64,000 nt of DNA from Candidatus Kapaibacterium sp. (GTDB taxonomy: Bacteria > Bacteroidota > Ignavibacteria > Kapaibacteriales > UBA2268): contig JAPLFL010000088.1 of NCBI GenBank assembly GCA_026390695.1, positions 1 through 64,000 on the forward strand, read 5' to 3'. Each line of letters opens with the position of its first letter. Within the stretch, counting starts at the first letter, position 1. The notes under the pieces were generated by a model. It searched no databases and was not told the origin of the DNA. It worked only from the letters and a program-made list of their open reading frames with translations. This document shows, one piece after another, positions 1-64,000 of this stretch. The translations under genes were made by a program, and so were the position numbers.

Positions 1-201
1 GACGAAGCTCTTGCACAGGCTTATCTGTTTCAGAGCGAATTAATCGTTGATCAAACTGCTTTTACGGCTGCTTTGCCTTCGTTTGCGCCGCCTTTTGCAG
101 CCGATTTCCTTGATGATATCGAAGCTGCGGACGCTATTCCGGCGGGTGAAGTCGATTTGAACCAACAAGCGCTGCATACTTCGGAGGTTGAAAGCATATA
201 A
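1..201 (+). CDS. 3' end of an unidentified protein (partial)
   Basis: An open frame enters from the left edge and ends at TAA 199-201, immediately followed by a second stop (TAG). The visible 66 residues are rich in Ala, Asp, Glu, Phe and Pro with a hydrophobic stretch in the middle (AALPSFAPPFAADF) and an acidic end. The codons are noticeably richer in G+C than in the genes that follow. I do not recognise a family. No Shine-Dalgarno or start is visible because the gene begins outside the window. Frame 1 is read because it is open from base 1 to the double stop. Confidence 0.55.
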   Translation, partial: DEALAQAYLFQSELIVDQTAFTAALPSFAPPFAADFLDDIEAADAIPAGEVDLNQQALHTSEVESI

Positions 202-212
202 TAGCTGACTTG

Positions 213-234
213 AGGAAGTAGAAATTGACTTCCT
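213..234 (+). terminator. Possible hairpin after the left-edge gene
   Basis: AGGAAGT (213-219) pairs with ACTTCCT (228-234) around an 8-base loop, 11 bases after the stop of the left-edge gene. No clear T-run follows, so termination is only a suggestion from position. Confidence 0.3.
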
Positions 235-303
235 TAACTAAATAGTCAATGACATATAAAAAAAAACCAACCACTTTTTCTAAGGATGGAATGAAATAAA
301 AAT

Positions 304-325
304 CCCCTCAACCGCAAAAGAGGGG
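304..325 (-). terminator. Possible hairpin, better as a leftward terminator
   Basis: CCCCTC (304-309) pairs with GAGGGG (320-325). Read leftward the stem is followed by ATTTTTATTT, as in an intrinsic terminator; read rightward there is no T-run. No leftward gene is visible in this window that would use it. The rest of the gap 202-483 is AT-rich and presumably holds the pirin promoter; I see no clear promoter boxes. Confidence 0.3.
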
Positions 326-483
326 AAGTGGAGATTTTCTAAGATTGTCACAAGGAAGTTGGCTTGATGTAATAATAAATTTAAATTTTTTGCAATATTT
401 TTATCAATTGTTAAAATGAAAAAGATTATTAAACGTCATTACTATGTAAGTAAATTTGATATAAACTTTTTTAATATAAATCA

Positions 484-1194
484 ATGATAAAAAATATATT
501 CCGTGCCGATTCTCGTGGTCATTTTGATTACGGTTGGCTTAAAACATACCATAGCTTTAGTTTTTCTAATTATTTTGATTCGTCAAGGGTTCATTTTGGA
601 GCGCTGAGAGTTGTTAATGATGATTTTATTCAGGCTGGAACGGGTTTTGATACTCATCCTCATGAAAATATGGAGATCATTACAATTATTCTGACGGGTT
701 CAATCAAACACAGAGATAGTACTGGAACGGAAGAGATATTAACAGAAAATGAAGTTCAGATTATGTCTGCAGGACGAGGGGTCAGACACTCGGAATTTAA
801 TCCTTCTGATGAAGAAGACCTGACTCTTTTCCAGATTTGGATTCTTCCGGAACAAAAGAATATTGATCCTCGGTATGATCAGAAGAAATTTAACCCCGCC
901 GATAGGAAGAATAAATTTCATTTGCTTGTTTCTCCTAAAAATAGCACAGATCATCTTTTCATTAATCAACAAGCGTTTCTGTCACGAGCTGATTTTGATG
1001 CAGGTACAGAGATAAATTACGAACCATATAATAGTTTAAACGGAACTTTTATTATGGTAATAAGTGGTAATGCAGTAATTGATGGTGAAGAATTAAACCC
1101 ACGTGATTCTATATCGGTTGGCAGAAGCAATTGCATACCAATTAAAGCAGATACGGATGTTGAATTATTAATTATTGAAATACCATTAAATTAA
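484..1194 (+). CDS. Pirin family protein (bicupin)
   Basis: This 236-residue protein has the pirin layout: an N-terminal cupin with the metal-binding set H58, H60, H102 and E104 (motifs DTHPHENME and GRGVRHSE) and a second, degenerate C-terminal cupin that ends in a short beta-rich tail. The N-terminus carries the family signature of a basic start followed by DYGWLKTYHSFSF. Bacterial pirins of this YhhW-like type are cytosolic iron-binding proteins; some show quercetin dioxygenase activity in vitro, and the physiological substrate is generally unknown. Length is normal for the family. The next gene starts 6 bases after the stop, so they are probably co-transcribed. The upstream leader is AT-rich with no strong ribosome-binding site, which is common in this bacterial group. 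Confidence 0.9.
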   Translation: MIKNIFRADSRGHFDYGWLKTYHSFSFSNYFDSSRVHFGALRVVNDDFIQAGTGFDTHPHENMEIITIILTGSIKHRDSTGTEEILTENEVQIMSAGRGVRHSEFNPSDEEDLTLFQIWILPEQKNIDPRYDQKKFNPADRKNKFHLLVSPKNSTDHLFINQQAFLSRADFDAGTEINYEPYNSLNGTFIMVISGNAVIDGEELNPRDSISVGRSNCIPIKADTDVELLIIEIPLN

Positions 1195-1200
1195 GTAAAT

Positions 1201-3381
1201 ATGAATTCTTACTCTTTTAGTTTCGGTGCTTCTTGGATATTATTAGTTTTACTATTAATTATAGCTCTTGGAATAACTTTATACACATATAAAAATACGG
1301 TTCCGGAGATTGCTCAGTCAAAGAAGAATTTATTGATTATATTAAGAACAATTGCAATTGGTCTATTGCTTTTTATTATTTTCGATCCGGTGCTTACAAT
1401 GATCGGAGGTTCAACAGAGCCGCCAAGACTTGCTGTGTTAATAGATAACTCGCTATCTTGTGCTACTAATGATGCAGCCGGAAGCAGGAAAGAAGAGCTG
1501 TTTAAAGCTATAAAAGGATCTGATTTCATTAGTTTAGATCAGAAAAATACAAAGATTTGCTTTTTCGATTATGAACTTAAATTCCCAACTAAATTTTCGA
1601 TAGATTCATTTAGTCAAAATGGTCAAATGACTGATATATCCAAAGCAATTCGTTGGGCAAGGAATAATTCAGAAGAAGATAATATCAGATCAATATTATT
1701 AATTAGTGATGGCGCTTTCAATTCAGGTATAAATCCGGTTTATGAGGCTGATGAATTTGCAAAACCCATATATGTTATCGGGATCGGAGATACTAACGAC
1801 CCGAAAGATTTAAGTATTCAATCTCTTGTAACCAATGAAGTGATTTACCTTGAGAATCAAGTTCCGGTTAATGTGAACTTTAAAATATCCGGATATGAAA
1901 AAGCAGAAGTAGCAATTGATTTGCTTGATAATGGAAATAAAATAGCTGAACAGAAAGTGAATATATCACCGGAAATGCAGGATTATTCCGTTATTTTTAA
2001 TTATATGCCTAAACAAGACGGTATTCATAAAATTTCAGCAAAAGCTAATGAGTTATCAGGTGAACTTACTACCAAAAACAACCAGATTTCCGAATTTGTT
2101 AATGTTTTGAAAAATAAAAGAAAAATAGTAATTCTTGCAGGAGCACCAAGTGCGGATTTAAGCTTTTTCCGTTCCACTGTTTCCAAGGAAAAAGGCGTTG
2201 AGGTTAAAGTATTTATTCAGAAGAAAGAAGCTGAATTTTATGATCCAGCACCTACTATCCAAGATTTTAAAGAAACCGATGTTTTTGCATTAATTGGATT
2301 TCCAATTTCATCAACATCGGCAAATGTTCTTCAAATGCTAAAAACTGAATTGAATGCAGGGAAATCTCTTATTTTTATTCCTTCAATTTCAACCGATTAT
2401 TCTAAATTAAATCCCTTAGAAAATTATCTTCCTTTCTCCGTTGTTAGTTCCAATCCACAGGAAATGCTTGCTCAGGCAGACGTTAAACCTCAGGCAACCG
2501 TAAATCACATTCTAAGGATAAACGGTAACGATGATGATGCAAAGCTTTGGAATCAATTACCTCCACTTTTTCATACTGAAACTTTTGTTCGCCCTAAACC
2601 AGAAAGTGAAATTCTTGCAAGTATGAAAGTCAACGGAGTATCATTGAAGGAACCTTTAATTATTATGCGCGATTTTCAGGATAAAAAATCACTTGCTATT
2701 ATGGGTTATGGCTTGTACCGTTGGAAATTATTCGGTTATGCATTAGAAAAATCAAAGGGCAAAGAAGAAACTACCGATTTATTTGCAACATTACTGCAAA
2801 ATTCTGTTCAATGGCTTTCTGTTACCGATAAGAATAAAAATGTAAAAATTAAAACAGGGAAATTACATTATTCAAGTAATGAAAAAATTGATTTTTATGC
2901 TCAGGTTTATGATGCAGCCTATACACCAATCGAAAATGCCTACGTAAGTCTAAAAATTAACGGTGGCAAGGAACAGCGTGAAATAGCTTTAAATTCTATT
3001 GGTAATGGACGATATACGGCTGCAATAGATCCTTTGCCCGAAGGTGATTATGCTTTTTCAGGTTATGCAAAAGTAAATGAAAAAGATATTGGTAATGATA
3101 ATGGACGTTTTAGTGTTGGAGAATTACCTTTAGAGTATCAAAATCTTAAAATGAATGTCCAGCTTTTAAGATCAATAGCCGAACGCAGTGGAGGGAAATT
3201 CTATTTAGCGAAAGACGCTTCCATGTTTTTAAAGGATTTGAAAGCTAATTCAAACTTTTCCGAACGTGGAGTGACAAAAAGGAATGAAATTGTATTCAGG
3301 AGTTTTTCAATAATATTAATAATTGTAATTATATTGTTTTCTTTAGAATGGTTTTTAAGGAAAAAATTTGGTATGATTTAA
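1201..3381 (+). CDS. Membrane-anchored VWA-domain protein
   Basis: The 726-residue protein begins with two hydrophobic segments (about residues 10-28 and 43-62), continues with a von Willebrand A-like region (about 75-210, LAVLIDNSLS at the start and SILLISDG later), then a long extracytoplasmic region that includes a glutamine-amidotransferase-like fold (KIVILAGAPSADLSF, about residue 305 onward), and ends with one transmembrane segment (about 702-719) and a basic tail. This architecture matches the large Bacteroidota VWA membrane proteins related to the BatA/BatB neighbourhood, whose exact role is unsettled. The first MIDAS aspartate motif reads DNSLS, close to the canonical DxSxS. It sits between pirin and a lipoprotein gene with 6- and 13-base gaps, so an operon is likely. 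Confidence 0.75.
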   Translation: MNSYSFSFGASWILLVLLLIIALGITLYTYKNTVPEIAQSKKNLLIILRTIAIGLLLFIIFDPVLTMIGGSTEPPRLAVLIDNSLSCATNDAAGSRKEELFKAIKGSDFISLDQKNTKICFFDYELKFPTKFSIDSFSQNGQMTDISKAIRWARNNSEEDNIRSILLISDGAFNSGINPVYEADEFAKPIYVIGIGDTNDPKDLSIQSLVTNEVIYLENQVPVNVNFKISGYEKAEVAIDLLDNGNKIAEQKVNISPEMQDYSVIFNYMPKQDGIHKISAKANELSGELTTKNNQISEFVNVLKNKRKIVILAGAPSADLSFFRSTVSKEKGVEVKVFIQKKEAEFYDPAPTIQDFKETDVFALIGFPISSTSANVLQMLKTELNAGKSLIFIPSISTDYSKLNPLENYLPFSVVSSNPQEMLAQADVKPQATVNHILRINGNDDDAKLWNQLPPLFHTETFVRPKPESEILASMKVNGVSLKEPLIIMRDFQDKKSLAIMGYGLYRWKLFGYALEKSKGKEETTDLFATLLQNSVQWLSVTDKNKNVKIKTGKLHYSSNEKIDFYAQVYDAAYTPIENAYVSLKINGGKEQREIALNSIGNGRYTAAIDPLPEGDYAFSGYAKVNEKDIGNDNGRFSVGELPLEYQNLKMNVQLLRSIAERSGGKFYLAKDASMFLKDLKANSNFSERGVTKRNEIVFRSFSIILIIVIILFSLEWFLRKKFGMI

Positions 3382-3394
3382 ATCGGAGTAAATT

Positions 3395-4099
3395 ATGGTA
3401 AAAAGTATCTTGTCATTAAATATTATTATTTGTGTAATATTATTAAATTCATGCGCCGGATATATATATTCGCCAACAATCAATCTTCCACCCGAACCAA
3501 TGAAAAAAGGCGAAACACACATTTCGGCTGCGTTTGAAACTATGCCAAAGGTTAATGCGGATTGGTATCACAGAACAACAAATGCGGTATGGGTAGGAGC
3601 TAAATATGCAATTGATAATAATGTTACACTTCAGGGTCGCTTTTGGACAAATCTTCCATTCACATCCGATGATTTGAATGGTCTGCCGATTAAATATCAT
3701 ATTTTTAATTACACTGGTTTTTCCTTATCATCAATTATTATGTTAAAAAAATCCGAAACATTAAGTTATGCTATTATTCCTGCTTATTCTCAGGTGTTTG
3801 ATATGGGGGTGAGTAAAGGTCAGGCTTTTGCTCTATATTTTGCGGCATGGCTGCCACAATTTTATATTTTAAAACCATATACTTCATTCGGAACAGGTTA
3901 CGGCTCAGGCCATTTTCTTAAAAATCAAGATGGGTTCGGATTATCGTATCATTTGGGATTTAATTCGGAAATAATAAAAAATCTAAACCTCGTTTTTGAA
4001 TCTTATTTGCTTTGGCAAAGAAACATGAATGCTAATGTTAATGAATTAATCCCCGGAATCAGTACAGGTTTATCTTTTAATACTGACATATTCAATTAA
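3395..4099 (+). CDS. Predicted lipoprotein, beta-strand rich
   Basis: The 234-residue product starts with a lipoprotein signal peptide: MVKS, a hydrophobic core, then the lipobox LNSC with the modified cysteine at residue 20. The mature part alternates polar and hydrophobic residues and is rich in aromatic residues and glycine (for example FGTGYGSGHF), as in small outer-membrane barrel-like proteins. I do not recognise a specific family and give no function. A GGAG-type ribosome-binding site precedes the ATG. It lies 13 bases after the VWA protein and 11 bases before the NFACT gene. Confidence 0.7.
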   Translation: MVKSILSLNIIICVILLNSCAGYIYSPTINLPPEPMKKGETHISAAFETMPKVNADWYHRTTNAVWVGAKYAIDNNVTLQGRFWTNLPFTSDDLNGLPIKYHIFNYTGFSLSSIIMLKKSETLSYAIIPAYSQVFDMGVSKGQAFALYFAAWLPQFYILKPYTSFGTGYGSGHFLKNQDGFGLSYHLGFNSEIIKNLNLVFESYLLWQRNMNANVNELIPGISTGLSFNTDIFN

Positions 4100-4110
4100 T
4101 CCGGAGTATT

Positions 4111-5739
4111 TTGGTACGACATATATATACACTTGAAAAACTAATTCCTGAACTTAATTCTCTTGTTGGTTTTCAGCTTTCGGAGTGCTTTAGTCAGGAT
4201 AAAGACTCTTGTGTAATGTGTTATGATAATGGTAACAGACTTGACTATCTTTACATTTCAGTTGAAGCAAATAATTCCTATTGTTATTTAATTTCAGATT
4301 TCCACCGTCAAAAAAGAAACAGCGCTGATGTTTTCAATTTATTAATCGGAGAAACGCTGCAAAATGTTGAGCTGATAAAACATGACAGAATCATCAGATT
4401 TACATTTATTAATTCAATCCTGTATATACGTCTTTATGGAGGCTCACAGAGCGCAATAATAGCATGTTCAACTGATGGAAAAATTATTGATAGTTTGAAT
4501 TTGGAGGGTGGTATATCCGGCGTTAAAAATTTAAGGATTGATATTTTTGAATGTCTGGAAGCAAAATTAACAAATTTTTCAGAAATGCCAGAAGATTTAC
4601 TTCTTTCAAAAGCTTTGAAAAATTCAGAATATTTATTGGGGGTTTACTATACTCAGGAACTGTTATTAAGGCTGAAATTTGAGGATTGTCCTATTAATAA
4701 ACTTGAAAGCCAGCAAATAGTACAAATTGAAAGCGAAGCAGAAAAGATACACAGTGAGTGCCTTAATTCAAGGGAATACTATTTATTAAAATCAAATTCT
4801 GGTGTTTTGATTCTTTCCCTGATTCCTTTGATCAATTATCCTGATTGCTATTACAAATCAGATAATTTAAGTGATTTGATCAGGCGTAAACATTCAATTT
4901 CTCATTCTGTCAAATCCTTCAGCCAGCGCAAAAATTCTATTATTCAGCAAATTAATAGAAAAATCAAAAGAATCTCTGCTACAATATTTCATACCAAACA
5001 AATACGTGAAACAGCATCAAAAGCAGATTATTATCGCTTATGCGGTGATTTGCTTTGCTCTCAGCCTGATCCGGGTGTGAAATCAATTGAATCCGTTAAT
5101 TTGGATGATTATGAAGGGAATAATATAATTATTAAACTTAATCCCCGTCTCAATTTGATTGAAAATAGCAAATTCTATTATGATAAATCTAAGAAAAGCC
5201 GAGCTGAATCTGAAATAAGAACTGCAAAACTACCTGAATTAGAGAATAATCTGAATAAATTATTAACTTTGAAAATGAAAATTGAAGAAACCCAAACAAT
5301 GAAACAATTGGATGAATTAAAAAAAGGGAGCTCTGAATCAAACTCAGATACGGATTTTGAAAAGATAGATCCAAGTAGTAAATATCGAGTCTTCGAGTTA
5401 TCCGACGGATTTTTTCTTTATGTAGGAAAAAGCGCTGCCAATAATGATGAACTCACAATGAAGTTTGCTAAACAAAATGATATATGGTTACACGCACGTG
5501 GCTCCAGTGGCTCTCATGCAGTCATTCGTGTGGATAAAGGAAAATCACCAACAAAAGCTATTATCCGCGAAGCTGCCGATATAGTAGCTTATTATTCAGG
5601 AGCCAGAAATGCTAAGTATGTACCAGTTGCATATTGTGAACGTAAATATGTCCGAAAACCTAAGGGTGCTGCAGTAGGAGCCGTGGTAATGAGCAGGGAA
5701 GATGTTGTAATGGCAGAACCAAAGCTGAAGGGTGCTTAA
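4111..5739 (+). CDS. rqcH: NFACT protein, RqcH/Rqc2-like ribosome quality control factor
   Basis: The 542-residue protein has the NFACT order: an N-terminal NFACT-N domain, a long central helical coiled coil (about 250-420), and a C-terminal NFACT-R (DUF814) domain (about 425-540, containing FFLYVGKSAANND, DIWLHARGSSGSH and RKYVRKPKGA). In RqcH, NFACT-N carries a conserved Asp-Arg pair needed to recruit tRNA-Ala for tailing of stalled nascent chains; here D92-R93 lies in a matching KHDRI context. The family was historically called fibronectin-binding protein A in Firmicutes, but a cytosolic ribosome rescue role is better supported. The start is a TTG at 4111, chosen because GGAG at 4103-4106 precedes it and no ATG or GTG lies nearby in frame. 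The stop is followed after one base by the ATG of pcm. Confidence 0.85.
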   Translation: MVRHIYTLEKLIPELNSLVGFQLSECFSQDKDSCVMCYDNGNRLDYLYISVEANNSYCYLISDFHRQKRNSADVFNLLIGETLQNVELIKHDRIIRFTFINSILYIRLYGGSQSAIIACSTDGKIIDSLNLEGGISGVKNLRIDIFECLEAKLTNFSEMPEDLLLSKALKNSEYLLGVYYTQELLLRLKFEDCPINKLESQQIVQIESEAEKIHSECLNSREYYLLKSNSGVLILSLIPLINYPDCYYKSDNLSDLIRRKHSISHSVKSFSQRKNSIIQQINRKIKRISATIFHTKQIRETASKADYYRLCGDLLCSQPDPGVKSIESVNLDDYEGNNIIIKLNPRLNLIENSKFYYDKSKKSRAESEIRTAKLPELENNLNKLLTLKMKIEETQTMKQLDELKKGSSESNSDTDFEKIDPSSKYRVFELSDGFFLYVGKSAANNDELTMKFAKQNDIWLHARGSSGSHAVIRVDKGKSPTKAIIREAADIVAYYSGARNAKYVPVAYCERKYVRKPKGAAVGAVVMSREDVVMAEPKLKGA

Positions 5740-5740
5740 A

Positions 5741-6394
5741 ATGAAAGAATTAAAGGATAATTACCGTGAGAAGCGAATCAATCTTATTAACGAATTAAGA
5801 CGCCATGAGGAACTTGATCCAAATGTACTTGATGCAATGCTGACAATCAAGCGGGAGTTTTTTATGAACCCCATTCATGCCAGCCGTGCTTATGATGATT
5901 CAGCTTTACCGATTGACTGCAATCAGACAATCTCGCAGCCTTATACGGTTGCGTTTATGACCTCACTTCTTAAAATTGAGCAGAGTATGAAAACATTAGA
6001 AATTGGTACGGGATCCGGTTATCAAAGTGCTGTTCTTGTGGCATTGGGAGCAAGGGTTCATACAATTGAACGGCATAGACAGCTTCACGAAAATGCAAAA
6101 AAACGCTTTGAAGAGCTCGGCTTGCAGATTATGACTTCGTGTGGTGATGGGACACTTGGTTGGAAGTTATATTCACCATATCAGCGGATTATAGTAACAG
6201 CAGCCGCACCGAATATCCCAGAAAAACTTAAACTTCAACTTGCTGTTGGAGGCAGACTGGTAGTACCTGTGGGTGATAAAGATACTCAGAAAATGTATCT
6301 TATTGAAAGGATCAGTGAATCAAACTTTCGGGAAACACCTAAACAATTTTTTAAATTTGTACCTTTAATTGGTGCTGATGGCTGGAAGGAATGA
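5741..6394 (+). CDS. pcm: Protein-L-isoaspartate O-methyltransferase
   Basis: PCM transfers a methyl group from S-adenosylmethionine to isoaspartyl residues in damaged proteins, starting their repair. The 217-residue product shows the family motifs: the QTISQPYTVAFMTSLL substrate-side motif, the SAM-binding motif I LEIGTGSGYQSAVL, and the IIVTAAAPNIPEKL and GGRLVVPVGD blocks. I chose the ATG at 5741 over a GTG at 5732 because AAGGG (5728-5732) sits 8 bases before the ATG, and the ATG then starts one base after the preceding stop. It appears translationally coupled to the RqcH-like gene, so two protein-quality functions sit together. The downstream gap holds dispersed repeats. Confidence 0.93.
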   Translation: MKELKDNYREKRINLINELRRHEELDPNVLDAMLTIKREFFMNPIHASRAYDDSALPIDCNQTISQPYTVAFMTSLLKIEQSMKTLEIGTGSGYQSAVLVALGARVHTIERHRQLHENAKKRFEELGLQIMTSCGDGTLGWKLYSPYQRIIVTAAAPNIPEKLKLQLAVGGRLVVPVGDKDTQKMYLIERISESNFRETPKQFFKFVPLIGADGWKE

Positions 6395-6542
6395 AAAGCT
6401 TCAAGTTTTGCTTTCACTTTAATTCATCCCAATTCAATCCTTATTATTGATGATTTAATAGCTCGAAAATTATAGAAACTGATAGTAGAATTTCTGATGA
6501 GTGATTATTTTTATTTGAATAAAATGTTTCCTACTTGAAGGC

Positions 6543-6821
6543 TGTCATTTGTGCGTATGCAGGAATCTCCTGATTGGCACTGGAAGGAGATTCCCGCATT
6601 CGAGACTGTGTGAAAACTACCTTTTCTTGTCATTTCTGCGAATGCAGGAATCCCCCCAATAGTAGCGCAGTCATTTGTCAGGATTCTGGATTATGAAGTT
6701 GTAACCGAAGGAGATTCCCGCAAGCGCGGGAATGACACGGAGGATGAAACTGTCATTCCTGTGTATGCAGGAATCTCCTGATTGGCACTGGAATGGGATT
6801 CCCGCATGCGCGGGAATGACA
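6543..6821. repeat. Cluster of dispersed inverted-repeat elements
   Basis: The 527-base gap between pcm and the efflux genes holds at least three copies of an element with arms of about 27 bases. Left arms (TGTCATT...GCAGGAATC) lie at 6543-6570, 6628-6655 and 6751-6778; right arms (GATTCCCGC...GGGAATGACA) at 6710-6737 and 6795-6821, with a truncated right arm from 6586. Copies 1 and 3 share almost the same 15-16 base spacer (TGATTGGCACTGGAA). The same arm occurs at 14465-14661 and 19322-19389. Such arms can fold into strong hairpins and resemble REP/MITE-like elements; translated they give the familiar IPAHAGI-type spurious peptide. The rest of the gap is AT-rich with no gene that I can support. 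Confidence 0.8.
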
Positions 6822-6921
6822 ATAATTCCTAATTCATTTATGAAATGATATAATATCAAAAATATTAATAATTAATTTATAAATTTACAATATTCAAATA
6901 AATATTATCGTCTAATTAAAA

Positions 6922-7236
6922 ATGAAAAATATAGCCGTCATTTATCTTGCAATATTGATTTTCTCTTTTCTCCATTCTGAATTAGGATTGATGAAGAATG
7001 AATGGGATGATTGTGCTAATCACGATATTTGCCTTGTTCTCGAAAATTCCGGTAAACCATCAAAAATTATTCAGATTCCGAATGTTCCGATTTTTTCTGT
7101 TTTTTTAATATCAGTTATATTGCTGGATGAAAGTCCTCATCCGGCTTTGATTAATTTAAAATTATTTGTATTAAATCCTCTCTCACTCTTCCTCAAAAGT
7201 AGATTAATCTTTCTTCTGCATACTATCCTTATTTAG
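6922..7236 (+). CDS. Small membrane protein upstream of metal efflux genes
   Basis: This 104-residue reading frame has a hydrophobic N-terminus that could be a signal or anchor (MKNIAVIYLAILIFSFLHS), a short polar middle with two cysteines and a histidine (DDCANHDIC), and one or two hydrophobic segments toward the C-terminus. It ends 103 bases before the efflux pump and on the same strand. Small Cys/His-containing membrane proteins are often found at the head of RND metal-efflux operons in this group, so a link to the pump is plausible but inferred. No strong ribosome-binding site is visible and I do not recognise a family. Confidence 0.45.
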   Translation: MKNIAVIYLAILIFSFLHSELGLMKNEWDDCANHDICLVLENSGKPSKIIQIPNVPIFSVFLISVILLDESPHPALINLKLFVLNPLSLFLKSRLIFLLHTILI

Positions 7237-7339
7237 ATTTAATTTATTTACACAATCTCTGAAGTCAAAAGCTCAACAAGCCTGACCAAAGAGTTAAAAA
7301 ATATTAAGAGAACTATTTCTAAACTTAAAGAAGGATTCT

Positions 7340-10300
7340 ATGTTTAATAAAATTATTGCTTATTCAATAAAAAACAAACTAATTATTGGAATTTTTACGA
7401 TTGCATTAATTTCTTTTGGAGTATATTCGTTGATAAATATTCCTATTGATGCAGTTCCCGATATTACTAATAATCAGGTACAAGTAATTACAGTGGCTCC
7501 TACTCTTGCATCTCAAGAGGCTGAACAGTTCCTGACTTATCCGATAGAAAAATCTATGGCTACCATTCCAAATGTGATTGAGCTTCGTTCAATCTCTCGA
7601 TTTGGATTGTCGCTTGTTACTGTTGTATTTAAGGATAATGTTGATATGTACTTAGCCAGGCAACTCGTCGCCCAGCAGATAAAAGAAGCTGAAGAGAATA
7701 TTCCTCACGGTATTGGCAGGCCAGAATTAGCACCTGTCAGTACTGGATTGGGAGAAATTTATCAGTATCTAATTCAAGTTAAAAAAGGTTATGAAAATAA
7801 ATATTCATTGACCGATCTTAGGACAGTTCAAGATTGGATAGTCAAACGTCAGTTGTTAGGAACTCCCGGAGTTGCTGAGGTCAGCTCTCTTGGTGGATTT
7901 ATTAAACAATATGAAGTGTCTGTAAATCCCGATCGGCTAAGGTCAATGAATACCTCGATAATTGAAATTTATAACGCACTTGAAAAGAATAATGAGAATA
8001 CTGGAGCCGCATATATTGACAAAAAGCCGAACTCATATTTTATCAGAGGTATGGGATTAGTGAGTTCACTAAAAGACATTGAAAAAATTGTTATAAAAAA
8101 TGTAAATTCTGTTCCTTTGCTGATCAAGGATGTGGCGACTGTTCGTATGAGTTGTTCGGTGCGTTATGGTGCCGTAACAAAAGACGGTACAGGTGAGGTT
8201 GTTGGTGGAATGGTTATGATGCTAAAGGATGAAAACTCAGGTCAGGTGATTGAACGTGTGAAAGAAAAAATTAAATTAATTGAAAAGAATTTACCTATAG
8301 GTTTGTATATTGAGCCTTTCATCGATCGTACTAACCTTGTTGACAGAACGATACGAACCGTTACAACAAATTTGATTGAAGGTGGACTGATAGTTATATT
8401 CGTACTTGTACTATTTCTGGGCAATATGAGAGCCGGATTGCTCGTAGCTTCTGTATTACCACTGTCAATGTTATTTACATTAACAATGATGTATTCGTTC
8501 GGAATATCAGGTAATCTGATGAGCCTTGGAGCGATAGATTTTGGATTAATAGTTGACGCTGCAGTAATAATAGTAGAAAGTATTGTTTTTCGATTAGAGC
8601 ATTATAAGGAAAAAGATAATTTATCTCAATCGGAAATGGATATTCATGTTTTTAAGTCAGCATCAAAAATACGTCAATCAGCATCTTTTGGTGAATTAAT
8701 TATCTTGATAGTATATCTGCCTATTTTAAGTTTAGTTGGTATCGAAGGGAAAATGTTCAGACCAATGGCTATGACTGTGGGTTTTGCGATAATCGGGGCA
8801 TTTATTTTGTCTTTAACTTATGTGCCTATGATGAGTTCAATTTTTCTCGATAAAAAATTATTAAACAAAAAACACATTTCCGATCAAATAATGAAATTTT
8901 TTCAAACGATTTATTCTCCATTATTAATTTTTGCATTAAAAAGAAAGGCAATTATCGTTGGAACAACTTTGATAATCTTAGCTTTATCGGTAATTGGATT
9001 TATCCGCTTAGGTGGTGAATTTATTCCAAGACTTGAAGAAGGTGATCTACTGATTTTGGGGAAAATTAAAGCTGGAAGTTCAATATCACAAACAATTGAA
9101 ACAAGTACAAAGATTGAAAAAATTCTAAAAAATAAATTTCCCGAAGTAAAATCCGCAGTATCCAAAATAGGAGTCGGAGAAATTCCAACCGATCCAACTC
9201 CGATGGAATCATGTGATATAGTTGTCTCACTTGAGCCTAAAAGCCTATGGAAATCAGCAAGTTCCTTAAATGAATTAATAGAGAAAATGCAAAAAGAATT
9301 ATCTGTTTTACCAGGTGCAAGTTATGAATTTTTACAGCCGATTGAAACTCGTTTCAGTGAATTAATGACAGGAACACGATCGGATATAGCTGTCAAAATT
9401 TACGGTGAAGATTTAAACCTTTTAACTGAAAAAGCTGAGGAAGCCAAAGCGATTATTCAGGATTTAAAAGGCATCGGTGATATTAAAGTGGAACAAATGA
9501 TTGGTTTGCCACATGTTCAAGTGAAGTTTAATCGTGATAAATTGGCTTTATATGGTCTGAATATCAAAGATTTGAGTGATGTGTTGAAGGCTGCATTTGC
9601 AGGAGCAAGTGCTGGTGTTATTTTTGAAGGTGATAGACGATTTGAACTTGTTGTTCGTCTTGATTCTTCTCACAGGCAAGAAATCTCAGATATTCGAGGT
9701 CTTTTTGTTCCATTAGCTTCCGGTGAACAAATCCCACTTGAACAAGTTGCCGATATTAATTATGAAGAAGGGCCACAGCAAATTGCTCGGGACGATGGTA
9801 AACGTAGAATAACCATCGGAATTAACGTAAGAAACAGAGATGTCCAATCTTTAGTCAGGGAAATTACTGAGAAAATCGAAAAGCAGTTGAAATTACCTGC
9901 TAATTATTACGTTACTTATGGCGGCCAGTTTCAGAATCTTGTAGAAGCAAATAAACGTTTAACTTATGCAGTACCTCTTGCTTTGATTTTGATTTTATTA
10001 ATATTATTTTTTACATTTAAATCTATAAGGGAAACACTGTTGATTTTTACTGCTATTCCATTTTCTGCAGTAGGTGGTATTGTTGCACTAAATATCAGAG
10101 AAATGCCGTTTAGTATTTCTGCCGGAGTTGGTTTTATAGCATTGTTTGGGGTCTCTGTTTTAAATGGAATTGTACTCATTTCGCATCTGAACAGCTTGGA
10201 AAAAGCGGGTTATGATGATTTATATAATAGAATAATAAAAGGAACGAAAGATAGACTCAGACCGGTATTGATGACTGCTTTTGTTGCTTCATTCGGATTT

Positions 10301-11671
10301 TTGCCCATGGCACTTTCTTCTTCTCCGGGTGCTGAAGTACAAAAACCGGTAGCGACAGTTGTAATTGGTGGTTTAATTAGTTCCACTTTCCTGACATTAA
10401 TAGTTCTGCCTATTTTATATTCAATATTTTCAAAAAAAATAAAATCAGGTGATGGAAATATATTAGCAAATAATGTTATTGGTATAATTTTCTTATTTAT
10501 AGCATCAACCGGTTTATATGGTAAAGATTTAAAGAAAGAAATATCCTTAGAAAAAGCAATACAGATCGGACTGGTGAATAATTTAGCTGTAAAGGTAGGG
10601 AATCAGGAAATTCAAGTACAGGAAAAGCTATCAGCAACTGCATTAGATTTAGGAAAAACAACATTTAGCCTTAATTATGGCCAGATTAATACTCCAAAAA
10701 ATGATAATGAAATTGGTATCAGTCAAAAATTTTCTTTTCCAACTTTGTATTCAAGTCAATCGGATTATTATGCTCAAAATATTTTAAGCTATGAGACAAG
10801 GCACAATATTATTAAAAATAATTTGATAAAAGAGATTAAATCTGTTTATTTTAGGCTTTTAATATTAAACCAAAGACTTGAATTAGTAAATCATCAGGAT
10901 TCAATTTATTCAGAGTATCTTCAAAAAGTTGATATGAAATTTCAAAAAGGCGAGACTTCTTCACTCGAAAATGCAAATGCTAAGTCAGAATTTTATGATA
11001 TAAAAGATCATAAGAGATTAATTGAAAATGAAATTTCAATAAATGAAAATAAATTGAATGTACTTATTTCGGATAAGCAGAACTATACTATAAATCTGCT
11101 TGAAGATTATATAAAAAAGCTTAACGTTCCCGATCAGTCAATGATTGCCAACTTTCCCGAATTAAAATTAGCTGAACAAAATATCAAGTTAAATAAATCT
11201 CTTAGTTCTATTGAGCGAAATAAACTAATGCCTGAGTTTTCATTGGGATATGTAAATAAGTCATTTACTGATTCATATATTGGCCGGTTTTCTGTTTATG
11301 AATTTAGTATTGATATTCCAATATGGTTTATGCCTCAGAACAAAAGAGTTGAAGCTTCTGAGTTAAATGAAGAAATTGCTAAGATAAATTATCAGTATTT
11401 AAAGAATGGTTTATTAGCAGAAATACAAACAAATATTGACAGTTATAAGCTTTACTTAATACAAATTGAAACTTTTAAACAATATAGACTTCCTCAAGCA
11501 ACCCTAATTGAAAAAAATACCTTAGCAAGTTATTCAGCCGGTGATATAGGATATTTGGAATATTTGCAAAACCTAAAACGTTCTTTTGATATTCGTGAAT
11601 CTTTTTTCACAAGTATTGATACCTTAAATCAAATTATAATAAACATTGAATATTTAACAGGAGTGAAATAA
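7340..11671 (+). CDS. czcA: CzcA-type heavy-metal RND pump fused to a TolC-like outer-membrane channel
   Basis: The first about 1035 residues form a complete heavy-metal-efflux RND transporter of the inner membrane, driven by proton influx. Transmembrane helix 4 carries D400, D406 and E413 in the order DFGLIVDAAVIIVE, matching the CzcA proton-relay residues. The porter region reads ELMTGTRSD and EGDRRFELVVRL, closer to CzcA (divalent Zn/Co/Cd) than to CusA with its copper-binding methionines. After the last RND helix a hydrophobic segment (about 1041-1062) leads into a TolC/CzcC-like domain (about 1065-1443) with the long helical hairpins of an outer-membrane factor. Pump-plus-channel fusions of about 1440 residues occur in Bacteroidota; topology requires the extra segment to act as an internal export signal or anchor. 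The adaptor gene begins directly at the next base after the stop. Confidence 0.9.
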   Translation: MFNKIIAYSIKNKLIIGIFTIALISFGVYSLINIPIDAVPDITNNQVQVITVAPTLASQEAEQFLTYPIEKSMATIPNVIELRSISRFGLSLVTVVFKDNVDMYLARQLVAQQIKEAEENIPHGIGRPELAPVSTGLGEIYQYLIQVKKGYENKYSLTDLRTVQDWIVKRQLLGTPGVAEVSSLGGFIKQYEVSVNPDRLRSMNTSIIEIYNALEKNNENTGAAYIDKKPNSYFIRGMGLVSSLKDIEKIVIKNVNSVPLLIKDVATVRMSCSVRYGAVTKDGTGEVVGGMVMMLKDENSGQVIERVKEKIKLIEKNLPIGLYIEPFIDRTNLVDRTIRTVTTNLIEGGLIVIFVLVLFLGNMRAGLLVASVLPLSMLFTLTMMYSFGISGNLMSLGAIDFGLIVDAAVIIVESIVFRLEHYKEKDNLSQSEMDIHVFKSASKIRQSASFGELIILIVYLPILSLVGIEGKMFRPMAMTVGFAIIGAFILSLTYVPMMSSIFLDKKLLNKKHISDQIMKFFQTIYSPLLIFALKRKAIIVGTTLIILALSVIGFIRLGGEFIPRLEEGDLLILGKIKAGSSISQTIETSTKIEKILKNKFPEVKSAVSKIGVGEIPTDPTPMESCDIVVSLEPKSLWKSASSLNELIEKMQKELSVLPGASYEFLQPIETRFSELMTGTRSDIAVKIYGEDLNLLTEKAEEAKAIIQDLKGIGDIKVEQMIGLPHVQVKFNRDKLALYGLNIKDLSDVLKAAFAGASAGVIFEGDRRFELVVRLDSSHRQEISDIRGLFVPLASGEQIPLEQVADINYEEGPQQIARDDGKRRITIGINVRNRDVQSLVREITEKIEKQLKLPANYYVTYGGQFQNLVEANKRLTYAVPLALILILLILFFTFKSIRETLLIFTAIPFSAVGGIVALNIREMPFSISAGVGFIALFGVSVLNGIVLISHLNSLEKAGYDDLYNRIIKGTKDRLRPVLMTAFVASFGFLPMALSSSPGAEVQKPVATVVIGGLISSTFLTLIVLPILYSIFSKKIKSGDGNILANNVIGIIFLFIASTGLYGKDLKKEISLEKAIQIGLVNNLAVKVGNQEIQVQEKLSATALDLGKTTFSLNYGQINTPKNDNEIGISQKFSFPTLYSSQSDYYAQNILSYETRHNIIKNNLIKEIKSVYFRLLILNQRLELVNHQDSIYSEYLQKVDMKFQKGETSSLENANAKSEFYDIKDHKRLIENEISINENKLNVLISDKQNYTINLLEDYIKKLNVPDQSMIANFPELKLAEQNIKLNKSLSSIERNKLMPEFSLGYVNKSFTDSYIGRFSVYEFSIDIPIWFMPQNKRVEASELNEEIAKINYQYLKNGLLAEIQTNIDSYKLYLIQIETFKQYRLPQATLIEKNTLASYSAGDIGYLEYLQNLKRSFDIRESFFTSIDTLNQIIINIEYLTGVK

Positions 11672-12937
11672 ATGAAAATGAAATTATCTGTTTTAACGAT
11701 TATTATACCTCTAATTCTGGTATTTCAATCATGTAATAAATCTGATGATGCAAAAGATACAAAATCACATCAAGAAGAACATAAAGAAAAAAATACAAAT
11801 TCTGTAGAATTGAGTGAAATTCAATTTATTAATGCCGGAATTATATTAGGCAATTTTGAAAATATAGAATTAGCTGAAGCTCTTAAAGTTACTGGAATAT
11901 TGAGAGTACCACCTCAAAATCAAGCTTCGGTTTCAAGTTTTATTGCAGGAATAATAAAAAGTATTGATGTAAGTGAAGGCGCTTATATTAATAAGGGACA
12001 AATACTTGCCAGTATCAGCCATCCAGATATTATCAAATTGCAACAGGATTACTTGGAATCGAAATCCAATCTTGAATTTCTTCAAAATGATTATGATCGG
12101 CAATTGGAATTACAGAAAAATAACGTAAATGCTGGAAAGACATTTCAGGATGCTCAATCAAAATTTAATATTATAAAGGCTAAAGTTGCATCTCTTGAAC
12201 ATCAGCTCACAATGCTGTCAATACCTTTTGAAAAGTTAAATGATAAGAATATTATCAATTCTGTTAATATCAAATCTCCGATTTCCGGTTATATCGGTAG
12301 TATAAATATTAAAATTGGCTCTTATATAGAACCCAATAAAGAAATTTTCAGTATAATTGATAATAATAAATTGCATATAGATCTAAATATTTATGAAAAG
12401 GATATGACTCGTGTTCAAATTGGGCAAAAAGTTAATCTTGTAATCACAAATCAGCCCAATAAACATATTGAAGCAAAAATATTTAGCCTGGATAAATCTT
12501 TTGCTAACGAAAGCAAATCCATTATTGCTCATGCCGATATTTGCAGTGGTGATCGAAATGGTTTAATCGCAGGAATGTTTTTGAATGCCATAGTGCATGA
12601 GACTGGAAGAGAGTCATTGGCATTACCGGAGGATGCAGTAGTCCGGCTCGAGGGTAAGGAATATATCTTCATTACAATTGATGATTGCTGTGCTGAAGAT
12701 GCTAAAAAGGAAACCAAGAATCAAGAATCAAAATCCAAAACAGAAGAGAAATCAGTTACTAAAAGTTACTCATTTAAATTGGCTGAAGTGAAAACCGGCA
12801 CTCGCGAACTCGGATTTGTTCAGATTCTACCGATAAATAAAATACCCGATGGCTCTCAAATTGCTATCAAAGGTGCTTATTTTATATTATCTCAGTTGAA
12901 GCTTGGCGAAGGTGGCGGTTGCGTGGATGATATTTAA
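11672..12937 (+). CDS. czcB: Periplasmic adaptor (membrane fusion protein) of the metal efflux pump, lipoprotein
   Basis: The 421-residue protein has a lipoprotein signal (lipobox FQSC, cysteine 21), then the RND adaptor order: an N-terminal beta segment, a lipoyl-like half (SVSSFIAGIIKSIDVSEGAYINKGQILASI), a helical hairpin (about 128-188), the second lipoyl half (NIKSPISGYIGSI), and beta-barrel/membrane-proximal domains. Odd features are an insertion with a Cys-Cys pair and many charges (DDCCAEDAKKE, about 331-355) and a Gly-Cys end (GEGGGCVDDI); both could touch metal, but that is inferred. Start ATG is the base after the pump stop, with AGGAGTG overlapping the end of the pump gene, so the two are tightly coupled. 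With the fused pump-channel it would complete a tripartite efflux system from two polypeptides. Confidence 0.88.
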   Translation: MKMKLSVLTIIIPLILVFQSCNKSDDAKDTKSHQEEHKEKNTNSVELSEIQFINAGIILGNFENIELAEALKVTGILRVPPQNQASVSSFIAGIIKSIDVSEGAYINKGQILASISHPDIIKLQQDYLESKSNLEFLQNDYDRQLELQKNNVNAGKTFQDAQSKFNIIKAKVASLEHQLTMLSIPFEKLNDKNIINSVNIKSPISGYIGSINIKIGSYIEPNKEIFSIIDNNKLHIDLNIYEKDMTRVQIGQKVNLVITNQPNKHIEAKIFSLDKSFANESKSIIAHADICSGDRNGLIAGMFLNAIVHETGRESLALPEDAVVRLEGKEYIFITIDDCCAEDAKKETKNQESKSKTEEKSVTKSYSFKLAEVKTGTRELGFVQILPINKIPDGSQIAIKGAYFILSQLKLGEGGGCVDDI

Positions 12938-13144
12938 TCGTAGTCAATAATGTATAGAAGAAAATAGATATTTAGTATTTAATTTCACAATAAATATTTA
13001 TTAGATTCGTTTATACTATCTTGAATCAAGTATTTTAATATATATACCATACACTCAATTTATGACAAAAATATATGATAATATAATCGGATCTTATTTT
13101 TTAATTATTAACTTAATAAATTTTATATATAATAAAGGGGTACT

Positions 13145-13690
13145 ATGAAATTAGCTTCACAGGAATTATCAACAGAGCATAAAACTATATTGCTCGCAAT
13201 CAAGGTTGTTGAAAAAATCTGCACTATTTTACGTGCTGATGGTGAGATAGATGTCCGCGATGCACAAAATATAATTGACTTCATCCGAATTTTTGCTGAT
13301 AAATTTCATCACGGCAAAGAGGAAGGTCTGTATTTTCCTGCAATGGTCGAAGCAGGGTTCAGCAATGAGTTTGGGCCGGTTGCAGTTATGCTTTCCGAGC
13401 ATGTGGAAGGGCGCAGTTATGTTAGCATGATGCAGGAAGCAATATCCGGTGATGTTCTTGATAAACAGAAATATGCCAAAGGCGCTTCTTCTTATGCTTT
13501 TCTTTTGACCAGTCATATTGACAAAGAGGATAATATCTTATATCCTATGGGTGACGGTAGGTTAACAGCACAGCAAAATAATGAATTGTTAGAGAAATTC
13601 AAGCATTTCGAAGAACAAGTGATAGGGAAGGACAAGTACCAATATTATTTCGATTTAGTAGCGTCACTTCAGACAAAATATTTGAGTTAA
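13145..13690 (+). CDS. Hemerythrin-like di-iron protein
   Basis: The 181-residue protein is a hemerythrin HHE four-helix bundle. Visible metal ligands are H12 (STEHKTI), H56 with E60 (HHGKEEG), H86 (SEHVEG) and H124 with E128 (HIDKED). The motif set H...HxxxE...H...HxxxE is that of cytosolic bacterial hemerythrin-like proteins, which bind a di-iron centre and have roles in oxygen, nitric oxide or redox sensing and iron-sulfur repair. The specific role here cannot be read. A strong AAAGGGGT ribosome-binding site precedes the ATG, and a good intrinsic terminator follows at 13785-13810. The 207-base gap upstream is AT-rich and presumably carries its promoter, so it looks like a single-gene unit. 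Confidence 0.85.
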   Translation: MKLASQELSTEHKTILLAIKVVEKICTILRADGEIDVRDAQNIIDFIRIFADKFHHGKEEGLYFPAMVEAGFSNEFGPVAVMLSEHVEGRSYVSMMQEAISGDVLDKQKYAKGASSYAFLLTSHIDKEDNILYPMGDGRLTAQQNNELLEKFKHFEEQVIGKDKYQYYFDLVASLQTKYLS

Positions 13691-13784
13691 TATAAATAAA
13701 ATAAAATTAATCAGGATAATTCATTATTATTTGATGCAATTGAAATATTTTATTTAAATAAATCTCTTTTTTAAATTTCACCAG

Positions 13785-13810
13785 CCCCTCTTTTGTAAAG
13801 AGGGGTTTTT
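13785..13810 (+). terminator. Intrinsic terminator after the hemerythrin gene
   Basis: CCCCTCTTT (13785-13793) pairs perfectly with AAAGAGGGG (13797-13805) around a TGT loop and is followed by TTTTT. It lies about 95 bases after the hemerythrin stop. Confidence 0.85.
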
Positions 13811-13886
13811 CATTATATCCCAATTTGATAAGGAATGTAAGGAGATTTTTGTATTGAGTTATGAAAAATCTGTATTAAATAGTTCT

Positions 13887-14432
13887 TTGAAATAGATTAT
13901 AAATGTTTTGGAGAGATTTAATAATATTTTGAAATATTTCGTGGGTATTTTGATTATGTTCGTAGATATATTGAAGGGTTTCTTTTATATTATGAAAAGA
14001 TTCTTGAATGTCTTGAAAGCGTTCGATAGATATATGAATACGTTCAAAGATGTTTTGAAAGCGTTCGAAGGTATTTTGAATACGTTCAAAGATGTTTTGA
14101 AAGCGTTCGATAGATATATGAATACGTTCAAAGATATTTTGAAAGCGTTCGAAGGTATTTTGAAGACGTTCAAAGATATTTTGAAGAACTTCAAAAGGTC
14201 ATCGAAAGCATTCAAAACCATTTTGAACGTATTCATAGAGCCTTCGAAAGCATTCATAAGTAAATTGAATGGCTTCAAAAGGTCATTGAAAGATTGCATA
14301 AGTATATTGAAAGACTTCAAAAGGTCATTGAAAGATTGCATAAATATATTGAAAGACTTCAAAAGGTCATTGAAAGATTTCGATAATCAATTTAATGTAA
14401 TCAAAGAATCATCGAAAGTTTTCAAAAGGGAT
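13887..14432. repeat. Tandem array of 26 units of 21 bp
   Basis: Twenty-six consecutive units of exactly 21 bp fill 13887-14432 with no spacers. Most units follow TTGAA-N4/5-TTC with a TTCAA version giving internal dyad symmetry; for example the unit at 14181 contains the palindrome TTGAAGAACTTCAA. Units diverge at both ends and are nearly identical in the middle. An 84-bp block of four units (14013-14096) is repeated at 14097-14180, and a 42-bp pair (14286-14327) at 14328-14369, so the array has grown by steps of whole units. Because 21 is a multiple of three, one frame stays open on each strand, giving Leu/Phe/Ile heptads rightward. Twenty-one bp is two helical turns, so equivalent bases face the same side. 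Confidence 0.95.
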
Positions 14433-14666
14433 TTTAATTCATATTTAGTGCTATTCTTTGAAAATGTCATTACTGCATGCGCACAAATGACAGCAAAGCA
14501 ATTGACTGGGATTCCTGCATACGCACAAATGACAGCAAAGCAACTGATGGGGATTCCTGCATACGCACAAATGACAGCAAAGCAACTGATGGGGATTCCT
14601 GCATACGCACAAATGACAGCAAAGCAACTGATGTGGATTCCTGCAAACGCAGGAATGACAGTTTAG
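13908..14666 (+). CDS. Doubtful reading frame over the tandem repeats
   Basis: A 252-codon frame starting at a TTG runs through the 21-bp array and the 42-bp array. The first about 175 residues form heptads with hydrophobic residues at positions 1, 4 and 7 (for example LKAFDRY, MNTFKDV), which would make an amphipathic helix; the remainder repeats a 14-residue unit containing AYAQMTAKQ. There is no ribosome-binding site, no domain, and the opposite strand is also open over 13985-14362 as expected for a repeat whose period is divisible by three. I think it is more likely non-coding, but translation cannot be excluded. Confidence 0.2.
   Translation: MERFNNILKYFVGILIMFVDILKGFFYIMKRFLNVLKAFDRYMNTFKDVLKAFEGILNTFKDVLKAFDRYMNTFKDILKAFEGILKTFKDILKNFKRSSKAFKTILNVFIEPSKAFISKLNGFKRSLKDCISILKDFKRSLKDCINILKDFKRSLKDFDNQFNVIKESSKVFKRDFNSYLVLFFENVITACAQMTAKQLTGIPAYAQMTAKQLMGIPAYAQMTAKQLMGIPAYAQMTAKQLMWIPANAGMTV
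14465..14661. repeat. Four tandem 42-bp units built from a dispersed-element arm
   Basis: Four units of 42 bp (14481-14522, 14523-14564, 14565-14606, 14607-14648) each join GCACAAATGACAG to a 17-base linker with AAAGCAACTGATG and to ATTCCTGCATAC. Flanking half-arms (14465-14480 and 14649-14661) complete an inverted arrangement. The arm is the same as in the dispersed elements at 6543-6821, so here the arm has been amplified head to tail instead of occurring as one inverted pair. The three inner copies differ by at most a few bases, which suggests recent expansion. Confidence 0.9.
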
Positions 14667-14679
14667 TAGAATTTTCAAG

Positions 14680-14707
14680 CTAATCAGAAAGAAGAATTTC
14701 TGATTAG
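14680..14707. terminator. Perfect 11-bp hairpin downstream of the leftward genes
   Basis: CTAATCAGAAA (14680-14690) pairs with TTTCTGATTAG (14697-14707) around GAAGAA. It lies between the repeat island and the end of the leftward small gene at 14790. There is no T-run on either side, so it may be a factor-dependent terminator or mRNA-stabilising hairpin. Confidence 0.35.
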
Positions 14708-14789
14708 AGGAATAGTTTCATGAGTTTGCGATCAATAAGAAATCTATTTGAAAATATGATAATAAATCAATAAGGTATGATCTTTTTCA

Positions 14790-15050
14790 TTAGTTCTGTG
14801 AAATTTCAATACTTTGTTCAAGATGCTCAAATTTCTTGAGAACATTATCCTCGAATAACTTAACCAAACTATTGACACATTTTTCTAAATTATCATTATC
14901 CTGTTTGTTAGCTTTAATACTTTTTTTTATTCTCTCAATCTCCTGGACAATATTGAGATCAACTTGTTCGGAAATTTCATCGTTAGCAAGCAAATCCGAA
15001 ATCCGACTATGCAGATGATCGAGAAACATTTCAAGACTTTCTTTTTCCAT
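14790..15050 (-). CDS. Small coiled-coil protein, function unknown
   Basis: The 86-residue product is almost entirely charged and helical, with heptad-like leucines and isoleucines (LEMFLDHLHSRISDLL, QEIERIKKSI, LEKCVNSLVKLFED). It has no signal peptide or membrane segment, so it is probably cytosolic and oligomeric. The start ATG lies 31 bases after the stop of the outer-membrane protein gene on the same strand, suggesting it is the last gene of that unit. I do not recognise a family. A perfect hairpin lies about 80 bases after its stop. Confidence 0.5.
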   Translation of the reverse strand: MEKESLEMFLDHLHSRISDLLANDEISEQVDLNIVQEIERIKKSIKANKQDNDNLEKCVNSLVKLFEDNVLKKFEHLEQSIEISQN

Positions 15051-15081
15051 AAGATTTTAATTTTTTAAGTTAATAATGAAG

Positions 15082-16002
15082 TTAAAAAGGTGTCCATGAA
15101 AAACTTGCAAATGGTATAAACATCGGTTGCAGGAAGAAGGCAATACCAAAATCAGCGGCTAATTGTGTGTTGCAAGTACGTAATCCAAGAAGGACACCGC
15201 TATCGGTTGGCACTAAGACACTTTTGTTCCATAGCTCCCCGATTAAGCGAATTCCTTTCCATTCGGAAAGTTTTGTATCAAGCCCTAAACCAACTCCTAC
15301 GGATCCATTTTCATAAATCATGTTTAAGTAATTTCCATAGAAGTGGAGTGTATTAAAATCGTTTGCACCGGTTTTTGCAAAAATAATGGCAGTAACAATA
15401 CTTTTATTGCCGTGGTAAGTTCCGTTAATGTAGAAATGAGTTAATTTGTTATCATGATTTAGAAAAGTTAAATTGGCACCCACAGCTAATGACATTGTTT
15501 CTCCACTATCATAATGTTCAGTCAATGCAGTAACTTTGATATCTCCGACTGTGATTTGCTCTTTTGAGGAAATCATCGGAATCAGAGTACGTCCGGCAGT
15601 TATTGAAATACATTTATCTATTCCAACACCGAGATAACCGAAAAGCATTTCATATACTCCGACAAAGTGGTTACTTTTTATGGCCTCAGCGGTTGGCATA
15701 AGGAAAATTCGATGATTGTGGCGGTAAGCATCGTTTAAGAGAAAGATGCTTGCAACCTGATTTTCGTAAATTGTTGCTTTGCCAAAATTGGTACTGAATT
15801 TAATGGCATCGCCGGTAGTAGTGTCGGAAGTTGAAATAAATTCGGAATAATATCCAGTTAAAATATCGCCGTTTGTAAAGCGAATTTCATATTCAATGTC
15901 TTTTTTGAAATCATAGCTTTTAAAAGAAACAGCGGAAAATGAGTTTACCGCTAAAAATAAAAACTGAACTAAAATAGAGATGAAATATATTCTTTTTGCC
16001 AT
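15082..16002 (-). CDS. Exported, probably outer-membrane beta-barrel protein
   Basis: The 306-residue protein starts with a Sec signal peptide (MAKRIYFISILVQFLFLAVNSFSA). The mature part first has an Lsm-like strand pattern (EIRFTNGDILTGYYSEF), then alternating amphipathic strands, and ends in phenylalanine, as do many barrel proteins recognised by BamA. It is not a family that I can name. It lies 83 bases downstream of rlmN on the same strand and 31 bases before a small coiled-coil gene. Substrate and function are unknown. Confidence 0.65.
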   Translation of the reverse strand: MAKRIYFISILVQFLFLAVNSFSAVSFKSYDFKKDIEYEIRFTNGDILTGYYSEFISTSDTTTGDAIKFSTNFGKATIYENQVASIFLLNDAYRHNHRIFLMPTAEAIKSNHFVGVYEMLFGYLGVGIDKCISITAGRTLIPMISSKEQITVGDIKVTALTEHYDSGETMSLAVGANLTFLNHDNKLTHFYINGTYHGNKSIVTAIIFAKTGANDFNTLHFYGNYLNMIYENGSVGVGLGLDTKLSEWKGIRLIGELWNKSVLVPTDSGVLLGLRTCNTQLAADFGIAFFLQPMFIPFASFSWTPF

Positions 16003-16085
16003 TGTTTTATCTAAAAATTGATTAACGAATTAATAAAATATCAATCTGATAACAAACATTAGGTAAAAACGTAATTAAAATGCAA

Positions 16086-17162
16086 TTATTTTAATAATTT
16101 TTCGGAACTCAGAGCTAACTGGCCGCAAGCTGCTTCAATATCTTTTCCGAAGGTATCGCGTATAAATACTTTTGCACCGTATTGTCTTAATAATGCTGCA
16201 AATTCTTCTATTTTTTCTTTGCTTGCGGCTTTGAGTTCCACTTCTTTAGGTTTGGGGTTGGTGAAGGAAATATCGTTAAACGGGATTAAATTCACTTTTG
16301 AAGGGAAGCGTGAGCAAAACTTGGCTAATCGTTTTGCATCGAGTTCAGTATTATTAAAATCGTCGAAAACGATATATTCATAAGTAATGGGCAGATGAGT
16401 TTTCTGATAAAAATATTCAAGCGAATCAAAGAGTTTTGTCAAGCTATGAGATTTTGCAAGCGGTATGATCATAGCGCGCTGACCATTGGTAGTAGCATGC
16501 AATGAGACGGCAATTTTTACAGGATTTGGTGAATCAGCATATTTAATAATTCTATCAGGAATTCCGATTGTGGATAAGGTAATTTTCTTGGAATTTATTA
16601 AATCATAAGTTTGATTGGATAATATATTAATCGCGGAATTTACATTCTCAATGTTAAGAAAAGGCTCACCCATTCCCATAAAAACGATATTCGAGAATTT
16701 TAAATTTAGTATTTCTTCGGATTTGAGGACTTGCTCGATAATTTCAGCGGTATCGAGGTTGCGTTTGTATCCAAGAGTAGCCGTTGCACAAAATGAACAG
16801 TTAACCGGACATCCGGCCATAGTCGAGACGCAGAGGGTTTTACGGGAATTATCATCATCAGATTCGTTGTCGGCGGGAATATAAACTGATTCAATTGATA
16901 GATTATCACGAAGTTTAAAAAGAAATTTGACAGATCCGTCTTCAGAGCGTCTGATAGTGTTTGATTGAAAAACTTCAAGTTCAAATTCTTTATCAAGAAA
17001 ATCGCGTATTTCTCTTGGTAGAAGTAGCATTTCCTGAAAATCACGGATTCTTTTTTTATAAATATATGAAAAAATCTGGTCAACTCTGTAAGCTTGAAAA
17101 CCATGATCTACCATAAGCTTTTTAAGATCTTCTGGATTGATATTTTTTAGGAGTTTATTCAA
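16086..17162 (-). CDS. rlmN: Dual-specificity RNA methyltransferase RlmN
   Basis: RlmN is a radical-SAM enzyme that methylates C2 of adenine 2503 in 23S rRNA and of A37 in some tRNAs. The 358-residue product has the iron-sulfur motif CPVNCSFC (C118, C122, C125), and the two mechanistic cysteines line up as C111 (TLCVST) and C346 (AACGQL), which carry the methyl and resolve the protein-RNA adduct. Other family blocks are IVFMGMGEPFLN, KITLSTIGIPDRI and VSLHATTNGQRAMIIP. The length is typical. It starts 22 bases after the IPT-TerB-like gene on the same strand, so they may be co-transcribed. Confidence 0.95.
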   Translation of the reverse strand: MNKLLKNINPEDLKKLMVDHGFQAYRVDQIFSYIYKKRIRDFQEMLLLPREIRDFLDKEFELEVFQSNTIRRSEDGSVKFLFKLRDNLSIESVYIPADNESDDDNSRKTLCVSTMAGCPVNCSFCATATLGYKRNLDTAEIIEQVLKSEEILNLKFSNIVFMGMGEPFLNIENVNSAINILSNQTYDLINSKKITLSTIGIPDRIIKYADSPNPVKIAVSLHATTNGQRAMIIPLAKSHSLTKLFDSLEYFYQKTHLPITYEYIVFDDFNNTELDAKRLAKFCSRFPSKVNLIPFNDISFTNPKPKEVELKAASKEKIEEFAALLRQYGAKVFIRDTFGKDIEAACGQLALSSEKLLK

Positions 17163-17184
17163 TTATATAGAACCATTCTTATTA

Positions 17185-18525
17185 TTATTCAATATAATTC
17201 GAGACTATTGTAAAGAGTTTCATATCTCTATATTGATCACAGATCATTTCAGCATATTTACTTGAGCAATATGATCCGATAAGAAAAGCAATACCACCTG
17301 ATGTTTGAATTTTCGAGGCTTCAGGAAGGATATTTTCGATTAATTTCTCTTGTTCATGCTTCTGTGGTACAATTAATACCTGAAAAATAGTATTTGGCTT
17401 CTGCTTATCCAAATAACTATCAATAATCCCTTTAAGCTCATTAAAAATAAGTTCTTCTTCGGCTGCAACAACGTCATCTGCAAGAATCATTGCATCCATC
17501 ATATCTCTTAGCTGAGTAACTTGTTCCTTCTGAGGATCATTTTCAAGATAATCGGATAAACTTTTTCGTAGTCGGATATAATTATTAGCGGGATCCGAAT
17601 GATGATCTAAATTTAGTTTATCAGCATTATAATCAATATTCCATTCTTTAGCAAAGGATTCTAACAACTCACGTTCTTTGGGGGCGAGTTCATTATCAAT
17701 CATAGCCAATTGATGAAGTATGTTTAAAATTTTGTCAGCATTTGCGGGATTGAAAAATCGTTTAATTAAATAATCTGCCTCTTTACGCTCCAACCTTAAA
17801 GATCTTAAAATCAATTTCCAGAAACGTTGGCCTCTTTGCTTTTTAACAAAAACACCTGAGCCAATGATAAAGAATACAGCTCCTTCAAAGATGTAAATGG
17901 AAGTGTCCAGCATACTCTTTGTATCCGAGGTTACAAATATATAATAACTTACCCATAGTATGCAATTTGCAATATAAATACCCAATCCGATAAGCGACTG
18001 TGAATCGGCAACTTCCTGCTCATGCTTACGCTTCCATATTTTATTAATTTTTAAATATATAAATAAAATAGAAATTAGAAGCGAGATTTTTACTGTTGAA
18101 TCTATGAAATTAACATAAGTCGGACGATTTATTTGATAAATCAGACCATTACTCATTCTTTTATTTACAAAAACTTTTCCTGATACAGCATCTATAGGAG
18201 CTATTACCTTGACTAATGTATCAGACCAAATAATATATCCGTCAGCATCTTTACTTACCTCATTATCATTTGGAATTAGCCACAGAATATTATCGTCTTT
18301 AATACCAATAAATTCTACATAATTGCTTCCCTGTGAGTTTCCGAAATTTTTACCGGTCAATGTAATAGTATCGCCAAATTTAAAAATTTTGGGAAATATA
18401 TTTTTTACGATAGCGTTAGAGCCATCAATTGCAGAAGTTTGAGGGGCTTTTTTATTACAAGCTACAAAAGTAATAAAAAAGATTACTAATAATAGATATT
18501 TAGAACTTGTAAATTTTTTCATCAT
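17185..18525 (-). CDS. Lipoprotein with IPT/TIG domain, membrane helices and a TerB-like domain
   Basis: The 446-residue protein begins with a lipoprotein signal (VACN, cysteine 23). An IPT/TIG immunoglobulin-like domain follows (about 38-130, FPKIFKFGDTITLTGKNFG is its classic opening). Then come three or so hydrophobic segments (about 145-235), and a helical region (about 240-370) with a TerB-like look: HQLAMIDNELAPKERELLESFA and MILADDVVAAEEE, both of the DGxxxxxE acidic type. The C-terminal 70 residues are a small alpha/beta segment. The combination of an exported IPT domain with a cytosolic TerB-like domain would couple the two sides of the membrane. Domain calls are by eye; the function is unknown. 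Confidence 0.65.
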   Translation of the reverse strand: MMKKFTSSKYLLLVIFFITFVACNKKAPQTSAIDGSNAIVKNIFPKIFKFGDTITLTGKNFGNSQGSNYVEFIGIKDDNILWLIPNDNEVSKDADGYIIWSDTLVKVIAPIDAVSGKVFVNKRMSNGLIYQINRPTYVNFIDSTVKISLLISILFIYLKINKIWKRKHEQEVADSQSLIGLGIYIANCILWVSYYIFVTSDTKSMLDTSIYIFEGAVFFIIGSGVFVKKQRGQRFWKLILRSLRLERKEADYLIKRFFNPANADKILNILHQLAMIDNELAPKERELLESFAKEWNIDYNADKLNLDHHSDPANNYIRLRKSLSDYLENDPQKEQVTQLRDMMDAMILADDVVAAEEELIFNELKGIIDSYLDKQKPNTIFQVLIVPQKHEQEKLIENILPEASKIQTSGGIAFLIGSYCSSKYAEMICDQYRDMKLFTIVSNYIE

Positions 18526-18651
18526 ATATAATAATTAATAGTGTTAAAAAAAACACAATTCAAAGATTAGCAAAATAATCAAGTTTTATGAAAAATACAA
18601 AGATAAAATTCAGGGATAGGAAAACCATATCCCTGAATTAATAAATTATTC

Positions 18652-19227
18652 TTAAAGATTCTTGGCTATATTATCCCAGTTAATAATTTCCCAGAAATTT
18701 TCAATAAATTTTGGTCTGGCATTTCTATAATCAATATAATAAGCATGTTCCCACACATCTAAAGTAAGAAGTGGAGTTTTCCCATCTGTCATAGGATTTC
18801 CGGCATTTGACGACTGAACAATTTCAAGATTACCACTTGAATTTTTTACAAGCCAAGCCCAGCCTGATCCAAACTGAGTAATTGCTGCTTTTGTAAATTG
18901 AGTTTTAAACTCATCAACACTTGTGAACGATTTGTTGATTGCTTCTAATACCGCTCCTGTTGGTGAACCTCCACCATTTGGTGATAAGCAGTTCCAGAAA
19001 AAAGTATGATTCCATACTTGAGCAGCATTATTAAACATTCCAGCACTTGATTTCTTGATAATTTCTTCAAGGCTCATATCGGCAAACTCTGTACCATCAA
19101 TCAAATTATTAAGATTAGTTACATAAGTTGCATGGTGTTTACCATAATGGAAATCGAAAGTTTCTTCAGAGATATGCGGAACGAGCGCATTTTTTGAGTA
19201 GGGGAGTTCTGGTAATTCAAATTTCAT
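18652..19227 (-). CDS. sodB: Iron superoxide dismutase
   Basis: The enzyme converts superoxide to hydrogen peroxide and oxygen in the cytosol. The 191-residue product carries the four metal ligands H27, H74, D157 and H161 (motifs FHYGKHH, AQVWNHTFFW, LDVWEHAYYIDYRN). Glutamine 70 in AQVWNH and the FGSGWAWLV block are typical of iron-specific members, so iron rather than manganese is inferred. Its start is about 250 bases from the end of the suf operon, with a dispersed palindromic element between, so it probably has its own promoter. Its neighbourhood (suf, ferritin, hemerythrin) fits an iron and oxidative-stress theme. Confidence 0.95.
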   Translation of the reverse strand: MKFELPELPYSKNALVPHISEETFDFHYGKHHATYVTNLNNLIDGTEFADMSLEEIIKKSSAGMFNNAAQVWNHTFFWNCLSPNGGGSPTGAVLEAINKSFTSVDEFKTQFTKAAITQFGSGWAWLVKNSSGNLEIVQSSNAGNPMTDGKTPLLTLDVWEHAYYIDYRNARPKFIENFWEIINWDNIAKNL

Positions 19228-19320
19228 GATTATTCTTCTAAATTAATGATAAAAAATAGTTTTTTTTGATCGTGATAGGACTAAGTGACTGTATCAAAAA
19301 TCCTTAAAATCATTTGATTT

Positions 19321-19390
19321 TTCATTTTTGTGCTTTCGGGAATCCCCTTCTTTGTTCCAATCGGGGGATTCCTTCATTCGCATAAATGAA
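19321..19390. repeat. Dispersed inverted-repeat element between sufA and sodB
   Basis: A left arm (19322-19347, TCATTTTTGTG...GGAATCCCC) and an inverted right arm (19363-19389, GGGGGATTCC...ATAAATGA) flank a 15-base spacer. The arms match the family at 6543-6821. The inner part GGAATCCCC/GGGGGATTCC forms a strong hairpin and could also end suf transcription. Confidence 0.75.
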
Positions 19391-19475
19391 AAAACGAGCT
19401 TTGAGGCAGCCTCAGATAAAAATTATAGATTTCCGAATTTGTTGAAAATACAAAAACTGAAATTCTATAAATCTC

Positions 19476-19856
19476 TTAGTGTGAGCAGCCGCAAGTTTTT
19501 TCATGGTAAGGACTATTGAAAACAAATCCTGAACCATCAGCACCATTGACAAAATCAAGGGTAACACCCATAAAATAAAACAAGGATTTATTATCAATCA
19601 CAACATCGAATTTATCCATGTTAAATTTTACATCTCCTTCGTCCATATCGGAGTCGAAGCCAAGAATATAATTCATACCGCTACAGCCGTTATTGCTTGT
19701 ACCGAGTCGTAGGAAAAAATCTTCGCTAATAGAATTAGTTTCGCGAATTTTATTTATTTCGCTAATTGCGGAATCGGATATTTTAATTACATCAGTATCA
19801 ACAGCACCGTCAATACCGGTATTAAGAACTTGTAATCCTGCACCTGTTTCAAACAT
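19476..19856 (-). CDS. sufA: Iron-sulfur cluster carrier, HesB/SufA/IscA family
   Basis: A-type carrier that receives and passes on iron-sulfur clusters. The HesB domain begins at about residue 20 (VIKISDSAISEINKI) and has the three cysteine ligands C58 (NGCSG) and C122, C124 (CGC near the end). The 126-residue length is slightly above the usual 105-120 because of an N-terminal extension of about 18 residues (MFETGAGLQVLNTGID). It is the last gene of the suf operon, 57 bases after sufT, and is followed by a palindromic element that could serve as terminator. Confidence 0.9.
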   Translation of the reverse strand: MFETGAGLQVLNTGIDGAVDTDVIKISDSAISEINKIRETNSISEDFFLRLGTSNNGCSGMNYILGFDSDMDEGDVKFNMDKFDVVIDNKSLFYFMGVTLDFVNGADGSGFVFNSPYHEKTCGCSH

Positions 19857-19913
19857 ATCAACCTCTATATTTTATAAAAAAAAAGTAAACTACATAAAAA
19901 AAATTATTTCAAA

Positions 19914-20228
19914 TTAGAATAAACCTAAGACCAACTTGGCTTCTTCACTAAGCTTCTCTCTGTCCCAAGGCGGTTCAAAGGTTAAAAAAACTTTCACATT
20001 GTTTATTTCGTCAATTGCTTTAACAGCATCGCCAACTTCATTAGGAATAGCCCCAGCCTCAGGGCAATTGGGAGCAGTTAAAGTCATTAAAATGGCAACA
20101 TCATTATCTTCGGTAAATTCAATATCATAAATTAATCCAAGATCATAAATATTTACCGGAATTTCAGGATCAAACACACTCTTACATGCGTCGATCACTT
20201 TTTGTCTTAAAATTTCTGTTTCATTCAT
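19914..20228 (-). CDS. sufT: SufT-type MIP18/DUF59 iron-sulfur assembly factor
   Basis: The 104-residue protein is a single MIP18 (DUF59) domain, with the characteristic start SVFDPEIPVNIYDLGLIYDI, the TLTAPNCPEAGAIP block holding the conserved reactive cysteine, and FEPPWDREKLSEEAK at the end. Proteins of this group help mature Fe-S proteins and are commonly encoded in suf operons. Its start is 2 bases from the sufU stop, indicating translational coupling. Confidence 0.92.
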   Translation of the reverse strand: MNETEILRQKVIDACKSVFDPEIPVNIYDLGLIYDIEFTEDNDVAILMTLTAPNCPEAGAIPNEVGDAVKAIDEINNVKVFLTFEPPWDREKLSEEAKLVLGLF

Positions 20229-20230
20229 AT

Positions 20231-20683
20231 CTAAGCCTTAACCATTAATAACTCTTCATTAGCCAAAGCATTAATCATTGTATGCCAAGCCAGTGAAGCA
20301 CATTTAACACGTGCAGGAAATTCCCTGACACCGCAGAAAACAGCCAATTTCCCTAAATTCATTTCATCTATTGTAGAGTTTGGATCCGAAGTAACTGCAT
20401 CGTGAAAACTCTCAAACAAACGTCTTGCTTCTTCGATACGCTTACCCTTTAAAATTGTTGTCATAATTGAAGCAGAAGCCTTGGAAATAGCACAACCGGC
20501 TCCCTTGAATTTAACATCAACTATTATATCATTCTCAATATTCATAAAAACATCTATATGATCGCCACACAGTGGATTATGTCCCTCAGCGCAGTGGTTG
20601 CAGACTTCCAGTTCACCGAAATTTCGCGGATTTTTATTGTGATCCAAAATTGTTTGCTGGTAAAGTTCTTTTAATGCGTTCAT
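20231..20683 (-). CDS. sufU: SufU, zinc-dependent sulfur transfer protein
   Basis: SufU accepts persulfide sulfur from SufS and passes it to the SufBCD scaffold. The 150-residue product shows the ligands C39 and D41 (PLCGDH), C64 (GAGCAIS) and C128 (VKCASLAWH) typical of the Zn-binding SufU group, and lacks the housekeeping IscU Lys-His signature. I chose the ATG at 20683; an in-frame TTG lies directly upstream at 20686, but it would leave the same spacing to the weak GAAAG and is a poorer start. The gene begins 10 bases after sufS. Confidence 0.92.
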   Translation of the reverse strand: MNALKELYQQTILDHNKNPRNFGELEVCNHCAEGHNPLCGDHIDVFMNIENDIIVDVKFKGAGCAISKASASIMTTILKGKRIEEARRLFESFHDAVTSDPNSTIDEMNLGKLAVFCGVREFPARVKCASLAWHTMINALANEELLMVKA

Positions 20684-20693
20684 CAATTTGCTT

Positions 20694-21923
20694 TCAATTA
20701 AATAAATTTATCACATTTTCAATAGATGCAGCCAAAATATCAATTTCCTCGGCGGTATTGTAAATTCCGAACGAAACGCGTGATGTTGCGGGAACCTTGA
20801 ATCTTCGCATCACCGGCTCTGTGCAATGATGTCCGGTACGAATGGCAACACCTTCAAGATCTAAAAATGTGCCAACGTCATGGGGATGAACAAAGTCAAG
20901 GACAAATGAAATTACAGCAGATTTTTCAGCCGCAGTCCCAATAATCTTTAGTCCCGGAATATCAAGAAGTCTTTTTGTTGCATAGGTAAGAAGCTGGGTT
21001 TCGTGATTTTGAATATTTTCGAGTCCGATAGATTCGATATACTCAATTGCTGCTCCCATACCGATAGCGCCAACAATATTGGGAGTACCTGCTTCAAATT
21101 TATAAGGCAATTCATTATAAATTGTTTTTTCAAAACTTACCGATAATATCATATCACCGCCACCTTGATAGGGAGGCATGGAATTTAAAAGTTCTTTTTT
21201 TCCGTAAAGAACTCCTATTCCAGTAGGCCCGTATATTTTATGACCTGACAAAACAAGAAAATCACAGCCAAGTTCGCGAACATTGATTTTTTGATGCTGA
21301 ACCGATTGGGCAGCATCGACAAGCACAGGGATTCCAAGTTTATGAGAATAGTCAATAATTTTTTTAATCGGATTTATTGTTCCAAGTGAATTTGAAATAT
21401 GAACAATTGATACGATCTTAACTTTTGGATTCAACAGTTTTTCAAATTCTTCAAAAATGATCTCTCCTTCATCATTTATTGGGATGACTTTTAATTTTGA
21501 TTTCTTTTGTTCACATAAAATCTGCCATGGTACTATGTTTGAATGATGCTCCATAGCAGAAATCAAAATCTCATCATTTTCATGAATAAATTTTTGACCA
21601 AATGATGAGGCAACTAAATTGATCGATTCTGTTGTTCCACGAGTAAAAATTATCTCAGCTTCAGAAGCTGCATTTAGAAAATTCTTAATTATCTTTCTGG
21701 CTCTTTCATGGCCAACAGTGGCTTCCTGGCTAAGTTTATGCACCCCACGATGAATATTGGAATTGTAATTTGTATAATAATTAGAAACTGCATCAATTAC
21801 TTGTTGAGGTTTCTGAGTAGTTGCCGCATTATCAAGATAGACCAGTTTTTTATCGTGAACAAATCTGGAGAGCACTGGGAAATCAGCTCTGATTGCTTCT
21901 ATATCATAAATATAATCATTCAT
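20694..21923 (-). CDS. sufS: Cysteine desulfurase SufS
   Basis: Pyridoxal-phosphate enzyme that removes sulfur from cysteine for Fe-S assembly. The 409-residue product has the PLP lysine K229 in LSGHKIYGPTGIG, the histidine and aspartate cofactor contacts (AMEHHSN, LVDAAQS), and the persulfide cysteine C367 in RTGHHCTEPVMRR, the compact type II loop of SufS rather than the long loop of IscS. The start is 2 bases from the sufD stop, in line with the operon. Confidence 0.95.
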   Translation of the reverse strand: MNDYIYDIEAIRADFPVLSRFVHDKKLVYLDNAATTQKPQQVIDAVSNYYTNYNSNIHRGVHKLSQEATVGHERARKIIKNFLNAASEAEIIFTRGTTESINLVASSFGQKFIHENDEILISAMEHHSNIVPWQILCEQKKSKLKVIPINDEGEIIFEEFEKLLNPKVKIVSIVHISNSLGTINPIKKIIDYSHKLGIPVLVDAAQSVQHQKINVRELGCDFLVLSGHKIYGPTGIGVLYGKKELLNSMPPYQGGGDMILSVSFEKTIYNELPYKFEAGTPNIVGAIGMGAAIEYIESIGLENIQNHETQLLTYATKRLLDIPGLKIIGTAAEKSAVISFVLDFVHPHDVGTFLDLEGVAIRTGHHCTEPVMRRFKVPATSRVSFGIYNTAEEIDILAASIENVINLFN

Positions 21924-21925
21924 TT

Positions 21926-23179
21926 TTATTCAATTTCCAATTTTTCGGATAACCATTTCTCAATATTCGACCTTAATGGCTCTATATTAATTTTATCAGT
22001 AATTCTATTTGCAAAGGCCATAAGTAACATGGATTTTGCCATTTTTTCGGTGATTCCGCGAGAACACAAATAAAATAGATGCTCTTTCTCTAAACTGCCC
22101 ATAGTAGCACCGTGCGAGCATTTCACGTCATCTGCATAAATTTCAAGCTGAGGCTTTGTGAAAATATTTGCTGTATCTGATAAAAGAATATTTCTATTTG
22201 ATTGATATGCCTGAGTTTTCTGTGCATCTGGTTCTACAATGATTTTACCATTAAACACAGCAGTAGAAGCTCCATCTAAAATACCATGATAAGTTTCGTT
22301 ACTGGTACAGATTGGTTTTGCATGTTTAATTAATGAATGATTATCAAAAAATTCATCATTTAGTGTATAATAAAAACCACTCAATGAAGTCTCACAGTGT
22401 TCTCCAAGTAAATTAACAAAAACATCGTTTCTGATAAAATTAGAAGCAATAGAAATAGTAAAATCATTGAAGTTTGACTTGGCACTTTGATCTATGCTCC
22501 TATAGCCATAATAATTAGCTTTTGAAGAATCACTCTGGAAATTATAATAGTTCAGAGTTGATGATTCACCAAGTTTAAAATTTGATGCAATAGTCGTAAA
22601 GGTAGATCCATTGCCGATAGTCCTGACGGTTTCTATAACATCAATTTTACTGTGTTTACCAATTGAGACTTGGTTTTTGTAGTTTGTAAAAACAGAATTC
22701 TCGCTATTTTTAATTATATATAATATTTGCAATGGTTTATCTAAGATAGTATTATCTGGAATATCTATAAAAGAGCCTTCGGAAAACAAAGATTCATTTA
22801 AAGCAATAAATCCATTCGGATAGTGATTATAATTATGAAAAGTTCTTTGAGAAGCCTGATATAATTTAATATGTTCGTCCATATTGTCAAGAAATGATAA
22901 AGATTTATCAAACTGACCATTTACAAAAACCATGCGATAAAAATCTTTTGAAATAATTAAATGTTCTATTTCACTAAAAAGAACTTTATTAATTTTTTCG
23001 TTATCATCAAATTCAAAATCATTGAGAAAATTAATATTTGTATATTTCCATTCTTCAATTTTTTTTCCGGGTAGTCCAATCTTTTTGAATATAGACATTG
23101 CCACTGATCTGGCTTCAGGATCACCTGAACTTCCAATTATTAAATTAAATTCCTTTTCTATTTTCTGAGCAAAATTCAT
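21926..23179 (-). CDS. sufD: SufD subunit of the SufBCD scaffold
   Basis: SufD pairs with SufB and SufC to build clusters. The 417-residue product has the diverged N-terminal helical part and the C-terminal beta-helix core with the family block KTQAYQSNRNILLSDTA, LEIYADDVKCSHGATMG and LFYLCSRGI. C and H in VKCSHG are the SufD positions at the SufB-SufD interface. The start overlaps the sufC stop by 4 bases (ATGA), which is typical of coupled translation. Confidence 0.93.
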   Translation of the reverse strand: MNFAQKIEKEFNLIIGSSGDPEARSVAMSIFKKIGLPGKKIEEWKYTNINFLNDFEFDDNEKINKVLFSEIEHLIISKDFYRMVFVNGQFDKSLSFLDNMDEHIKLYQASQRTFHNYNHYPNGFIALNESLFSEGSFIDIPDNTILDKPLQILYIIKNSENSVFTNYKNQVSIGKHSKIDVIETVRTIGNGSTFTTIASNFKLGESSTLNYYNFQSDSSKANYYGYRSIDQSAKSNFNDFTISIASNFIRNDVFVNLLGEHCETSLSGFYYTLNDEFFDNHSLIKHAKPICTSNETYHGILDGASTAVFNGKIIVEPDAQKTQAYQSNRNILLSDTANIFTKPQLEIYADDVKCSHGATMGSLEKEHLFYLCSRGITEKMAKSMLLMAFANRITDKINIEPLRSNIEKWLSEKLEIE

Positions 23180-23931
23180 GATTGTTCACCTTCGAGCCAT
23201 TCATATCCCTTTTCCTCAAGTATCAGAGCCAATTCTTTTGTCCCGGATAGTACTATTTTTCCTTTATACAGCACATGTACAAAATCCGGTACAATATAGT
23301 CCAAAAGACGCTGGTAGTGTGTGATTACAACAATCGCTCTGTCGGAAGCCCGAAGTTTATTTACTCCGTTTGAAACAATCCTCAGCGCATCTATATCAAG
23401 TCCAGAGTCTGTTTCATCCAATATTGCCAAACTTGGCTCTAACATTGCCATTTGGAATATTTCATTCTTTTTCTTTTCACCACCTGAGAAACCTTCATTA
23501 ACTGAACGGCTTAAAAATGAGCTGTCCATCTCAACAAGAGCAGCTTTTTCCTTCATCAACTGAATAAAATCAAAAGCATCAAGAGTTTCTTGACCTCGGT
23601 ATTTGCGTGCCTCATTTACTGCTGCCTTCATGAAATTAGCGTTTGATACGCCCGGAACTTCCACAGGATACTGAAAAGCAAGAAAAATACCTGCTTTTGC
23701 CCGTTCATCAGCAGATAAAGCCAAAAGATCAGAATCATTAAATTCAACCGAACCATCAGTCACTGTATATCCTTCGCGACCGGTGAGAACAGCGGCCAAA
23801 GTGCTTTTTCCTGATCCATTAGGCCCCATAATTGCATGAACTTCACCTTTATTGATCATTAGATCCAATCCCTTTAGAATTGGCTTTCCGTCTATTTCAG
23901 CATGTAAATTACTTATTTTCAAAAGTGCCAT
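23176..23931 (-). CDS. sufC: SufC ATPase of the Fe-S assembly complex
   Basis: ABC-type ATPase that drives conformational change in SufBCD. The 251-residue protein has Walker A GPNGSGKST, the variant signature NEGFSGGEKKKNEIFQ, Walker B LAILDETDSGLDIDAL and the switch histidine in VVITHYQR. The GGEKKRNE-type signature separates SufC from transport ATPases. It overlaps sufD by 4 bases and follows sufB by 48 bases. Confidence 0.96.
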   Translation of the reverse strand: MALLKISNLHAEIDGKPILKGLDLMINKGEVHAIMGPNGSGKSTLAAVLTGREGYTVTDGSVEFNDSDLLALSADERAKAGIFLAFQYPVEVPGVSNANFMKAAVNEARKYRGQETLDAFDFIQLMKEKAALVEMDSSFLSRSVNEGFSGGEKKKNEIFQMAMLEPSLAILDETDSGLDIDALRIVSNGVNKLRASDRAIVVITHYQRLLDYIVPDFVHVLYKGKIVLSGTKELALILEEKGYEWLEGEQS

Positions 23932-23979
23932 TTTATTCTCTATATATTAATTATCAATTCTTCAATTTAGTTTTTATTA

Positions 23980-25422
23980 TTATCCAACAGATCCCTCAAG
24001 GCTCACTGCAAGCAGTTTTTGAGCTTCCACTGCAAATTCCATGGGTAATTGGCTTAAAACTTCTTTCGCATAACCATTCACTATCATTGCAACCGCTTCT
24101 TCGCGACCAATACCACGTTGATTAAAATAAAATAAAATATCATCTGAAATTTTTGAAGTGGTTGCTTCATGCTCTACGGTCGAAGTTTTATTTGAAACTT
24201 CGATATAAGGGAAAGTATGAGCGCCGCATTTATCGCCCAAAAGCAAAGAATCACATTGTGAAAAATTACGGGCTCCTTCTGCCTTTTTACTAACGCGAAC
24301 AAGACCGCGATAGCTATTATGGCTCAACCCGGCTGATATGCCTTTGGAAACTATTCTGCTTTTTGTATTTTTTCCTATATGAATCATCTTAGTTCCGGTG
24401 TCGGCTTGTTGATGGTGGTTAGTCATAGCTACTGAATAAAACTCACCAACTGAATTATCTCCTTTTAAAATACAGCTCGGATATTTCCATGTAATGGCAG
24501 AACCTGTTTCAACCTGAGTCCAAGATATTTTAGCATTGGAATCAAGGCAAATTCCACGTTTTGTTACAAAATTATAAATTCCGCCACGACCTTCTTTATC
24601 GCCCGGATACCAGTTCTGGACAGTTGAATATTTAATTTGAGCATCTTTATGAGCAACTAATTCCACCACAGCAGCGTGTAATTGGTTTTCATCTCTCATA
24701 GGAGCAGTGCAACCTTCAAGATAGCTCACATAAGAACCTTCATCGGCAACAATCAATGTCCTCTCAAATTGCCCTGTAGATGCTGCGTTGATACGGAAAT
24801 ATGTTGATAATTCCATGGGGCAGCGAACTCCTTTTGGGATATAACAAAATGAGCCATCAGTAAAAACTGCTGAATTTAAAGCAGCAAAATAGTTATCAGT
24901 ATATGGTACCACAGAGCCAATGTACTTCCTAACCAATTCGGGATGCTCAACCAATGCATCGGAAATAGGGCAGAAGATGACACCTTTTTCAGCTAACTTT
25001 TCTTTAAAAGTTGTTGCTACCGAAACTGAATCAAAAACTGCATCTACAGCCACACCAGATAATATTTTTCTCTCATTTAAAGGAATTCCCAATTTCTCAA
25101 AAGTTGCAAGCATTTCAGGATCGATTTCATCTAAACTTTTCTTAGGTTTGGCTTTGGGTGAGGCGTAATAATAAATAGCCTGATAATCTATCGGTGGATA
25201 ATTTACCTTAGCCCATTCCGGTTCTTTTAATGTTTTCCAGTGTTTGAATGCCTTTAGCCGCCACTGGAGCATAAAGTCCGGTTCATTCTTTTTTGATGAA
25301 ATTAATTTTATTATATCTTCATTCAAGCCAATTGGTGCAAATTCCTGTTCAATATTCGAGACGAAACCATATTTGTAATCGCTCTGAGACAGTTGTTCCA
25401 ATAATTCATTATCTTTTGCCAT
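23980..25422 (-). CDS. sufB: SufB scaffold subunit
   Basis: SufB carries the nascent cluster on SufBCD. The 480-residue product contains [11 protein letters not shown], the long conserved [26 protein letters not shown] block, [20 protein letters not shown] and [10 protein letters not shown]. The length is standard for the family. It begins one base after the rrf2 regulator stop, so both are on one message. This is the largest gene of the operon and the first structural gene. Confidence 0.97.
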
Positions 25423-25866
25423 TTAATTTCTTATTTTAATTTCAAGTTTAGTTTTTTTATCATGTTGAGATATTTCTGCAATCGAAGTTTGTTCGAGATA
25501 AAGTAGCATCTTTTTTTCAATTTTCAGCAGTGGGCCACGGATTGTACAGTTTTTCATCCGTGAGCATGATGCCTCGTCAATACTTGGAGAACATTCCACA
25601 ATGCTAATATTTTTTTCCAATGATCGTATTATTTCGGAAATTGAGATTTTATCAGCATCTTTAGCTAATAAATATCCACCGTGAATACCTTGATGAGATG
25701 CGACCAGTCCGCGTTTCATAAGTGTTTGTAATGTTTTGGCAAGAAAATCGAAAGAAAGCTCAAGATTTTCAGCAATTTCTTTTGCACTGACTAACTCTTG
25801 CTTTCTCCCAGCCATATACTGTAGGGCAAGGATTCCGTATTCTATTTTTCTTGAAAACTTAAACAT
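25423..25866 (-). CDS. Rrf2-family regulator of the suf operon (IscR/SufR-like)
   Basis: The 147-residue protein has an Rrf2 winged-helix domain (SRKIEYGILALQYMAG at the start, ELSFDFLAKTLQTLMKRGLVAS as recognition region, GIHGGYLLAKDADKISISEII as the wing) and three C-terminal cysteines, C92, C101 and C107, that could bind a cluster as in IscR. Position as first gene of the suf operon, with its stop adjoining sufB, supports autoregulation by Fe-S status. A perfect 18-bp palindrome lies 59 bases upstream of its start. Whether the cluster is 2Fe-2S, and whether it activates or represses, cannot be seen. Confidence 0.9.
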   Translation of the reverse strand: MFKFSRKIEYGILALQYMAGRKQELVSAKEIAENLELSFDFLAKTLQTLMKRGLVASHQGIHGGYLLAKDADKISISEIIRSLEKNISIVECSPSIDEASCSRMKNCTIRGPLLKIEKKMLLYLEQTSIAEISQHDKKTKLEIKIRN

Positions 25867-25924
25867 TTATTTCCTTTTTAACATCAAAACCATCAATAAA
25901 AACGAAACATAAATAAGACTATTG

Positions 25925-25942
25925 TAATCGTATATACGATTA
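25925..25942. promoter_or_regulatory. Perfect 18-bp palindrome, candidate operator of the suf operon
   Basis: TAATCGTATATACGATTA is identical to its own reverse complement and lies 59-76 bases upstream of the rrf2 start. The position fits an operator for the Rrf2 regulator just downstream, or for another dimeric regulator. It is a single example here, so the assignment is by location and symmetry only. Confidence 0.6.
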
Positions 25943-26119
25943 TTAATTATTAATGGTTAATTATTAACGAAAGAGTGGGATTTTTTAAATAATTTATTCG
26001 GATCGATAAAAGGAAGTCGCACTGGGAGCTAATTATTGTTTATAAAATAAAATTATAGAATTTCAATAAAAAGTTCTGATTTTATTTGAAAACATTAAGT
26101 TTAGAAGGGAAAAAACTTG

Positions 26120-26195
26120 TCGGCGCGACTGGATTCGAACCAGCGACCCCTACTACCCCAAAGTAGTGCGCTAACCCGGGCTGCGCTACGCGCCG
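26120..26195 (-). tRNA. tRNA-Pro (anticodon GGG)
   Basis: Read leftward, the 76-base gene folds fully: acceptor CGGCGCG/CGCGCCG with discriminator A, D stem GCGC/GCGC, anticodon stem CTACT/AGTAG with loop TTGGGGT (anticodon GGG, reading CCC and probably CCU), variable loop of 5 bases, and T arm GCTGG-TTCGAAT-CCAGT with one G-U pair. CCA is not encoded. It stands alone between the suf regulator and the GH20 gene. Confidence 0.97.
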
Positions 26196-26380
26196 ATCAA
26201 GACTACAAAGATAAGGAGTTTTTGTGAATTGACAAAATTAGTCCGAATTTTTTATAAAAGATTATCACAATAGATTAATTTTTTTTATTTTTCGGAGATG
26301 TTTTTCCTTATTTTGTGTCATTAATTATTAGGAGTTGACATTTTTGAATTTTATCAAATTATTATTGGAATTTTGCGAGT

Positions 26381-28573
26381 ATGAAGAAAATTGAAATTTA
26401 CTTGTTTGTTTTTTTATTTGGTTTTATAAGTTATGGTTATATTTATCCTCAAATACCATATACAATTCCTGCACTGAAGCAATGGAAGCCGGAAAACGGA
26501 CTGTTTGTTTTTAATTCAAGCAACCGTATCGCAGTTGATAAAATGTTCGAGGTACAATTAATTTCTATCGCTCAAACTTTTAAAGAAGATGTTTTTGCTA
26601 TGAATGGGAGAAATCTACAAATTCAAATAACCGATCAGGCATATCCAAATGATATATTTTTAACAATGAAATCTGTTGATACCACAATTGGTGAGGAAGG
26701 TTATTCAATTGATGTAAGCGATAGAATTACTATTAACGCAAAAACAAGGATAGGTGTATTTTATGGAACAAGAACAATTTTACAATTAATGAAACAAAAT
26801 GATAGTCTCAACTGTGGAGAGGCAATTGATTTTCCTGATTACAAGGAAAGAGGATTATCTGTTGATTTTAGAAAATATTTTTCTTCTGATTGGATTAAAA
26901 ATCATGTTAAGGAATTATCTTACATGAAGATGAATCTTTTTCATTTGCATTTATCAGATAATGAAGCTTTTAGACTTGAATGTGCTTCATATCCGAAAAT
27001 TATATCAAAAGAGTTTTTAAAGAAATCCGAAATAAAAGAAATATTAAATCTTGCAGATAAATATTTTGTAAATATTATTCCCGAGATTGATATGCCAAAT
27101 CATATGTCTGCGATATTAGAATATTTCCCTGAATTATGGCTTTATGATACTCTTAAAAACACGAGTGGTTCTTGTTGTTTGGATATTAATCTTCCTCATG
27201 CTCGAGCTTTTGTAAAGGACATTCTTGAGGAGTACCTTGATTTATTTTCATCATCAAAATATTGGGATTTGGGAACTGATGAATATCCGGCAGATTTTAA
27301 GAGATATCCCCAATTTATAAACTATGCAAAATCCAAATATGGTCTGGATGCATTTGGAAAAGATGCTTTATTTGATTTTGTAAATTGGGTTGATAGTATA
27401 GTTGTTGCTCATGGTAAAACTTTAAGAATTTGGAATGATTTTTTAAATAAAAGTAATGGTATAGACCATAAAACAAATTTAAATAAAGATATCATTATTG
27501 ATTTTTGGAATAGTGATATTCACCCACAACAATTATTGGATTCCGGTTATAAAATTAATAATTCTTGTTTATATTATATTATCGGAGATGGGGCATGGGT
27601 TATTAACTATATTATCTACAATACTCATCCAGAAATCCTTTATAATAATCAAACAGTGCAGGCTAAACATCCTTACTTTTTAGGAGGGCAGTTTCTTGTA
27701 TGGTGTGATCGTTCAAATCTTGAAACTCAAAATCAAATAGCTTTGGATTTATATCTAACGACTAGAACCTTTGGACAATTATTTTGGAATTCAAAATCAA
27801 TTGATTCAAATTTTTCATATTTTAATGTTCATGCAAAAAAATTGGGAAGGGCTCCCGGAGTTATTTTTCCATCAGATCCATTGCCAAATGATTTAGCTTT
27901 ATTTAAAAAAATTGTATTTTCATCGGTATATACATCTAATCCTGAATTTTTACCTGAAAATTCAATTGATGGAGATCTGTCAACATATTGCTCTACTCAA
28001 TATTTGGATTCACAATGGGTTTATATTGATTTTGGGAAAACAGAGAGTTTTACGAGAGTCAGATTAAAATGGCACTGGAGTTACTCAACCGATTATCTTA
28101 TTCAAACTTCTGACGATACTACCAATTGGAAAACAATTTATACGGTTAATAATGGCAATGGAGAATTCGATGATTTTGATACATTGAATGGCAAAGGAAG
28201 ATATCTTCGATTTTACTTCATAAAAAAGACTCTATGGTTCGGCTGTGCATTATATGAAATTGAAGTTTATGATTCTACAAGAATTAAGGGTATCAGCGAT
28301 ATTGAGGAAGAGTTGCCATTTAAAATCGGATTTTATCCGAATCCTGCAAATTCATTATTTAATATTGATTTGAATCCTGAAACTGATTGTCACATAAAAG
28401 TTTACATTATCGATATAAAAGGAAATATTGTTGAAAATCTAATAGATCAAAGGATAAATACCGGGCTTCAGAGACTAAGCTGCAATGTTAAAACTTGGTC
28501 AGCCGGAGAATATCTTTGTTGTTTTGAGATTGATAAACGAAAATTTACAAAGAAACTGATTTTAATAAGATAA
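26381..28573 (+). CDS. Secreted GH20 beta-N-acetylhexosaminidase with discoidin-like domain and T9SS sorting domain
   Basis: The 730-residue protein has a signal peptide (to about residue 24), a GH20b-like domain (about 25-150), the GH20 catalytic barrel (about 152-500), an F5/8 type C (discoidin/CBM32-like) domain (about 525-640), and a T9SS type A sorting domain (about 650-730, FKIGFYPNPANS to the end KKLILIR). The catalytic Asp-Glu pair is D300-E301 in WDLGTDEYP, and HLHLSDNEAFRLE and NIIPEIDMPNHMS are further GH20 blocks. It would cleave terminal N-acetylhexosamine residues from glycans or chitin fragments, at the cell surface after T9SS export. TTGACA (26335-26340) is a possible -35 box; no convincing ribosome-binding site precedes the ATG. 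Confidence 0.88.
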   Translation: MKKIEIYLFVFLFGFISYGYIYPQIPYTIPALKQWKPENGLFVFNSSNRIAVDKMFEVQLISIAQTFKEDVFAMNGRNLQIQITDQAYPNDIFLTMKSVDTTIGEEGYSIDVSDRITINAKTRIGVFYGTRTILQLMKQNDSLNCGEAIDFPDYKERGLSVDFRKYFSSDWIKNHVKELSYMKMNLFHLHLSDNEAFRLECASYPKIISKEFLKKSEIKEILNLADKYFVNIIPEIDMPNHMSAILEYFPELWLYDTLKNTSGSCCLDINLPHARAFVKDILEEYLDLFSSSKYWDLGTDEYPADFKRYPQFINYAKSKYGLDAFGKDALFDFVNWVDSIVVAHGKTLRIWNDFLNKSNGIDHKTNLNKDIIIDFWNSDIHPQQLLDSGYKINNSCLYYIIGDGAWVINYIIYNTHPEILYNNQTVQAKHPYFLGGQFLVWCDRSNLETQNQIALDLYLTTRTFGQLFWNSKSIDSNFSYFNVHAKKLGRAPGVIFPSDPLPNDLALFKKIVFSSVYTSNPEFLPENSIDGDLSTYCSTQYLDSQWVYIDFGKTESFTRVRLKWHWSYSTDYLIQTSDDTTNWKTIYTVNNGNGEFDDFDTLNGKGRYLRFYFIKKTLWFGCALYEIEVYDSTRIKGISDIEEELPFKIGFYPNPANSLFNIDLNPETDCHIKVYIIDIKGNIVENLIDQRINTGLQRLSCNVKTWSAGEYLCCFEIDKRKFTKKLILIR

Positions 28574-28599
28574 AAATAGTAGAATTGCAATAATAGCCG

Positions 28600-28742
28600 T
28601 TCGTGATACTTTCGGGAGCCTTCAAAATACTTTCGGGAACTCCCGAAAGCTCCACGAACGATCCCAAAAGCTCCACGAACGATCCTGAAAGCTCCACGAA
28701 CGATCCCGAAACCTTCACGAACGATCCCGAAAGCTCATTGAA
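28600..28742. repeat. Second 21-bp tandem array, with an orientation switch
   Basis: In the gap after the GH20 gene there are two units (28600-28620, 28621-28641) of a 21-bp repeat in one orientation and five (28638-28658 onward to 28742) in the other, meeting at CTTTCGGGA (28630-28638) / TCCCGAAAG (28641-28649). Direct units share CGATCCCGAAAGCTCCACG with few changes. The sequence differs from the array at 13887-14432, but the period is the same. The open frame on the minus strand over it (heptads GSFVELS) has no ribosome-binding site and is not called a gene. The remaining bases to 28860 are AT-rich with nothing clear. Confidence 0.9.
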
Positions 28743-28860
28743 CAAGAATTATATAATTATTTAACTTTTTTCCCAAAATCTCATTAGAATTATTCTGTTT
28801 CGAAATGATAATCAAATTCCAATCAATTATAATTTATTTATCATCTTTGCAAAATTCTAT

Positions 28861-29643
28861 CTAATACTTGGAAATAAAATTATTCCATTCCTGCCATGCA
28901 GAATCAAGAGTAAAATTATATATTTTTTTAAATTGGAGTTTTGTTGAATCCTTGGGTGTTTCAAAGCGGACGGTCTTATAAAAATCTTTTAATTTTTGAA
29001 TACCATATTGGTTGATTATATAACGGACGAATGATCCTGAGACCGAATAAGTTAGATTGCTGTTGTAATTCCAGAAGGAAAGATAACCCAATAAATCGTC
29101 CAATGGAGGCAATTCTCCGTTCTTTTTAAAATTCTTAGCTAAAAGATTAAAATCCTGACCGTTCCATCCCGGCACAAATTTCTTATCAACAGGTAAGGCC
29201 TGATGGGCAACCGCAATCCCTTCGTTAAAAAGAGCTGGAGGATGACCGATTAAATTTACAACAACTGAATGCACACATTCATGATTGTCTATTGTCCATA
29301 TAGTATTGAATTTATATGTTCCCATTTCAGCAAAACCATTAGTTCGTTTGCCTGTAACTCTTTCCAGATGGTCAATATCTCTATATTTAAAAAATTCCAA
29401 TTTATTAACTAAAGTTACATTCAGTTCGGAAATTAACCATGAGTAATATTTTTCCTGCCAAGCAGTATCAATTGGAGAATTATCACTTTTGGAATAAAAA
29501 TATTCAAAATGAGTACTTGAGATATGTTCGGAAAGAATATCTTCAGTAGCAGATATTGGGTTATCAGTTTTACAAGAAACAAATAAAATTATTACACATA
29601 ATATAAAAAAATATATAAGATTATCAAAGAAAGTCTTAATCAT
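28861..29643 (-). CDS. Putative zinc metallopeptidase-like lipoprotein
   Basis: The 260-residue product has a lipoprotein signal (lipobox FVSC, cysteine 24). Its centre carries H121-E122-xx-H125 (NHECVHSVVV) followed by NEG with E141 16 residues later, the gluzincin pattern of two histidines plus a downstream glutamate, as in peptidase MA-like families. The surroundings, GHPPALFNEGIAVAHQ and YSVSGSFVRYIINQYG, also fit such proteins, which include many of unknown substrate. It is probably anchored to a membrane facing the periplasm or surface. Catalysis is inferred from the motif only. Confidence 0.65.
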   Translation of the reverse strand: MIKTFFDNLIYFFILCVIILFVSCKTDNPISATEDILSEHISSTHFEYFYSKSDNSPIDTAWQEKYYSWLISELNVTLVNKLEFFKYRDIDHLERVTGKRTNGFAEMGTYKFNTIWTIDNHECVHSVVVNLIGHPPALFNEGIAVAHQALPVDKKFVPGWNGQDFNLLAKNFKKNGELPPLDDLLGYLSFWNYNSNLTYSVSGSFVRYIINQYGIQKLKDFYKTVRFETPKDSTKLQFKKIYNFTLDSAWQEWNNFISKY

Positions 29644-29698
29644 AAATTATTCCTTTATTCCAGTTTTCATACAGTTTCTTAAAACTCATAACTTATAA

Positions 29699-30748
29699 TT
29701 ACATCCTGTATCCGCCAATCAAAGTCCATTTTTGATGGCTTTTAATTTTTTCCTTAAAAACTTCATTACCAATTCTAATGTTTACCTCAGTATCAAATAT
29801 TCCTTCAGCACGCTTGATTAATCCTTGTGTGTTGACCTCAAACTCATAATTACCAGTACCAGTACCGGATTCAACCTGAGTGAGTTTACTGATACCATGC
29901 GAGCGAATTTCTTTAGCTTGAGGTTGAATATTCGTACATTTTGCTTCCAAAGTAATAATACCTGCATTGTAAGATTTCATATTCACCTTGGCAGTATCGT
30001 TGAAATCCATTCCGTTAATCTCAATTGAGAATTTAGGAGCATTCCAAACACTATCTCCCTGAAAGGAACCAAATGGAATGATTCCCTTATTCATTTCTGT
30101 AAAATGAAGCAGATGCTCATGGGAATAACCGCGAATCCACATATATTTGGTCAGTGAATCCATTGATGATCCACCTTTGTCGTTGATATAATTACGCAAC
30201 TCCTGAAGTTTTTCATCCTCAATATTAGCAACTTCATAATAAGGAGAATAAGTAAGATCAAAAGTCTTGCTTAACATCGGCATATTAGCGATCCAGTCGG
30301 GGAAACGGGTATTTGGAGCATGACCGTTTTGAGAATCATAAAAAATATATAATGAATCACCTTTGAAAGAATAAATCAATGAATCGATATCAATTTTAAC
30401 CTTTTGAAATCCTTCGGAGGGAGGGTTAGGAGCAAAGAAGGTATATGAATATTGCAACACTCTATTATATGTTTTCGTTGAACCATCACTATAAGTACGT
30501 AAAACTTTGGTAGAGTCAGTGAACACATATTTATGATAGATAAGTGCAGGGAAAGAAATTTTCACTTTAAATATCTCATCGGCAGTATATTTTCCATTTT
30601 TTGACTCATTTCCAGCTTTTGGATGAGTTTGTGAAAAAATCGGAAAAACAGTTATTAAAAGAGTCAAACACGCAAAGATAAAGTGTTTGACTAATTTTTT
30701 ATTTTGCTTTGAAACAAAGCATAAGCTGCAAGAGACATACCATCCCAT
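29699..30748 (-). CDS. Exported protein of unknown function
   Basis: The 349-residue protein has a signal peptide with an unusually long polar front (hydrophobic core about residues 22-37, FIFACLTLLITVFPIF, then SQ). The mature part is rich in Tyr, Ser, Lys and Asn with beta-strand periodicity and no cysteine clusters; residues SGTGTGNYEFEV and KWTLIGGYRM mark the end. I do not recognise the family. The start at 30748 overlaps the Nudix gene by 58 bases; it is chosen because AAAGGTG stands 5-6 bases before the ATG, inside the Nudix gene, and no other start gives a sensible signal peptide. Confidence 0.6.
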   Translation of the reverse strand: MGWYVSCSLCFVSKQNKKLVKHFIFACLTLLITVFPIFSQTHPKAGNESKNGKYTADEIFKVKISFPALIYHKYVFTDSTKVLRTYSDGSTKTYNRVLQYSYTFFAPNPPSEGFQKVKIDIDSLIYSFKGDSLYIFYDSQNGHAPNTRFPDWIANMPMLSKTFDLTYSPYYEVANIEDEKLQELRNYINDKGGSSMDSLTKYMWIRGYSHEHLLHFTEMNKGIIPFGSFQGDSVWNAPKFSIEINGMDFNDTAKVNMKSYNAGIITLEAKCTNIQPQAKEIRSHGISKLTQVESGTGTGNYEFEVNTQGLIKRAEGIFDTEVNIRIGNEVFKEKIKSHQKWTLIGGYRM

Positions 30749-31233
30749 AATTCACCTTTCGTTATTAATTCTGTAATTTGATTTGAATGGAAATATAATA
30801 TTTCAAATTCTTCGCTTGATTCTGGTTTAGAACCGATGTTTACAAGATCGGAGGCTGTAAATATGCTGCATATTTCATTTGTCACTCCATTAAATGGATT
30901 GAACGTACCCATTAGTTCAATCTTTCCGCAGGAATATCCGACTTCTTCGTGAAGTTCTTCTCTGGCATTTTCAACTGGGCTCAATTCAGCTTTTATTCCT
31001 CCTCCCGGGAATTCGATGCTGAATTTTCGATTCAAATATCTGAACTGGCGGGTCATTATTATTCTGCCATCTTCAAGAATAGGAATAACAAGAGTAGAAC
31101 CCCGTGAATCAACAAAATGGTAATCTCCTGTTTCACCATTTGGCAGAATATACTTATCAAAACGATAATTCCAATAAGGATTTTGGAATAATAGTTCAGA
31201 AGAAAGAGTTGTATATTTTGTTGTTTTATCCAT
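30691..31233 (-). CDS. Nudix hydrolase, ADP-ribose pyrophosphatase-like
   Basis: The 180-residue protein has the fold and placement of ADP-sugar diphosphatases: GSTLVIPILEDGRIIMTRQFRY, then EFPGGGIKAE (residues 74-83), and the Nudix helix ENAREELHEEVGY (88-100). Compared with the consensus, the first glutamate (E83) and the arginine (R91) are each shifted one residue toward the N-terminus, while both glutamates of EEVGY and E92/E93 are in place. The likely substrate class is ADP-ribose or a related sugar nucleotide, from similarity. The downstream exported-protein gene overlaps it by 58 bases. A 445-base repeat-containing gap lies upstream. Confidence 0.85.
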   Translation of the reverse strand: MDKTTKYTTLSSELLFQNPYWNYRFDKYILPNGETGDYHFVDSRGSTLVIPILEDGRIIMTRQFRYLNRKFSIEFPGGGIKAELSPVENAREELHEEVGYSCGKIELMGTFNPFNGVTNEICSIFTASDLVNIGSKPESSEEFEILYFHSNQITELITKGELWDGMSLAAYALFQSKIKN

Positions 31234-31520
31234 TTATATTTTTGTAATCTTTAGACTTGAAAATAAATTTCTCACAATATTTTTGTAATTAAACTGAAGA
31301 TCTTATTTTTAACTCTAATGGCACTGAAATAAAGTAAATATAAAAAAATTCGTTCATCTTTTACACAACACCTAACCCACTCTTATTAGATGGGGAATAA
31401 GAATTAGAGCCAATTTCCAGTTCCCACTCAATTAAAATGGGGAGTTGAGCCAAGTAATTCTTAGATTTATTCTAACTCTAATCCTAAATTCTAATTTTCC
31501 TTTTCCTACCTTCTATAATT

Positions 31521-31589
31521 GTCATTCTGAGGATGTGAAGAATCTCTTTTACAGCCACTTTTGGAGAGATCCTTCACTTCGTTCATGAC
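31521..31589. repeat. Dispersed inverted-repeat element, family 2
   Basis: Arms GTCATTCTGAGG...GAATCTCTT and GAGAGATCCTTCACTTC...CATGAC are imperfect inverted repeats around a spacer containing ACAGCCACTTTT. The same element, reversed, lies at 59171-59243. Near it are GTTTTCACACAGTC (31610-31623) and an AT-rich stretch with CCTAACCCA (31374-31382), both also found by the second copy. The remainder of the 31234-31678 gap holds no gene that I can support. Confidence 0.75.
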
Positions 31590-31678
31590 GAAACAACACA
31601 AATATTTCTGTTTTCACACAGTCCCTTATGCTTGAAACAAATGTAAAACTATTGATTCTCATAGATAAATTCATCAAA

Positions 31679-32104
31679 TCACTTTGTCGCCACAATTTCA
31701 CTGGCACTAAAGTAAAAACCAATTTCAATTGCTGCATTTTCATCTGAATCAGAGCCATGAATTGCGTTAATGGCTTTTGATGTGCCATAGAGTTTACGAA
31801 CCGTTCCTTCGTCGGCTTGTAGCGGATCAGTTGAGCCGATTAATTTTCTGAAATCTTCAACAGCATTTTCTTTTTCTAATGCAATCGGACAGATTGCACC
31901 GGATGACATATAATCAACCAATTCTGCATAAAATGGACGCTCCTTATGTACTTCATAAAAAGCACCAGCCTGCTCTTTAGAGATTTTCATAAGTCTCAGC
32001 CCAAGAACTTTGAATCCGGCTTGTGTTATTTGTGAAACGATTTCACCGATTACATTTTTCTTTACTGCATCGGGTTTGATAATTGCTAATGTTCTGTTTG
32101 TCAT
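31679..32104 (-). CDS. ndk: Nucleoside diphosphate kinase
   Basis: Ndk transfers the terminal phosphate between nucleoside triphosphates and diphosphates through a phosphohistidine. The 141-residue product has the active histidine H116 in NAIHGSDS, K10 in IIKPDAV, and RPFY and [11 protein letters not shown] blocks. Length is typical. It lies 156 bases downstream of sucD on the same strand, and an intervening promoter is possible. Confidence 0.97.
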
Positions 32105-32260
32105 TTGTTACTCCTATTTATTATAAAGACACAAAAAATACATATTTATCACAAAAATGAACAAGAATTAATATGATTTTAAAAAAAAACATTTCCCTAA
32201 GCTTTAAGTTCGCAACTTTTTGTTCAGGGAAATGATTTTCATTAATCAAAAAAAATTTAA

Positions 32261-33265
32261 TTATTTAACTTCTTTGGTATTCAATTTTTGTTTGCTTTTT
32301 GAAATTTTACGTGAAATAGCCTTACGTTTAATATCAAGTCCTGGTCTTCTGCCGCGTTTTCTTGGTATTGCATTAAGAATTCCGGCGACTGTATTGCCAA
32401 TATTAGCAGGCGACTCAACAACTGTAATTCCTGCTTCTCTGAGTGCAGCAATTTTATCTTCTGCAGTACCTTTACCACCTGAAATAATAGCACCGGCATG
32501 CCCCATACGTCTGCCAGGAGGCGCTGTACGACCTGCAATAAATCCAATTACAGGTTTTTTCACATGTTTTTTAACGAAGTCAGCCGCAGTTTCTTCGGCA
32601 TTCCCGCCAATTTCCCCAATCATAAGAATTGCTTCAGTCATTGGATCTTCATTAAATAATTTTATTGCATCAATAAATTGAGTCCCGATAATCGGATCTC
32701 CGCCAATTCCGATGCAAGTTGTTTGTCCGAGCCCAACGTCTGTTAATTGTTTGACAGCTTCATAAGTTAATGTGCCGGAACGAGAAACAACGCCGACATT
32801 CCCTTTTTTATGAATAAATCCGGGCATAATACCGATTTTGGCTTCACCGGGGGATATTATTCCAGGGCAGTTAGGGCCGATCAGGCGGCTTTTTGAGCTT
32901 TTTAAAACATTATAAACATCCTGCATGTCTTTAGTCGGAATACCTTCGGTTATGCAGACAATCAATGGTATTTCTGCATCAATTGACTCTTTAATCGCAT
33001 CGGCTGCAAACGGCGGTGGTACAAAAATAACTGAAACATTGGCTTTTGTTGCATCAGCGGCTTCACGAACAGAATTAAATACCGGAACGGGTTTTTTAAA
33101 AATTGTTCCTTCTTTACCTGAATAAACGGTTCCACCTTTGCCGGGGGTTATTCCACCAACAATTTTTGTTCCGTAATCAAGCATTGAGGCAGTATGGAAA
33201 GTGCCTTCCGAGCCAGTTAAGCCCTGAATTATTACACGCGAATTTTTATTTACAAGTATGCTCAT
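32261..33265 (-). CDS. sucD: Succinate-CoA ligase, alpha subunit, with basic C-terminal extension
   Basis: The alpha subunit binds CoA and carries the phosphohistidine in the step from succinyl-CoA to succinate with ATP or GTP synthesis. The core (about 300 residues) has the CoA-binding [10 protein letters not shown], the [11 protein letters not shown] motif, [10 protein letters not shown], and the active H256 in RMGHAGAI. Residues 302-334 form an extra tail with 15 lysines or arginines in 33 residues; most bacterial SucD proteins end near 290. No sucC is in the window, so the beta subunit must be encoded elsewhere. A foldase gene lies 57 bases upstream on the same strand. Confidence 0.94.
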
Positions 33266-33322
33266 GATTTAACCTAAAAAAATTTAAATATTTATGTTAA
33301 TTATATCCATTAATTACAAAAT

Positions 33323-34600
33323 TTAATCAACTAATTTCCAATGCAAGGTCTTCCTTAATGATTCAATCCAATCATTGTAAATTTTTGCTTGTTTATATCT
33401 TTTAGCAACATTCTCAATTTGTTTGTAATCATCTTTAAGTGTTGCAGTATGCTCAGGAATCTCTCTTTTCTTAAATATAATATGATATGCAGGTTTCTTA
33501 GTATTTAAGTCATAGGGAAGAGGATCACTAATTTCACCAGTTTTTAATACAGTTACACCAAACATTTCACTCGGGGAGATATTTCCTACAAATCCACTGA
33601 AAGCGGCTGTTTCTTTTTCATCGGAATATTGTTCAGCTAATTTTTCAAATTGCTCACCTGCAATTACACGTTTTTTTAAAGTAATAAGAAAATTCTTAAT
33701 GGAATCGACTAAAAAACCGCTTTTTTTCATACTAAATATTATCTGACGAGTGTTCACCGAGTCATTTGTTTTTCCTAATACCTCAAAAACATGGATTCCA
33801 TAAGGTGTTTCGACTGGAACCGAAAACTCACCTTTTTGTAATGAATAAGCAATATTTTCATATTCAGGAAAAAGATAGCCCTTTTTTCTCCAGCCTAAAT
33901 TTCCACTGTCAGTAACTACAGTAGGGGAGATAGAGTATTTCACTGCTAATAAATAAAACGGTACTCCGCTAAGTAATGAATCTCTTACTTTTCTTGCGAG
34001 TTTCATTGCTTCATCTTTCCCTTGATTATTTTCAGGAACATTCAATACAATATGATAAATTTCAGATTGCATTGGAATTTTTGGAACAGTGTCTAAAGTT
34101 TTAAAATAATCTTCAACTTCGTGGGGAGTAATTTTTAAGGCTTCAAATTGTTTTCTTATCAGTTTCTCAGAAAGAATTGCATTTTTAAGATTATCACGTG
34201 ACTCATATTGCAGTCGAGCGATGGACATCCCATAAACTGATGCAACACGGCTTTCCGAGCCATATTTTGAAACCATTGTTCCGAGAAAATATTCCCATCT
34301 TTGCTTAATTTCATCATCACTGACTTCGACAGAATCCTCGATTGCTTTTTGAACAATCAATTTCTCATTAATCAGATTATCTAAAATAGATTTACGTAAC
34401 TTCTCATCTTTTGGATTTAAATGATTTTCCATTGCATATTGCATCAGAGATCCTTCAACTTCGGATTGTAAAATAACCTCATTACCTACTCTGGCAACAA
34501 TTTTATCCAATACGTCACCTTGCTTAAGTTTCTGAGCAAAAGCAAACGAACTAATTGCAATTAACAAAACAAAACTTATTAAGAAATACTTTTTAAACAT
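33323..34600 (-). CDS. SurA-like periplasmic peptidyl-prolyl isomerase
   Basis: The 425-residue protein has a signal peptide (to about residue 22, SSFAFAQ), a SurA-like N-terminal domain (GDVLDKIVARVGNEVILQSEVEG), a parvulin (PpiC) domain (about 175-275, with SGNLGWRKKG and FSVPVETPYGIHVFEV) and a second parvulin-like region (about 290-390) that is more diverged. SurA helps outer-membrane proteins fold. It is 23 bases downstream of another parvulin gene on the same strand, so the two chaperones are co-transcribed. Confidence 0.9.
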   Translation of the reverse strand: MFKKYFLISFVLLIAISSFAFAQKLKQGDVLDKIVARVGNEVILQSEVEGSLMQYAMENHLNPKDEKLRKSILDNLINEKLIVQKAIEDSVEVSDDEIKQRWEYFLGTMVSKYGSESRVASVYGMSIARLQYESRDNLKNAILSEKLIRKQFEALKITPHEVEDYFKTLDTVPKIPMQSEIYHIVLNVPENNQGKDEAMKLARKVRDSLLSGVPFYLLAVKYSISPTVVTDSGNLGWRKKGYLFPEYENIAYSLQKGEFSVPVETPYGIHVFEVLGKTNDSVNTRQIIFSMKKSGFLVDSIKNFLITLKKRVIAGEQFEKLAEQYSDEKETAAFSGFVGNISPSEMFGVTVLKTGEISDPLPYDLNTKKPAYHIIFKKREIPEHTATLKDDYKQIENVAKRYKQAKIYNDWIESLRKTLHWKLVD

Positions 34601-34623
34601 TTTTTTTCTTTATTAATTGCTAA

Positions 34624-36675
34624 CTATTTCTCTGAAATCAATTTCTTCAAAGTATCCTTATTAATCTGTACATTGTACTTGGTTCTAATACTATTAAGCC
34701 AATTTTCCGTTAGATTCTTCTGAACCATGTCCTGAAATTCAGTTGCAAAATCAGGAATTGCTTCTTCAAAAGTTTTTAATCTAACATCTTCAAATTTATT
34801 AATCTTAATTACAGAAAAACCTTTTTCAAAAGTCAATGGTTCTAAAATTAGATTATCTTTACCCTGTGCTTTTTCATGAATCAATTTTGCAAGTCGATTT
34901 GTTTTAGTGTTCATCAATCCCCATCTGCCTTTTTTCTCTTTAAATCCTCCACGTTGGGTGTTTTCGGCCGCATAGTTATCAAATTCTGTCAAGGATGATT
35001 TGACCTTGTGATAAGCCTCTTTAGCGGCAGAATCACTCAACATATATATTTCAGAGAAATCATAAGCAGGCTCGGTTTTGTATCTTCCGGGACGAGCATC
35101 AAAAAACTTCTTTGCGGCAACGGTATCAAATTTTAATTTGTCCCATACTTCGATTGCTTCTACCTTAAATAAAAGTATTCCATCGTGGAATTCCTTCATC
35201 TGGGCTGAAAATTCAGGGTATTCATTTTCAATATTTTTTGTAGCTAATTCAAATCCAATCGGCTCAACAATTTTATACATTGCATTTTTGAATCCAATTT
35301 CATTCAATGGAAAGCCCTTGAATTCATATTTATTATTCATTAATGCCATCAAATCGCGGACTGAATAAGTCTTTTTGTTAAATTTAAATAAATCTTTATT
35401 GCGAATATCATCAGTGACTTTTTCCTGCCATTTAATATCCATATTTCCTTTTGTTGTATCCAGTGAAGCAACAAGCTCATTGAGTGCAGCTTGATTAATC
35501 TCAAAACCATAGAGTTTCTTCAATGAATCAAGAAAATCTCGTTTATCATCTTCATAATAAAGTCTTTTATACATTTTTTTAATTTCATCGCGTTCCAGAG
35601 CAGGAATATACTGACGTGTCGAATCACGCTTTAAAATATGAACTCCAAATTCAGAAATCAATTTATCTGAAAATTCTCCATCTTTTAATTTAAAGAGTGC
35701 ATCTTCGATAACAGGAGAAATATTTCTGCTACCGGTTTCAAAACCTGTAGAACGGCTATAATAGCCACCAAATGAACCGCCACGCATAGCTGTTTGAGCA
35801 TCATCGGAAGTTTTTTCGGCTAATTTATAAAAATCCGCACCTTTTTTCAATAATTTTATTAATGAATCTGCTTTTTTCAGCACTGAAGCTGTATCTTTTT
35901 CCAAACCTTCAGTCAGCATAATTTGTCTTGCCATGATGAATACACGTGGTTCACGGCGGATTAGCTTAATGATAAAATAGCCAGAACGATTTCTTATCAA
36001 TTCGGGATAAATATCTCCAATATTTTTAACTGAATAAATTGCATCTTCAATTTGACGTTGCAATTTTCCCGAAGTAATAAATACTGGCAGAATGCCACCG
36101 TTTTTGGCAGATTCCTTATCGTCAGAATATTTAAGAGCAGCGTCAGCAAAGCTCATTCCTCCTTTTATTGAGCTTAAAGCTTCGTTTGCTTTTTGGAATG
36201 CTTCAACTGTGTCAACATCAGCTCCTTTTGTTTTATTCATAATAAAAACATAAGCAACCTGCAATTCAATATTTCTTTTAGATAAAATTCTGTCAATGCT
36301 TGGCTCAATCAATTTTTTATCATAATAAAAATTTTCAGCTAATATTCTACGATTCTGCTGCAAATCAGTTTGAACCGAAGAATCGCTTTCATAGCCACGT
36401 TTAAGCGCATCGACGACTTTTAAACGATAATTGATAAACAAATTTAAAAAATCAAGAAGACTATCGGAAGAAATATCTTTTATTTCGACATTCTTTCTGT
36501 TTAAATTCTTTTTATAGGCTTTCATTAAATCGCCGAAAGTTATCTGTTCATCAGCAACAGTTGCAATTACTGTTTTGTCTTTTTTATTATTATCCGCTGC
36601 TGAGGCAGATATAGAGAAACTTACAAATATTATAACAAAAGTTAAGTAATAGAGCAAACTATTGTGTTTTATCAT
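34624..36675 (-). CDS. Large periplasmic parvulin-type foldase
   Basis: The 683-residue protein has a signal peptide (to about residue 27) followed by a SurA-like N-terminal region (VIATVADEQITFGDLMKAYKK). Two parvulin domains follow (about 140-235, with KNGGILPVFITSG, and about 245-350, with RGGSFGGYYSR and EFGVHILKRD), then a long helical region and a third partial parvulin-like segment (about 525-650). Such elongated PPIases are common in Bacteroidota envelopes. It precedes the SurA-like gene in the same unit. Confidence 0.85.
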   Translation of the reverse strand: MIKHNSLLYYLTFVIIFVSFSISASAADNNKKDKTVIATVADEQITFGDLMKAYKKNLNRKNVEIKDISSDSLLDFLNLFINYRLKVVDALKRGYESDSSVQTDLQQNRRILAENFYYDKKLIEPSIDRILSKRNIELQVAYVFIMNKTKGADVDTVEAFQKANEALSSIKGGMSFADAALKYSDDKESAKNGGILPVFITSGKLQRQIEDAIYSVKNIGDIYPELIRNRSGYFIIKLIRREPRVFIMARQIMLTEGLEKDTASVLKKADSLIKLLKKGADFYKLAEKTSDDAQTAMRGGSFGGYYSRSTGFETGSRNISPVIEDALFKLKDGEFSDKLISEFGVHILKRDSTRQYIPALERDEIKKMYKRLYYEDDKRDFLDSLKKLYGFEINQAALNELVASLDTTKGNMDIKWQEKVTDDIRNKDLFKFNKKTYSVRDLMALMNNKYEFKGFPLNEIGFKNAMYKIVEPIGFELATKNIENEYPEFSAQMKEFHDGILLFKVEAIEVWDKLKFDTVAAKKFFDARPGRYKTEPAYDFSEIYMLSDSAAKEAYHKVKSSLTEFDNYAAENTQRGGFKEKKGRWGLMNTKTNRLAKLIHEKAQGKDNLILEPLTFEKGFSVIKINKFEDVRLKTFEEAIPDFATEFQDMVQKNLTENWLNSIRTKYNVQINKDTLKKLISEK

Positions 36676-36747
36676 AGCAAACCTGTTTATATAATTAAAA
36701 AATTATTTACAATCTTATAGGCAATTATTGACGAATTGATAATAATA

Positions 36748-38112
36748 TTATTTAGTCAATTTTTCAGCAATTTTATAAATATTACCTGCACCGAGAGTAA
36801 TCATTAAATCATTTTCCTGCAAAACAGCTTCTAATTCAAGAGTGATTTCATCCTGAGTCGCTTTATAAATAAAGTGCTTATGACCATATAATTTTGCCGC
36901 ATCAATGATTAATTGAGAACTTATTCCTTCAATAGGTTTTTCTCTTGATGGATAAATATCTGTAATATATACAATATCGGCATCAAAGAAAGATCGCGCA
37001 AAATCAAGATAAAAGTCTCTTGTCCGAGTAAATGTATGTGGCTGAAATACTGCAATTACTCTACCTTTGCTTGTTTTTCGAGCGGCGGCAAGAGTCGCGG
37101 CTATTTCTGTTGGATGGTGAGCATAATCGTCAACAATCATTGCTCCTTTATATTCTCCTCTAATTTCAAATCGACGATAAACACCGTTGAATTCCGAAAT
37201 CGCGGATTTAATAATATCAAAGTCAATACCCATTGATCTTGATACTGCAATAGCTCCCAGAGCGTTCTTTACATTATGTAATCCAGGAATTTTTAGATGC
37301 ACTGTTCCAAGATATTTTCCAAATTCAAAAACGCTGAATTCAGTTCCATTGTTTTTAAATTCAATATCGCCTCCAAAATAGTCGCACTGGGGGAACAATC
37401 CGAAACTAACTGTCTTTTTGTTAATATCGGGATAAATCTCGGCAGCGCCGGGATCATCAAGTCCTACAGCCACGAGTCCATAGAACGGAGTCCTATTGGC
37501 AAAAGTGGTGAAAGTCTGCTTTAGGTCAGTAAAATCTTTATAAATATCAAGATGTTCGCGTTCGATATTATTTACAATTGCAATAGTAGGATATAACTGT
37601 AGAAATGATCTGTCATATTCATCAGCTTCAACGACTGTCCAGTTGCCTTTTCCGAGTCTTGCGTTCGATCCGCCGAAATCTTTGAGCCTGCCACCTACAA
37701 TTACTGTTGGATCAATACCTGCTTTAAGCAGAATCAGTCCACATATTGAGGTAGTTGTTGTTTTACCGTGAGTGCCGGATATAGCTAAACAATAGTTAAG
37801 ACGTGAAACTTCGGCTAACATTTCTGCTCGGCGAATAACGGGTATATTATTCCGATGGGAAGCCACTGTTTCAGGATTTTCGAGTGGGTTGACCGCACTT
37901 GAATAGACAGTGACCTCAGCTCCAATAATATTAGACTCGTCATGTCCGATAAATATTTTAGCACCGAGGTTCTCAAGATAATCAGTATTATCGGAACGGG
38001 CAGAATCAGAGCCACTTACAACGAAACCCTGATTAATCAGAATTTCGGCTATTCCGCTCATGCCAATACCGCCGATTCCTACAAAGTGAACATTTTTTAT
38101 TGTTGAAAACAT
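36748..38112 (-). CDS. murC: UDP-N-acetylmuramate-L-alanine ligase
   Basis: MurC adds L-alanine to UDP-MurNAc, the first peptide step of peptidoglycan. The 454-residue product has the FVGIGGIGMSGIAE nucleotide-sugar motif, the ATP-binding GTHGKTT (113-119), EADEYDRSF, NIEREHLDIY and VDDYAHHPTEI. The start is one base after the HNH-like gene stop, and both are probably on one message. No other mur genes lie next to it here, which is a departure from the usual mur/fts cluster. Confidence 0.97.
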   Translation of the reverse strand: MFSTIKNVHFVGIGGIGMSGIAEILINQGFVVSGSDSARSDNTDYLENLGAKIFIGHDESNIIGAEVTVYSSAVNPLENPETVASHRNNIPVIRRAEMLAEVSRLNYCLAISGTHGKTTTTSICGLILLKAGIDPTVIVGGRLKDFGGSNARLGKGNWTVVEADEYDRSFLQLYPTIAIVNNIEREHLDIYKDFTDLKQTFTTFANRTPFYGLVAVGLDDPGAAEIYPDINKKTVSFGLFPQCDYFGGDIEFKNNGTEFSVFEFGKYLGTVHLKIPGLHNVKNALGAIAVSRSMGIDFDIIKSAISEFNGVYRRFEIRGEYKGAMIVDDYAHHPTEIAATLAAARKTSKGRVIAVFQPHTFTRTRDFYLDFARSFFDADIVYITDIYPSREKPIEGISSQLIIDAAKLYGHKHFIYKATQDEITLELEAVLQENDLMITLGAGNIYKIAEKLTK

Positions 38113-38113
38113 A

Positions 38114-39805
38114 TTAAAGTTCTTTATTCAATTCTGCAAGTTCAAACTGAATATCTTGTATTCTTGCTTTTGCATCATTTAAACTTGCTTCTTTATCAGA
38201 AATTCTTGCTTTTATTGAAATTATTTTATCGCTATCATTTGCAGAACTAAATTCAGTTTCAATCTCATCGATATCGTTTATCGTAACAAAGCCCGATAGT
38301 GTTTGTTGATCCCTTGTAATAGATTCTTCAATGCGAAGAATTTTATTATCAAGATTAATAAGTATTGAATTTAATTTCTTGAGTTTATCATCATTTTTTA
38401 TTTTCTTATATTCTTGTCTTTTAGCATCTAATGAGCCGAAAGCGTTACGAATAGAGTTAAAAAGATCGGTACGCTGATTCTTTTTAAGTTTCAGAATTTT
38501 TAATTCACTTTGAATAGTTATTAGATTATCACGAATTTGACCAAAATTTCCAAAATTATCAATCTGAGCCTTAATATCATCAATTTTAATTTTGGAACTA
38601 TTGTAATTTGTTTCGCATTCTGAATCATAAACTTCGCGCTCCGATGACTGACGTTCGTTAAGACTATCAAATGCAGATCTGATCTGATCAAATAAGTTGT
38701 CACGCTGTTCTTTTTTAAGTTTTAAATTTTTAATCTGATTTTGCAAATCTATCAATCGTTCACGAGCTTCTTTGAAAATGATTGAAGTGCTGCTGAATTC
38801 AATTCCTTCTAACATTATTTTCGAGATAGAAGCAAAATTTTCTTCACATTCCTTCTCATAAACAATTCGTTCTTCGCTCTGACGCGTATTCAAATTATCG
38901 AAAGAACCACGTATTCTTTCATAAAGACTGTCTCTTTGTTCTTTCTTGAGTTTTTTTCCACGAATTTCATTTTGCACTTCGATTAATTTTTCTCTTGCAG
39001 ATTTGAATTCAGTTGCTTTATCAGCGAAGTTTGCGGCTTCTTCAACTATGGACTTTAATGAATAATAATTATCACTGCATTCCATTTCATATTTTTCCCA
39101 TTCCTCAGCTTGACGGCTGTTAAGTTTTTCAAAAGCCGACTGAAGAATAGAGTTTAATTCAATTCTGTTTTCGTTTTTAATTTTATATTCAGAAAAAAGA
39201 GTCTGTGCTTTAATAAGTGCTTCACGTGCACCTTTTAGATCAGTTGCTGTTTCGGAGGCTTGGGTAGCTTCTGTAATTTGATTTTTTAATTTATTATAAT
39301 TTTCAAGAAATTCCAAGTCTGTTTTTTCTTGACTCTGCTGAATTTGTTGCCGGATTTCATCATTAACTTTAGAAATAGCATTATGTAATTCATCGTGATG
39401 TTCTCGTTCAAGATTAACAGACCGAAAAATTTGATGTAATTCTTTCATTTTCGATTTTGATTCTCTTAAATCGGTTAAACTGTTAATTTGTTCGATGGAA
39501 GAGAAAACATCGTTTTTAACATCATTGTAAAGGTCATTGTATTTATAATTTGAAAAATTTGCGAATGGGAAGGAATATTTTCTAACCTCAGTAATCAGCT
39601 TTTTAGAAGTATGTTCGCCATGGCACATGTTGCAAAGCATGAGCATCTCCTGAGTTGGAATTTCATTTGGATCATTTCCGGTAAGAAATGGTAAATATGC
39701 GTTTTGAATATTTTCGCTTTGTACCTCAATTTTTTTTCCGCAACTACCACACATTCCTTTTTGACGTTGCCACACAAGTTCTTTCAAATTTTCTGTTAAT
39801 TCCAT
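38114..39805 (-). CDS. HNH-like zinc-finger protein with repeated helical (DUF349-like) modules
   Basis: The 563-residue product begins with a treble-clef-like zinc site: C19-x2-C22 (CGSC) and C58-x2-C61-H62 (CNMCH). The spacing resembles HNH endonucleases, but the catalytic histidine is not visible between the two cysteine pairs. From about residue 95 on the protein is helical, with four or five modules of about 85 residues. Each has F.(S/E)AREKLI..Q..., LKKEQRD.L...IR..FD.LN.RQ.EE followed by a Cys-containing helix, similar in look to DUF349 repeats. The last 90 residues are coiled coil. There is no signal peptide, so it is cytosolic. The function is unknown. It ends one base before murC. 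Confidence 0.7.
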   Translation of the reverse strand: MELTENLKELVWQRQKGMCGSCGKKIEVQSENIQNAYLPFLTGNDPNEIPTQEMLMLCNMCHGEHTSKKLITEVRKYSFPFANFSNYKYNDLYNDVKNDVFSSIEQINSLTDLRESKSKMKELHQIFRSVNLEREHHDELHNAISKVNDEIRQQIQQSQEKTDLEFLENYNKLKNQITEATQASETATDLKGAREALIKAQTLFSEYKIKNENRIELNSILQSAFEKLNSRQAEEWEKYEMECSDNYYSLKSIVEEAANFADKATEFKSAREKLIEVQNEIRGKKLKKEQRDSLYERIRGSFDNLNTRQSEERIVYEKECEENFASISKIMLEGIEFSSTSIIFKEARERLIDLQNQIKNLKLKKEQRDNLFDQIRSAFDSLNERQSSEREVYDSECETNYNSSKIKIDDIKAQIDNFGNFGQIRDNLITIQSELKILKLKKNQRTDLFNSIRNAFGSLDAKRQEYKKIKNDDKLKKLNSILINLDNKILRIEESITRDQQTLSGFVTINDIDEIETEFSSANDSDKIISIKARISDKEASLNDAKARIQDIQFELAELNKEL

Positions 39806-39902
39806 TGTAACCCCTACAAATATTATATTATTAATTGTAATTTATCATTAATTATTAAAAGTCAGTTTAAATTATAAAAACATTCAATTTAAGACTTTTT
39901 TT

Positions 39903-42668
39903 TTATTTAATTATCATTTTTTTCGTTATATTATTTGAATTAGCCGATAAAGTATAAAAATAAACACCTGAAGACAAGCCCTTTCTATCAAACTGGATTG
40001 TATTCCTTCCTTTATCAAATATTTTTCCCTCAAATAATTTAGCAACACATTTTCCCAATGGGTCGCTTATTATTAAAGAACATGCAAGATTTGATGGTAA
40101 ATTAAATGAAATATTGCTTGTATTTTCAACAGGATTGGGGCTGTTCTGCTCCAATTGTAAAAAATCTAAACTAAAGGATTCATCAACTTCAGATATCGTC
40201 TTTTTTAAATTTGCTACAAATACCCCCGATCCCTGCGTTGCAACAGCAATCATGCCATCAGCCTCACGGTATGAAATTTGATCAATAATTACATCACCGA
40301 TAATATTCTGTGCTTCACGTATCCATTTGGTATTTGTGCCTTCCAATTGATTGGTAGAATATAAACCTGTACTGGTAGCCACGAGATAATGATTATTTCC
40401 GGCAAACCGAACACTTTTGATATATCTTACAGAAGGACCAGATCCACTACCATCTGGAAATTCCTCAAGATTGCCACTAACCGGAATCCAGCTACCACCG
40501 CCATTTGACGAAAAAAATATACTTTGAACATTGTAATTAGAAAAAGTAACTAAAAGACTATCCGGATTATTGGCTATGACATCTATGGAACTTAAAAAAG
40601 CATTCTTAGGAAAATCTGTTCCAGTAATTGAAAATCCAGAAGCAGTCAAATCTTTTGGATTATCATATCTGAAGAGATTTCCCATGTTCGTACCATAAAA
40701 TAATCTGCCTCCACTTCGACTTTGAAGAGTTATAGCTGATATTTGTTCACCAGTTCCGATTTTTAAATTTGATAATATTTCTTTTTGGAATATATTGCTT
40801 TTATTGGCAGCCAGAGCCTCACGAATTTTGAAAACACGATAAATTTTATTTAGAGAAGGAGAGTAAATAGAGCAATCGGCTAAAGTGTCATAAGTAAAAT
40901 TATTATAGAACGAAAACTCAGTCGGATCATTTGGACCAAAATAAACACCTGAGTTTTGATCTGTAATTGAACCAAGTACAGTTGCACCATTATAGACTGT
41001 TACAATGATCACATCATCGTTTAAAAAGCCACATGTCATTCCATCTCCACCATACTGGATTTCCCATGGTACTTTTTCATCATTAGTTTTTGTCAAAAAA
41101 GAGCCATTATCCTGCAAACCTCCGATCAGCATTGATTTCGCAGGATTGGGATTCATTTCCACCCAGTAATATTGAGAAGCTAAGAGACCATTATTTGCAC
41201 TGAGCCAGTTTTGAGTTGCGTCTATTCCTGTTTTATATTGAATTCCTCCATCATTTGCTAAGTAAATTTTATTAATATTAGATGGAAGAAAGAGCATATC
41301 ATGTTGGTCGGGGTGCAGTTGATTATCAACAAAATTATACGGATAACCTCCGACAGCAACGGTTTTTAAAGAATCGGTAAAAGCATTTGTAGAATATATC
41401 AAATTTGCACTGCCAAGATAAACAGTTTTCGGATTATCAGGTTTAACTTTTACAAACATAGCATAGCCGCCAAGAGTACTAATACCCCAATTACCAAGCT
41501 GACCTTTTCCTTTACCCGGCAATCCTGAACTGTTATCTTTCCATGTTCCGGAACCTGAATTATCAAAAGTGCCAACAAAAAATTTATGAGTAGAAGCAGT
41601 AAATGATAAATTATCATTTGAATAATTATCCGGTGATTCGGTAAAAAGATAAATAACAGTCGGATCACTTGGAGCAGAAGCCATTTTCAGAGTTCTTTCT
41701 TTGGTGCCGAAAGTATTTGGTGTAATATCCTTCCAGTTCAAACCATCGGTGGAACTCCATACACCTGCATCAGAAGGCATGCTCTTATCAGTGCTGTAGC
41801 TGCCAAGTGTTGCATAAAATACACCGTTTGCTGCTTGAATAATATACGAGCCAAACGACTTATTCTGTAAATCACCAAGAACTTTAATCCAGTTTTTACC
41901 ACCGTCACTGCTGCGCATAATTGCTCCGTAACATGCAGCATAAACTACATCATAAGAAGAAAATTTATCAGTAATAATATTCCAAACACCTTGAAAAACA
42001 TTAGTCAGTGCAGCTTTTTGTCCGACCTTAGATGACGAAAGCTGATTCCAACTCGCACCGTTATCTGTAGATTTGAATATTCCGTTTCCTAAACCCAGAG
42101 TACGAGCAATTATTCCTACTCGTCTATCAGTTGTGCAGTGTAGTTCACCGGTTCCGTAATACCATACATTGTGCATTCCAATTCTTGTATCCTGAACTAA
42201 ACAAGTTGCACTCTGCTCTCCTGAAAGTGAGGAAGTTCTTGTCCAGCTTTGGCCGCCGTTAAATGATGTCCAAACACCTCCTGATGCAGACCCAGCAATA
42301 ATATGCTGCTCATTATCAACATCAAGAACAATTGACAAAAAACGTCCACCAACATTAACCGGGCCACGGGAGCGCCAATTAATGGTTTCAAGGTCTTGAA
42401 GATTATTTGAAGTTTTTTGTTTTCCAAATTGGTAGGGCTTGCTTGGAATTGATGAAGAAAAAACCATTTCTTTTTGATGAATAGCCTCAGGGATCTGCTC
42501 TGTGATTGGGTCACGAGTTTTCTGAAATTCATAATCAGCAGAAAAAATTGCTTTATCCGAAGGAGAATATCTGTTTTTGTTAGCAGAAAAATCAACTTCC
42601 CTCGGTAAAGCTGCATCTAATCTAATGACACAAATAAGTGCCAAAAATAGCGATAGATAATTTCTCAT
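39903..42668 (-). CDS. Secreted Asp-box (sortilin/sialidase-like) propeller protein with T9SS sorting domain
   Basis: The 921-residue protein has a signal peptide (to about residue 20) and a beta-propeller region (about 95-830) with several Asp-box motifs of the S.D.G..W type: SFNGGQSW, STDNGASW, SSDGGKNW, SSTDGLNW and SSNGGGSW. The C-terminal about 80 residues form a T9SS type A sorting domain (FLQLEQNSPNPVENTS to the end KKMIIK). The sialidase catalytic residues are not obvious, so I prefer a sortilin-like surface role over an enzyme call. Its start overlaps the YfhO-family gene by four bases. Confidence 0.82.
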   Translation of the reverse strand: MRNYLSLFLALICVIRLDAALPREVDFSANKNRYSPSDKAIFSADYEFQKTRDPITEQIPEAIHQKEMVFSSSIPSKPYQFGKQKTSNNLQDLETINWRSRGPVNVGGRFLSIVLDVDNEQHIIAGSASGGVWTSFNGGQSWTRTSSLSGEQSATCLVQDTRIGMHNVWYYGTGELHCTTDRRVGIIARTLGLGNGIFKSTDNGASWNQLSSSKVGQKAALTNVFQGVWNIITDKFSSYDVVYAACYGAIMRSSDGGKNWIKVLGDLQNKSFGSYIIQAANGVFYATLGSYSTDKSMPSDAGVWSSTDGLNWKDITPNTFGTKERTLKMASAPSDPTVIYLFTESPDNYSNDNLSFTASTHKFFVGTFDNSGSGTWKDNSSGLPGKGKGQLGNWGISTLGGYAMFVKVKPDNPKTVYLGSANLIYSTNAFTDSLKTVAVGGYPYNFVDNQLHPDQHDMLFLPSNINKIYLANDGGIQYKTGIDATQNWLSANNGLLASQYYWVEMNPNPAKSMLIGGLQDNGSFLTKTNDEKVPWEIQYGGDGMTCGFLNDDVIIVTVYNGATVLGSITDQNSGVYFGPNDPTEFSFYNNFTYDTLADCSIYSPSLNKIYRVFKIREALAANKSNIFQKEILSNLKIGTGEQISAITLQSRSGGRLFYGTNMGNLFRYDNPKDLTASGFSITGTDFPKNAFLSSIDVIANNPDSLLVTFSNYNVQSIFFSSNGGGSWIPVSGNLEEFPDGSGSGPSVRYIKSVRFAGNNHYLVATSTGLYSTNQLEGTNTKWIREAQNIIGDVIIDQISYREADGMIAVATQGSGVFVANLKKTISEVDESFSLDFLQLEQNSPNPVENTSNISFNLPSNLACSLIISDPLGKCVAKLFEGKIFDKGRNTIQFDRKGLSSGVYFYTLSANSNNITKKMIIK

Positions 42669-44998
42669 TTTTTGCCTCTTTTAGAAAATAACAATGCTAA
42701 AGACAGGATTAATGTTATAACCGTAATCCATGCTCCTAAAGAAAAAGTTGCCGATTCATATTTCATTTCGATTATATGTTTACCTTGCGGTACTTCTATG
42801 GCTCTTAAAGAATAATTAGCCGAAAAAATATTCGTAGGCTGATCATCAATATAGGCTTTCCAAGCAGGATAATAAACTTCACTTACTACCATAATTCCGG
42901 CAGACTTGCTTTCCACAGCAATTTTCATGCTATTGCTGTTATATTCCTGAAATTCAACTTTCTCATCACCATACTTTATTGAACTATCCTGATAATAGCT
43001 TTTAGTCTGTTCTTCCAAAATCACTTCGTATCTGAAATCAATTTTTCCGATTTTAAGAAATTCTTTTATAGATTTTGGATCCACAACCCTTGCTTTATGA
43101 ACCATCCATGCCCTTGGAAATGTGAATGTTCTTTCTCTGAAAGCTGGCTGTCTGCGCAGAGAATCAACGGTTAATTCATATTTCACATTGAATAATGCAT
43201 TTGAAATTGAAGATGATTCAACCGGCAAAGAAGCTCTCTGCAAAATTAGCGGGTTATAGCCTTCAATAAGCATTATGCGATCAATCAATCCTTGATTTCG
43301 AGCCATGGATATATAATTTGGCTTATACATTCTCATATTAACTCTGAAAATATCATTTGGTGGATTAACTCTGAATTTTTGAATTTCGTCTGCTGAAAGT
43401 GTATATTTTTCTTTTGGATTTTGTTTTGAACTGTTGAAATCGCATCCAGCAATGTAGAGATCGGTAAAAATTATACAAATGAGAATAGCTCCGCCGATTG
43501 TACTGTTTAAAATTCTAAGATTTATCAGAAATAATATTCCGACAATAAATAATAATAGTAAAAATGTAGTTGAGCCAAGTCCTTTAACAATTGATGCGAA
43601 ATTTGGAGGAGTATTAAATAAAGAAGAGAGGCTGCCAGTCATTATTAATATACTAATTAAACCGATAATTCCACTAATTAAGGCTAAAATTAATAGAAAA
43701 GTTTTGTTTTTGGTCTTCACTCTGATTAAATCGAATCCAAAACCTGATAAAACTGAGAATCCAAAAACAAAATACAACATCATCCTTGCTGGATTTCTGA
43801 AATTACCGAACAGCGGCAGTTTATGAAATATTTCATATATAAATCCATTAGATCCCAAAGCAAAGAAAAATCCGATAATACTCATTGTCAATAAAAATCC
43901 GATTAGCCGAGTTTTTACTAAAAAGAATAAAGCAATAAATCCGAGAATCAGTGCAGCCAGACCAATATAATAAGCCGTCTCCCAATAATAAAAATATGGA
44001 GCAATACTATGGGTAACGTTGGATTTCAAATAAAATGGGACTTTAAAACTCTCAGAACCCTCTGTGGCTCCGAAAAGTTTTGGGGTTATCGACGAAAAAA
44101 TCTGTTCAAACTCTAATGAACCTTCGGATGCTTTTTCAAATGACATCTCGCTACGTTGCGAGAATCCTGCTAATTCCTGCGATGGCAGATACTGAATGCA
44201 AAAAATACCAACAGCAATCACTATGGGAATTATTCCGCTGATTATTCCGAATCCAATATTCTTGCCCTTATATTCACCTGCTTTGACAGCTGAGATAAGT
44301 TGCCAAATAAAAAATATTCCCAAGAAAAATGCTTCGTAAAGCGTAATCTGTGGATGACCACTAAGCATACTCATTCCGAAGATCAATCCTGCAAGCGCGG
44401 AATCTCTGAAATTTAGTTTTATCATAGCTCTTCGATAAAACAAGAAAACTAATGGAAACCAAGCTAAATGCTCAACTATCATAGGGTGGATCACATGGCA
44501 TACAAAAACAAGTGAAAAACTATATGAAACTGCTCCGATAACAGATCCGACTTTACTGATTTCAAGACTCCTCATCAAACTATACATTGAGAGCTGAGAA
44601 ATAAAAAAATGAAAAATTAGAAGCAGTTCTAAAGCCACAAAAGGAATTTTTCCTTCAGAATTTACAAAAAAAGTTAAAATTCTATTTGGCAGATAGAAGA
44701 AGCCGGATTGCAAGTCAGCTAAAAATGGCATTCCACCGAATGAGTAAGGATTCCAAAATGGAATATATCCCTTAGCTGATTCCGCTGCAGCAAAGTTCTG
44801 CGTTGGATATACATATTCTACAAAATCTTCCCAAAAGAAGTGATTACCTAAAATATTAGCTTTGAAGAAAAGTAATGTAGTTAGTATAAAAACAAGAACT
44901 ATAGCCCATAACGGAATATTATACATTTTTTCTTCAGCAAAATTCGCTTTTTTGCTAATATTTTTTGATGGAGTTTTACTTGTATTTGTATTTTTCAT
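42665..44998 (-). CDS. YfhO-family polytopic membrane protein
   Basis: The 777-residue product has about 12-14 hydrophobic segments separated by loops, with YfhO-family features: FWEDFVEYVYPTQNF and IPFWNPYSFGGMPFLADLQSGFFYLPN in the first loop, and a C-terminal extracytoplasmic beta-domain (about 640-750) before a last helix. Related proteins in Firmicutes add sugars to lipoteichoic acid, and the GT-C-like first loop fits a lipid-linked glycosyltransferase; the substrate here is unknown. The start is preceded by a 27-base gap from a methyltransferase gene, and the stop overlaps the Asp-box protein start. Confidence 0.85.
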   Translation of the reverse strand: MKNTNTSKTPSKNISKKANFAEEKMYNIPLWAIVLVFILTTLLFFKANILGNHFFWEDFVEYVYPTQNFAAAESAKGYIPFWNPYSFGGMPFLADLQSGFFYLPNRILTFFVNSEGKIPFVALELLLIFHFFISQLSMYSLMRSLEISKVGSVIGAVSYSFSLVFVCHVIHPMIVEHLAWFPLVFLFYRRAMIKLNFRDSALAGLIFGMSMLSGHPQITLYEAFFLGIFFIWQLISAVKAGEYKGKNIGFGIISGIIPIVIAVGIFCIQYLPSQELAGFSQRSEMSFEKASEGSLEFEQIFSSITPKLFGATEGSESFKVPFYLKSNVTHSIAPYFYYWETAYYIGLAALILGFIALFFLVKTRLIGFLLTMSIIGFFFALGSNGFIYEIFHKLPLFGNFRNPARMMLYFVFGFSVLSGFGFDLIRVKTKNKTFLLILALISGIIGLISILIMTGSLSSLFNTPPNFASIVKGLGSTTFLLLLFIVGILFLINLRILNSTIGGAILICIIFTDLYIAGCDFNSSKQNPKEKYTLSADEIQKFRVNPPNDIFRVNMRMYKPNYISMARNQGLIDRIMLIEGYNPLILQRASLPVESSSISNALFNVKYELTVDSLRRQPAFRERTFTFPRAWMVHKARVVDPKSIKEFLKIGKIDFRYEVILEEQTKSYYQDSSIKYGDEKVEFQEYNSNSMKIAVESKSAGIMVVSEVYYPAWKAYIDDQPTNIFSANYSLRAIEVPQGKHIIEMKYESATFSLGAWITVITLILSLALLFSKRGKK

Positions 44999-45025
44999 AT
45001 TTTTTTGTTTATCTATAAATAATAT

Positions 45026-45760
45026 TTACTTTTTTTGAGCGACTACAATTATGGAAAGACCGAATGGCAGCCTCAGTGCTGGCAAAATAAATCTTTCGGC
45101 AGCGAATAGATAATGAAATAATTTGTTTAGTATCTCAGGAACTTTATCAACCGGTTGGTCAATTTTCTTTTCTGAACCAGTGACATTTTCCAGAAAACGC
45201 TTCAGCACTGCCGGAATCATTAATATGCTGTTAAAATAGGAAATATAATCTATCGAAAAGCCAGAACCGGTGATCAAATCCGAAAATGATTTCTTTGAAT
45301 AGCGCCGTTTGTGTTGGTGCATTTCATCATGCTTACTCCAAAGCCATTGGTATGCAGGAACAGATGCAATTAGAAAAGCACCCTTTGGAAGCAGATTGTA
45401 TGCGGATTTCACGACATCCACATCATCATCAATATGTTCAATCACATCAAAAAAAGTTATGGCTTTAAGATTTATATCTTTGCTATCAAATTCACTTAGA
45501 GAACAATTGTAGAGCCTCACCAATCCACGTTTTCTGCAATAATCAAGTGCAATTGAGGACATATCCAAACCAATCATGTTATATGAGGCTGAAAGAAATT
45601 TCAATACACCACCAGTGCCACAGCCAACATCTAAAACATCCTCATTTTTATTTATGTGACATTTTTTGCTTATTATTTTTTGAAAAATCAGATTACGTGC
45701 AGTAAACCACCAGTATGAATCTTCAACTGCAAAATTAGTATGATAAACGATTTCTTCCAT
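45026..45760 (-). CDS. SAM-dependent methyltransferase (class I)
   Basis: The 244-residue product has the class I methyltransferase fold: SAM motif I DVLDVGCGTGGVLKFL, motif II region with the acidic DMSSIALDYC, and motif post-II FFDVIEHIDDDVDVV. A hydrophobic helical stretch in the last 60 residues could associate with membranes or bind a lipid substrate. It stands 27 bases upstream of the YfhO gene on the same strand; a joint role in modifying lipid-linked sugars is possible but inferred from neighbourhood. Confidence 0.85.
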   Translation of the reverse strand: MEEIVYHTNFAVEDSYWWFTARNLIFQKIISKKCHINKNEDVLDVGCGTGGVLKFLSASYNMIGLDMSSIALDYCRKRGLVRLYNCSLSEFDSKDINLKAITFFDVIEHIDDDVDVVKSAYNLLPKGAFLIASVPAYQWLWSKHDEMHQHKRRYSKKSFSDLITGSGFSIDYISYFNSILMIPAVLKRFLENVTGSEKKIDQPVDKVPEILNKLFHYLFAAERFILPALRLPFGLSIIVVAQKK

Positions 45761-45822
45761 ATTCTCAATCTTTATTCAATTAAAGTTAGACGTTTTAAAA
45801 AAAAATGAATTTTGAAAAATTA

Positions 45823-45853
45823 AAAAAGCCCTTTGATTTCCAAAGGGCTTTTT
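45823..45853 (-). terminator. Bidirectional intrinsic terminator after the thiolase gene
   Basis: AAAAAGCCCTTTG (45823-45835) pairs with CAAAGGGCTTTTT (45841-45853) around a 5-base loop. Read leftward the strand ends in a T-run. It lies directly downstream of the thiolase gene (stop at 45872) and separates it from the methyltransferase gene. Confidence 0.9.
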
Positions 45854-45871
45854 ATTAATAATAAATTGATA

Positions 45872-47044
45872 TTATAGCATTTCAATAAGTAAAGCATTTG
45901 CTTCGCCGCCACCAATGCAAAGTGATGCAATACCATATTTTTTACCTGATTTTTTCAAAGCATAAATCAAAGTAGTTAATATTCTTGCTCCCGATGCACC
46001 AATAGGGTGTCCCAATGAAACAGCCCCACCATGGATATTAATTTTATCGTAAGGAATTCCGATTAGTTTATGTGTCACCATGGGAACTACTGCGAAAGCT
46101 TCGTTAATTTCAAAGAGATCAATATCATTTAAAGACATTCCTGCTTTTTTGACACATTTTTCAATAGCCTGAGCAGGTGCTGTTGTAAACCAATCAGGTT
46201 CTTGTGCATGAGAAACATGACAAATTATCTTTGCGATCGGATTCAGATTTTTATTCTTTGCATTTTCCTCTGAAGTTACTACTAAGGCTGCTGCTCCATC
46301 ATCAATTGAAGATGCGTTTGCTGCAGTAACAGTTCCATCCTTCTTGAACACCGGCTTTAGCTGCGGTACTTTATCAAATTTTATCTTTTCGGGTTCTTCA
46401 TCTTTATCGACTGTAATATTACCTTTTTTATCTGCAATAATTACAGGACATATTTCTTCTGAGAACCAGCCGTTTTTCTGAGCATCAAGAGCGCGTTGGT
46501 AGCTCATTATTGAATATTCATCCTGCTCTTCACGTGATAAATTATATTCACTTGAACATAGTTCTCCAGCCATTCCCATGTGAATTGATTTATAACAATC
46601 CCAGAGCCCGTCATGAATCATTGAATCGACAATCTCGCCATTTCCCATTCTATAACCGGTTCGGGCATTGAATAGAATATACGGAGCATTTGACATTGAT
46701 TCCATGCCACCGGCGATAACAGTTTCTGCATCTCCGCAGCGAATGGCCTGATCGGCTAACATTACAGATTTCAAACCGGAACCGCAAACTTTGTTAATTG
46801 TCATACATTCCACTGATTTGGGTAATCCAGCATAAATACTTGCCTGACGAGCTGGAGCCTGTCCAACTCCGGCACTTAGAACATTGCCCATGATCACTTC
46901 ACATACGTCATCACCATTTAACCCCGAACGCTTCAAAGCTTCGGAAATTGCAACAGCACCCAAACGAGGTGCTGATAATGATGATAGACCACCCATAAAT
47001 GCTCCAATTGGAGTTCTTGCTGCTGATAAAATTACTGATGACAT
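45872..47044 (-). CDS. Acetyl-CoA C-acetyltransferase (thiolase)
   Basis: Thiolase joins two acetyl-CoA, or cleaves acetoacetyl-CoA. The 390-residue product has the acylated cysteine C87 (NKVCGSGL), the catalytic histidine H346 (SLGHPIGASG) and the second cysteine C376 (SLCIGGGEA). The VxxGN start and the SSIDDGAAALVV block are standard. It is transcribed alone leftward, with a terminator downstream and a divergent lipoprotein gene upstream. An enoyl-CoA hydratase at 63538 may serve the same pathway, but the genes are far apart. Confidence 0.95.
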   Translation of the reverse strand: MSSVILSAARTPIGAFMGGLSSLSAPRLGAVAISEALKRSGLNGDDVCEVIMGNVLSAGVGQAPARQASIYAGLPKSVECMTINKVCGSGLKSVMLADQAIRCGDAETVIAGGMESMSNAPYILFNARTGYRMGNGEIVDSMIHDGLWDCYKSIHMGMAGELCSSEYNLSREEQDEYSIMSYQRALDAQKNGWFSEEICPVIIADKKGNITVDKDEEPEKIKFDKVPQLKPVFKKDGTVTAANASSIDDGAAALVVTSEENAKNKNLNPIAKIICHVSHAQEPDWFTTAPAQAIEKCVKKAGMSLNDIDLFEINEAFAVVPMVTHKLIGIPYDKINIHGGAVSLGHPIGASGARILTTLIYALKKSGKKYGIASLCIGGGEANALLIEML

Positions 47045-47247
47045 TTTTTCTCTTTCTATAAAATCAATAAATAATTGTTAAAACTAATTTGATACTAAGC
47101 AAAATTAGTAAAAATGAATCAAAAAAATAATTTTTTGATAGTTTAATCATCATTATAATTCAAAATCAATTAAAAATATTATTTTTTTGAATGAATTGTA
47201 TTATTTTTGAAAAATGTCAGATTTTAATTTTATTATTGGAGGGTTTA

Positions 47248-47877
47248 ATGAAAAAATTTATTACGTTATTCGTTGTTGTGGCTATGTTCGCTTTTGCGGC
47301 TTGTGGAGAGAAAGTTAAAGAAATGAAGGATGCTGCAGATAATTTACAAAAAATTGCAGAAGCTGGAAAAAACATCGGAGAAAAAGAAAAAGTAGCTGAA
47401 GCTAAACTTGCTGAAAGAAAAAAACGTGGTGATACCGTTGCAATGCCTTTTAAGGACCTTCAAAAATTCTTGCCAACTTCTATTGCAGGTTATACAGCTC
47501 AAGAACCAAGAGGTGAGTCCGTAACTATGCCTGAAGCTTCTATTTCACATTCAGAAATTGATTTTGATAATAATGGGACTAATCTGAAAATTGAATTGTG
47601 GGATTATAATCACGCAGAACAAGCTCTGAATGCACTTACTTTCTGGTCAGCCGGAATTTCTGTTGAAAATCAGGATGGGTTTCAAAGAACAATGAAAACT
47701 GGTATGGATAATGTTTTTGCTTATGAGACCTTTGAAAAAGCTTCTAAAAGAGCAAGCATTTTTTATGCTATTTCCTACCGTTTTTTGTTACAAGTATCGG
47801 CTGAGAATCAGGACAATACCGAGTTTGTAAAAAAAGTTGCGAATATGATTAATATTAAAGATCTATCAAATAAATAA
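47248..47877 (+). CDS. Small predicted lipoprotein
   Basis: A 209-residue lipoprotein with lipobox FAAC (cysteine 19). I place the start at the ATG 47248 because GGAGGG (47238-47243) sits at the right distance and the resulting signal peptide is canonical; the upstream in-frame ATG at 47191 lacks a ribosome-binding site. The mature part has a charged helical stretch (KEMKDAADNLQKIAEAGKNIGEK) followed by a beta-rich region (about 80-195). I do not recognise the family. The hairpin at 47885-47915 follows the stop. Confidence 0.7.
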   Translation: MKKFITLFVVVAMFAFAACGEKVKEMKDAADNLQKIAEAGKNIGEKEKVAEAKLAERKKRGDTVAMPFKDLQKFLPTSIAGYTAQEPRGESVTMPEASISHSEIDFDNNGTNLKIELWDYNHAEQALNALTFWSAGISVENQDGFQRTMKTGMDNVFAYETFEKASKRASIFYAISYRFLLQVSAENQDNTEFVKKVANMINIKDLSNK

Positions 47878-47884
47878 AATAATT

Positions 47885-47915
47885 TTCATCGGATGGCTTC
47901 AAGTCATCCGATGAA
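47885..47915. terminator. Convergent hairpin between lipoprotein and ferritin genes
   Basis: TTCATCGGATG (47885-47895) pairs with CATCCGATGAA (47905-47915), an 11-bp stem, 7 bases after the lipoprotein stop and 79 bases beyond the end of the ferritin gene. Read leftward a T-rich stretch follows; read rightward AATTTAA follows. It probably serves both convergent genes. Confidence 0.6.
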
Positions 47916-47993
47916 TTTAACTCCGATTAACAATTGACATCAAACCTTGTGTGATTTGATCTTGATTTTGAAATTTCTGCTTTTAAAAGTAAA

Positions 47994-48512
47994 TTAAGTT
48001 GTTGCTCCAGTGGCTGGTGGAACAAATTTTCTCTGTTTAAGTTCATTATCTAAGAAAAACATTGAACTTCGATCATGACCTGCCAGGCGCATTCTTGCTA
48101 CAATATCACTTGCATTTGATTCTTCCTCAACCTGCTCATTAATGAACCACTGGATTAATACATTGGTTGGATGATCTTTTTCTGCAAAAGCAAGATCCGC
48201 TATTTCGTTTATCCATGAGGTAACTTTTTGCTCATGCTCATAAGCTGCTTCAAATGCGGCTAATGGACTTTCCCACGATAATTCAGGTGCATCTATTACT
48301 CCAAGAGTAACAATGCCTCCGCGAGCAAGCAAATAATCGAAAAATTTAATTGCATGTGTTGTTTCTTCCTGTGCCTGTACGTGCATCCAGTTTGCAAATC
48401 CGGGAAGATTTATTGAATGAAAGTAAGCAGACATAGATAAATATAGATTCGAAGAAAACATTTCTCTGACTATTTGTTGATTAATTGCTTCTTGTACCGT
48501 TGTTTTTATCAT
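47994..48512 (-). CDS. ftnA: Ferritin (FtnA type)
   Basis: Ferritin stores iron as ferric mineral in a 24-subunit shell. The 172-residue subunit has the ferroxidase residues E17, Y24, E50, H53, E94 and Q127, plus E130 of the third iron site, matching E. coli FtnA positions. No heme-binding methionine of bacterioferritin is seen at the usual site. It is a single gene with an AT-rich upstream region; the iron-related genes elsewhere in the window fit the same theme. Confidence 0.95.
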   Translation of the reverse strand: MIKTTVQEAINQQIVREMFSSNLYLSMSAYFHSINLPGFANWMHVQAQEETTHAIKFFDYLLARGGIVTLGVIDAPELSWESPLAAFEAAYEHEQKVTSWINEIADLAFAEKDHPTNVLIQWFINEQVEEESNASDIVARMRLAGHDRSSMFFLDNELKQRKFVPPATGATT

Positions 48513-48578
48513 AAATTCTCCATATTATAAAACTTAAAAAATTAAATATAAACTGTTTAATATAAAAATCAAAAAAGA

Positions 48579-50795
48579 TTATTTTTCATTGTATTTGTCG
48601 GGTATTTCTTTGTAAACCACCCTTTGGTGCGATGTACTTGTTAAATTTTTTATACATATTTCCTTAATGATTTTCATTTCTTTTACTGTTAAATTGCTTG
48701 ATTCAAATTGACCATCCAAAAATCTCTCGTTAAAGATTTTATCAACTTTTTCTTCGAGTTCCTCTCTGGATCCGGTGATGTGAGAAAGTGCCTCAGAAGC
48801 ATCACAAATCATTAAAAGTGTTGTTTCTTTAGAATTAGGCTTTGGACCCGGATATCTGAAATCTTCAATATTAACACCAAAGCCTTGCTCTTCAAGAGCC
48901 TTCGCATAAAAATGTTTAATCAAGAATGTTCCATGATGCATTGGAATAAAATCAATAATTCTTGCAGGTAGTTTATATTGCTTTGCCAGTTCAATTCCGT
49001 TTTGAACGTGTTCGCGAATTAATGAAGCGCTCTTTTTAGATGACAAGGAATCATGCTTACTTGGTCCACCAATGCCATTCTCAGTAAAATATTCAGGTTT
49101 TATCATTTTGCCAATATCGTGATAATACGCCCCGATTTTTGTAAGTAGTGGATTTGCTTCAATGGCAATAGCACATCTTTCGGCAAGTGCTGCCACAGAT
49201 AATGTATGTTGATATGTACCCGGAGCCAATTCGTTGAGTTTAACTAAAAGCGGATGATTAAGATTATCAAACTCTTTTATTTTTAAATCAGTCGTAATTG
49301 AAGTGAATTTTTCAAGAATAAACAGCAATCCAAAAGTAACAATAGGGGAGATAGCTGCATTAAGTAAGGAAATAACAATTCTGGATTCACTTATATCAAT
49401 CTCTGTAGATCGTTCGAGTCCAAATGTAATTTCCGGGATTAAAAATCCAATAAATATAAAAAAGATTGACTGGTACATTTGTGTTCTTCGTTGAATATCT
49501 CGTACAGTATAGGAGGCTAACATACCTGCTAACATCATCGAAACGCAAGTCTCATAGTCATTGCCGCGTATTCCAGCTAACATAAGTGCTGCTGTTATAG
49601 TTAAGTAAAATGCAGTTCTTGAATCAAAAACTATAGCAACAAGCATTGAGAAAGCCGGAAGCAACACTAAATATTCGATTGGATAACTACTCGGAATCTG
49701 TATTGATAGCCATGATTGAAAGGAAATCAAAGTAATAATTCCACTTAAAATACCGACTTGAACATTATCATAAAATACTTTTTTACGTATAAAGAATAAA
49801 TACATGATCAATATAAAATAAAGTATTAAGGCATGTCCGAAACTTCCTATAATATTCAAATATGAATAGGGTTTATCCGATCTGGCAACAAAAGAACTTT
49901 CATAAGATTGTAACTTACGAATATGATCTTTATTTACTTTCTCACCTTTGTCAACAATTTTTTCTCCTTTACGTACAATTCCAATTGTTCTGGGAATGGA
50001 GAAAGCAGCTAAATCACGAGCTTTGTCAGTTAGTTCTCTGGAATAAATCAAATCAGCTATTGTTATTTGCCTTATTATCGCCGATGCAATCTCATCCGAT
50101 GGGAGTGAGAGCTTGTTGGAAAGGGTTTTTCTGGCATAATCAAAGAAAGTTAATGTATCAAATATATTAATTTTTTTTACATATTTCTCTTCATTTGGGA
50201 GAATTCTTATATTAATTTCGGAACCTTCGACAGATTCTTTTAAAACATTTGATAAGCCTCTCTGAAAGACATATTTTAAAAATTTTGTCAGCTCATTTCG
50301 TATTATATTTTCATCTCTTTGCTTAGTCTGAAGTGATAATTCGGAAAAATTTTTAATAGTTCTTTTTGATAGTAAGTCGGAGAGAACATGATTTGATTCA
50401 TTTGATAATTCGGCTAATCCATTTGTTAGAATCTTTAGTTTATTTATTGCATCTGATACTGCCTGTTCATTATAAATAAAAACGTCAATTACACTCTTTT
50501 TTGCTGCATTTACTTCCTGGAGGTACTGAAATTCAGATTTATAAACTGGGAATGTAAAGTCTGCAACTACTGTTTGACTCGACCAAATGTAACCCGGTAA
50601 AACGGAATAGGGGTAATCTTCGCCTGGCTTCCGAAATGAATGATAAGCAAAAAATATAGTGTTTAATAGAACCGTAATTACTATGATTAAGCTCTTTAAT
50701 CTTATTGATGTTCTTATATTTAATAATTCGGGATTTTTTTCTCTTTTTTTATCATCCAGAAGTTTTCCGAATAGAATTTTTTTTAGTTTGCTCAT
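48579..50795 (-). CDS. pgpH: 7TM-HD family cyclic-dinucleotide phosphodiesterase, PgpH-like
   Basis: The 738-residue protein has an N-terminal helix, a large extracytoplasmic domain (7TMR-HDED type, about 60-300), seven transmembrane helices (about 305-505) and a cytosolic HD domain (about 520-700). The HD domain carries YQHTLSV, YYHDIGKM and PMHHGTFL, the metal-binding residues of HDIG-type phosphodiesterases; in Firmicutes the homologue PgpH hydrolyses cyclic di-AMP. The exact cyclic dinucleotide is not proved by the sequence. It is placed 42 bases after the 1667-residue protein gene on the same strand, so it could share its transcript. Confidence 0.9.
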   Translation of the reverse strand: MSKLKKILFGKLLDDKKREKNPELLNIRTSIRLKSLIIVITVLLNTIFFAYHSFRKPGEDYPYSVLPGYIWSSQTVVADFTFPVYKSEFQYLQEVNAAKKSVIDVFIYNEQAVSDAINKLKILTNGLAELSNESNHVLSDLLSKRTIKNFSELSLQTKQRDENIIRNELTKFLKYVFQRGLSNVLKESVEGSEINIRILPNEEKYVKKINIFDTLTFFDYARKTLSNKLSLPSDEIASAIIRQITIADLIYSRELTDKARDLAAFSIPRTIGIVRKGEKIVDKGEKVNKDHIRKLQSYESSFVARSDKPYSYLNIIGSFGHALILYFILIMYLFFIRKKVFYDNVQVGILSGIITLISFQSWLSIQIPSSYPIEYLVLLPAFSMLVAIVFDSRTAFYLTITAALMLAGIRGNDYETCVSMMLAGMLASYTVRDIQRRTQMYQSIFFIFIGFLIPEITFGLERSTEIDISESRIVISLLNAAISPIVTFGLLFILEKFTSITTDLKIKEFDNLNHPLLVKLNELAPGTYQHTLSVAALAERCAIAIEANPLLTKIGAYYHDIGKMIKPEYFTENGIGGPSKHDSLSSKKSASLIREHVQNGIELAKQYKLPARIIDFIPMHHGTFLIKHFYAKALEEQGFGVNIEDFRYPGPKPNSKETTLLMICDASEALSHITGSREELEEKVDKIFNERFLDGQFESSNLTVKEMKIIKEICIKNLTSTSHQRVVYKEIPDKYNEK

Positions 50796-50837
50796 TTATT
50801 GGGTCTATGCTACTTTTCAAATCAATACAACTGCAAT

Positions 50838-53800
50838 TTAACGTAAAACTTCCATTTTCCCAGTAATTTTTTTTGAATCGTTCTTTAAAATGAAGAAATA
50901 TATACCTGAAGACAATCTGCTACTAAAATATGGAATACGGTAAATTCCGGTTGATTTTTTTCCTAAATCAAGAGTTGTAATTTTATTTCCGTTCAAATCG
51001 TATAATTCAAACCATATTTCAGATGGTTTAAGAATTTCATATTCAAATAGAGTAAAATTCTGACAAGGATTTGGGTAGTTTTGATATAGTCTAAAAACAT
51101 CTTTTTCATCGATTATTCTATACTTATCACAATAACTGTAAAATTTCCCATTTATAGAGCGAATTTTAATTTTCCAATTATCACTTATTAGTGAATCAAA
51201 AACCAGATCACAAGTATCACGACCATTTTTCAAGACAGAGAAAGTAAATTTGAACTGTTGATTTATCGTATCAGACTTTGATTGAAATTCAAAAGGAATT
51301 ATTCTGTTAGCTTTATCAATATAACCGAGATCAGTTCCATTAATTGGTTGTAGAAAAGATGAATGAAAACTTAAATTGCCATAAATTTTAGGATATTGTT
51401 TTGATTCAATATTTGTCAAATTTTTTATATAAACAGGTATTTCTATGACATCGCCTTGATCACCGCAGTAGGAACCGCCTGTCCATAATTCCAAACTCTT
51501 TGGGTAATAAAAATTTACTTTACAATTTATTCTTATTTTCATACCGCAAGTATCGATAAAATCTATAAATTCGGAGAAAATTCCTTCTTTGGTCGAAAAA
51601 CATGATATAATAATTTTGGTCGAATCATTTGCTTTTACAATTTCAGGACTGATATTTCTAACCTTAAAATAATTACCGGAGCTGAATTTAACAGAATAAT
51701 CGAATTTACTCTTATTATAAAATGTAATCGTATCGTACTTAATACTATCTGTAACAATTTCTTTGAAATCAATATTCAAAGCGGAGAATGAATAATCATT
51801 CGAAAATTTTCGACCCAAAATTTTAATGATATTAAAACTATCAGTGGCATTGTAAGCATTTGATTTGATTTTTAGAAATGCTGACTTTTCACCAAGGGAA
51901 TTCGGAATGAAATTCAGTTTTAGCAAATAAAAATTATTTGACTCAATTCCTTGATATAATATTTTTTCATAAGAAAATTCATTGGCATTAATTCCATCAA
52001 TAAATACAGAATCAATAATCAGTTTATCTTTGCCTATATTGAACAACTTTATTGAAGAATCCGAATGAGTCTCATTGCAGAAAATACTGTTGAAGGTCAT
52101 TTCCATAGGAATTTGAAGATAAGCTTGCCGATTTCGTAAGGTGCCTTTGAATTCAATACTATCTAAATTATTACATAAATCCGAGAAAATATACTTCTCA
52201 TTAAAAATTCCGGGAGTATTTGAAGTTAGTTTTACGTAAACGGTGGCTGAACCTCCGTTTTCAGTAATATTTTGAGGAATAATATTAGTAATTGTAAAAT
52301 ATTGAAGTTTTATTGGAAAATTAAAACTTAAAGGTCGAGTTCCAATGTTTATTATTGTAAAAGTAGCATCAGATCTGCTATCAGTGATGACTTCCCCAAA
52401 ATCTATTTTCTCGGTGGATAAATAAAAACCGGACTTTTCGGTTTCGCCGATTAAATTGACCAATTTTTGACGTTGAATCCCATCTGAGATATTGTAGAAT
52501 AATTTCAATTTTGCACTTTTAATGCCATAAGATTGAGGCCCAAACAGAATTTTGATAAATTTGGATGATTTTGGACTTATAATTAATTTAGGGATATTGT
52601 TGATAATAGAAAAATTATTTTCAGAATCTTCGATTGAAATTGAATCTATTTGGATTGAGTTATTACCCTTATTCATCAATTCCAGTGAGTCAGGTATCAA
52701 TTGATTGCCACATAATGAAATAGGAAATTCGAGAGTAGGTTTTACAATTAAACCATCAATTATCCCCTCACCGAAAATAAGAGCAGTGGCTGGTGAGCCA
52801 TTATAATTGAAATAAAATTTTATCGAAGAATTAGTTCTTCCGGTATCGGAAGGTTCAAAAATAATTTTAAATTCCTTAATCTCGCCATTGGCTCTGAGAG
52901 TGAATTTACCTGTATCAGAGAGTAAAATAAATTGCTTGGTATCAGGGCCATGCAAATAAACAGATTCAAAATTAATATCATTATTGGAGTTATTCTTTAG
53001 AATTATTGTTTGAGTTGATGAACTTTCACCGATAATAACTTTACCGAAATCAATCATTTTTGTTACAAGTTCAATTGCCTGATCTTTTCCTTCGCCATTT
53101 AGATTTGATTTGAATACATTAGTTTTTGAGAAAATATTTAAAACAGCAATGGATTTATGAATTAAGCCGGGCTTGTAAGCTAACTCAAAATCAACTTGTC
53201 CAAGAGCAGCTACACTTATTGCTTTTAAATCCGAAACAATCTGAAATTCGTCCTTATCAGTTCCAGAAATGTTCACAGAATCTATGCCCACATTGACGGA
53301 TCCTATGTTTCTGAGTACTCCTTTTATTAAAGAATCTCTTTTTGTGTTAACAACCACCTGTCCAAAATCTATATTTTTCATTTCAATAGACTCTTCAACT
53401 ATTGACCAATTATTATCTGAAATATCTGACTGAATTAAAGGAACATTTAAAGGTATGTCCTTTGGTGACCAGTATTCTGCGCTTCCATCGAAACTTGTGC
53501 TTAATACATACAAAGAATCGGGTGACCAGCAGACAAAACTTAATCCGTCTTTATGACCCGGAAATGAATAAACCTGACTCCAATCGCTCGTATTCCAAAG
53601 TATCAGTCTTTTCAGATCATCACCGGTTGCAAGATATTTTCCATCAGGACTGAATGCACAACTGTAGTTAATATTAGCAGTGGATTGAATTGATTTAATA
53701 TTTGTTTTCAGACTTGAATCGCTTATACTAATCTGCTTATTCCAGCCACAAGAAGCAATCAATTTATTATCAGGAGACACAGATACAGAAAGTACTTGAT

Positions 53801-55841
53801 TGGAGAAACCTAAATTACTATTAATATCAGGAAATTGAAATTTACTTATACTTTTATCTGAACTTGCTGTATAAATATACTTTGAATCTGATGACCACTT
53901 AACTTGATTGATGGCTGATGTATGAGGTACTAAGTTAGTAAATAATCCAAGATCGGGATATGAATTAATACATAATCTTCCATAATTATCACCGCTTGCA
54001 ATAAATTTATTATCAGGGCTGAATCCGCATGATGAAACAATAGAATTAAAATTATAAATCGAATCCACTTGTTTGCCTGATGAATCAAAGATAAAAATCA
54101 TTCGTTCATTGCCGGCACAAATAATTTTTTTAGTATCCATGCTCCAATCGATAGAAGAGATCTGGCTTAATTTTGTTTGTAACTTATGAATTAACTTTTG
54201 TGAACCGGCATCCCAAATCTTCAAAACACCAATATTATCACCTGTTGCAATTTTCTTTGAATCAGGACTCCAAGCGGCAGTCAGAAGGAAGGTATTCTCA
54301 CCTGGCAGGACGTTTAGTTTCTTTGTGTTACCTGATTTGATATTTATGACTCTAAAACGGCATAAATCGCTTTTTGTATGAGGAACAGTCCAATTATATT
54401 TATTTCCGCTTGCCTTTGAAGTTATAACGATCCAGTTTTTACCTTCATCTACCGAATATTCAAGTTGAACGGTATCCGTTGGCATTAGCCCTGTCCAGGT
54501 CACTGTTGTGTCGGAACCTGCAATAAGTTGATTAAATCCATTTGGAAACACCACTTTTAACGAATTCTGTGATTTTTCAAAGTAACCACCTGAAACGAAT
54601 ATCACAGAGCCATAGCAGGCATTGCTCGAAATATCAATTTTTTCGACCCTATAAACAGAATCACTTGGATTATAAATTATACTACATTTGATTGTAGAAT
54701 CTTTTTTCAGGGTAAATGGTGTTGAGAGATTTTCAAAAATTGCAGAAAAGCTTGGGTTTGAGCTACCGATGCTGTTAATCTGAATACTATCATTTATTGC
54801 AGTAATTAATATGTCTTTCGAGATTGGATTATATAATGGAACAGAACCAAATTCTATTGAATTTGCCTCGTTAAATGATAAAAAAGGCAACTGATCGGCA
54901 GATATCGAATATTTTAATGTTTTTTCAATATTTTTCGGCATATACTTAATTACAAGATTTCTATCAATATCACAGGAGGATGAAATCCATTCAATCGAAC
55001 AGGGTTTGTATCCATAAGATAAGTATAAAATATCTCGATAAGCTTCCAGAGCATCATCAGGTGTGATAACATCTTCAAAAAATGTTCCATCAGTGGCTCT
55101 TGAAATATTTTTTAATAAGTCTGGAGTTTTCATATTCACAGTTATACAAAAAATGGAAGCATTGATGGACTGTGCTTTTCTAACGATCTCTGCTTCGTTT
55201 GCCTGATCTAATCCGTCAGTAAGAAAAATAATTACTCGTTTGTATTTACCTGTTTCGGCAATTGACAGAGCACCGGTTGGGTTTGATAGCAAAGCAGCAT
55301 TATAGTTTGTTCCGCCGCTTGCATTTAGCTTATTAACAGAATTATATAGTTTATTTTTATCATTTGTAAAATCCTGATTGAGGAAGCTAAAATCATCAAA
55401 ACTTGTAATAGCACATTCTGAGGATGAATCAAGTAATTCGATCCACTTTCTGGCAGCAGTCTTTGCAATATCAAGTTTTCCACCAGCCATAGTACCTGAA
55501 ATATCTATAGTAATAACTGATGATAATTTCACTTGATTAGTTAAAGGAGAACAAGTAATGCTTTTGATAAGCCTTGGCAGCCCATTTTCAAGTATATTAA
55601 AGTCTTTGACATCTACAACTGTCGAAGGTTTGTTATTTTTATCAAATAAAAAAAGATTTGCTTTGATTATTGGCAAAGAGTCACTATTAATTTTTATGAT
55701 TGAAAAATCTTGGGAATTCAAATTACTGATTGAATAACAAACTAAAATTGAAGATAAGATAATTGCATGAGAAGCCAGTGCCAGCATAAGATTTGTTATG
55801 TTGAACTTCGTGAAGAGAATCTTATATTTATCGTTTATCAA
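50838..55841 (-). CDS. Giant secreted protein: VWA, seven WD40 blades, Hydin-like repeats, T9SS sorting domain
   Basis: The 1667-residue protein has an N-terminal hydrophobic signal (about 20-40), then a VWA domain (about 106-290) with MIDAS DISGT at residues 113-117. A linker with Ig-like modules follows, then seven WD40-type repeats (about 515-805; the blade motif W/F-SPD-K appears seven times, one full propeller). A long stretch of choice-of-anchor D / ASPM-SPD-2-Hydin-like Ig modules (about 815-1450), a cohesin-like module (about 1460-1580) and a T9SS type A sorting domain (about 1585-1667, FRLYQNYPNPCQN to KMEVLR) complete it. This is probably a surface adhesion or matrix protein; partners are unknown. 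The gene runs leftward and is divergent from a Nudix gene, sharing a 68-base promoter region. Confidence 0.85.
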   Translation of the reverse strand: MINDKYKILFTKFNITNLMLALASHAIILSSILVCYSISNLNSQDFSIIKINSDSLPIIKANLFLFDKNNKPSTVVDVKDFNILENGLPRLIKSITCSPLTNQVKLSSVITIDISGTMAGGKLDIAKTAARKWIELLDSSSECAITSFDDFSFLNQDFTNDKNKLYNSVNKLNASGGTNYNAALLSNPTGALSIAETGKYKRVIIFLTDGLDQANEAEIVRKAQSINASIFCITVNMKTPDLLKNISRATDGTFFEDVITPDDALEAYRDILYLSYGYKPCSIEWISSSCDIDRNLVIKYMPKNIEKTLKYSISADQLPFLSFNEANSIEFGSVPLYNPISKDILITAINDSIQINSIGSSNPSFSAIFENLSTPFTLKKDSTIKCSIIYNPSDSVYRVEKIDISSNACYGSVIFVSGGYFEKSQNSLKVVFPNGFNQLIAGSDTTVTWTGLMPTDTVQLEYSVDEGKNWIVITSKASGNKYNWTVPHTKSDLCRFRVINIKSGNTKKLNVLPGENTFLLTAAWSPDSKKIATGDNIGVLKIWDAGSQKLIHKLQTKLSQISSIDWSMDTKKIICAGNERMIFIFDSSGKQVDSIYNFNSIVSSCGFSPDNKFIASGDNYGRLCINSYPDLGLFTNLVPHTSAINQVKWSSDSKYIYTASSDKSISKFQFPDINSNLGFSNQVLSVSVSPDNKLIASCGWNKQISISDSSLKTNIKSIQSTANINYSCAFSPDGKYLATGDDLKRLILWNTSDWSQVYSFPGHKDGLSFVCWSPDSLYVLSTSFDGSAEYWSPKDIPLNVPLIQSDISDNNWSIVEESIEMKNIDFGQVVVNTKRDSLIKGVLRNIGSVNVGIDSVNISGTDKDEFQIVSDLKAISVAALGQVDFELAYKPGLIHKSIAVLNIFSKTNVFKSNLNGEGKDQAIELVTKMIDFGKVIIGESSSTQTIILKNNSNNDINFESVYLHGPDTKQFILLSDTGKFTLRANGEIKEFKIIFEPSDTGRTNSSIKFYFNYNGSPATALIFGEGIIDGLIVKPTLEFPISLCGNQLIPDSLELMNKGNNSIQIDSISIEDSENNFSIINNIPKLIISPKSSKFIKILFGPQSYGIKSAKLKLFYNISDGIQRQKLVNLIGETEKSGFYLSTEKIDFGEVITDSRSDATFTIINIGTRPLSFNFPIKLQYFTITNIIPQNITENGGSATVYVKLTSNTPGIFNEKYIFSDLCNNLDSIEFKGTLRNRQAYLQIPMEMTFNSIFCNETHSDSSIKLFNIGKDKLIIDSVFIDGINANEFSYEKILYQGIESNNFYLLKLNFIPNSLGEKSAFLKIKSNAYNATDSFNIIKILGRKFSNDYSFSALNIDFKEIVTDSIKYDTITFYNKSKFDYSVKFSSGNYFKVRNISPEIVKANDSTKIIISCFSTKEGIFSEFIDFIDTCGMKIRINCKVNFYYPKSLELWTGGSYCGDQGDVIEIPVYIKNLTNIESKQYPKIYGNLSFHSSFLQPINGTDLGYIDKANRIIPFEFQSKSDTINQQFKFTFSVLKNGRDTCDLVFDSLISDNWKIKIRSINGKFYSYCDKYRIIDEKDVFRLYQNYPNPCQNFTLFEYEILKPSEIWFELYDLNGNKITTLDLGKKSTGIYRIPYFSSRLSSGIYFFILKNDSKKITGKMEVLR

Positions 55842-55909
55842 TGCTTCTTTTTGCTAAATCTTTTTTATATTAAATTTTTCACACTACAATTAAGTAATAA
55901 CTATTAATA

Positions 55910-56377
55910 ATGAAATTTGTTGCAAATACGATTCAGGCACATGTTGCCAGGTATAATAAAAGCTCAGAAAGATTTGAGCATTTGATATTACAAAGAGCTG
56001 ACAATGAGAAGATTTATCCATCTATCTGGCAAGTTGTTACTGGTATGATAGATGGCGATGAAACAGCAATTGCAGCTGCTATACGAGAATTTTCTGAGGA
56101 GACCGGCCTTAATTTTCAAAGAATGTGGGCAATACCATATTTAACATCGTTTTTCAATCATCGCAATAATTCTGTTTCATTTGCTCCGGTATTTGGATTT
56201 ATTGTTGATTATAATGATGAAGTGATTTTATCCTGTGAACATCAGGATTATTCATGGTTAGAGCTCGATAGCGCTTTATCGAGACTGATTCTACCTTCTC
56301 ACCGAGATGCCGCGATAGTTTTCGAAAAGAATATTCTTTTATCCGATGATCCGGATTTATTTATTATTAAGTTTTGA
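55910..56377 (+). CDS. Nudix hydrolase
   Basis: The 155-residue protein has a perfect Nudix box: G45-x5-E51-x7-R59-E60-F61-x-E63-E64-x-G66-L67. N-terminal and C-terminal surroundings (QAHVARYNKSS, HQDYSWLELDSAL) resemble small MutT/dihydroneopterin triphosphate pyrophosphatase types, so a nucleoside triphosphate or related substrate is likely; which one cannot be told. It is followed 18 bases later by a pyrimidine phosphorylase gene on the same strand, which fits nucleotide salvage. It is divergent from the giant secreted protein gene. Confidence 0.88.
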   Translation: MKFVANTIQAHVARYNKSSERFEHLILQRADNEKIYPSIWQVVTGMIDGDETAIAAAIREFSEETGLNFQRMWAIPYLTSFFNHRNNSVSFAPVFGFIVDYNDEVILSCEHQDYSWLELDSALSRLILPSHRDAAIVFEKNILLSDDPDLFIIKF

Positions 56378-56395
56378 TTACAATTTAGAAATTTT

Positions 56396-57697
56396 ATGCT
56401 TACATCAGAAATTTTGATTAAAAAACGTGATAAAAACCAATTATCCGAAAGTGAAATAAAGTATCTTGTCTCCGGAGTTGTAAGCGGTGAAGTCTCCGAA
56501 GCACAAGCAGCAGCCTTTCTCATGGCGTCAAGTATTAATGGATTAAATGCAAAGGAAACAGCTTTTCTGACACACGCAATGGCAGAATCAGGTACAAAAC
56601 TATCATTTGCTCACCTTGGCAAACCAATAATCGATAAGCACTCTACAGGTGGAGTAGGGGATAAGGTATCACTTTTAATTGTGCCAATAATTAGCTCATG
56701 CGGTATATTGACACCTATGATTTCAGGACGCGGTCTGGGACACACCGGAGGAACAGTAGATAAATTAGAATCCATTCATGGATTTAATACGATGCCCGAT
56801 GAGGCAATGATGAATCAGCATCTCAAAGAGAATAGCGGTTTTATAATAGGTCAGTCTGAAAATATTGCTCCAGCTGATAAAATTCTATATAAACTACGTG
56901 ATATAACTGGTACTGTTGAATCTGTAGGACTGATCACTGCATCAATTTTAAGCAAGAAAGTTGCAGAGGGATTAGACGGTCTGATAATGGATATAAAATT
57001 TGGTAACGGTGCTTTTATGAGCACTTTTGATGATGCGAAAATTTTAGCAAAGTCAATGCTAAACGTAGCCACAGAAATGGGATTAGCCATGAGAATATTA
57101 TTTTCATCTATGAACCAGCCTTTAGGTAAAAAAGTGGGAAATTGGCTTGAGATCGAAGAAGTAGAAGAATCTTTAAAAGGAAATTGTCCTGATGATCTCA
57201 AGGAAATTGCAGAATTTACATGCTCATCAATGCTACTTTTAGCGAAACTCGCATCAGATCGTGATTCTGCTTTGTCAATGGTTCGTGGGGTTTGGAACTC
57301 AGGTTTGGCTCTTGATAAATTTTATTCAATAATAAAGTCTCAAGGCGGTGATATAGATTTATCAAGAAAATTATATTCAAATGTTGAAAAATTTGAATTA
57401 AAATCAACTAATAGCGGATTTATTGATTTTATCAATACAAGAAAAATAGGATTAGCTGCTATACATCTTGGAGCCGGACGTAAATTGGCAACCGATACAA
57501 TTGATTTTTCTGCTGGCTTGGAATTTAAGAAAAAAATCGGTGATAGAGTTGAATCAGGCGAAACTATTTGCATTATACAAGCCAAAGATCAATCAGTATT
57601 TCCCGCTGCTTTAGACATTTTGAATGAATCCTATTCTTTATCAGCTAATCCAGCTCAATTAGCCAAAAGTATTATTTATGAAGAATGGACTAATTAA
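56396..57697 (+). CDS. Pyrimidine-nucleoside phosphorylase / thymidine phosphorylase
   Basis: It cleaves thymidine or uridine-type nucleosides with phosphate to the base and (deoxy)ribose 1-phosphate. The 433-residue product has the family signature SGRGLGHTGGTVDKLES (residues 110-126), KHSTGGVGDK (81-90), and the C-terminal domain with AAIHLGAGR. I cannot separate the deoA and pdp specificity by eye. The stop overlaps the convergent TPR gene by 8 bases. Confidence 0.93.
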   Translation: MLTSEILIKKRDKNQLSESEIKYLVSGVVSGEVSEAQAAAFLMASSINGLNAKETAFLTHAMAESGTKLSFAHLGKPIIDKHSTGGVGDKVSLLIVPIISSCGILTPMISGRGLGHTGGTVDKLESIHGFNTMPDEAMMNQHLKENSGFIIGQSENIAPADKILYKLRDITGTVESVGLITASILSKKVAEGLDGLIMDIKFGNGAFMSTFDDAKILAKSMLNVATEMGLAMRILFSSMNQPLGKKVGNWLEIEEVEESLKGNCPDDLKEIAEFTCSSMLLLAKLASDRDSALSMVRGVWNSGLALDKFYSIIKSQGGDIDLSRKLYSNVEKFELKSTNSGFIDFINTRKIGLAAIHLGAGRKLATDTIDFSAGLEFKKKIGDRVESGETICIIQAKDQSVFPAALDILNESYSLSANPAQLAKSIIYEEWTN

Positions 57698-58775
57698 TAT
57701 CTCTGGAAAAATAATTTGATTTAGTAAGTTCAATCGGATGCTCTGAAAGCCACAATCTTAACTTAATTAGAACCTGTGAATTTGCAATTGACCATTTATT
57801 ATATTCTTCTTCATTGAATGATTTGAAAATTGTATAATTATATGCTTCGAACAAACCTGCTTCAATTAATTCCTTATATTTTTCAAATAGCTTTATTTTA
57901 TACTTCTGCTGATGATTTCCAGCCATCCATAAATTTATAAAATTGGCTCTGATAATAGATAATTCTAAAATTGAATATTTGACTAATTTCTTTTTAATGA
58001 TAGAATCACTGGCTTTTTCCATCAAACTTTGAAAAATAAATTGGAATGAATTTTCTTTGAGAGTGATATTGTTTTGTGATTTAGCATTAATAAATCTAAC
58101 ACCAATTGTTTTATCGTCAAACATGTATCTGAGAGCACTATTATATGTATCACAAAGAATTTTTCCCATCTCCGCTGTTTTACCGGTGCCAGCCAATACT
58201 TGTATATAATATTCACCATAAAGTACAGACCAAATTTTATCATTTGTTTTAGAAAAATACTTACTCAAATGAAAATAATTACCTCCATAAGCGGGTTGAC
58301 GGGCAATACCTTGTTCCCATGAGCCAAGCGCCTCATTCTTTTTTCCAGTTACATATTGACAAATTCCAATTTCCATCATCAATTTTCCTGAATCAGGAAA
58401 TTTTGACAGTCCGTAATTATAAATTTTTTCAGCAGAATCTTTATTTCCATCCATAAAAATAATATTTCCAAAGAGTTGCCAGACCTGATCACTTGCATCT
58501 GACCGCTGGGTGAGAGGATAGACTGTTGCGGCAGCATCTGCAAATTTCTCAAGTTTATATAGAGCCAGAGCCTTCTCATACTTAAATGCTACTCTATCCG
58601 GTTCGATTTGAATAGCACTATCTAACAATGAAACCGCTTCAAGATATTTTTCCTGATTGATCATTTTTTTAACATTTAGGAACATTTTTGATGCTGCTCT
58701 GTTTATTTCCTCATCATCAGCAAAGGTTTTTAAAGCAAAAATAAAAATAAATAAAAGTAACAGTAATTGTTTCAT
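57690..58775 (-). CDS. Periplasmic TPR-type protein
   Basis: A 361-residue protein. I start it at 58775 because MKQLLLLLFIFIFALKTFA is a good signal peptide and GGAAA precedes it; the upstream in-frame ATG at 58868 would put a charged 31-residue extension before the signal. The mature part opens with TPR-like helices (QEKYLEAVSLLDSAIQIEPD, KLEKFADAAATV) and continues with less clear helical repeats (about 110-200). TPR proteins bind other proteins; the partner is unknown. It is convergent with the phosphorylase gene, with overlapping stops. Confidence 0.75.
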   Translation of the reverse strand: MKQLLLLLFIFIFALKTFADDEEINRAASKMFLNVKKMINQEKYLEAVSLLDSAIQIEPDRVAFKYEKALALYKLEKFADAAATVYPLTQRSDASDQVWQLFGNIIFMDGNKDSAEKIYNYGLSKFPDSGKLMMEIGICQYVTGKKNEALGSWEQGIARQPAYGGNYFHLSKYFSKTNDKIWSVLYGEYYIQVLAGTGKTAEMGKILCDTYNSALRYMFDDKTIGVRFINAKSQNNITLKENSFQFIFQSLMEKASDSIIKKKLVKYSILELSIIRANFINLWMAGNHQQKYKIKLFEKYKELIEAGLFEAYNYTIFKSFNEEEYNKWSIANSQVLIKLRLWLSEHPIELTKSNYFSRDIN

Positions 58776-59170
58776 TGAATTTCCGAACTTGAAAAAAAAA
58801 GTAAGACGATTTAAATCAAATTTATTTGCCAATTCCGATATGACTGTAGAATATAGATTAAATTTCACTAAATTTGACAGATTACATGATTCATTTAGAA
58901 AAGAATTTATAATTTATTAATAAATATTTTGAACAAGGATAATCAGAAAAAGTGCAACAAACAGTGGGAAACCTAATTCCAACCTTCACAATAGGATTAT
59001 TGCAAAGGATGTATAAAAAATAATAAAAATTGAATTTGAATCTTCAAAATGAAACACAGCCACTAACAGCTTTTCCAGTAGTTTTTAACTGTCGGTTGTA
59101 TATCCTTCCAATAGCACATTTAAGGATTCCTGCACTTGAGACTGTAAGAAAACTGAGAAATTTGGGTAAT

Positions 59171-59243
59171 GTCATGCTGATGGAAGTGAAGTATCTCTCC
59201 AAAAGTGGCTGTTAGAGAGATCATTCGCATTAATCTTAATGAC
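59171..59243. repeat. Dispersed inverted-repeat element, family 2, reversed copy
   Basis: The reverse complement matches the element at 31521-31589, including the spacer block CCAAAAGTGGCTGT and the arm GTGAAG.ATCTCT. Near it, 59140-59153 resembles GACTGTGTGAAAAC and 59248-59260 reads CCCCTAACCCATC, both also found next to the other copy. The 660-base gap 58776-59435 otherwise holds no gene that I can support. Confidence 0.75.
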
Positions 59244-59435
59244 AACCACCCCTAACCCATCCTTGAAATGGAGTGGAAAATTGGAATTGTCATTTTCACA
59301 CAATTAAAAGCGAAGCGTTTATCAAAACCACGGATGTTAATCCAAGGATATTGCCGGTTTTGTCTCAAGCTCACAGGTAGGAATAACAATCTTGTCAAAT
59401 ATGGAATAATAAAACAAAAAGTAATAATTTAATTT

Positions 59436-60362
59436 ATGAAATTACAATTTAGAACTGATATAAGCCCGCAGCTAATGCGACAAATTAAAAATTTTTCAGA
59501 TTTTATCAGACTTGAAAAAGGCTTGTCCGACAATACATTAATATCTTATAAGCACGATTTAGAGCGCTTTTGCGAATATTTAACTTCAATAAACATAGCT
59601 TCCTATAAAGAAATAAATGTTAAAGAAATTGATAATTTTTTACTTTTGTTAGAAGAGCTCGGAATCTCAGCTAACAGCCGTGCTCGCTATTTATCGGCAA
59701 TACGCAGCTTATTCAAGTTTCTTATGATGAGCGGGATACTCGACCGCGATATTTCCGAAGTTATAGAATTACCTAAATCCTCAAGAAAATTACCTGAAAA
59801 TTTATCGGTACAGCAAATTGAGATGCTTCTTCTGGCTCCGGATACAGCTTCAGCAGCAGGAATTCGTGACCGTGCCATGATGGAAACATTATATGCCTGT
59901 GGATTACGAGTAAGTGAATTAATCAATATGAAAAGCAGGGATATTCTTTATGATAATTTTATTGTCCGGGTATTCGGTAAAGGTTCAAAAGAGAGGATAG
60001 TTCCGATTGGCAGCCAGGCAATAGAGTGGATTCAATTATATAAAGCGCAATGCCGTCCCATGTTCCTAAAAACTGGAGTAGCAGAAGATATATTGTTCTT
60101 AAATCAACGAGGTTCAAAATTATCCAGAATGGGTGTATGGAAAATAATTAATCAATACGCCGAAACAGCCGGATTAGGAGTCCATGTCCATCCTCATTTA
60201 TTCAGACATTCATTTGCAACACACCTGCTCGAAGGGGGTGCTGATTTAAGAGCAGTTCAGGAAATGTTAGGACATTCTGATATCTCAACAACACAAATTT
60301 ATACACACATTGATCGTGAATATATTAAGGAAGTCCATAAGAGTTTTCATCCAAGGGCATAA
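59436..60362 (+). CDS. xerD: Site-specific tyrosine recombinase XerD
   Basis: XerC/XerD resolve chromosome dimers at dif. The 308-residue product has the full catalytic set R158 (ACGLRVSE), K182 (GKGSKERIVP), H254 and R257 (HPHLFRHSF), H280 (EMLGHSD) and Y289 (IYTH). The end FHPRA is more like XerD than XerC. It is a core gene rather than an integrase of a mobile element: the N-terminal SAM-like domain is normal and no att-like repeats or phage genes surround it. A dispersed repeat element lies about 190 bases upstream. Confidence 0.9.
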   Translation: MKLQFRTDISPQLMRQIKNFSDFIRLEKGLSDNTLISYKHDLERFCEYLTSINIASYKEINVKEIDNFLLLLEELGISANSRARYLSAIRSLFKFLMMSGILDRDISEVIELPKSSRKLPENLSVQQIEMLLLAPDTASAAGIRDRAMMETLYACGLRVSELINMKSRDILYDNFIVRVFGKGSKERIVPIGSQAIEWIQLYKAQCRPMFLKTGVAEDILFLNQRGSKLSRMGVWKIINQYAETAGLGVHVHPHLFRHSFATHLLEGGADLRAVQEMLGHSDISTTQIYTHIDREYIKEVHKSFHPRA

Positions 60363-60436
60363 AAATAACTTTTCTTTCTCGTATAATTATCTTATTTTAA
60401 TATTTTGTATTTTATCTAAAACTAATAATTAAATTT

Positions 60437-61888
60437 ATGAGATATTTCCTCCTCATCATAATGATTTTTTGCCAATCAGCATTAGCACAAGACTTTGAAA
60501 TTTTGGCAAATAAAGCTGCACATGGTGAACCCTATTATCAGGCAATTTACGGTGAATTCCTGCTAAGAGGGATTTTTATTCCAGCAAATCTGACTGAAGC
60601 TATAAAACTGATTGATGAAGCAGCTGAAAAAAAACAAGCGATTGCAATTTTTAATCAGGCTCAGATGGCTCAATTCGGAGTGATTGATGGCATTGATACT
60701 ATTAAATCCAAAAAACTTTATCAAGAATCTGTTAAAGGTTTGAAAGCGCTTGCTGATGCTTCCGACAAGTATGCTCGTTTCGACCTCGGACTAATTTATT
60801 ATTATGGCTTAGGTACTGAATTTAATTACATTAAAGCTCAGGATCTATTTCGTAAAGCCGCTGAACAGGATCATTATGAGGCTCAATATTACCTTGGGTT
60901 AATGTTTGAAGCCGGTCAAGGAGTAGTCAAAGATTACCCCATGGCACTTAAATGGTACACCAAAGCTGCCGAAAACGGTGTAGTTACTGCTCAATGCAAT
61001 CTTGGATTCATGTATTATAATGGCAAAGGTGTTACTAAAGATTATTCACAGGCATTTTATTGGTATGGTAAAAGTGCTGACGCTAACGATGAAATTTCGC
61101 AATACAGCCTTGGGATCATGTTTACTTATGGTGAAGGAGTTGAAAAGGACACAAAAGTTGCTTTTGATTGGTTTACAAAATCTGCAACAAGAGGATATGC
61201 AAAAGCACAGTTTCAGTTAGGGTATGCTTATGCTCAAGGAATTGGAACAGTAGTTGATGCATCCAAATCGCTCGAATGGTATTTAAAATCTGCTGAACAA
61301 GGCTACCCCGAAGCTCAATGTAATCTGGGTGCTATTTATTATACCGGAATTGGGGTTGATAAAAATTTTGATGAAGCTTTGAAATGGTATAGATTGGCTG
61401 CTGATCAGGGTGATGATATCGCTCAATATAATATCGGAGCAATGTATTATACCGGGGAGGGAGTTGAAAAAGATTTGAAATTAGCTTTTGAGTGGTACGA
61501 AAAATCTGCACGTCAGGGTTATAAGTATGCACAATGTAATTTGGGAGTGATGTATAGGAATGGTGAATCAACCGAAAAAGACCTTGAAAAAGCCTTATAT
61601 TGGTTTACAAAAGCCGCGGAATCTGGTGATGAATTAGCTCAATTTTTTCTTGGACAAATGTATAAAAATTCTGAAGGTGTAGTGCAGAACTATAATAAAG
61701 CGGTGCAGTATTTTGAAATTGCTGCCGAGAAAGGTTCAGCAATGGCTCAGTTTACACTTGGAAATATGCTATATCATGGAGACGGAGTTAAAAAAGACAC
61801 GGAAAAAGCTATGAAATATCTCAGAGATGCTGCTTCCAATGGGTCAACTGAAGCAAAAGACATGCTTAAAGAAATTGACAAGAAATAA
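60437..61888 (+). CDS. Exported SEL1-repeat protein
   Basis: The 483-residue protein has a signal peptide (MRYFLLIIMIFCQSALA) followed by ten or more Sel1-like repeats of 36 residues from about residue 20 to the end. Each repeat reads roughly A.YNLG.MY..G.GV.KD...A..WY.KAAEQG, with high mutual similarity between neighbours (AQCNLG occurs three times), suggesting internal duplication. Sel1 proteins are adaptors in signalling or envelope assembly; the partner is unknown. It is 74 bases after xerD and ends 4 bases before the convergent glycosidase gene stop. Confidence 0.9.
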   Translation: MRYFLLIIMIFCQSALAQDFEILANKAAHGEPYYQAIYGEFLLRGIFIPANLTEAIKLIDEAAEKKQAIAIFNQAQMAQFGVIDGIDTIKSKKLYQESVKGLKALADASDKYARFDLGLIYYYGLGTEFNYIKAQDLFRKAAEQDHYEAQYYLGLMFEAGQGVVKDYPMALKWYTKAAENGVVTAQCNLGFMYYNGKGVTKDYSQAFYWYGKSADANDEISQYSLGIMFTYGEGVEKDTKVAFDWFTKSATRGYAKAQFQLGYAYAQGIGTVVDASKSLEWYLKSAEQGYPEAQCNLGAIYYTGIGVDKNFDEALKWYRLAADQGDDIAQYNIGAMYYTGEGVEKDLKLAFEWYEKSARQGYKYAQCNLGVMYRNGESTEKDLEKALYWFTKAAESGDELAQFFLGQMYKNSEGVVQNYNKAVQYFEIAAEKGSAMAQFTLGNMLYHGDGVKKDTEKAMKYLRDAASNGSTEAKDMLKEIDKK

Positions 61889-61892
61889 TTTT

Positions 61893-63389
61893 TTATTTGC
61901 CTTCGGTAACGAATAATTTCTTTATTACTGCTATAGCAGCAGAAATACGTCGGGATGCATCCGGATTTTTTCTTAGTACATTTTTTCTTCCGACTACTAA
62001 GGCTGAAGATCCACCACCATCAAGGTTCATTGCATCGTAACAACCAATTACTTTCATTATATTTGCCATCTGAGATAGTGAGGCTACACAGGTATGCTCC
62101 TTAGAATTAGCAAATTCAACAGCTGCAAAATAAGTTTTAGACCCATCTTTATTAACACCTATAGCTGTTCTTGGTAATTGCCTGTTAATAAAACGCCTTG
62201 AATGTGAACCTTCAAGATAAGCTTCATGCTTTGCAATTCCATTACGAACCAAGCGAGGAGTTCCGCAGGCTGCATTAACAAAAACAGTATTTGAATGTGA
62301 ACTTGTTGTATATTTTAAAATAATGGTATCGCCTAATTTTGGAATATCCTGAATGATATTATCAGCACCGAATGAAATAACGCATCCATCAGTTGGTACA
62401 CGAGCGGATCCGCTATCTGCTGAAAGTACTGTACATTGAATATCTTTATTTATTAACGGAGATTCAAGATATTTGACTCTGATTTTAGGGAATGAATATT
62501 CAATTTGCTGTGAGCGCTGGTTTTCAGTAAATTCCTCTTTATATTTTTCAAATTCCTTTTCCAGATCAATTGAATCAGCATAATCATATTCATCAAAAAC
62601 TTCCCTTTCGGTTTTTTTGAGAATTTCCTTGAAACTTTTATTAGTTAAAATTGGTATTACATCTCCGGCAAATTTATTATAAACAACTACATCAGATGTA
62701 TATTTACGATGATTTGCCATATCAATCCCAAACTCTTTATTTTTCCATCTGACAGATCCATGTATGGAGAAATTATCTATAGTAGGTATGTTATTTTCAT
62801 CTAAAAAACATGAAGACCAATCTTTATACTGGCGCATTTCGACGATCTCTCCATCGACAACCATTGGGCCGATAGGAAAATTTGTTATTGCTCGCCAAAA
62901 ATTGGCATTAATTGCTGCAAGGACAATGGAGTTTCCTTTTTGATCATTCATGTTCATTAAATCATGAATCTTATCCAATTCGCCTGTTCTGTTCTTGGCT
63001 TTAAGTATTTTTAGACCGATACCGGATTCCAAATTGTCGATTTCAATTGTATGAACTAAGTGATGAGTTTTTTTAGATCCTATCTGATACACTCTATACT
63101 TTACACCAACACTGATAGTAGAATCCAGAATTTTAATATATGAAACAGATTGATCATTTGTAACTACTTTTGATTTCTTGATGCTCTTTTTTTGAATAGT
63201 CTGTTTTGAGGATTTTGATTTAGCAGAGCTAATTTTTTTAACGGTAGTCTTGCTGTTTAATTGTTTTTGATTTGTTGTTGCGTTTGATTTTTTCTTGGCT
63301 AATGCAGCAAAAATAAACGAGTAGGATAATAACGCTATTGAGAGAGTTATTAAAAAGTAGTTTCTAATATTTGCTATAGTTTTATTCAA
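61893..63389 (-). CDS. Exported phosphodiester glycosidase (NAGPA/DUF2233) family protein
   Basis: The 498-residue protein starts with a signal or membrane anchor (residues 12-29), then a Lys/Ser/Gln-rich low-complexity stretch (about 32-80, rich in KKSNATTNQ, KSSKQTIQK). The catalytic domain (about 95-495) has the NAGPA-family core: VLAAINANFW, GPMVVDGEIVE, LPRTAIGVNKDG and MNLDGGGSSALVV. The family cleaves phosphodiester-linked sugars (mannose 6-phosphate uncovering enzyme type); bacterial members may act on teichoic-like or cell-wall polymers, which is an inference here. Residues 265-310 are an acidic, helical insertion. Confidence 0.85.
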   Translation of the reverse strand: MNKTIANIRNYFLITLSIALLSYSFIFAALAKKKSNATTNQKQLNSKTTVKKISSAKSKSSKQTIQKKSIKKSKVVTNDQSVSYIKILDSTISVGVKYRVYQIGSKKTHHLVHTIEIDNLESGIGLKILKAKNRTGELDKIHDLMNMNDQKGNSIVLAAINANFWRAITNFPIGPMVVDGEIVEMRQYKDWSSCFLDENNIPTIDNFSIHGSVRWKNKEFGIDMANHRKYTSDVVVYNKFAGDVIPILTNKSFKEILKKTEREVFDEYDYADSIDLEKEFEKYKEEFTENQRSQQIEYSFPKIRVKYLESPLINKDIQCTVLSADSGSARVPTDGCVISFGADNIIQDIPKLGDTIILKYTTSSHSNTVFVNAACGTPRLVRNGIAKHEAYLEGSHSRRFINRQLPRTAIGVNKDGSKTYFAAVEFANSKEHTCVASLSQMANIMKVIGCYDAMNLDGGGSSALVVGRKNVLRKNPDASRRISAAIAVIKKLFVTEGK

Positions 63390-63537
63390 TAATCGGCTAA
63401 CAGAAATTTATACAAATTTAAATATAATGATTTTTTTTGAATTCTTAAATCTCTATTTTTTTTCAAAGTAAAAAAAGAGTTAATTTAGTTTTTATTAAAA
63501 TTGATAATTTGATAAATATTTAAATTAGGAGTTTAAA

Positions 63538-64000
63538 ATGTTTGAAACCTTATTAACAGAAAAAAAAGAGAATTATCTTGTCGTTACTTTAAATCGTCCT
63601 GATAAACTGAATGCGCTTAATACTCAATTATTCAATGAATTAGATGAAGTAATCAAATCAGTTGAGCTTGATGATTCTATCGGTGCCATGATTTTAACCG
63701 GATCAGGTGATAAAGCTTTTGCTGCCGGTGCCGATATTGGTGAATTGAATAAATCCGATCAACGATCAGGGAAATTATTCTCAGAACATGGCTCAAAAGT
63801 TATGGCAAGACTCGAACAATTGCGCATACCGGTTATAGCTGCTGTAAATGGATTTGCACTTGGTGGAGGCTGTGAGCTGACCATGTCTTGTCACATTCGC
63901 TTTGCTTCAGAAAATGCAAAATTCGGTCAACCCGAAGTTAATTTGGGAATAATACCCGGATATGGCGGCACACAGCGATTAGCAGGTCTTGTCGGAATTT
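63538..64000 (+). CDS. Enoyl-CoA hydratase/isomerase (partial, runs off the window)
   Basis: The frame begins at ATG 63538, with AGGAG at 63527-63531, and runs off the right edge. The visible 154 residues are a crotonase: MFETLLTEKKENYLVVTLNRPDKLNALN at the start (the first part of the family signature), AFAAGADIGEL with the oxyanion-hole alanine and glycine, and VIAAVNGFALGGGCELTM followed by FGQPEVNLGIIPGYGGTQRL. Enoyl-CoA hydratase of fatty-acid or butyrate-type metabolism is likely, and the thiolase at 45872 belongs to the same type of pathway. Confidence 0.92.
   Translation, partial: MFETLLTEKKENYLVVTLNRPDKLNALNTQLFNELDEVIKSVELDDSIGAMILTGSGDKAFAAGADIGELNKSDQRSGKLFSEHGSKVMARLEQLRIPVIAAVNGFALGGGCELTMSCHIRFASENAKFGQPEVNLGIIPGYGGTQRLAGLVGI

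Follow-up and report, generated by a model that had tools for sequence, protein, structure and literature searches.

The window, as we call the whole 64,000-nucleotide stretch of Candidatus Kapaibacterium sp. DNA analysed here, carries an array of 26 contiguous 21-bp units between the genes for a hemerythrin-domain protein and an 86-aa protein, together with an adjoining array built of a different repeat and a second, more distant 21-bp array. Throughout this work genes are ORFs and a start is the first methionine. The features that matter for the argument are as follows.

13145-13690, + strand: hemerythrin-domain protein (PF01814, E 4e-15), upstream neighbour of the array
13887-14180, + strand: left half of the array, units 1-14, with the leader TTTCGTGGGTATTTTGATTATGTTCGTAGATATATTGAAGGGTTTC common to the copies on contigs C21 and C23
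13908-14666, + strand: frame of 252 aa with a TTG start that stays open across the array, considered spurious
14013-14180, + strand: 84-bp block present twice (14013-14096 and 14097-14180), 81/84 identical
14181-14196, no strand: middle of the quasi-palindrome (TTGAAGAACTTCAAAA), with the best centres without gaps at 14176.5 and 14187
14197-14432, - strand: right half of the array, the remaining units, reverse-complementary to the left half with imperfections and an other-strand self-match within its own genome
14286-14369, + strand: 42-bp pair (14286-14327 and 14328-14369), 41/42 identical
14469-14661, + strand: adjoining array built of another dispersed repeat (ATTCCTGCATACGCACAAATGACAG..., ATTCCTGC..CGCACAAATGACAG), period 42 = 2 x 21, 4.6 copies, directly behind the 21-bp array
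14790-15050, - strand: 86-aa protein, downstream neighbour of the array, without a Pfam match and outside the array-linked protein family described below
28591-28757, no strand: second 21-bp array (TCCCGAAAGCTCCACGAACGA), intergenic, left units mirrored, related to locus L345 on contig C75

Upstream of this region, a 1443-aa ORF (7340-11671) appears to fuse a CusA-like RND pump with a TolC-like outer-membrane factor, and a HlyD/CusB-type gene follows right after it (11672-12937).

The array at 13887-14432 consists of direct units that fill 546 bp with zero indels, and its identity to itself at a lag of 21 is 0.61, compared with 0.30 +/- 0.02 after shuffling (z 16.3, or 13.7 with shuffles of 3-mer blocks). 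A sequence-only reading of this DNA had described such an unbroken run of 26 units with an exact period, with TTGAA and TTCAA half sites in most of them and two internally copied blocks, and we could reproduce each of these observations: the run stands at z ~14-16 over shuffles, 19 of the 26 units match at least four of the five bases of both half sites at a distance of four bases, 17 units contain an exact TTGAA, and the 84-bp block and the 42-bp pair are evidently recent duplications of four units and two units, respectively. Units at the edges, which it described as diverged, mostly agree less well with the consensus (0.52-0.71) than those in the left-central part (up to 0.86). That reading did not include the mirror symmetry of the array, the gene family to which such arrays are linked or the genome-wide set of arrays, and the array viewed alone as an odd repeat conceals its linkage to a class.

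That class became visible in the window's own genome (G000), a 4.6-Mb draft of which 0.82 Mb (821 kb) of stretches were read as a sample. These 821 kb contain 53 tandem arrays 60 bp or longer, 41 of them with a period of 21n (21, 42, 63, 84 and so on; p ~1e-43 against 1/21), and 25 of 28 array loci are intergenic in a genome with about 15% intergenic DNA; two sampled arrays, L201 and L203, lie within ORFs. The class accounts for much of the genome's 21-bp repeat content, and lags of 21, 42, 63, 84 and 105 are still in excess outside the arrays (29/84). Units can be predicted across loci, at 8.48 bits per unit in leave-one-out comparison versus at most 4.93 after shuffling, and the units of different loci in this genome evidently have a common ancestor or a common constraint. 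One profile of window-type arrays also matches the gene-linked arrays at C61:73550, C53:30530, C121:95763 and C92:16045, and a window-type unit recurs upstream of family genes in two further genomes, G043 and G114. Scanning the genome's contigs with TTTTGATTATGTTCGT returned 117 chance-like matches and is too unspecific.

The sequence-only reading had staked its case on finding the period in relatives or a variable length, and both were found: the period recurs, and the similar copies on C21 and C23 differ by one whole 21-bp unit in the left arm. Its recommended search for the half sites in related genomes gave a more restricted answer, in that TGAA-N4-TTCA at 21-bp spacing, sought in 391 genomes with a reversed control, forms strong arrays only in G000, G354, G707 and G511 and elsewhere shows a small excess over the control. 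The dyad arrays in G354 (L320, 1412-1750), which carries the gene family as well, and in G511 (C2:201634-201792) keep the 21-bp period while their centre and spacer vary. In G202, a genome from another family of the phylum, a diverged intergenic 21-bp array (L321, 1440-1850) lies just ahead of an apparent YciE/DUF892-like gene.

We traced the linked gene family through the profile of window-type arrays, which led to locus L322 in the related genome G032; the array there immediately precedes a gene whose homologues in G043 and G114 also stand next to arrays of this kind. We then scored linkage as a dominant lag of 21 or 42, at 55% identity or more, in the 700 bp upstream. Of the checkable family copies in G000, 25 of 27 have a 21-bp array just upstream, compared with 13 of 389 background ORFs, family members among them (Fisher 2e-28). 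The association holds beyond this genome: among homologues found by protein alone, a lag of 21 or 42 ranks first of the 49 tested upstream of 25 of 27 and downstream of 5 of 24 (p ~6e-33 and ~1e-7), with the family present in 28 of the 391 sampled genomes of the class. In most copies the start codon is set off from the array by a short leader that is AT-rich and contains a Shine-Dalgarno-like stretch. The arrays are non-coding and intergenic, have a period fixed at 21n and are tied to the 5' side of one gene family across the class. Solitary arrays also occur, as at L241 in G043, an orphan whose unit is that of the gene-linked arrays L242 and L239, and an overlap between contigs C49 and C85 hints at a gene link for one mirrored array. 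Foreign repeats near family genes or arrays are likewise tandem with a period of 21 or 42; one lies 75 bp behind a family gene (L180, 9867-10233), another 5 bp behind (L192, 15880-15956) and a third lies beside an array or family gene (L188, 2843-2953).

The proteins behind these arrays constitute a large and unnamed family for which the array class provides a handle. Searching G000 by protein alone gave 50 matching stretches, including more than 30 separate and largely intact genes, with an N-terminal region of about 205 residues that is helical by inspection and carries the motifs MTRDL..FGIT and KYNDYVIYG, followed in this genome mostly by one or two FN3 domains; the same genome matches the sorting domain of type IX secretion at least 150 times, which marks a Bacteroidota-type (FCB) organism. 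Searches of Pfam, PADLOC and PHROGs recognised at most the FN3 part, and the family proteins showed no nuclease, polymerase or Rep domain and no match to a partition family. Most of the array-linked proteins tested have a recurrent sub-threshold match in NCBIfam to the PQLLE family NF052641 (best E 7.5e-8), at no more than 32.3 bits against a cut-off of 80 bits, and we call them PQLLE-like rather than members. PQLLE proteins above or near the cut-off are themselves preceded by 21/42-bp arrays at L428, L431, L432 and L433 and by a weaker one at L427, while the top lag is 41 at L429 and L437 and no array was seen at L434 or at two copies in another class. Three proteins (L373, L375, L376) combine FN3 domains very similar to those of other members with a clearly different N-terminal domain, as if that part had been exchanged, and L375 and L376 have a 21-bp array downstream as well. 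Distant homologues have no related neighbour genes in common. An origin of the family protein in phages or plasmids was considered and rejected, as viral contigs and plasmids gave no family match save one short phage match to part of an FN3-type domain.

A period of seven codons invites the interpretation that the units encode the heptads of a coiled coil, and the sequence-only reading had listed a translated amphipathic heptad protein among its options. Some frames do read as amphipathic heptads, L201 and L203 lie inside ORFs, and matches of the family f42 read as heptads in what appear to be true genes. By codon-position entropy, however, none of 38 arrays has unit variation with a codon period, stop codons interrupt the window's open frame in the copies on C24 and C87b, and all sense frames are closed in 30 of 45 gene-linked arrays (stops 17/9/11 at L393 and 32/17/11 at L379), and we consider a coding origin highly improbable and dropped it. 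The f42 loci L317, L318 and L319 have coiled-coil heptads of the FKDEMKD type whose 21-bp repeats are apparently truly coding, and they are a trap for searches by period. Intrinsically bent DNA, another listed option, was also rejected: in a wedge model, the two window halves are predicted to curve no more strongly than arrays with permuted columns (z 0.5 and -0.5). Of the listed options, a phased array for binding or regulation fares best, although the TTGAA/TTCAA sites belong to the window's own group of loci and do not extend to the class.

The window array differs from most gene-linked members in its mirror symmetry. Its right half repeats the left as an imperfect reverse complement, giving a quasi-palindrome of ~500 bp whose arms of ~250 nt pair around a centre near 14177-14188 with 62% Watson-Crick matches, a value equalled by 0 of 100 unit permutations. 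Because the halves lie in opposite orientation, a long imperfect hairpin is possible, and one strand folds better than expected both as RNA (z -7.2) and as DNA (z -10.0), with two ~7-nt blocks paired per unit, mismatched stretches between them and weaker pairing outward. Further mirrored copies lie on C21, C23, C24, C87 (two copies) and C94, with others seen by eye; their arms match at 0.58-0.76 within a locus versus ~0.4-0.6 between unrelated loci, and several mirrored arrays (window, C24, C87b) stand between convergent genes. These properties would suit a giant hairpin or cruciform that acts in RNA or DNA, for example as a 3'-end or insulating element, but most gene-linked arrays are unmirrored (L180, L195, L216), a search of Rfam found no match to the array near gathering scores, and the window arms pair about equally well in several registers (centres 14176.5, 14187 and 14134.5), so that we claim no pair-by-pair covariation. 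A structural role is in our judgement improbable, and we think it likelier that the window hairpin is a side effect of inverted duplication than that it is the function.

What the units preserve, and what they do not, bears on the mechanism. Unit sequence differs at almost every locus, and in close paralogues, whose proteins have score ratios of 0.72-0.82, units are often unrelated (0.43-0.62, with a baseline of 0.46), which argues against a family protein that reads its own array by sequence. A test for co-evolution between unit and protein gave a weak correlation, with a rho of 0.24 and nearly as much, 0.18, for the antisense control, on which we base no claim, and no 10.5-bp sub-period was seen in the arrays. 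In the orthologous arrays L409, L410 and L411, from three genera with 59-73% protein identity, a 16-base core TTAACTNNNYGGCGGAACGTN is nevertheless kept while the flanks have diverged, and the NNN within TTAACTNNNYGGCGGAACGTN mostly takes one form per array and varies from species to species; a conserved core, an NNN uniform per array and unconserved flanks together point to purifying selection on the unit with concerted evolution. Across 46 gene-linked arrays there is also a weak, orientation-specific motif, at 4.89 bits per unit versus at most 4.05 after shuffling. A fully sequence-independent period, which we had suspected from G000, is softened by the relatedness of units within that genome and by the orthologue core.

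A different reading of the constant period would treat the arrays as a footprint rather than as sites, left by a locus-tied activity that makes tandem duplications in 21-bp steps whatever the sequence. Unrelated units between paralogues under one constant period are what such an activity would produce, as are homogeneous cores with decayed edges, the excess of 21n lags outside arrays (29/84 in G000) and the tandem state, at 21 or 42, of foreign dispersed repeats beside arrays and family genes (14469-14661 in the window, L180, L192 and L188). The core kept between genera and the weak shared oriented motif nevertheless indicate selection on the unit itself, the family protein lacks a nuclease or polymerase domain, and we know of no enzyme that duplicates DNA in 21-bp steps; we regard this reading as unlikely, though it is the main rival and deserves to be taken seriously. 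Rapid unit turnover, decayed edges and a variable number of units would also be expected of inert minisatellites that accumulate in intergenic DNA by chance, as the sequence-only reading had allowed for an inert local repeat. An inert origin does not sit well with an exact period kept across the class, a 5' linkage to one family and a unit core kept between genera, and we find it quite improbable.

We favour the interpretation, at a probability of about 0.5, that non-coding 21-bp arrays form a class of cis-elements, normally placed just upstream of PQLLE-like genes and probably regulatory, to which the window array belongs as an inverted orphan. The window array has the exact 21-bp period without indels, is non-coding and intergenic, and has a unit related to gene-linked units; no family gene lies directly downstream, and a search of the window for one gave no match at E <= 1, which makes this copy an orphan rather than a full member. 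No family gene was found near the second array at 28591-28757 either. A family gene lost from the 3' side of the window array was considered and set aside, as the flank there resembles the leader of gene-linked arrays over 15 bases only, too weak a likeness. Since 21 bp corresponds to two turns of B-DNA, the units of a gene-linked array could serve as low-specificity sites on which a DNA-binding protein, either the family protein or a partner, would sit side by side on one helix face. Once occupied, the array would be a helically phased nucleoprotein stretch and would either regulate the promoter next to it or mark the locus, and duplication or loss of whole units (21, 42 or 84 bp) would leave the phase intact and make the array more uniform. 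We take the window copy itself to be probably a relic or decoy, which is as likely as any active role, and this copy may have no function of its own.

Non-coding elements usually either conserve their sequence or drift, whereas here the two-turn spacing is kept next to one gene family throughout the class while the repeat sequence is replaced from locus to locus. We tentatively suggest that the class represents a widespread and undescribed module, in which the gene for a helical PQLLE-like protein is preceded by a self-renewing two-turn array whose spacing, and not sequence, is inherited, and whose locus either writes 21-bp duplications or is read by a protein more sensitive to helical phase than to sequence. 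If this is true, DNA may be recognised by its periodic geometry, or an activity may exist that duplicates DNA in fixed 21-bp steps. We found no description of such a system in the openly reachable literature, a body that leaves most subscription papers and all preprints outside.

Several known systems resemble parts of this arrangement. Plasmid iterons, direct repeats of ~17-22 bp near rep genes that are bound by Rep, resemble the arrays in that direct repeats about two turns long adjoin a gene whose product is a candidate to bind them, but the arrays described here are chromosomal, occur at more than 30 loci per genome with a unit that varies by locus, have neither an adjacent Rep initiator or Rep-like domain nor one shared iteron sequence, and gave no plasmid match. 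Type II partition centromeres of the ParR/parC kind, with helically phased repeats upstream of parM, are similar in the placement of phased repeats ahead of a gene; the linked proteins here match no partition family, and there are many loci per chromosome, with a period of 21 and sequence turnover. In the fold-back elements of Drosophila (FB), inverted repeats are built of short tandem repeats, and the window copy likewise has two inverted arms of tandem repeats, as fold-back elements and MITEs do, but no transposase adjoins it, a target duplication is not apparent and the gene-linked members are mostly direct arrays. The closest relatives on the protein side are those of the PQLLE family NF052641, to which the match is weak: 21/42-bp arrays also precede its members above the cut-off, whereas the array-linked family falls below it. 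Coding heptads of the FKDEMKD type have the same 21-bp period but in open frames, unlike the non-coding arrays of this class. Lastly, the extrachromosomal archaeal Borg elements are reported to carry fast-evolving tandem repeats that originated independently at many loci (PMC9879509); the arrays described here likewise evolve fast at many loci, but in contrast to the Borg repeats they have a fixed period and are tied to one gene family.
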